Assembly: GCF_040954835.1 (NCBI RefSeq)
Contig: NC_090712.1
Location: 3,543,284-3,607,283, forward strand
Origin: Lepisosteus oculatus
Lineage: Eukaryota; Chordata; Actinopteri; Semionotiformes; Lepisosteidae
Length of the DNA: 64,000 nt
Reading direction: 5' to 3'
How positions within the stretch are numbered: the stretch's first letter is position 1; each line of letters begins with the position of its first letter. Of the stretch, positions 1 through 64,000 are shown in pieces. The notes under the pieces are model-generated. The model made no database searches. It had not been told where the DNA came from and saw only the letters and a program-made list of their open reading frames with translations. Position numbers and translations under genes: made by a program.

Positions 1-26693
<26,693 letters not shown>

Positions 26694-28450
26694 AGCCCCC
26701 GCTTGATGGCGGCTCTCCTCAGCGGGATCAGGGTAGACTCCAGCTGTCCACCGTGTCGAATGTACTGGTGTTTGAGGCTACTGCAGTGTGTCTGGCCAGT
26801 GGGGGAACAGAAATCAAAAAAACAAATGAGGAAAAAAACGATTGTTCCCTTTCCACCCCCCGCCCTCCCCCCCCCCCCTCGCTGTGTGGAAATATCCCGG
26901 CTACAGTAACAGCCCTCATCGCAATAAAGTTCAAAGTCGGCTATTAATGATCTGTAAGATCCAGTTGCGAATGCAGATTTCTCATAGACAAGGCAAACAC
27001 TTCTCTTTTTCCACATGTACAGGTAAATATGTAGAGCGTTCTGTTCACAGTTTTATGTTCATAACATTGTATAATATGATAATCTTATAGCATTATAACA
27101 CCTACAGGTCTTGTATAGTTGTCTTGATTTCTGTACAGAAAAATGTATGTTTTATGTCTAATACTGTGTAATTTTTTTGAGCTTGAAGTTCTTCCCTAAT
27201 ATTGTCGTCATCCGGTAGATTGTTTATCTCCGCCGTGTGTTTTTTTTTAATAAATGTTTTAAACTTATTTTTATTCTCATAAGTCCATTTTAAAAAAACA
27301 CGTACACACAAATGTATTTCTTTTTTTTTCCCCCCTATTTGTAGCCGCAGAGCTGTTACAATATTTGAGGACCGTGTAGAATGTATGTGTATTGAACAGC
27401 AGGAGCCCTGTGCATCCCGAGAACTCGGCTTTCCCCTTCATTCCTTGGCATTTTAATCATCTGATTTCCCAGCCAAAAAATAAAAAAAGCTCCAGAAAAA
27501 AAAGATTGTAGATTCAGTTGTAGCACTTTGAAATAGAGATGTCTATTGAGTTTCTCCATCATCAGGTACAAGTGGATATTTTGACAGCTCTCATACAGTT
27601 GCACAAGTCCTCATCCTGCGTGAACGTCACTGTGGGAAACTGATGTTCATTGACAAAGGATGATCATTTCTCTCCTGTAACCCTTTCCTGGCTGTGAGAG
27701 ATCATACTTCCATCTATACCAGTAGCTCTTGAATCACCTGTTCAGTGATTGTACAGTTCCTTGTCCCGGTTTAACTTGTTTGTGCTGAATATTTTTAGCG
27801 GTTTTCTTGTATTTATTCCACCACATTAAGCCTGTAATGTGCTGCTTTGTAATTATGAGGCATTCACCCATAAGAAATGAAAAAAAGGTAATTAGGAATT
27901 TTTTTGGTTTGATTTAGGTTTTGCTTTCCCTTTGTAATTAGTGATTTAAAAAGTATGTAAAACCACTAGTACTGGTACATTTATACTTGTTATTTTGTAC
28001 TGAATTAACCGTTGAGGTTAACTGTGCAATGCTATTCCATGTTGTATTACTGTAATACTGACATTTGGTCCCCCATTCACACACTTTCTTGTGAAATGTA
28101 GGAAATTTATAATTTAAAATGCTAAAAAAGAAGCTGTGATAATCTCTGGAACCATTATGAAATGGAATGGACATCTGTGTTGCCTTCCTGCAGGGGCATT
28201 ATGGGAAAACAAGGAGGACTGTTTATGCTGTGTTGTAGTGTGTGATGTAGCTTCCTTCCTGTAATGGTACTGTTCCAGAATGGACATTCATTTTGTTGCC
28301 TTAGCAGATAACAACGCTCAGAAGCAAATCAAGAAGGTAAAAATGTACCCACAAGCCCAATCCCCTCCCCTTACCTAATGTTCATTTAAGGACAGTTTGA
28401 TGCAAGTCATCTTGATTCGGTATCACTGGTGCACAATATTAAAACTTACT
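26694..28450 (+). other. mark1: mark1 3' UTR and downstream sequence
   Basis: AATAAA hexamers occur at 26923-26928 and 27249-27254, with another cluster near 27478. Any of these may end the transcript. The stretch has poly-C and poly-T tracts (26860-26878, 27314-27330) and no coding signal. The exact 3' end is not determined. Confidence 0.55.
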
Positions 28451-29109
28451 TGAAAGGAGTCTCAAATCAACGTGTACTGTCGTCATTTTTTATTTACTAA
28501 TCACACTTATCAATATCACACCCTTAGCATAGTGTCAGAGTTCACAATCTTACAAAGTACTGATAAAAGATACCAGGTGTCTTTGGTAGAAGTCTCACTT
28601 TCACAGGCAAACCTTGTAGCTGGAGGACCAGTGTATCCTGTCCTGCCTCGATTTCTGCTGCTCTGGAGATACAGGAGTGCCTATTTCAAACCGGTACTGG
28701 GTGAGAGAAAACATGCTTGGTGGGGCACAGGTTGTTAGGTTCTTCAGCTCCAGTACCACATGCACAAGTCAAAGCACAAATGAACCTTCTCACAAACCTC
28801 TGCCCAGCATGCCTCTTGTCTCAAGTCATCCATGTGACATTAAACGACAAGTTGAGGTGTTATGGCAAAGCTCCTGGTTGGACGGCTTTTAAAAGCTGTT
28901 GACAATGTGAGCAGACGTATCCGGATGTATTTTTTCATGTGTGGTTCAATCACTGTGGACTGGAGGCTGGTAGGCATAGGCAGGAGCTCATCATGAAAGA
29001 TGTAATTTAATAACCCTCTCTTTTAAAGTAGCTTTGTAGTGTCATAGAATTGAACTTCACTTGGTTTGTAACTTAGTGACTGGGGAAAGATACATTTGTT
29101 TTCATTTAA

Positions 29110-29375
29110 ACAAGGGGATCTAGGGTGTGGAAGAACAATACTGGATCAGCTCTTGGCTTTGGGGTTTGATTCCTGCCTGGAGCATCTTCTGTGGAGTTTG
29201 AATGTATGTATTTTCTACATGTGCTCTGGCTTCTTTCTACCTTACAAACACATGCCGACTTGGATCACTGGTAAGTACGTTTCCCCTGTGTGCTCAGCTA
29301 TGGACTGGTGTCCTTTCCAGGGTGGTACCCTGCTTTGCTCCTTATGTATGCTGGGTTGAGCTGAGACCCTGACCT
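29110..29375 (+). repeat. Diverged SINE-like repeat, family A
   Basis: It has the family core (TGGAGTTTGAATGTATG) and tail (ATGGACTGGTGTCCTTTCCA), but is more degraded than the copy at 13532. It lies in the spacer between mark1 and mrpl57. Confidence 0.5.
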
Positions 29376-29589
29376 TCTATAGCAAGACCAGGCTATGGAT
29401 AGACCTTAAAAGCAATTTATGACACAAACAAGAATGTAACCCATGAACACAGTTTGCCTGTAAAAAAACGAGTGAATGAAATGAGTGTGCTCGCTTTGAA
29501 TATTTAGTATTTTAGTATGAATTAAACCGTAATGTAACAATCTAAAAGGAGAGCTCATTGCAAAGGGAAGCCTTTCGCGTTTTTGTCCA

Positions 29590-29755
29590 AAGTCGCATTT
29601 CAGGCAGTTTGGCTCTCTCTAGTATCCGTAGGTAACTGGTGCTCACCCGGAAGCAGAAGACTGAGGTCAGCAGGGCTGCATGTAGAGTGTTCACACTGCT
29701 GCACTTAGGGAACAGAAAGGCGAGCGTAGGAATTTTGTGGAAAAAAGGTATGCTT
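29590..29755 (+). promoter_or_regulatory. mrpl57: Candidate mrpl57 promoter and noncoding first exon
   Basis: The mrpl57 coding exon has a splice acceptor (ccgactgcag, ending 31335) just before its start codon, so a noncoding exon must lie upstream. A candidate donor AAAG/GTATGC occurs near 29747, preceded by CCGGAAG (29648-29654), an ETS/GABP-like site common in promoters of mitochondrial-protein genes. This is positional inference only. Confidence 0.3.
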
Positions 29756-31345
29756 TTTTTTTTTTACTCCCTTTCTTTTTCCCTGGGAACTTAGAGATAA
29801 GTTATCTTTCACAGTTATGGTTGCAATTGATATATGTATGTACGTATGTGTAAATACATGACGTTTTTTTTACTGTGGTATAAGTTAGCCTCATTTTGAA
29901 ATTACGTTTATTTGTGGAACTCTGGCGTCTACCTACACGGCTGTGAGCTGTAATAGTCACTCGCCTTTACACAGCTGAAAAACAAAACTCGGTTTCTAAA
30001 ACCTTTGTAAGTGTTGGGTTCGGTGTGTGGACGCGTTAGTCTATATTGCGAGCAAGGTCAACTGTCTACTGACTTGAGTATCTTTGGATAAAACTTACAG
30101 AAACGCGTATTTTGGTTGTACTTGATTCAGTAATCTAGCGGGGTACCAAATACATTGTCCAAAAATGCTTTTTAAGCAGTGCTTTTCTTTTAACTATATG
30201 CTTAAAACCTACTGCATTCATATTTTTGGTATGCCGCTGTTTTTACCTGGACACTATGAACAAAGTTTACAAAAAGCGCTTTAGTTTGCCTGTCGGTACA
30301 ATTTTCTTGCTACACTGTGCTTGCCTTGAAACGGAAATGAAAATATTGTAACAACTGTAGTCGCTTCTGGTGCTAATAACTTTAAAGTTACTTAAATGCC
30401 CAGAGTGAAGTGCCTATCTCATTTGTACAAGAGCGGCACATCTTTCCTGTTGTCCAGAGTCCCGATTGCAATTAAGGCACAATAGTGATGAACAGGTGAA
30501 AGTACTGTGGAATCGACTTTTACTCCACATTGATGCCCCCTGAACTGCCTTAAATCTAACTGGCTACCACAGTTTTGTGATACATAGTTCAAGTAGAAGA
30601 ATACAAAAGAAGCATCTCCTTATTCATGAACCCAGACCTTTAAGCCAGAGAGGTGCATTTGTCATGGCGGCTATGGAGTTATCAAAGCAAGGTAGCCAGT
30701 AGAAAAAGTGTGGCCTTTCTTTGTAAAACAATGTGTGTGTGTGTGTGGGCAGAGATGGACTTTCTTTTGTTTTCCACACAGGGGTATGTAGTAGTGCCTT
30801 TGCCCCTGTACTGAGGAAGTGAAAACAGGCTTTGTTAACCTGCCTACCCATCAAATCAGTTAAAAGTCATTGAAAAGGGTCGTTTGACTATTTTGTAGAC
30901 AAAATAGGGGGATCAGCACAAATCGGAGCCCTGATCCTCAATGACATCAAACCTACAAGCCCCTGTTTTGCTACCAGCTCATTCGAAACCCTGCCCACAC
31001 CGAGCCAGCTATGCACTGCTGCTTGGGGGGGGGAACCCAGGCTCGAACCTGCCACATCCGGAGCACAGGGCTCCTCCAGCTCTCAGAAGGAAGCTCTTTA
31101 CAGGTGGGCCCACTTGGGAGAGCCCTGAGCAATGCTAACATCATAGCGGATGCTGAGACGATTCCACTTTAGGAATTGTGCATGGCCTTCCCATTTACAG
31201 GTTTGAATTTTCCAAATTGAGGGGTAGAAGTCGATTTTTGGAAAGGTTTGTTTGGCAATCTGCATAAACGGCAATTGTGCCTGACTTTTTAAATCGGGAT
31301 TTTAAAGGCCTCTTTTCCCCCGCCACCGACTGCAGGCCCGCTGAG

Positions 31346-31660
31346 ATGTTCCTCACGGCAGTTTTGCTCCGAAAGGGCATTCCGGGGAAGCAGTGGATTG
31401 GGAAGTACCGGCGCCCCCGGCAGGTCACCTGGCAGATGCAGCGCAACGTGGTGAAGAGGCTGGAGGTGGAGGCGGGGAACGAGTACTGGCTGAGCCGCCC
31501 CTGCATGACCAGGGAGCAGGAGCGGGGGCACGTGGCCGAGCGCCGCCTGCAGAACTGGCTCGGCTTCAAGGCGGCCAAAGCAGCGAACTTCCCCGAGCAT
31601 CGGTTTGTCACGGATCATCTCAACCACTTGAACGTCACCAAGAAGTGGACGGTCTCCTAA
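31346..31660 (+). CDS. mrpl57: MRPL57 (MRP63), mitochondrial large ribosomal subunit protein mL63
   Basis: This small basic protein of the mitochondrial 39S ribosomal subunit acts in mitochondrial translation. The 104-residue frame starts [20 protein letters not shown] and ends [18 protein letters not shown]. Motifs shared with the vertebrate family are [45 protein letters not shown] and LNVTKKW. The human protein is 102 residues, so this is full length. The coding sequence is uninterrupted, with a splice acceptor 10 bases before ATG indicating a noncoding upstream exon. The start is fixed by the MFLT match. The longer upstream frame from 31277 crosses the acceptor and is rejected. It lies between mark1 and the CK-like gene, tail-to-tail with the latter. 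Confidence 0.95.
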
Positions 31661-32168
31661 TGCCCTTGAACTCTGGAAAACCCTTCAGAAAGACCAGAGG
31701 AGAAGATGAAGGGGTGTCGGGCACTTAAACCCTGAGCATTTGTTTGCTCTTCATTGTGGGATGTCATTCGAACTGCTGGGAGGTTTTGTTCTTGCTGTAA
31801 CAAATGCAGTGAAAATCCATACCTTTTGTTAACCTATTTGACATTGGTTGTTTTGTCTCATTGGCTGAATTCACATGTCTCTGAGCTTGGGAATGTGTAT
31901 ATAATGTAGGGCTGTAATGCTCTGGCTGTATGAGTCCGTTTCAAATGAGTTTAATCTGACCGGGATACGTTTAGGTAAATGTCATCAGGATTTGCTGCTC
32001 AAAAATGTGTGTACCTAAGTTATAGTCTGCTTAATAATGTGAGGTATTAAAAAAAAAAAACAGGAGTATGCTTTCCTTATTGAATGATAACATCTTTTGA
32101 ATCCACACCTGTACAGTTATACTCGAATTTTCAACGTCTGTTAAATGTACATTTAGTCATGTATGTGA

Positions 32169-32174
32169 AATAAA
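32169..32174 (+). terminator. mrpl57: mrpl57 polyadenylation signal
   Basis: AATAAA lies about 510 bases after the stop codon, followed by a T/G-rich stretch (acattttgtgttc). This fits a short 3' UTR. Confidence 0.75.
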
Positions 32175-32220
32175 GACATTTTGTGTTCAGCTATCTACAG
32201 TGTGAATTTCGGTTCTCTTG

Positions 32221-32226
32221 TTTATT
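32221..32226 (-). terminator. Candidate polyadenylation signal of the CK-like gene
   Basis: TTTATT on + reads AATAAA on the minus strand, 340 bases beyond the CK-like stop codon. It lies only 46 bases from the opposing mrpl57 signal, so the two 3' ends probably abut or overlap. Confidence 0.55.
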
Positions 32227-32565
32227 TGTTTTTTTAAACATTTACATTTTTTGTGTTAAACGTCTACCGTTAAAAAAAAAAATTAACACTTGCTTAAAAA
32301 CCTGAAACACTTCTTCCTTTTCAGAGCAAATGCTATTTAATGTGGAGCTTAGTCTTTGCTCAGCGGGTGAGTTGTCAAATTCTTTCTCTGTGAATCAGGC
32401 ACATGCTGACAGGTTCTTAGTTCCTTTTAGACACCCAATGGTTGTCCTTTATTCTCATATTGAAGTGCAATGCATTTGCTATTTGCTTTGATACAAGCAT
32501 CACTGAAGCAGAGACAGTTCCTGCTTCGCCCAGCGTGACATGTTCCGTTTTTGTTTCCCAAGGCC

Positions 32566-35500
32566 CTACTTCTGAGCAGGCATGAGGTGTTTGATGGTCC
32601 CGCCTGGCTGCTCCAGCGTCTTGTCCATGAGCAGGAGCAGTTTCACCCCGTCCACCAGCAGCTGCAGCAGCTCCACTTCGGTGAAGCCGATGGTCTGTGC
32701 AGTGCAGACCTCAAAGACACCACCGCCTGCAGAGCCTGTCGAGCGAGACCAGACGGGAGGTAAGATCTGTTGCTCGTTTAATCGGAAAGATGCCCGTTAT
32801 CTGTTTTTCTGGCCCTGTTATCCATTGCCCCTGTTACCTCTTACCAGAAACCTGGCGAAAATCAGGTTTCTTTTAAGAAACCTCCAGGTGAAACATTTGA
32901 TTGGGATTGAACTGAAGTGCTTGAAGGGCATACTATACAAATTCAGCACCACATTATTTGTGACCTTTAGTTCTAATTTTCTCCATCAGGCCTGTGGATT
33001 TGTATTATATTTCTAAGGGAATCTGAACTGGCATAACCTGCTTAGGCAGTCACTGGTTACAAGTGTCACTGTGTATTTCAAGGTATGTCCTCAACTGAAA
33101 TCTCATCATTTTTAGCTTGAGAAAAAGAGGTATGGTTTTCGTAGTTTTTAAAGGGGAAATGCACCACTTTTTATATTTTGGGGTTAGCAAGAATCGGCAT
33201 TGAGGAGTGCATTTCAAACTACAATAAAAGGAAAACGCACACAGTAACTTGTAAAACCTCCAGTTTTCATCACAATATACACAACATTTCCAGCTTTGCG
33301 CTGTGCCATATTCTACAATTCAGAACGCGGCCAAAAAAACGCCAGTGAGGTGAAGTGGCCCTATTACTTTGTAAACAAGAAGGCCTGTGGACACATCTCT
33401 TTTAATCCAATATAAATACTGCTCTTGAGTTTAAGACAGTTTAGCACACAAATACTACTTGTTAACTCTGCATGCAGATCACAAGATCACGTTGGAACAT
33501 TTCTGCGGTGAAATGTCTGCTGCTCAAACTGTACATATTTGCTCGTACATCACAGTACAGTAGTTACAGTGACTAGTGAGCAGGAAGGGCTGCGTCATGT
33601 TGTAATCTGTGGGGGCTCTCGCTCTCGCCCGTGGTCAGACCAGGGGTTTGCAATAACATGGCGACTTAACAGTACTTTCACAAAGCTCGCAGTTTTGTGC
33701 TTAATTTAACATTTGTAAACAATTTCTATACTGTCAATGAAGTTATTCTGTTACAGAGATTTAATAACTGGGAAATTGGGTCTGGGAAATCGGAACTGCT
33801 GTTTTGCTTTAAAATTGATCACATCAGTTCATAAAATTGCCGACAGCTGTGTAACTTCAGGGGTCTGTTCCGAGGCTGCTGAAATGTAGCAGCAGGTGTG
33901 CTGAGCGGTCGGAGGTGTGAAGTACCTGTGTTGGCCATTTGTAGGCGCAGTCTCTCCAGGATGTTTCCCAGCTGCTTGTGCTGGTGGAGGTGCTTGAGCC
34001 TCACCTGCATGCTGGCCCTCAGGCCGGTCCCCACCTGAGCTGGAGAGCTCAGCACGTACCCAAGGTGCTCCTTCCATATGAACGGGTGCCCCATCCTCTT
34101 GTACAGCTCCTCCAGCTGAGAGTGCAACAGAAGCCGGGAGATGAGATGGATGTGCTGCTGCAGTGTTTCCAGTAGTTGTCATTTTCTAATTGTAATTTTC
34201 CACTTTCATTCCGTAAACAACTGCAGATGTGTGTATGATTTCATTCACAAAAATAATCTTGCTTATGTACATAGTAGAGGAGTTCAAGCATGAATTGGTG
34301 GCATAATTCCAAAATAAAAAGGATACCATAACCACAATTTTAGATAACGATTGTACAACAATATAGGTTTGTAGAACTCTTATTTATTTGCTTGAGCTGT
34401 TTATTGCATACATGCTAAGAATTGTAATTGTAATTGTACACCAGGTATACTACAACACTCAAAGACGTACACATCCTGCCTTCTGCATAGTCTGCATGTA
34501 GTTAATAAGACATCACTGCTCTGTTGCTCTAAACTCACCTTCTGCAGGCTGACACACAGGCATTTAAATGCCTCTTTAATGTTGCAGCCTGTGCCTGTAC
34601 AGACCAGCTGAAGGTGATCCTCCACGTTTACCCAGACAACTAGGCTTTTGTCCTGACTGGTCCTGTGAATAAATTATGCAAGTGTACATCACTTCTTGCA
34701 TACATCTGAGCATATTGTACGGCCTCACACTAAAACATTTTGCTGTGGTGATACGGTTTATTACATATGTATGTATAGCTCTTGTGCTGCTGAAAAATAT
34801 GCATTACTGAAGCAGTTTGAGACTCTTTTGGTGGGGGGTGGGGGTGGCTGTGTATTTTTGGCTGATGTCGGTGGCTGAAGGGTTAACCAAACCATTTTGC
34901 CCGAGCATCAGGCCAGTCCCTCGCCACTCCGGTCCTTAGCATGGCTTCTGAAGGGATGTCCAAGGAGTGCCCTGCCAGCTCCTGCAGAGAGTACAGTGTA
35001 CCTCCTGCTTCGCCATCCAGGTGGCTAAGGGCTGAACCAAGAAACCCTGCGTTTAGAGACTCCCAGCTACAGGCACTCCAACCCATATGAAACTGTTTAC
35101 AATGTCCCGAATCCCTAGTGGACTATACATCTTTCATCTAACCCATGGTTCTTCTTGATTTTAAAATTTTAGTTAAAAAAAAACAGTAATGTATTTCAGA
35201 TATAGCCACGTGTGCACTGCTATCCAGATTCTCCAGGTATCTCTGTGGACGGGAGGGGGACATATTGTACCTGTCTTGGCCAGCGAGAGAAGCCGTCTGC
35301 GCTCTCCTCTGCTGCAGTGTGGTGGGAAGGAGAAGCCTTCGACACAGCGCCCTGCACGCACCTCACAACTAACTACACACTGGCTGTCCAGTTCATCCCA
35401 CCCCTGAGCGAAACACAGACAACATGGGTAAAACACATCGCTGTCGATGACAAGCTGTCCAGCTTCAGATGTCTAAACACCAGCCCAACGGTGCTTAATC

Positions 35501-36845
35501 TGAGAATGCTGAGACACAAACCTGGTACAGTATTTTTCTCTTGGGTTTCTTAAAATCTTTTGTTTAACCAGGATACCATTTATTTGCAAAGTCACTGAAG
35601 AAGCTGCAGTGATTTACTTGTTTAGTGGGCACACTGCACTTTGCTGTGCCAGAGTCAGCCTTTGTGACCATTCAAAACCTGTGGGTCTGGTCTTGACTTG
35701 CTCTTGAATGCCTTCAGTTTGTTCACTCTTAAAATCAAGCTATTTAAGAAATGCTGTTGGGCTAAAGAGGCACAGCTTTATTATGGCGTGCTCTGTTTGG
35801 ACATTAGTTCTGCACGCAGGATGGCTTGATTTCATGGACAATATAAAAGACCAAAATAAAATGGATAGCATTTTTTACTTTGACTACATAAGACCAAGAG
35901 GTACAATTATAAGTTCAAGTTACCTTAAAATCATCTTTGCCATTCTACCATTAAGCCTACAAGAAAATGACAGAATGACACTTAAGTGGCTGTTTTTCGT
36001 ACCTTCAAGTTGTTGTAGTTGAAGTCACTCTGCTGGGTGCTGGTCATTTTGTAGCCCTGGTGGTAGAGTTCGATGACGCGGTCGAAGAAGTCGCAGAAGA
36101 CGATATAGGACTGGGCGTCTCCTGCCACACAGCCCACTGACACTGGGCCTGTGGCATCCCCTGCACAACACCACACAGACACAAGCAGGCTCTCCCTGTG
36201 GCTCTCATGTCACACTGAGGCACAAGCCACCAATATATCACATATTGCAAATATATAAGGATTTGAAATAAAGTTGGATAAACTTCAGTGGCAAAGTCAT
36301 TTAGTCCCAAACCCAGCCATGAACACCATCTCTTTAAAGGTGATGTGCGCTCTAGTTTCTTTTCATTTTTTCTGTAATTATAAAACCCTCCAACAAAAAC
36401 TGCGGAAATGGAGACATTTCTGAAACCTCTTTGTCAGAAGTGCCTAGAGGAGAAGCTGGCCGGGACTGAAGCATGCTTGCAAATCAGTGAAGGGCTCCCC
36501 AACACCAAAACGGTCTCCCGTATCATTCATGCCCTGAGAATTCCTCCTGAGCTGGGATGTGCACAGCAAGCTAAGCAAGAAATCTGACCAGAAATTGCAC
36601 AGAATATGCATACGAGGATGGCATCCCGGGAGGCAAAATAAGGATCGGAGTACCAGCCTGATCTGACCTGGGTCTTCAAGTCCGGGGCGGATGATATCAT
36701 CGAAGGTGAATCCGCTGTCGGTGGCTCGATTGTACTGCCGTTTGTACATTTGAAGGGTCAAGACCTTCGCCATGAATGTATGGTTCCAACTCAGGGAAGG
36801 AAACTCCTCTTCAGGGGACAGCCTGTTCAGGCGGATCAAAGACAT
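32566..36845 (-). CDS. Creatine kinase-like protein, cytosolic type, with degenerate active site
   Basis: Spliced minus-strand gene with exons 36845-36668 (coding part of an exon starting 36866), 36160-36003, 35403-35271, 35031-34893, 34662-34539, 34115-33926 and 32735-32566. All introns are GT-AG, frame is continuous and 363 residues are predicted (cytosolic CKs have about 381). Clear CK blocks: [65 protein letters not shown], and the C-terminal MPAQK of cytosolic CKs. Against rabbit/human muscle CK numbering, Cys283 is Ser268, Arg130 is Glu126, Arg236 is Gln221, Arg320 is Ala305, Glu231 is Val216. The DDHFLFDKP segment and the 323-332 loop are shortened. Arg132, Glu232 and Arg292 equivalents remain. 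Family CKs transfer phosphate between ATP and creatine; this one probably cannot. The start Met (36843-36845) is the first in the homologous exon, but an upstream coding exon is possible. Confidence 0.85.
33926..34115 (-). CDS. CK-like exon 6 carrying the reactive-cysteine site
   Basis: It reads [20 protein letters not shown], then [20 protein letters not shown] and ends [11 protein letters not shown]. The family motif LTCPSNLGTGLR appears as [12 protein letters not shown], so the reactive cysteine is serine. The RLQKRGTGG motif appears as RLQMANTG, so an ATP-binding arginine is lost. Acceptor actctcag and donor gtactt are normal. Confidence 0.88.
36003..36160 (-). CDS. CK-like exon 2 with two possible acceptors
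   Basis: It reads [19 protein letters not shown], then [18 protein letters not shown], matching the CK N-domain after the NPGHPF loop. Acceptors tgtgcag (exon from 36160) and ccacag (exon from 36148) differ by 12 bases and keep frame, giving an insert DATG or none. In both versions the conserved His of the NPGHPF loop (residue 66 in muscle CK) is absent. Confidence 0.82.
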
Positions 36846-36866
36846 GGGGTCTACAGGCTTCTTCTC

Positions 36867-38270
36867 CTGTAATGACAGAGCAAACAGTGTCTGAAAAACG
36901 TTATTAAAGCTAAAGGTCAAAACACAGGGCTGCGTGATGCCAGCTGCTTTTTTCTTGCATTTAACGTCTTTCTTTATGTACTGTATTTTTTTCAGTGAGT
37001 GACTGTGTTTGATCCTACATCTTGTTTTTTCACATCTCTCTCGTCATTCAAATACAGAATACAACCTGGGTTTCCTTTATAAAATGACTACATTATTAAG
37101 TAAAGAATTAAATACCTCTAAAACAGGCTTGTATCTTCCGACCAGTGGGGAATCAACTGGAGCTACAATGCAAATTGTGAAGAAAAGTTTAAAATGTCCG
37201 ATACGAGGCAGTTCCCAATAAGGTACGGTTTAAGCTGTTGTCAGTGCTTTACTGCTAACAACCTAATTTTTTGTGTATCATAAAACAGGGTCGTTTCCTC
37301 CAAGTAATTTTAGGTTTACACGCATTAAACAGATAAAGGTTTTGAGAGCAGAAAACAAAGAACCTTGATGAAAGTAGTTGTAAAAAGATTTTAAAACAAA
37401 AGGGTTCAACTTACGTCTGAGTTTCCACATTTCTGCAAATCAGTGTTGAAGAAAGTAAATTGTGTGAAAGAGGTCGAGGTCCCTTGCTGGCAGAGAGCCT
37501 GCTTGCTGGACAGGGGAGATATAAATAGTGTATTCCTGAGCCCACGCACCATTTGAGGAGACCTGACTTATTCCCCACCTGACACATGCGCCTTCACGAA
37601 CTGGTACATCGTCTGGTTTCAGGTTACGCAGCAGAAACAATACGTCTATTTTTAAAGTTCTAAATTTGGCAGATGTGCTAGCTTTGTGCCTTCTCACTTG
37701 AGCTTGACCACAGATTAATGAGTAACACCCAATTTATTTTCCCCCGCAATTAATAGCTTGGATTTGAAGCTCAGCTTTGTGGTTGATGGTTTTATCTGAG
37801 GTCTTCACTTAGATCACTGCTATGTAGTACATAAAGCCCTGTAGTATGTTGGCCTTCATAAACTATGTAATTACCCCATGTAGAGCACAAAGTCTCTGCA
37901 TTATCCCTGGGCTCATGAAATATAACAGTCCCTGTGGTCTGTTTAGCCTGTGTAAATCTTTCAGTTTCACATTCTGAGATTATTTGAAATGAGGATTTCA
38001 GGCATCCTAATCCAGGTTATGCTTTTCTAACCCATCCAAGTGTATTTCCAGTGAGTGACGCCAGTTTCTACAGTCAGCAGTCTTGAAATTGCAGAACTGT
38101 GCAGGTTAAATTCTATTCTATTCAATACCAGAACTACATTTGTTAAAAGAGACAGAATTTAAGAAAGTCTGACAAATGAGGGGCTAAACATATAGTGTAC
38201 GTTCAACACTAGTTTCTGCCTTTAGACAAGAACTTTTAATTTCTCATGAGTTGTTAGCGCAATATACATT
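36867..38270. other. Spacer: CK-like 5' region and sequence beyond the traf5 3' end
   Basis: It should contain the promoter and noncoding first exon of the minus-strand CK-like gene, since CK genes usually have a noncoding first exon. No TATA box, CpG island or convincing donor could be singled out. The open frame at 37440-37697 shows no resemblance to a CK N-terminus. Confidence 0.45.
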
Positions 38271-38274
38271 TGTT

Positions 38275-40688
38275 TTTATTTCAATCACAAAATAAAAATT
38301 ACAAAAATAGATCGCCTTTATTTTTTAAAAAAAGCTGTAATGCTAATACATTGTCAATGCAGCAACCACAATAAGAATGCATATTCCAATTCAGCAAACA
38401 TTGTTTACACAAATTGCAGCAGTAATGTGAATAAGAAAAGCGTTCACTGTGAAGTAAGCATCATGGAGAACTGTCTGGGGGTATGTGATTAAAATGACCA
38501 TTACTAATGCACTCTTCCAGGAGCTAAAACACAAAGCAAAAACTAGAAAGTGTTGGTTGAACTACTGGTCCACAATTTAAAGGTATACTGTACATGCTGT
38601 GCATGAACTCACAGGCTTCAGACAAAGCTGGACGATACTCGTGGTTTGTGATTGGGGGTCAGAGTATGCCACCTCTGCAAAAGCTTAAAGTAATACTGCT
38701 TATGTGTCCCATGTCCTACTCGCTTGGTGCTGCGTTCTAAGAGTTTAGTAATATGCAAATATGTGTCTCTTAAGCGCTATAAAAAGTGAATGAGCACACA
38801 GGAGTCATCAGGACAGCATGAAATCCCTTCTACTCCAACCTGCATTGCCAGTGAGTGCATGGCTCTCGGGAGCATCTGCCAGAGAAGAAGTCAAATAAAG
38901 GCATTCAACTGATGTCTTACGTAGCAATACACTTCAAAGAACTGTTGTTCTAGACACATTTTGCGTATCCCAGAAATCCTGACTTAAAACAGTCTGCATG
39001 ACATGGGAGAACATAACAGCAAAACAAAATATTGAAATATAGGTGCCAGATTTAATTTTTTTCCATATTTTAGCAATTTAACCTTTAAGTGGCGGGCAAC
39101 TTAAGCACTGCTTCCTTTTAAGATATGAATCAGCAGTAGTAAAATAAGGGTAGAAATACACAATCAGCCAATCACAATGTACAGGCACAGGACTAACACA
39201 GGCGTTAATGGAATGAGTGACTAAAAAATGTCCCATTTCCTTTTTTTTTAGCAGTCTGTGGTTCGCTGCAGTTAATGGAAACTAGTAACCTAGTAAGCAG
39301 ATTTGCAACAGAATGCTTTTGACCTTGTAGTATGAAAAGCATTTTGAATGCTTGCCTTTCATATAGAAATGTTCTGCTGACAATCATTCTAAATACAAAT
39401 AAAAATATATATAATTTATAATTTATCTTATAGTTTTCTTCTCAACTGTAAAAAGTCTTAAATACCTATTAAAAAAGGTGGCACAGGTTATACAGTATTT
39501 GAATCCTTTTTTAGGAAGCTGTAGTTTTGTATGAAATCTACTGATTACACTCACACAATGAAGCATTTAAAAAATGTTCTGTAATGTTCAAACCCATGCC
39601 AATAATGACAACAAATTCCTACTTAGGAGTTACAGAACATACAACATTTGAAAGTTGAGAAGGGAAATGAGATGATTCCACAGTAGATAAGCAGGTTTTT
39701 AAACACTTCCCTGTGTTTAAATAAAGCAGAAAAGCTTTTCACTAATTTGCAACAAAAGTAAAGCTGTCAAGGCCAGGACTGATCACAGACAACGACTTCT
39801 CATGTGGTTTACTGGAGGTTATACTCTGTGTCTGTAGCACAAAGTGAGATATTACACATTATGAGTTATTCTGGACAACTCAGTCACAGTAGAACCACAA
39901 CAACTATTTCAGACATAACTAAAAAACTAAAACGATCCTTTTTTGTTATGAAAGTGTACTGTTCCTCATTTAGAAGAAAATCACCAGAAAGAGCTTTTTG
40001 TGATGTCATGAGGCTGATACTCCTTCTCTGTAACACTGTTCCCAGTACGACATACTTTGTCCATTACTTCTTGTCTCGTACGTACTGTAGAATTGTCTGT
40101 TAAATATCCGATACAAATTTTAGCTTCAGCAATGCAGCTTATTCAATGCTGACTTGTAATAAAAAGGAAAAATAGTTACTTCCAACCTAAATTAAAAAGC
40201 CAAAGATATCAATGGAAAGGGTCACCTTCAGCTATGGACCATCACAAATACACAACTGTATGTGGTAGCAAGTGTATTGAAGCCTCTGAAGAAGTGATGC
40301 TATCAGATCGTTCATGTGAATAGCACCTGAAAGCCTTAAGTCTTTAGACACCGAACCCTAAAGATCGCAAATAGATACGTCTTTGCTGCCAGGCCAAGCT
40401 GTTTCAGATTGAAGCGCCGCGACAAATCGTGTTCAGTTACTGTCGCCAGTGGACACAGCAGGTGTGCCTTCAGAACAATGCTGACATGCAAATGAGCTGA
40501 TAAAGCCCAGGACTCGGCAAACAGGGGCCCTCGCTTCAGAGCCACCTGTACTGAGGCTGTGCTACAGACACGTTGGGCGTTTTAGCAGCACGAGCTTTTC
40601 GGTTCAATTAAATTCAATCCCTTGCGGACAGTAACCAGAAAGAGGGGCAGACGGCGTGGGTGTCGGCTCCAGGGGAAGCCCCCAGCCC
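38275..40688 (-). other. traf5: traf5 3' UTR
   Basis: AT-rich sequence follows the traf5 stop codon. Minus-strand AATAAA signals (TTTATT on +) occur at 38317-38322 and 38275-38280, giving a UTR of about 2.4 kb. No repeat or coding signal was recognised inside. Confidence 0.5.
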
Positions 40689-41269
40689 CTACAGGTCCTC
40701 GATCCCCGTCGTGTCCACCTTGACCTTCACGAACAAGGTCTCGTCTTTCACGTAGACGCCGTTTTTGGGGTTCTCCAAGTCCGCGTGCGAGACGAAGCAG
40801 GGGAAGCCCGAGGCCACGTTCATCTCGCCGGTGGGCCGGCGGAAGCTGTTGCTGGCCGGGTCGGGCTTGAAGTAGTCCAGGATGTCGCTCTTGTTGCCGC
40901 TCTGGTCCAGGATCATGAGGGTCACGGTCTGCCGGAAGGGCCAGGGCAGCAGGGAGTCGAAGTCTCCCCTCATCAGCACGATGTACAGGGACAGGTGGGT
41001 GCCCCTGCCGGCGCCGTCCCCGTTCAGGTAGGCCCGGGCGCACAGCTTGTAGCCGCTGCGGCTGGTGTAGAAGGGCATGCTGAACATGGAGGGCGCGCGG
41101 CCCTCCGCCGCCGCCTCCTTCCTCTTCTGGAAGTCCTGGATCTTCCAGATCAGCTTCCCGTTGTAGGACGTGGCTTCCAGCTGCCGGAACCTCTCGTCGT
41201 TCAGGTTGAGCTGCTCCATGTGGATGTTCAGCAGCCGGGAGTGCCGCTTGTACTGATCATCCAGGACGT
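40689..41269 (-). CDS. traf5: traf5 terminal exon, TRAF-C (MATH) domain
   Basis: This single large exon encodes the end of the coiled coil (DDQYKRHSRLLNIHMEQLNL) and the entire receptor-binding MATH domain (LSLYIVLMRGDFDSLLPWPF, RQTVTLMILDQSGNK, FKPDPASNSFRRPTGEMNVA). It is GC-rich compared with the rest of the gene. The acceptor is ttgttgcag, with phase 1 entry completing the Asn codon. The stop TAG is at 40689-40691. Confidence 0.94.
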
Positions 41270-44200
41270 CTGCAACAAGGCAGCAGCACGTTAGCGCTCT
41301 GAGCAGAAATATAAAAGATAGACATTGTTGCTGGAAAGAGAACCACAGCCTTGAAGTCTGTTGCTGACCTCTCTCCGTTGTAGTGACAGTGAGACGGGGG
41401 TGCGGTGTTGTGTGACAGATTACTACAGTCGTTGGCACTGGCAAATCAGGACGGTGTTGGGGACAGAGGTGGTGTAAAGCCCGTGTGGCTGGAATAGCAG
41501 AAACAAGCTGGTCGAGATCGCCCCTAGCTGTCATGATTATTCAAACCAATGGCTGCTCTCACCAGTGGCACAGTGCCGCCAAAAAAGCCAAGTTAGCACT
41601 GGAACGATCAAAGAACAGAGACATTGGAAAGTGTCTTTTGTTGGTTAAACCATAGTTTCTGGAAACAAAAAGTGCTTATTTGTCTACTGATTCTTTCTTT
41701 TTGTTTTAAGTTGCATTTGACACCCCAGATGCTAAGATGTCTAAGAAATAGCAGATAAGTGACAATCTACAAATGTGGTGGTGTCCTTTCTTGACTAGAG
41801 AAGTCAGGAGAACTGTCAAGCCCTGTGAACTATGAGGTCAGTGCTTCCCCTCACTCAGCGAAACGGTCTAGCAGTGGGTGGTCACCCGTATACAATTAAT
41901 ACCTGCAATTACTGTTAAAGCACAGGGGGGCGTGGTGACTTACTCAGGCGGTCTTTCAGCGACTCGATCACTGAGACCTGCTGCTTCAGGTTGTCCACAG
42001 AGGTCTTCAGGTGCCCCACCTCCGTGCGGATGGGGTCCTGATTGAAAGCGCGTGTGAGTTGCTGCAGCTGGATCTGGACACTGGACACTCTGTCCCTCTG
42101 CTCTTCAAGTGACCTCTATTGTGGCAGAAAGGCAAGACTGCTTGAGCAAACTGGCCTATGTCCCTACAATCATGTTAAACAAGCGATGATGTTTTACACA
42201 GTCATGGCAAAGCACCTGAGACAGGAATAAATAATGACAGACCGGTGGGTTTAAATAAAAGTTTGTACAGCTTTAACATTACAGTGTAGACAGGCTGGGT
42301 CATATTAGGGCCAGATAGTTTTAAGATTGCATTTGTTTTTATTCGTTCATGAAATGCACATAAAATACGAAATTCGAATTGATTTTATTCATGTAATAAC
42401 TGTCCAGCGTTTTTAACAAAAAGCACAAATCTTTCAGTAAGAACATCTGAAGCAGGGCAAATATATCAGCATGTTTTCAAGGCTACAGCTTTAGTGTTAA
42501 TTGTGCAATGGAATGTAAGGAATAATTACTGGAATATGTCAGATTAGCTGTTTACTGCCTTATCAGTTACAGAAAAGGCCTCAAGGTCTGTAAAGGTGAG
42601 ATAAGAACTGACTTTTTAAAACTACAGTAATTAGTTTGCTCCTAATGAGGTTGTTAAGAGTAGAAGAGCCTGGAAGAACAGGTCAAAAATTGCCTGAGCC
42701 TGAAACAAACCATTCTGTCATGTACTACACGAGGCTGTCCTATATACATATACTATACTGTATAAATGAGTTAGTGAACTTCAGCTGTCTGTTCTGCAGG
42801 GCAGACACAATGCTACACTGCTGTGTGTATTGAGTTCACAAGCTTTTCTCCTACTCCTGTGTAGAGGAATTCCCCACTACAGCATTCATGTTTGAGGAAG
42901 TCTTCCCAGAGCTGCTACAGTGAGGTTGCAAAACCCATGATCCAAAGCACAGCTGTGCCTCACCTGTACACAGGAGAGCATGTTGTCGGTCTTGGTCACC
43001 TGCTGTATAAGTGGCTTGATTTCCTTCTCCAGGTTGTTGACAACACTCGTCAATTCTTGAAACTCGTGGTGCTTCAGGAGCAAAGTCTTTTGGAGATCGT
43101 CTATCTGGTGGGAAACCAGCGTGATGTTAGGCATTTTGAAACTGGAAAAATTTTGAACATTTTTTGAGTACCTCAGTTTGAATAGAGGTAGTCAAACTGA
43201 AAACCAATAATGACATCAACATGGTAACCAATACGCCTAAACAACACACTTCATCATTTCCAAACAGGCAGGAAAATATGAGAATACTACTTTTTACTTC
43301 AGGTACTGTACATGAAGACAATGGTACACATCCTCTGATCGAAGAGCTCAGGCACTTACGGTACATAAAAGGCCTTCATTAGTGATTTTGGCTACTGTTA
43401 GGTTTGGCCAATTAATTTAAATACTTAGCTCATTTAAGTAATTAAGAACATCTGTGGAATCAAACCTGCAAGTCTTAATTCTGACTTGGATCAGTCTCAC
43501 CATTGTTACCTGTTTTTCCAGCTTGAAGTTACTTTCCAAAACAAGAAGCAGATGGTCTTTCAAAGCTACATCTTCATGGGCCTCCACATTTACTCGTTTT
43601 TCCTACTTAAAAAAAGGAAATACAGTTATACCGGTATTTAAATGGGAAAATAAGAATTGCACAGAGGAATACAGTTGTTTTGCCTGTAGGGATCTATTTT
43701 GCTACACTGAGGACCAATGTAAGGTTTACCTTTATTCTTCAAGAGCAGCAACAACATTGTGTATAAAACATTTCCTCAAGCTTAAAGAGTTCCCGCGCTG
43801 TCTTTCGGGAAAATGTTAATGATTAAGACTTACAGAAAAATGACCAAAACGAAAAAAACACAGAGCTCTCATGTCTCTTTATTTGCTTCATCACCAGATG
43901 ATTAAAATTGAGATATTTCATCACGGAGAGCTTACATGAAGTCAGAAACTGTCCTGCCCTTTTAATAAAATGAATGACTCATGCCAAAGTCTGTGGTGGT
44001 ATTAATCAAAGATCTGAGTTTGGCACATTTTGTGAATAGATAAGAGTATTATTTATACCAACCCTGAAAAAGCAGCCGTATTTCTTGTATGTGCAGTCGA
44101 TTTCAACCTGGGGGCATTCTTGAAAATGGTCTTTCAGCTGAAATGTCAAATGATGGTAAACAAAGAGTGCAAGTCAATTAGCACGTTTCCCAGCAGCCAG

Positions 44201-47200
44201 AAGCCTTATCAGCAGCAGGGAGAAGTCTTCAGGTCAGAAATGTTGGTTTGTCAATATCCAGCATAATTAGCAGTCAATGCATGGAGTTAGCTTTAGTGAA
44301 TACAGAAATATTACCCGTATGTAGTTACTAATGTTTTCATTAATATTTTATTTGAAGCAGTATCTTATTTGGACTATATATACAAATTTACGTACATATA
44401 AATTGGACAAAATGTTATCATGAACTTTGTGATTGAAGATGATATTGACAGGTCAGAAGACACATTCTAAGCTAAAGAAATTATCTTTTAACAATAAGCA
44501 AATTTGACAAATATTTGAAATAATATTAATATTGCCCAGCATGACAGTAAGAAATAAAAACAGGATTCTAAACAAGATTTTCTCTTAAGTCATTTCAGTC
44601 TTGCAGTATCAGAAGAACTGTACTCATATCAGTGATAGAGGATCTCACTTCCTTTTGTGTTTTCAGCAATGACTACGCTACTAAGAACAGGCAACCTGCT
44701 AGCTAAATCAGCTAAGTGTTACTTTTTTCTTGAGAGAAAAAGAAACGTGGCACATCAGTATTAAACAAGTATTAAAAATATTTTATTAAACAAGTTCTAC
44801 GGAGAAAGAACTTCAATTTTCTCCTGTACTGGGCTGATCTCTAAATCGGGCATTTTTTGTCAGACAACAGCTAAAATCTATTAACAGAAGTTTAGTGATT
44901 TCATTTCTAAAAAAAAGAGTACAAAGCAGTTTGCTGGCTACAGTACATCTGATTTTCTTACCTTGTGTCTTTTTATAACCTGAGAACACTTGTTGGGGCA
45001 CTGAATTTTGAAGTCCGGACAGTTGGTGTCTTCATGATCCTAAAAATGCAACCATTATCAGAGTTGAGACAGGGCAAGCAAAGCGTTGCCACAGAGAGAA
45101 ACCGCACTTGCTGGAGCTCATTAGAAAGCAGCTGGAGATGGGGCAGCACTCTAACTCCGAGGCTCCTTATCCTGGTCCTGGGTTAACTCTGTGTCTTCCG
45201 TCTTCCAGCTGAGTTCTTAATCACAGCCTGACTAATTTTAGTTTCCTATCTGGGGCATATCAGTAAATTTGCTTCCAGCTCTCAAAACATCAAACGGGAT
45301 TAGTAATCAATATCAACAGTGGACCAATTTTGCAGTTTCATAGCAGTCCTCATGCAAGAGTTTCCTGAAATTTAAGCCACTGGACCTCTGCAAAGGAAAA
45401 CATCCATTGCAGGCGAGTCTGAGGTCGTTCCCACCTGTGGGCGTGTCTGAGGTTGTTCCCACCTGTCGGCGTGTCTGACGCAGACGGTCCCACCTGTGGG
45501 CGTGTCTGACACAGATGTTCCCACCTGTGGGCGTGTCTGACACAGATGTTCCCACCTGTGGGCGTGTCTGACACAGACCTTCCCACCTGTGGGCAAGTCT
45601 GACTGGGTCGTTCCTATCTGATTCTGTTCATCATCAACTGATCAACTAGTAAGATCTACTTAGACAGAAATAATGCCCAGCCAGTCGAGGAGAGAAGAGC
45701 AGCATGAACTTCAGTGTACTGAAGCAGTTGAAAACACAACACTCAGGACAGACTGAAGAATCAAGTGAAACAGAAGTCTGAAGAAGCAAGCAGATCAATG
45801 AAGTCATCGGTTAGCAATGAAGACTGAGAGCACAGCTGGAGTGGTAACCAGCAGACACAGCTTACCTGCAGGACCAGGGCTGGGAACTACTGCTTTAACT
45901 ATTCCAACCAGACAAGCATTCCACAGTAAAAGGTCTTGTGCTTACCTTTAACTGAATCAGCATATAATGCTTCTCACAGTGTGGACAAGATTCCATGCGG
46001 TAGGCACAGATGCTCATCAGATGTTCCCTCAGATCCATGCGGAACATCACGTCCGTGCAGCCTGTGTTGGTGCACTGCACGGACTCGTATGGACAGTGCT
46101 TCAGGTGCTCCTGGGATACAGAAGGGAAAGTGTCACAGGACTAACAAAAACCAGAACGGCTACTTCAAGGACAAGATGCCCCTTGGCCTTTTCTGCTGCA
46201 GTAGGTATTAGAGGGGATCATTCAGCAGTATTTTTTTATTCGATACTTCATGGCTACTCGTGTTGACTTGTTATTTGTCATGCTGTGTGGGATCAAACAT
46301 TATCATTGAAACTTGAGTGAAAATGTGGCTGGAAAAAAATAAAATTCCCCGTAAAAGATAAAACAGGTGTTTTGTTTCATCTGAAAGCTGCGTCCCCTTT
46401 CTGTCAGAAACAAGTCAGTGGACTGGGAGGGAACTACCACTGGTTACTGTCATGAAGGTGGGGTAGAGGCAGAGGAAAAAGTATAGAGCAACTATAACCA
46501 TACGTCATGAATTCATCCTTCATGTCAAAACTAAAGTATTCGTAATTTGTGGGGATTATGGAAAGTAATTCTGATGTTATTTATTATGTGAATAAAATTG
46601 CAGTGAAAATGCCAAATATTCAAATACTACATGATCAGGACCTTTCTCTTGATGATGTATGAAATAACATTTACTGTACAATTCCATCCTGCCAGACCTC
46701 AAATAATTTAGTATCAGCTTTTTTCTTTTTCAGGAGCTTGGGTCACATACCAGATTCTATGATACTTTCTCCTCTGCAGGAGCTTGGATCAAGTATGTTA
46801 CTAATTAATCTACTGTATTGTGCATGTTATTAATAAAATGGTTGCAATCTTTCCCCCAAAATACAGAAGCAGATTTACCGTATTCAATAATTAAGAATAT
46901 TCCAAAACATAAATTGTCTTACCTGCAAACGCCCTAAGGTCACCTTCAATGTACAGTCCGGCGCATTGGCACAGTATATTTCCAAGTTCAATATTTCTCT
47001 TTTACAGCAGTTATCTTGAAAAACCTACAGAAAATGCAAATCCCAGGATGAGCTCAATGTTTAACCAAACCAATATTGTCTACTTTTTTTTAACAATACT
47101 AACAAAGCTGTACACTGTATTAGCATCTCATATGATCCAGGGTGTTCTGAAATTCAAATCCAAATTCAAATCTTTCCGGTAAAAGAATGAAAATGTTCAT

Positions 47201-48357
47201 TCTCCAGACAGCGTACACTGTATTAAATACTGTGGTAAAATCAAGATCTAAGTACAGCCATTGTCTAGTTTGTTTGCCTTATACACCACAACAGGGAATA
47301 AATGCAAAGGCCACACCTGAAGGAGCTACAGTAACAATATTCCACCACATGGCTATAAAATATTCTATATAAGATCTTACCTCATTCGCCTTTATCAAGG
47401 CATTATCTATAGGGCATTTAGGCATTGTGGTGCTCTCCCTTGAAAAAATGAAAGACAGTCAATTAAACAACCTGGTTTCTCCCACCATATTAATAATCTA
47501 AGAACTACCTGCAGCTTTTTGGGATACATTTATAAGCTAGTGTCTGTTCCAGGATAAACAAGATCTTTCTTGATTTTCTGGGGTAGCAGCAGGAGTTTAC
47601 ATTGAAAGTGGTAAACCACCCTGCTTAATCAGAATTTCTTACATCTGCGCAGCACATCACAAAACACACTATACTGTACTGTATATAAAAATCCCTTCAT
47701 CCTCCACTGAAGTGCAGCCCCACCTGGGGAAACGTTAGGGAACCTGCCAACTATACAAGCCCAGAGTGCAACATGGCCAGGACACTTTTCAACACTTAAC
47801 ACTCCTGCCTCTTCAAGCACTGTCATGGGTTATTCTATGCCAAAGCACTCACAATTTACTTAACACCTGGCCTGAACTTTTTTTAAGAACTAAGTCACAA
47901 ATGGGGTAATCATTAATAAAATGAAAATTCAAACAAAAAAAATGGCTTGATGAGGTATCCATGTCTGTGTCAGTAATTAAAGTTTCACTGCGCGCTGAAA
48001 ACCGGGAAGAAAAAACAGCCAGAACATTGTTTCTTCTTTCTACTTTCCTACATGCAATTGTTCTTCAGTTGTTCCTCTAATGGCAATCTATGCACCTGAA
48101 ATTTTTCACAGAAAGACCAACTGCTCCTTTTCTTACAGGAAAGCTTTGATGCACTGGTAGCAGAAGATGTGCCCGCAGCCCGTCTGGTGGGGGTTGAGCA
48201 CCACATGTCCGCAGCTGGGGCAGACGTACTGCCCCTCCAGCTTCTCCACAAACTGGATGTTCCGGGCCAGCAGCGCCGGGTCCAACTCCGCGGACACGGC
48301 GACGCCGGAGTTCTGGCGCGACAGACCTCCCGCGGCCGCGCTCTCTTCGGAAGCCAT
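40689..48357 (-). CDS. traf5: TRAF5, TNF receptor-associated factor 5
   Basis: Adaptor for TNF-receptor superfamily members (CD40, LTBR, OX40, CD27) feeding NF-kB and MAPK signalling in the cytoplasm. Coding exons: 48357-48137, 47438-47381, 47024-46923, 46110-45946, 45039-44962, 44137-44063, 43602-43510, 43104-42964, 42115-41944, 41269-40689; 561 residues, human about 557. The RING is near residues 45-85 (VCPSCGHVV, NPHQTGCGHIFCYQC, CPID). TRAF zinc fingers follow (DNCCKREILNLEIYCANAPD; CPYESVQCTNTGC; CPDFKIQCPNKC). Then a coiled coil (DDLQKTLLLKHHEFQEL, EEQRDRVSSVQ) and the TRAF-C/MATH domain from about 405 (YNGKLIWKIQDFQKRKEA, FYTSRSGYKLCARAYLNGDG, GEMNVASGFPCF, ending VDTTGIEDL). The ATG follows an acceptor in the RING exon, as in the family. 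TRAF5 rather than TRAF3 is chosen for FQDNCCKREILNL, the SGYKLCARAYLNGDG stretch and the DLEDL-like end. Confidence 0.95.
45413..45612. repeat. 31-bp minisatellite in a traf5 intron
   Basis: About six tandem copies of a unit near GTTCCCACCTGTGGGCGTGT plus CTGACACAGAT. The central copies are nearly identical and the edge copies diverge. All three reading frames stay open on the minus strand only because of the repeat, so the open frames there are not genes. It lies between exons 44962-45039 and 45946-46110. Confidence 0.85.
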
Positions 48358-48363
48358 CGGGGC
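48137..48363 (-). CDS. traf5: traf5 first coding exon, RING part
   Basis: The exon starts after acceptor cttgtctccag (exon base 48363), has six UTR bases, then ATG at 48357-48355. It reads MASEESAAAGGLSRQNSG, then LARNIQFVEKLEGQYVCPSC, then GHVVLNPHQTGCGHIFCYQC. It ends in phase 2 with donor gtaaga; the leucine codon is completed by 47438. Confidence 0.93.
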
Positions 48364-48770
48364 CTGGAGACAAGAAACGGGACACCAGAGCGCCGTGAAG
48401 CTGGGCCCCCCTACAGACAGCACAAACGATGCTTCAGATTTTGAAAAGGGACACAGCTACGAAATAGTGAGGCGTGCTGGTTACAGCCTCTTTCTAAGAA
48501 CATGCAGTTGCTTGCCAATGTTCGCCCTTTTTAGGCTGCACCCGCAACTGTTCTGAACAGGGTATGACATTGGTGACAATTTTAATCTTCCTGTTCACGC
48601 AAACGCACGGAAGATGCTGGAATTAAAAGCAAAGTCAACCGCCGCCCCTCAGCCGGGCACACAGAGAAACGCAGCTGCAGAATTGTTACTCTGGCACCGG
48701 TGACAGGGCGCTTGAACGCGGCAGACGGGGTCACTGGAGGGCAAGGTCACCGTGCACGGAAACGCCATCA

Positions 48771-48977
48771 CCCGAAAAACAAGGCGCTATATTTCGGGAA
48801 CGAAAGCAGCTGGGAAATTACTTGCAGCGGCACAAACGCAGCACTAACGAACGGGACCGGGTTGGTTCCCCCCTACGACGTTGTAGCGGGACTGAGTGAC
48901 GTCACGACCCCCGAAAAAACAAGGCGCTACAGTGTATATCTCGGAAACGAAAGCGGCACAAACGCAGCACTAACGAA
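48771..48977. repeat. Duplicated GC-rich unit with a CRE site upstream of the traf5 RING exon
   Basis: Copies at 48771-48852 and 48909-48977 share CCGAAAAACAAGGCGCTA, a cggaaacgaaagc-like middle and GGCACAAACGCAGCACTAAC. Between them is the perfect palindrome TGACGTCA (48897-48904), a CREB/ATF-type site. It may be an alternative promoter or an intronic enhancer; the evidence is sequence only. Confidence 0.5.
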
Positions 48978-48989
48978 TGAGGCCGTCTG

Positions 48990-51040
48990 CAGGGGGGGCG
49001 TCTTCACGGAGCTGGACACAAGAGCACGGCGGTGAGGGGGGAAATGCAGATCGCCTTTCTGCATCCCAACAGTTCTAGGATTCGTGCATGCCAACCCCAA
49101 AGCGATTTATGCACGGTTACCTATCCCATTACCCCACAGGACACCCCAAAAAAGTAGGTGGTTTCTAAAATATACTTTGTGGGTTTCTGTTTTTGTATGT
49201 TGTCCATTTCAAAAGACAAAAAGCTGTTTGGTTTTCATGGAATTGATTTAAAAAAAAAGATGTTCGGCTTTCACAGTTAATTTTCTTTATTTCGGGCGTA
49301 TTGCAAATATATAGTTTTTTTTTTTACACAGAGTCCCGGGATGGGGCACAGTAATTATTTCCATGGCTGTTAACACCTTAGATGCGAACGCTGTTTTAAC
49401 AGTTTTCTCGGTAGAAACACAGGAAGGTTCAAAATAACTTCGGAGGATTTGTAAACAAGCAGAGGAAACGCAAGTGGCAAAAGCAAGGAGACTCAATCTC
49501 TTTGCCAACATATTCTCCAATACGGCTGCCACGCTTCCGAAATCGTTGCTGTACTTGTCGTTAAGTGCTGCTCTTACCATTGTAGAAAGCAAACTTGTGC
49601 AGAGTTCAGTAGCAGTATAGCCTATTTTATCTCTCACAAACAGCAAGCGGTGAGCTTTAAACGTAAGTATAAAACGAGTAATATAAGAATGTTAGACATC
49701 AGTGATCAGCCTGGCATTATTCTAGTACACGACAGTTTTTTGTGTTTGTTTTTTTCAGCGAAAGGCAGCGCCGCACAGGAAAAGTCCGGCAGAAATCCCC
49801 ACTGATTAATCTTGAAAACCGTCTTTCCTCAGGATACACGAAACCCGACTGTTCCCCTTTTCAAAAAAAAAACCTAAAAACGTAAAAAAAACGGTTTCGA
49901 AAATCCGTAAATACAATGAGTCGTGCGGCTGGATATGTACTTATACTTTATGCGTAGGTTATATTTTACGTTTTCACGGATAATTTAAATTTCTGTTCAT
50001 AGCCTTCTCTCGATAGATCACCCTCCAACAGGAAAAAAAAACTTGAAACGCTGTTTTTGTTGTGTAGAAGGATCGCAAATAACATTAACGAAACTTGATC
50101 TACCCAGTAGCGAGAAGGATTGTGTTTGAAAATAACGACTGAATCGATCAGCTTATCACCGATATAGTAAATAATCAGCAGTCCATTCATCCATTCAAGA
50201 ACGTAATAGGCACTTAAAATGTCATCACACTTTGAGTTCTTAAATGACACAATTCATATCTGTTCTACAAATATGACTAGTGACACTTAAAGCATAATAT
50301 TGATATAGGAAAAGTTATTTTTGATTCGCCCACTTAAAATCTGCCTTTCAGTATTTAGCATTTATATCGATAGCATCGCTCATCTTAAGATGTAAGATTT
50401 GGTCTCCCACGCGCGATGAAATCATTTTCACTTCGTTTTTGTCTCAATTTCCCCGAAAATGCGAGGATTCAAGGTATGATTATGAGGTCAGAAACGTCTG
50501 TGAGCGACAGTTACTTGTGCCTGCAGGTCTGAACGCCTGCTTATACTCGGGACGGGCTCGTCGGCAGCACGATGTTCCATTTTTCGCGAACGGTTTCAGG
50601 CTGCAAGCTTCAGTCCTTCGGCCTTATCGTTGCCCATTTCTCATGCTTTATGTCGATATTGTGCTTTTTCACAGTCGTGCCGTTCCACAAAGAACAACGC
50701 GTTCTCGTCGAGAGGGGGATTCCCCGCGGGCGGGTGAGACCCATTCAGTACCAGCAGCAGTCACGCACTCGCAAGCTGGATCTTTGCGCCTGCCAATTCC
50801 ACAGATGGGAGATATACTCATTAATCGGACGGCCTATTAACATTCAACCCATTTATTTTCTAACCTGGATTTCTGGTCAAGTCGGGTGGCAGCAGGACCC
50901 CCTTTTTTTTTCTTTTTTACTTTCGTTTTCCATGTAGTGAAACATAAAAAAAGCCTGCATTGGCCAGCAGAATCCTCTTACCTGACGGACGTCTTTAATT
51001 CGCGTCGAGGTGCCCGCCTGTGAGACTGCTGCCCCGGCTC
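48990..51040 (-). other. traf5: Probable traf5 intron 1
   Basis: Mixed sequence between the RING exon and the candidate first exon. It contains poly-T/poly-A runs (49315-49325, 49863-49872). Two overlapping plus-strand open frames near 50439-50937 show no recognised protein similarity and no splice or start context, so they are not called. Confidence 0.45.
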
Positions 51041-51042
51041 AC

Positions 51043-51170
51043 CTGTCCTGCCGGCTGCAGAGGCGGCGGGAACACTGTGCTTCAGCCGGACACCAGCCTT
51101 GCGCCGCGACCTCGGCTCCTCTCCGCGCTGATGCGCTCGCAGCTGTAACGCTGAGGAACTACGCAGGAAG
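51043..51170 (-). promoter_or_regulatory. traf5: Candidate traf5 noncoding first exon and core promoter
   Basis: A CpG-rich patch on the minus strand ends in an excellent donor (GGACAG/GTGAGCC, exon end 51043). The gene needs a noncoding exon because the RING exon has an acceptor before its ATG. No other equally good donor with CpG context was seen upstream. The transcription start is estimated near 51170. Confidence 0.5.
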
Positions 51171-52349
51171 TCGCATGTAGCGTTTAATTTATAAGGGAGG
51201 TGTGAGGCGTCTTTTTATGAAGCGCCTAGTCTTCCCTCGTACCCACGCATTATTTTTTTTTATAAGCAAAGATGACGACATGAAAGCATGAAAGGACCGA
51301 CGCGCGCTAATAATACATACACCATCAAATAGACGCAACCATTTTAAAACATCGCTACATTATAACGATGTTTTTCCTCTCTTAATGCGCACACATATAC
51401 GACTCCCCTAATTATTTTAAAAATATAGTTGAAATTCACGTAAAATGTGCATGTACAGATATGATACGTTATTACTATAAGCTTTGGTTAAACATTAGTT
51501 CACACTCACACGTTTTAGACTTTTTAAAATAATGCTAAACATACACTACAGCATCTTTCATCACTATATGTCACAGGAAGTGCCTTTTTCCTCTACCGGT
51601 GCTTGGTTTGTCGTCCAACGTGATCGTGTCGGATATAGAGCGACTTCTCACTCTGTGAAGACCAGGAACTGAAAGAGAACTGGTGAAGTTCCCTCGTTGC
51701 TCTGCCGAATTTAATGCTTTATTTTCGGAAACTCACCATCTTTTTACGCGACCAATGGGCACACGTTTTTTTCCCTTAAAAAAAGATCAGGCAATCAATT
51801 GTTAGCAGACCCTGTCATCTAGAGACAACCCGTAAACTAATAACACAGCTTGGCTTGAATTTACCGCATCTGCCTCACAAAATCTGCATTTTGATCTTAA
51901 CGGTATTAAAAGATTAACACAATCTCTTATTGCAAATATTTACTAACAACGTTCGGTGCTTGACGGGTTAATCAAGGTGGCGCAGCACATAGCTATTAAA
52001 GACGTTATTGTCACTATCAATAGGATTATAAACCACTGTACACGTTTGTTATAGTGGTCGAGTGATTTACAAAATAATGGCTTAGTACTGAATAACGTAT
52101 AAGCACAGAAATCCCGTCCAATCGGTAACAAAAATATGAAAACTCCGTGGTGAAAACGTACGCCGTGCATACTCTTAGCCGCTCCATTTTAAAGCGCAGA
52201 AAATGTCCGTCACCTACATAGTCTGACCTGCAGTTTTAAGTCTTTTCAGTGCCTGGAGGAAAGACAGCACACATTCTGGGTTTACACACACACATCACAG
52301 CAATCGGAGCTACGCGTCAGGGTTTGCCAAACTTGACTGAAATTAAATC

Positions 52350-52640
52350 GAGGATGCCGAGGACGCAGGGTGCCCTGGCAGTTAATACTGCCGTCTCCCA
52401 GCTTCCGCGTCCCTGGGATTGATTCCGGACTGGAGGGACCCTCTGTGTGGAGTCTGCATGGATCTCGCAGCGTATCCATGGGCTTTCCCTAGGAGGCCGG
52501 GTTTCTCCCACCTCCCAGAGACAGGCTGGTGACATTAACTGGCCTCTCTCAATTGTCCCCTCCCGAGTGTGAGCAGCCCACAACACCCAGTGCTACCACG
52601 AAAGACTCCAGGGCTGGCGTCCGTCCTGCAGGGCTTATTC
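52350..52640 (+). repeat. SINE-like repeat, family A, diverged copy
   Basis: The core TGTGTGGAGTCTGCATGG is preceded by a B-box-like GGGATTGATTCC; the tail includes CCAGGGCTGGCGTCC. It lies in the spacer between traf5 and rcor3. The surrounding 51.2-52.9 kb shows no gene. Confidence 0.6.
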
Positions 52641-53101
52641 ACATACAAGTACTGCCGTTAACACGGAGCATGAACCCCTATGACCGAACATGCCCAATTA
52701 GTGCTCTCCGTCAGCTCTGCAGTACCATATACACCCAAACCCCCTCTTCCCAGCACTGCACAGATCCCATTCTGCACTTGTCATATTCGATTGCTTTCTT
52801 AAAAAGTGCACTTGCTAAAAGGAAATACAGTAACAAAAAAATCAATTAAAAAAACAATAGTGCAAAGACTACTTAGTTTAATGCATTGTTATAACATCTA
52901 GCATGTAATGGATGTAACCATCAAATAGCAGTAAACCATGACAGTTTATACATGCACAGACAATACATACAATTTAAGTACTTTTTTAATGCCTTTCACC
53001 TTGCAAAGTACATTAACTATAAACAGAGGGTACTTCCACTATATACAAACAGATAACCTATATTGCAGTTACATTTTGAGGTTTTCAAAAATTGTGTGCT
53101 G

Positions 53102-55625
53102 TTTATTCTAAGTACAGTACAGGGACCTTTATTTTAAATTTTAAGTAGCACTTAAAACAGAGTTACAAAGTACGGAAAAGTAATAACGTAAAAGATGTTT
53201 TCCCCCGCAGTCTCTTTCCCTAAGGACAGAGAGGTAGTTACATAACCACAGTGTAGCAAACTAGCTTAATATTATTATGTTCAAGTCTTGTTAAGATTCC
53301 AAGATCTATACTATGAAATGCTACACACCGTAACAATTGAATACAGAAACTGAGCCAGGCCTACCGACTAATCTAAGGTTCAGTAACGGTCCAGAGACCA
53401 CCGTCTTTGGAACATGTTAGTTACAGAAAGTAAGAAGCTCATAGCTAAAATACGTGGTGAAGACCAGGAATGTCATTGAGGCTGCTTTACGGTACAGTTC
53501 GACAGGTAAATTCAAGCCTGGGACATCAGTAAATCAAAAGCTTTAGTGTCATAAAACCATAAAAGCACTTCGGTCCTGCATTTCAACAACTTTTAAAAGT
53601 TATTTTTCATGGAAATGCATTTTAAAATGACATTCTCGCTTCACAGAGTCAAAGCTGAAAGGGCAATCTGGATCAAGATTAGGTTCTGTATTCCAATGAG
53701 AACTGGAAGTCTAAGTACCTCTCCGGTTTGTTTTTTTTAGAGTAACCTTTGATGGGGTCAACTCAATTCGATGGTACTTCCATCTGTTCCGCCTTAAAAA
53801 TCTTCTTCAAAAATACCTCTAACGCTTTTGACAGAAAAAAAAAAAAACAGAACTGGGATAAAAATGAACAGTGGAATTTCAATCAAAAGCAAAAGCATTA
53901 AGCAAAGAGTCATTCCAGAAATTATTTTTAAATAAAACAAATATCAAAAACCTAAAAAAATAACCAAAAGAATGAAAATGCTACTCTCTAATTAACAAAA
54001 GGAATGATTTTTACAAGACATTGATCTGAAAAACAAGCACAATACTTTTAAGATGCATTCTGAAAGAACAGTAAAAAAAAGTCCAAAGAGGGTCTTGATT
54101 GAAACTGAAGCAGAAACATTAAGGCAAATTAAACCAGCAATGAGTACCAGAAAAACTGCCTACAGCCATGAAGAAACAGTGGCAAACAAGAACAGCTTAG
54201 GCTTGGAACAGGTTCATGATCGTGAAAGAAACGTCTTACTGAAGTATTCATCTTCCAGTCATTCATGTTCATTTCCATATTTTGTTTTCCTCAAATGCTC
54301 ATGATTAAAACAGGGTTTTTTTGCACTTGGTAACCTATGAAGCCTTTTCAGGAATTAAAAATGAACACTTAACCAGATAGTAAGTTACCAACAGCAGCTT
54401 TTCACAACCATCTCCCGCCTGCATCATCATTCCTTTCACATACACTTGCACTATAGTTAAAAAATGCTTTCCAAGCACTAAGAGCATAAGGTAGCGGTTA
54501 CGACTCCACAAGTTCAAGTGAGCTCCGATCCTTTAGCACATACTCTATTTTCCATAGCTTACTGAAAGAAAGGGAAAGCATTTGTTCCGATGCCAGCCAA
54601 GTTTCAACATTAAAAAGAGGGAAAGACACTAAATGCCATTTAATGAAACAATATAGGTTCAACAAAGAAATATTCCTGTTTCCGAAAAGACAACCCACTG
54701 AAATACAAACACCTCAAAATGGAATGCAACGCTTTTAAAACATTAGGTTTTTTTTGTTTTCCCTTCTCGGCAATTATTAAAATAAATAAATAATTAGAAA
54801 ACAATCTTTCAATATCTGCTCCCAAACGTCAGTCCTCCATTACCCGAGTGTACGGGCAAGGCTGACGCATTCGGTTTCCAGTTTCGAGATCTAGTTGGGC
54901 ACTGCTCATCTCACTCTATGCTAGAAAAGAGAAATACAACTTTAAAACAACAAAAAAAATACTTCTGTGTACTTAAGAGCACTTTTATGGTGATAATTAT
55001 TCTGCGCATATGCAAAATTAGTCAGGAGTCCATAGCACCAAGTAGAAAAATAAATAACTGCTTATATACACAAGACCAATAACTATTAGTTCTATATTAA
55101 AGAAATCAGCATTTTGATACAGTAAATAACTGAGCTATTAAAAAAAAGAAAATCCAGCACATATCCATTATTTGTTTTACGCTCGTAACGTAAAATACAT
55201 CTCCCCCAAAACGCTGCCTCTTACTTGATGCAGTACGTGTTAATGTCTTATTCCTGCTTTGTAGTGTTTTTATTTTGTTGCTCAAACCAAATGGAGAAAA
55301 AACTTTAAAAAAAAAAACCTTTTTGGTAGCTGGTTTCAGCAGAATGGGTTGGTCGATACGTGACGCTTAAGATTTTCCAGGAAAATAAAAAAAGGTACTT
55401 TACGGATAACATGAAAACACTCCCCCCCACCACCCCGGCTCGACGATTTGCTTATTTCTGAGACACAAACTCTTTGGACCGGCAATGCAACACACTGCGG
55501 CTCTCACCCTCTTGCAGTTTTGCACACTGTGCTCTGCTCCATCAGCATGAGCTCTACTCGTAGGAAATGAAAGGGGACATTTTCAGCGCTGCCTGTCCCG
55601 CGAGGGCTGTCCGCGCCGCGCCAGC
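53102..55625 (-). other. rcor3: rcor3 3' UTR
   Basis: A long AT-rich stretch follows the rcor3 stop codon. Minus-strand AATAAA signals (TTTATT on +) occur at 53102-53107 and 53128-53133, among others nearer the stop. The true end is uncertain. No repeat or coding signal was recognised. Confidence 0.4.
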
Positions 55626-55973
55626 TCAGTGAAAGGAGGACGACGGGGTCTCGGCCTGGATCCCGATCAGCGTGGGCAGCTGCTGGCCGCCGACGGCGGG
55701 CAGGACCGGCCGCGGGTTGAGGCGGGGAGGCATGGGGCTGGCCGGGCGGATGAGGGGCGGGGGCTGGTGCAGCGCGGGCCTGGGCTGCAGGAAGCGGGCC
55801 GGCTGCTGGAGCGGCGGGGGCTGCCGGTGCAGAGCCGGGGTGGCCGGGAGGGACGGCCGCAGCAGAGGCGGCGGCTGGTGCAGGGGGGCCGCGGGGAGCG
55901 CCGGGGCCGGGGCGGGCGAGGCCTGGGCGGCGGGGGTCGGGCCCAACGCCGGGGCCGCCGGGGCCACCTGGGC
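55626..55973 (-). CDS. rcor3: rcor3 terminal exon, Pro-rich tail
   Basis: It encodes about 115 residues from [17 protein letters not shown] to the stop TGA. Repeated QPPP[L/P] blocks and [15 protein letters not shown] match the RCOR3-specific tail, absent from RCOR1. Very high GC content; acceptor ctcgcccgcag. The long plus-strand frame over the same bases is an antisense shadow. Confidence 0.92.
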
Positions 55974-58900
55974 CTGCGGGCGAGAGGATTAGTTCCGATT
56001 TGCATTTCAGTCACCACGCGTCAGACACTCAAACCTGTCACTTTCCTACACTGGTGCGATGCCGGATCAACAGTTGTTAAAGTTTCACATGCAGTCGGTC
56101 GCACACAAACGCACGTTAATCACAGTAACTCCATCAGTACAAAGATATAATCGACAGCACCAATACTCAATTGAGCACAAAGCAGCAGCACATAGTACTG
56201 TGACCGAAATGCAGACTAGACCCTTGTGAGTCAAACTCCCATAAGTACATTTTCTTATATAAATCGATTTCTTGACAGATGTGCACGCTCTTAAATCCAG
56301 CACTTGCCCAGTATTTTCAATCATGTTCGACTTTCACAAATTTCATGAAGCAAACTATTGCACAGAAAACAGTAAAAAGGCAAATAGCTTTAAGATGCAT
56401 TTAAACTGCATTTTCATTTTCCACCATTATAACGGCCATTTGAAAACTAGCGTTTACCTGGTAAATTTGATCAGTTTGGCTAGACTTTTGATTTGTACAG
56501 GCGTGCTTCCAATTTGGCTGTTCGGAGATTAGTGTCTAGCTAATCGAACGGTATCCGTCCTTCACCAAAGCAGCTCAAGGGACTAACAGACCCCTTAGAT
56601 GTCACAGGTGTAACAACCTCCCGAGTGCAACATTTGCACATCTGCCCATCCTGCTCCGGTACAACTCCGGATCTCGGAAGGGAGTGTGCTAGCGTTCGGA
56701 ATTGTTAAGAGCATTTTTCTTCCCTGCACAATTTGAGCCAGGAATGCTGGACACTCTCGTCCATCTGCCATGATGAAAACTTTCAAGGCAGCACGGGGTT
56801 TTGTGGGCGTACAGTGCTCATGGGCTTTAGGGGGTGCTGTCAAAGACAAGGGCGTTTCTCGCCTTGGGGGGGGTGGGGGGGGGCTCGGTTTTGGGAAAGT
56901 CAAGTAGAAAGCGCCACCACCTCCTCCTCCTCCTCGTCGGTACTCTTCCCTGACGGAGTGTTGGAACTGTTCTTCCCCTCCTCCCCCGAGGCCGCTGCGT
57001 CTCCGTTGGGGGCCCGCGTCCCCTGTTCTGCCTCCCACTCCTGCAGCACCTCCTCCAAGTTAAATCGACGACGGTAGTTCACAAAGAAGTTTTTTACCTG
57101 CCCTACGGTCTTATTACCGATAACGTCGGCAATAGCCTGGAAGTCTTTTCCATACTTCCGGACACCTACGGAGAGACAAACGCCACGTTCAGTTCCCCCG
57201 GCGCGAATCCAGCCATGCTGCGTTACCGGCTCACACACAAACGGTATGGTAAGGGCTGAAAGGAACATTTTAATGAAGAAATACAGTCTTACAGTATAAT
57301 TCCTGGAGTTAATCTTGGAAAAGACACTTGGCTTCCCCCCCTTGGAGTTTTAAAATTTTTGCTTCTGCTCAACCTGATAAAAGTATACCGGACTACCTCT
57401 AGCAGACATAACATTTCACGAGCGACAGAATATTTTCACAGTTGCCCAGAACGGTCCTACAACATTAACAAATGGGCAAAAGCCTGCACCTGTATCTGAT
57501 GGTTTTCCTTTAGAATGCAAGAAATGTTAAAGTCCTCACCCAGATTAAACCACCTACTGTGCTTGACTAAAAGTATTCTTACTTTTTGTTAAGCGCAGTA
57601 AGAAGGTAGTTTATTCTTAAAAACAGCATTTCAGTGACTGTTAGAACCGGTAATAAAAAGTGAATACTTAATAAAATGTATTTAAGAATAAAACAACTGA
57701 AAATGTACCTTGAACTGCAAGAAGCTGCTCATCTGTTGTCCAGCGAGCATTTACTTTCTGGGTGCACTACAAGAGAGAGACAGTCGTGAAGTTATATTTT
57801 TTTATTTCCCCATGTGCATCCTCAATAGGAGCATTAATTGTCTGTAAGGACAATCTGACATTTTATTAGCTGGGAGTAACATCAATGAGTACTGCTAAAA
57901 ATATATTTTCCATTTAATAATATTGTTTTACTTTTCCTAAACTTTTTTTTTTAATCTCTCTTATCTAGGCCATGTCTTACCCTGTCTCACCTATAAGGCT
58001 TTACATGGCTTGGCACCTCAATACCTGTCTGAACTTTTATCGCCCTACTCCCCACCTCGCAACCTCAGCTCTTCAAATTCTGCCCTCCTTACTGTCCCCC
58101 AAGCCCGTCTACATTGTATGGGCGACAGGGCCTTCTCCTGCTATGCCCCCAAGCGCTGGAACTCTTTGCCCAAGGATATTAGAGAGTCACTTTCTCTAAA
58201 CTCCTTCAAATCCAGACTCAAAACCTTCTTCTTCAGAAAAGCCTTTACTTAACTGGTTCCATTCTTCACCCCTCTGCTCTTCTTAATACCACCTTCCACG
58301 GTCTCCTCTATTGTTATTGTTGTATTGTTGTAATTTTAATTGTGTCCTATCTTGTGAAATCTTCTTAATTATTGTTGTAGTTTTCTTATTTATTGTTATT
58401 GTCATCATGTAAAGCGCTTTGAGAAGCCACCTTTAAAGGCGCTATATAAAATAAAGTTTATAATTATTATTACCCTATATCTTTATTCCAGAGGAAATTC
58501 AGTTCTAGCCTCATAAAACACAAGCATGCATGAGAAACATTTTGTTTTTACCTCATTCACAAGTATTCATCTTGGGGGGAAAAAAATGAGCTTAGTACAG
58601 TTTGACAGATGTGTCTTAAAATATGAAAACAGAAAATTACTTGCATACAAAGCACAAAATTAAATAACTTCCATAAATTGCACTATATCAGGGTTCATGT
58701 TCACTGCTTTTTACAATCTGAATCATCAACCTTTGTTATTTACCTCAGGAAGCCTGCAGTCATCAATACCTGCTTCCAGCTTCTGTTTTAGACCACTGTT
58801 AACCTGTTTAGCATTTTGAACCTTAAAGACAGTAAAACCAGACAGCATCATGAATAAACACAGTAATTGAATTTACGAATACCTGCACACAAAAAAATCT

Positions 58901-61900
58901 TACCAGTACAGCTGAAAACAAATCCCTGCAACACTGCACATTCACATTTCATATTTACATCCAACATCATTGATAATTTACAGATATACCAAACATTCAG
59001 CTATATATACAAGGAGTCTATAACAGCAGTTCCCAACCCTGGTCCTGCGGTCCAGACACTTCTAGAAAGAGCTTTTCTCTTTCAGCAGAGGTCCAGGCAC
59101 CACACTTGCATTATGGGAGGTCTCTGTAGACCTTAGGTTCCATTGGGTTGATGCCAGTTACAAATCCTATTCACTTCTTAATAGCTACAGGAAAACCAAA
59201 CATCTCCCTCACATGGAAAACTGAAATCGAGGAGGCCGATTCAGAATCCCCCTGGAGCAAAAGCCAGGAGAGCAATGGAAGTCCCCCAGGAACAGGGTGG
59301 GGAACCGCTGGCCACTGACACAGAGAGCCCCTTCTATCCCGTCGGGCAAGACTGCTGCTTCAGGCAGTGTGGCCCAGGATCCACAGTGCTGCACACCATT
59401 TTTATCACAGCAGGTCATCAAAACAACATATGCCCCCCCCCCCCGATCAGACAAGACCAGCATGCACGGCAGAAGATGGATTAGCAATACCTGTCTTTTC
59501 AGAGACACCAGCTCCATGTCCAGTTGCCGCAGGATCGTGTTGGCTGCGCTCGGGCTGCAGGAAACGGCCACCACGTCGTCCTGAGTCAGGTACATGCCTT
59601 TGGGCGGGCGGCACTTGGACCTCTGGGAGTGGTGTCGGTGTTGCAGGTTCTGGTGCTCCCGCCGGCCCAACCCAATCTTGCTGGGCTGGGTGGGCGGCTC
59701 GGAGTGACTCTGGAGGGGGAATGAAAATGTACAGCTTTATACATCCATGCACCCACTTTCGAACTGCCTCAAGGCAGGATACACCCTGGACAGGACGCCA
59801 GTCCGTCACAGGGCGGACACAGACACGCTCACACTCGCACCAGCGCCGGTTTTCCCAGAACTCAATGAACCTGCTGTACCAGTATGTCCCTGATCTGTGG
59901 GAAGAATCCGGAGCGCCCGGAGGAAACCCACAGGAACACGGGGACGGCACACAAACTGCATGCAGATAGCAGCCCGGCTCTGGAACTGAACCCAGGGCCC
60001 CCGTGCTACGAGACAGCAGAGCTAACCACTGCACCACCAGGCCACCCTGCTCCACCACAGCATAACAAGAGGAAGAGACAAAACCCACACAGCTGGGGGT
60101 CATGGGCAGGGCACACGTTAACTATTGGAAGAGAGCCTTTAAACGTTAGAAACAGTAGGTGTTTACAGGTACAGTAGCACTGAAGAACTGCAGAAGTTTC
60201 TAAGACATTGTTATATATATATAACAGCATATAGAGTTTAAATCTTAAATCTATGAAGTACTTTAACATTTTGACACGATATAATGCTAACTTATATGTA
60301 ATTTAGTACAATACAGCTTCAGGGACAGAGGCAGGTTTTTGTCACTGTGTTATAATTTTTAAAACATGTTTCCAAGCTGCCAGTATCACGTACTTCTGTT
60401 TTCCTTGCTCATGAGAAAGTGGTCAGCTGTATAAACAAACAGTTACCTCTTTTTTAGCCTCCTTGGTTGGGTCATAATCGCTGTCATTTCCTTCGTTAGG
60501 ATTGGCTTCTTCCATCTCTTCGTCACTAAGGTCAGAACAGTAAAAGCATTTCCCGTGTCATTACACCTTAAAACCGCACAAACACAATGCTCATTCGTGG
60601 TAAAAAAACCAACAACAACAACGACGCTCTGACGTCACCTTTCATCTTGATTGTTCCTGTTTGCCAGTTTTCTCGCCTGGCGATCCATCAGGCTGGTCCT
60701 GGAACGAGTTTTTTTCCAAGAATAGTAGTACTTTACCAAACTAGAAATGGATTTATCTGGTAGCTAAACGGAAAAAAGAAATTGTGAGAAACCAGAACAT
60801 TTATTTTCCATAACCTCCTAAAATCTTAGCTCTATTCTGAAATTGTACTATTTTGCATAAACTTCTGACTGTCTAGTTTGCTGAGGTGTTACCGATTATT
60901 GTCATTTTCTAGAGATGGGAAGGTTCAAGTCAGCTAAGATTAAAGAGCCCAATCCACCCATCCACTCATTCATTTTCTAACTGTGTTTCCCAGTACAGGG
61001 TTGAGGGGAGCCAGAGTCTATCCCGGCAGGTATCTGGCCCAAGCCAGGATATTCCCTGGACGGGACACTAGTCCATCACAGGACATACGCACGCCAGGGC
61101 CAGTTCTCCCTGATGACAAACAACCTGGCAGAAACCAGAGTAGGCATTGTAGCCCCATGAGAAAACAGGGAGAACACACACATGCTCAACACAGATAGTG
61201 CTCCAGGAACCGAACCCAGGACCCCAGCGCTGTGAGGCAGCAATGCTAACTGCTGAGCCACCTGAAGCACCCAAAGCTCTTATGTAACCTGCATCAGTAT
61301 AAAATGGGTATTTACTGTATTCTGCATGATAACTATGAGCTACTCAGATACTGGAACCCTTATTACTAAACAAAACATCCTGACAGTCATGCAGTGAGAC
61401 AGCAGTGTTGGAAGGGACATTCACCATTTGCTGAATCCTGTGAAAGCTTTTCCCATGAAAACTGAAGGCTTGTTCAAACAGCACTTTGTCTTCCACAGTC
61501 CACTCATCAGGAAAGGGTGTGAAGTTCGGAAGGTCAGCAAGCGACTTCTCGATATTGTGCTTGTGCCAAAACAGCATGCCCAGCGCCTGCAGGAGCAGCA
61601 AAATGTGAACACCGAGACTTTATCCTCTGCCAGAGATAAGGGCTTGTCAAATGTTACAGGCATTCCTGAAATGCTCTGCCGAACTTCGATACTGAAACCT
61701 CAGATCAGTTTTTCTACAAGCAAAGAATCAACTATATCCACATGTACGCATATATTTTAAGCCATCTACTTTCCTTCTGATCCTCAGGAGTTCATGGTCT
61801 TGAAACATGGAGCGCACACTTTCAAGACTAGAAATGGCTCCAGGCAACGATGCTATTCAACCAATTTTGCCTTGCGTTCGTTAATTCAATCATGCCAGGA

Positions 61901-63470
61901 CTGTCCCCCTCATCAACATTTCTTGAAGTCAACCTTTCATGTCCATCAGTCAACCTCGGCATTCATGTCAAGAACGCGGGGTCCACCCACGGCGACTCAG
62001 CATTCAGCACATGACCTGGCAAACTACTCCGGACCCCCACAGCCCTGTGGAGAGACGGCACCCCCTCTGTCCCTGCTCCCAAGTCCAGCTGCAGGGCTTG
62101 CTTGTCTAAGAAACCCGCCGGGAGAACTGTACCTGCTCGACATTGTAGCCGTGTTTTTCCTTGGCAATGGCAATGTACTCATCCACTGTGGGGGAGAGAA
62201 AAAAAACAAAACAAGGGGAGAGTTACTTTTAAAACTTAGAAATAAACCAACAGGGTGTCATTTATTTAGGAATGTGCATCTTTACATATATCTACGTTAA
62301 GACACAAAGAAATATTTCCTTATAAAAATATTACCGATATCTGTACTGCACTACTTACATTTCGTATCCGCTATCGCATGGTATGGAGACCAGACCAACA
62401 TGCCGCCGCTGTCTTTATCACTGTACTTCGTAGCACCTTCAGAAATGTAATCAACAAACGAGCGCATTAGTGTTTTCAGTTACACCCGAGTTACATGACC
62501 CCCCAGCATACTGAAGAGCCTGAAAAGTTTCATGCAACTAACGGCCCTGCATCAGAAACTGGAAACGGTGTTCAGCCGCACACTCGTTTGACTGGGTTTA
62601 CCGCTGACAGCAGTACCAGCGCCAACCGCGGAGTGAGAATTAATGGAAGCGGAGGAAATAAATACTGAATTTAAAAAAAAGTGTTTTTTTTTAATGTATG
62701 TTGTCTCGATGTTTTCTTTGATATTGGTTTTCAACGTCTTTTTAATTTTATTTGGTGGAGAGGGCGGGGCTACAGGAGCTCAAGCAAAACGAATACGTTA
62801 CCCAGCAGCAGAACAGCAACTATACGTCCTCACACCAACAGTCAACATTCACTCGTTTAGATATCAGCCGTACCCAAGAGTATATTAATAACAACGCCAC
62901 GCAAAACGTGATTTCACGCTGCCTACAATGTCTCTCGACAGGGAATCTTACGGACACCAATTGTTTGCACAATGTTGTATAAAATGCTAACCGCTCGGAT
63001 AAACTTGTTCAATAAACGGAGGCCAAATGGGTCAATCACTTCTTGATAATCGATTAGCTATTCCATTTTCCCCCCCCTAGGCTTTCAACAGGGGCTTGAA
63101 CCCCTTAACCGAGGCTATCTCCGTTCTGGTCAGGTACCGTACGGTAGTAAAATTTCATGATATAAATATCCTACCAGGATCGAAATCGGGAATACTCGCT
63201 TGATACTCCGTTCCCACTCGCATCCCCACATCTAGGAAGAAGCAATGAACACATATGAGCTACGGTTTTATTAATATGCATACACAATGGTGCTGGAAAT
63301 GTCAAACGTCTTGCAGGCTGTTAAAGAGCCGTGTTCGAGGCTATACCGTGCTCGTCGTCGCTGGCGCTCTCGTCAGAAAAATGTCCATTCGAGGCGTTAG
63401 AGGGGCTTTTCGTCCCGTTTGACCGTCCTTTTCCCAAATACTCCGACCCCTTCTCCATCATCCCAGGCAT
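55626..63470 (-). CDS. rcor3: RCOR3, REST corepressor 3 (CoREST family)
   Basis: Nuclear scaffold of LSD1/HDAC1/2 complexes acting on chromatin. Coding exons: 63470-63347, 63231-63175, 62436-62359, 62185-62133, 61586-61425, 60763-60639, 60525-60447, 59709-59491, 58821-58744, 57766-57709, 57165-56921, 55973-55626; 541 residues with all junctions in frame. The start is [20 protein letters not shown]2 spans residues 42-104 ([48 protein letters not shown]). SANT1 is in residues 105-185 ([36 protein letters not shown]). A linker and coiled coil known to bind LSD1 follow ([32 protein letters not shown]). SANT2 spans 335-400 ([28 protein letters not shown]). The tail is Pro-rich ([23 protein letters not shown]). 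RCOR3 rather than RCOR1 is chosen for [34 protein letters not shown] and the Pro-rich tail. Confidence 0.96.
57965..58475 (+). mobile_element. 3' end of an L2/CR1-type LINE with RT C-terminus
   Basis: The open frame 58010-58252 gives [20 protein letters not shown], then [20 protein letters not shown], typical of the C-terminal end of fish L2/CR1-group LINE polyproteins. It is followed by TAAAGCGCTTTGAGAAGCC, GGCGCTATATAAAATAAAG and an ATT-rich tail. It is inserted antisense to rcor3 between exons 57709-57766 and 58744-58821. 5'-truncated. Confidence 0.75.
59735..60062 (-). repeat. SINE-like repeat, family A, reverse copy
   Basis: On the plus strand it reads GGACAGGACGCCAGTCCGTC, GGAGGAAACCCACAGGAAC, CACAAACTGCATGCAGA and CTAACCACTGCACCACCAGG. 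This is the reverse complement of the family A head, core and tail. It is a fairly young copy inside an rcor3 intron, about 25 bases from exon 59491-59709. Confidence 0.7.
60950..61275 (-). repeat. SINE-like repeat, family A, second reverse copy
   Basis: Plus-strand text includes GGACGGGACACTAGTCCATC, GGGAGAACACACACATGCTC, AACCGAACCCAGGACCCC and GCTAACTGCTGAGCCACCTG. It lies between rcor3 exons 60639-60763 and 61425-61586. Confidence 0.7.
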
Positions 63471-64000
63471 TGCTAAATATTTATTTGCTTTTTCCCCTTG
63501 CTAAATTAAAATTATACGGCATGCAACATACTAGCGCAGCCGAGCAGAGCGTTTTTTTTCCCTTCTTTTAAACAACTCCCCTTTCTTTCTACGCAGCAGC
63601 GTCGCTGTGCAAATGTCAGATATTAATCCACCTCGCTATTTATTATTATGACCGCCTATCGGGTTGAAACGAGGAAAGAGGCCGCGACGTTTATCGAGTA
63701 GCGTGATTTTTTTTGCAGCAGCAGCAGCAGCGTGGGGGTGTAATTTCGCCTTCCCGGAGGCCAGCTGTTTTGTTTGTATTTTTTTTTTGTGTGTGCGCTG
63801 GGGGTGAAAACAACAACGGCAACAATAGGAGGCAGACGGACCTATTTCCTGCAGCGGAAGGAATTGCGCTGTGCTTGGCCGCAGTGAAGGCGAGCTGTGG
63901 CGTGAGCGTGTGCCGGCCGGAATGGAGAGGGCGAGCGCGCGCTGTGGGCTCTGCTGGAAGAGGTTTCGATTGTTACTGAGTGTTCTCTCAAAATAAACAC
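63471..64000 (-). promoter_or_regulatory. rcor3: rcor3 5' UTR and CpG-rich promoter region
   Basis: Upstream of the ATG (63468-63470) the sequence holds a (GCA)n run near 63716-63731, poly-T runs and a CpG-rich stretch from about 63840 to 63950. This fits a housekeeping-type promoter running to or past the window edge. The transcription start cannot be fixed. Confidence 0.5.

Follow-up and report, generated by a model that had tools for sequence, protein, structure and literature searches.

The creatine kinase (CK)-like gene of the gar Lepisosteus oculatus, which we examined in a window of 64,000 nucleotides (the whole stretch of DNA analysed), probably encodes a catalytically dead, dimeric binding protein of CK fold that is maintained by purifying selection, an ancient paralogue and likely, next to CKB and CKM, a further copy from a genome duplication. 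We put the probability of this reading at around 0.72. The frame of the gene is intact, many of the residues of CK chemistry are replaced, and the same active-site losses recur in a family filed in the databases as 'zgc:172076' or as 'creatine kinase M-, B- or testis-type'.

Gene structure and active site of the gar protein

The gene lies on the minus strand at positions 37430-32566 and has nine coding exons that give a protein of 391 residues. The original prediction described seven exons and 363 residues; its clean GT-AG sites and its single open frame hold for all the introns of the spliced minus strand, whereas the exon count was too low and the protein was 28 residues short. The 363-residue frame corresponds to residues 29-391 of the full protein, the extra residues being 21 from two 5' coding exons (37430-37415 and 37162-37116) and 7 from the start of exon 3. 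The features of the gene are the following:

37415..37430, minus strand: coding exon 1, MWKLR plus 1 nt, donor GTAAGT; absent from the earlier model
37116..37162, minus strand: coding exon 2, PPVDSPLVGRYKPVLE; absent from the earlier model, matched by alligator gar P0001
36668..36866, minus strand: coding exon 3, ends EDPG
36003..36160, minus strand: coding exon 4, ends NNLK
35271..35403, minus strand: coding exon 5, Glu154 at the Arg130 position; Arg148/151/152 kept
34893..35031, minus strand: coding exon 6, ALSHLDGE...; His191 segment shortened
34539..34662, minus strand: coding exon 7, VNVEDHLQ; NEED is NVED, Gln249 at the Arg236 position
33926..34115, minus strand: coding exon 8, LEELYKR...RLQMANT; Ser296 at the Cys283 position, Ala333 at the Arg320 position
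32566..32735, minus strand: coding exon 9, HLMPAQK stop; specificity loop shortened, Thr at the Arg341 position
32448..32453, minus strand: AATAAA polyadenylation signal 113 nt past the stop, a motif match only

The N-terminus encoded by exon 1 is common to paddlefish P0011, bichir P0120 and the shark proteins; the alligator gar P0001 is a partial protein without exon 1. For exon 6 (35031-34893) we chose the acceptor that agrees with P0001, which lies 15 nt further into the exon than the first AG. A likeness to CK by chance is excluded, because human CKM matches the gar protein with a phmmer E of 2.5e-105 and both phosphagen-kinase Pfam domains (N and C) match it as well, in runs made with a provisional 368-residue version that lacked the 5' exons and carried 5 extra residues at the start of exon 6.

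Regarding the active site, the replacements first reported are all real, and in the 391-residue numbering each earlier position moves up by 28. The Cys283 position is therefore Ser296 (formerly Ser268), Arg130, Arg236 and Arg320 correspond to Glu154, Gln249 and Ala333 (formerly Glu126, Gln221 and Ala305), and the NEED box reads NVED, with Val244 at the Glu231 position and Glu232 retained. The segment around DDHFLFDKP, estimated before as about 11 residues shorter, is shorter by 11 residues in a manual count; the shortening claimed for the 323-332 loop amounts to a net 4 residues, also counted manually, and the protein does end in ...LMPAQK. Beyond the earlier list, gar also shows Arg96Tyr, Arg341Thr, His296Gln, Ile69Pro, Ser285Ala and Lys319Met, and it retains Arg132, Arg135, Arg292 and Asp233. 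Only positions 132 and 292 are left of the phosphate pocket that in a CK is formed by Arg130/132/236/292/320. Cys283 as the sole evidence would be debatable, because PMC8448711 describes a rabbit CK that is nearly active after about 90% alkylation.

Losses across ray-finned fishes and sharks

A gar-specific oddity is ruled out, as the losses are fixed across 120 ray-finned rows. Glu231, Arg96, Arg130, Arg320 and Arg341 are absent from all of them and Cys283 is always Ser. Arg is retained at position 132 in 13 rows, at position 236 in 69 (104 if Lys is accepted) and at position 292 in 80, the latter position being mostly Arg or Lys; Arg135 is kept. The second acidic residue of the NEED box, at position 232, is E in 92 rows and D in 28. 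Furthermore, 117-118 rows have gaps across the 323-328 loop and 105 have Pro at position 69, so the creatine-specificity pocket (Ile69 and the Val325 loop) does not have its CK form. The rows of this tally are not independent, because it includes several isoforms or duplicate species; the fused pigeon Ckb (P0118) was left out. The same catalytic positions show no or almost no variation among 101 canonical CK rows (119 new matches minus 18 longer than 470 residues), a control that is mostly CKB-type and samples CKM thinly. The family has lost catalytic residues over a conserved set of orthologues, as a pseudoenzyme does.

Nine shark/ray-type rows, from eight named species, have a partly dismantled active site. 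They lack Arg96, Arg132, Arg320 and Glu231, which is replaced by Lys, and they retain Cys283 (9/9), Arg236, Arg292 and Arg341; the specificity loop has its full length in 6 of the 9 by manual count. These proteins, named 'creatine kinase M-type-like', for example in Pristiophorus, Heterodontus, Scyliorhinus and Mobula, share the N-terminal extension described below and form one clade with the gar family in our trees, that is, they are orthologues, and therefore the family seems to be older than the shark/bony-fish split. A shorter Narcine row is without the extension. No land-vertebrate or lobe-fin member was found among the best 120 of 534 matches, which suggests that the family is missing from these groups; two bird rows among the same matches are fused canonical CKB.

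It is very unlikely that these proteins are still phosphagen kinases with an altered substrate or a reduced activity. The database names speak for such an activity, as do the residues kept in sharks, and the retention of Glu232 (Glu/Asp), Arg135, mostly Arg292 and Arg/Lys at position 236 makes some chemistry conceivable. Nevertheless, Arg96, Arg130 and Arg320 are missing and Ser283 is present throughout the ray-finned rows, nearly all have the gapped loop, and gar has lost Arg236 too.

That the gene is decaying, or is an artefact of annotation, is hardly credible. The long internal branches of the family (stem 0.53 + 0.43 changes per site) indicate fast evolution and would fit decay, but the long open frames across ray-finned fishes and sharks rule out a recent pseudogene and bear out the intact gene first proposed. 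In addition, the alligator gar and gar proteins differ by 11 substitutions in 385 residues and have no indel between them, and 66 positions carry the human CKM residue in no fewer than 98% of the 120 rows. Four full ORFs stand on short contigs (1.3-1.8 kb), and therefore transcription of the family genes is implied.

The ray-finned fishes have also fixed new residues, namely SSPA at 282-285 (119-120 of the 120 rows), Thr341 (119) and Glu130 (115). Such fixation might go beyond simple loss and reflect a new ligand, the former active site having been rebuilt to sense or bind it. We consider such a rebuilding unlikely, as the pocket positions taken together are not conserved above average (P 0.53), the changed pocket positions do not exceed other changed sites (P 0.38), and positions 132, 231, 296, 320 and 335 vary freely. 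With these values a wholesale repurposing of the pocket as a set is unsupported.

Fold, dimer contacts and the N-terminal extension

The fold-defining blocks are kept, as originally claimed: both the N and the C domain are present and the predicted models have the CK fold. Asp54, Arg148, Arg151, Arg152, Asp210 and Trp211, the six residues chosen to represent the dimer interface, have weighted kept fractions of 0.93-1.00 in 130 rows, and dimerisation is predicted from them. We take Arg151, Arg152, Asp210 and Trp211 to be CK dimer contacts; the Asp54-Arg148 contact is based on the literature. The gar protein is about 44-48% identical to CKB/CKM in structural matches, and it has their length and their ...PAQK end. 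The models show no function, as their alignments included canonical CKs and an identity of 46% would in any case lead one to expect a CK fold. The differences from CKB/CKM are the pocket arginines, Cys283, Glu231 and the specificity loop, which the gar family lacks, and an N-terminal extension of about 28 residues, which is conserved from sharks to teleosts. The fixed losses, the old clade, the retained dimer residues and the modelled fold support the original suggestion that the protein is kept for its fold rather than for catalysis.

A tentative alternative is a regulatory partner subunit, which would form a heterodimer with CKB, CKM or teleost testis CK and would modulate or target the active subunit with its N-terminal extension. 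CK-MB is a heterodimer and gives a precedent. The presumed dimer contacts and the conserved extension also favour a partner subunit, and one heterodimer of the superfamily is known structurally, the glycocyamine kinase alpha-beta (3l2e). However, the changes fixed near Asp54 (Gln58Arg in 116 of the 120 rows, Asp62Glu in 118, and Thr59Pro) could equally well point to exclusive homodimers, and the extension is modelled at low confidence (pLDDT 51-67).

Neighbours, origin and meaning of the family

Four neighbours of the gene in the window bear on its origin:

26316..26693, plus strand: ORF with a MARK1-like KA1 domain, ohnology marker (MARK1 3ose 221 bits, MARK3 1ul7 194 bits; only these two were compared, with no MARK2 or MARK4 row)
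31346..31660, plus strand: MRPL57 (MRP-63) coding region (PF14978 E 6.1e-34), tail to tail with the CK-like gene
40689..41540, minus strand: ORF with a TRAF5 MATH-domain exon, ohnology marker (TRAF5 4gjh 270 bits, TRAF3 229 bits)
56900..57349, minus strand: ORF with an RCOR3 SANT exon, ohnology marker (RCOR3 4czz 145 bits, RCOR1 93 bits; RCOR2 had no row)

The matching human blocks are presumably MARK3-CKB-TRAF3-RCOR1 and MARK4-CKM; a literature search for this human synteny turned up unrelated interaction lists. The MARK1, MRPL57, TRAF5 and RCOR3 neighbours suggest that genome duplication left a third copy in addition to CKB and CKM.

Trees were built on chosen subsets of 48, 42 and 44 rows. 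The first (48 rows) joined the family with three teleost rows (100/99; inner forks 90/66 and 94/55). Some family members bear the name testis-type, and the family attaches near teleost testis-type CK when this is included; nevertheless, the two testis-named rows fall within the 101 canonical rows and retain the catalytic residues. We did not adopt an origin inside the teleost testis-CK lineage, since family members also occur in bichirs, paddlefish, gar and sharks. After removal of the two testis-named rows (42 rows, with the third teleost row, Sphaeramia, retained) the family fell among unresolved vertebrate CKs, the canonical clade reaching only 42/19. When they were restored (44 rows) the attraction returned (91/98), and one canonical clade was not rejected (AU p 0.253). 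The other constraints gave p 0.154 for one canonical clade, 0.080 for CKB alone as a clade and 0.132 for the family with CKM. Attachment to testis CK is therefore not required, and no firm placement of the family follows from the trees. Amia and the gars were not joined as expected in the 42-row tree (94/77). The row that carries the label sturgeon in the trees, P0002, shares 97% identity with paddlefish P0011. A larger canonical tree, distorted by a Coryphaenoides artefact row, was left aside.

Under the reading that we prefer, a cytosolic-type CK paralogue would have arisen before sharks and bony fishes split, most likely by genome duplication, and would have lost catalysis stepwise. Arg96, Arg320, the NEED box and the adenine-side His191 would have gone first, the stage at which sharks would still stand, and Cys283, Arg341 and the creatine-specificity loop would have followed in ray-finned fishes. 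The protein would have kept its fold, the checked dimer contacts and the extension and may act as a folded dimeric binding protein, either a homodimer or a heterodimer with an active CK, which would bind partners through the extension and its surface; it would neither bind ATP productively nor make phosphocreatine. A bolder form is rather doubtful. In it, a third cytosolic duplicate, kept by sharks and ray-finned fishes and apparently absent in land vertebrates, turned into a non-catalytic subunit, which pairs with active CK and steers it through a new N-terminal tail; its inactivation would have taken two dateable steps, the first of them still preserved in sharks.

Catalysis-deficient partner subunits and pseudokinases, such as the trypanosome AdoMetDC prozyme, keep an enzyme fold after losing catalytic residues, and among protein kinases such pseudoenzymes have received much study. 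The fold of the prozyme is different from that of the gar protein, and the likeness consists in a fold kept after catalytic loss. Our partial coverage of the literature yielded no description of the gar pseudo-CK family and none of a pseudoenzyme in the phosphagen kinase family. PMC8551525 reports a non-metabolic, AKT-binding role of the C-terminal part of CKB, which was not used as evidence here.

A dead CK that may come from the vertebrate genome duplications, together with its partly dismantled shark orthologues, would be a natural series showing how enzyme chemistry is lost with the fold and the dimer contacts retained. Many fish gene models called creatine kinase are perhaps misnamed, which would carry over into work on energy metabolism that uses expression or proteomic data. 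The zebrafish copy, zgc:172076 (P0032), makes the function of the family testable by knockout.

Structure and active site of the gar gene

The coding sequence of the gar creatine kinase (CK)-like gene (37430-32566, minus strand) comprises nine exons encoding 391 residues, and all introns are GT-AG. The seven exons and 363 residues of the original prediction were both correct, but its start was an internal Met and two 5' exons had been missed. These short exons encode MWKLRPPVDSPLVGRYKPVLE, and exon 3 opens with seven residues upstream of the earlier start. The exon-2 part of this N-terminal extension is matched by the partial alligator gar protein P0001, and the entire extension is present in proteins from paddlefish, bichir and sharks. 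The stop codon is followed 113 nt downstream by an AATAAA. Compared over 385 residues with the 'KCRM kinase' of Atractosteus spatula, the gar protein shows 11 differences.

On human CKM numbering, the gar replacements are Tyr96, Glu130, Val231, Gln236, Ser283, Ala285, Gln296, Ala320 and Thr341, whereas Arg132, Arg135, Glu232, Asp233 and Arg292 are retained. The changes predicted at Cys283, Arg130, Arg236 and Arg320, as well as NVED for NEED, are borne out. PMC12387690 assigns Arg130/132/236/292/320 to the CK phosphate pocket, places Ile69 together with Val325 in the specificity pocket and describes a dimer contact between Asp54 and Arg148; PMC12467219 adds Arg341. In PMC11336976 C283S CKB serves as an enzymatically inactive mutant, whereas according to PMC8448711 heavy Cys283 alkylation barely reduces CK activity; from the latter, it is the combination of losses which is decisive and not a single residue. 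Loss of the chemistry is strongly implied.

Conservation across the ray-finned family

A homology search with a provisional 368-residue form of the gar protein (E up to 1e-20) gave 665 proteins, the best 120 of which comprised 116 with ray-finned fish names, the homologue rows P0002, P0020 and P0041, and one fused pigeon Ckb. Removing the pigeon row and adding gar left 120 rows. Among these best matches plus gar, position 283 was Ser in all 120 and Glu231, Arg96, Arg130 and Arg320 were missing in all, with Glu130 in 115 and position 320 gapped in one. Position 341 was Thr in 119 and Ser in one, and 117-118 rows had a gap at 323-328. Nevertheless, three positions count against loss: 236 (Arg in 69, Lys in 35), 292 (Arg in 80, Lys in 38) and 132 (Arg retained in 13). 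Arg135, Arg148, Arg151, Arg152, Arg209, Asp210, Trp211, Arg215 and Trp218 were kept in 120/120. As canonical control we used 101 of 119 new matches to bird CKB, mostly CKB-type, having removed 18 longer than 470 residues; catalytic positions were held in 100 or 101 of them.

Since the family rows are not independent, weighted figures were also computed on a set of 130 rows (effective number 20) that takes in the shark type. The kept fraction of the pocket arginines 96, 130, 132, 236, 292, 320 and 341 was 0.00, 0.01, 0.25, 0.32, 0.52, 0.00 and 0.05 respectively. Eight of the eleven other arginines (135, 148, 151, 152, 209, 215, 314, 316) were kept at 0.94-1.00, and 43, 251 and 252 were not kept. 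Six presumed dimer residues, a set partly picked after the family tally, were better kept than random position sets (P 2e-5); two of the six come from a paper and four from general background on CK.

Regarding pure loss of the pocket, 19 pocket positions in 121 ray-finned rows had a mean entropy of 1.15, where the average over all sites was 1.14 (P 0.53). These positions change at background rate, whereas they are nearly fixed in canonical CKs. However, SSPA at 282-285, Thr341 and mostly Glu130 are fixed as new residues, which indicates new constraint on part of the pocket region and partly speaks against pure loss.

Shark branch and origin

Among the best 120 of 534 matches to the bichir protein there were eight named shark or ray proteins and one further row of the same type. 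The N-terminal extension was present in eight of these nine, the ninth (Narcine) being a shorter protein. All nine had Ser132, Gly191 and Lys231, with intact Cys283, Arg236, Arg292 and Arg341; position 96 was Tyr in eight and Cys in one, position 320 Lys in six and Asn in three, and Arg130 remained in two. These orthologues (P0241-P0249) read NKED and have the intact Cys283. They represent a partly dismantled creatine kinase, which may or may not be active.

In maximum-likelihood trees the family was a single clade (100/100), divided into sharks and rays (98/98 and 100/99) and ray-fins (100/100), and its branching broadly matched the species order, except that Amia and the gars were not joined. 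Sharks and many teleosts probably lost Arg132 independently of each other, because gar and some others retain it. The family was pulled towards teleost testis-type CKs in trees including these, and two tests did not reject a single canonical CK clade (p 0.154 and p 0.253); the trees do not settle the family's place among the CKs.

The neighbouring genes, identified by resemblance, are:
7200-26693, plus strand, MARK1-like gene (compared with MARK3 only)
31346-31660, plus strand, MRPL57
40689-48456, minus strand, TRAF5
56900-57349, minus strand, RCOR3 (compared with RCOR1 only)

In human, CKB lies beside MARK3, TRAF3 and RCOR1 on 14q32, CKM beside MARK4 on 19q13, and TRAF5, RCOR3 and MARK1 on 1q. 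The block of genes in the window is apparently a 1q32-like vertebrate block with a CK copy in it. Set against the human CKB and CKM blocks, the MARK1/TRAF5/RCOR3 pattern suggests that the gene is a third copy from genome duplication. The window also holds a 31-bp unit tandem array (5.8 copies, 45427-45603) between the TRAF5 MATH and RING exons, and a plus-strand ORF (57941-58252) resembling by eye a retrotransposon C-terminal remnant.

Meaning for fish creatine kinases

The likeliest role of the gar protein is that of a binding protein with a CK fold, which would act without catalysis as a homodimer or heterodimer. The part of the literature covered on CK and phosphagen kinase pseudoenzymes, inactive teleost CK paralogues and zgc 172076 yielded no description of the family. 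The gene already sits in databases under CK names, so what is new is its recognition as one of an old family of pseudoenzymes whose shark branch is partly dismantled. Family members among the best 120 of 665 matches carry the names creatine kinase M-type, B-type, testis isozyme or zgc:172076, and therefore many fish CK annotations are probably misleading as to function.
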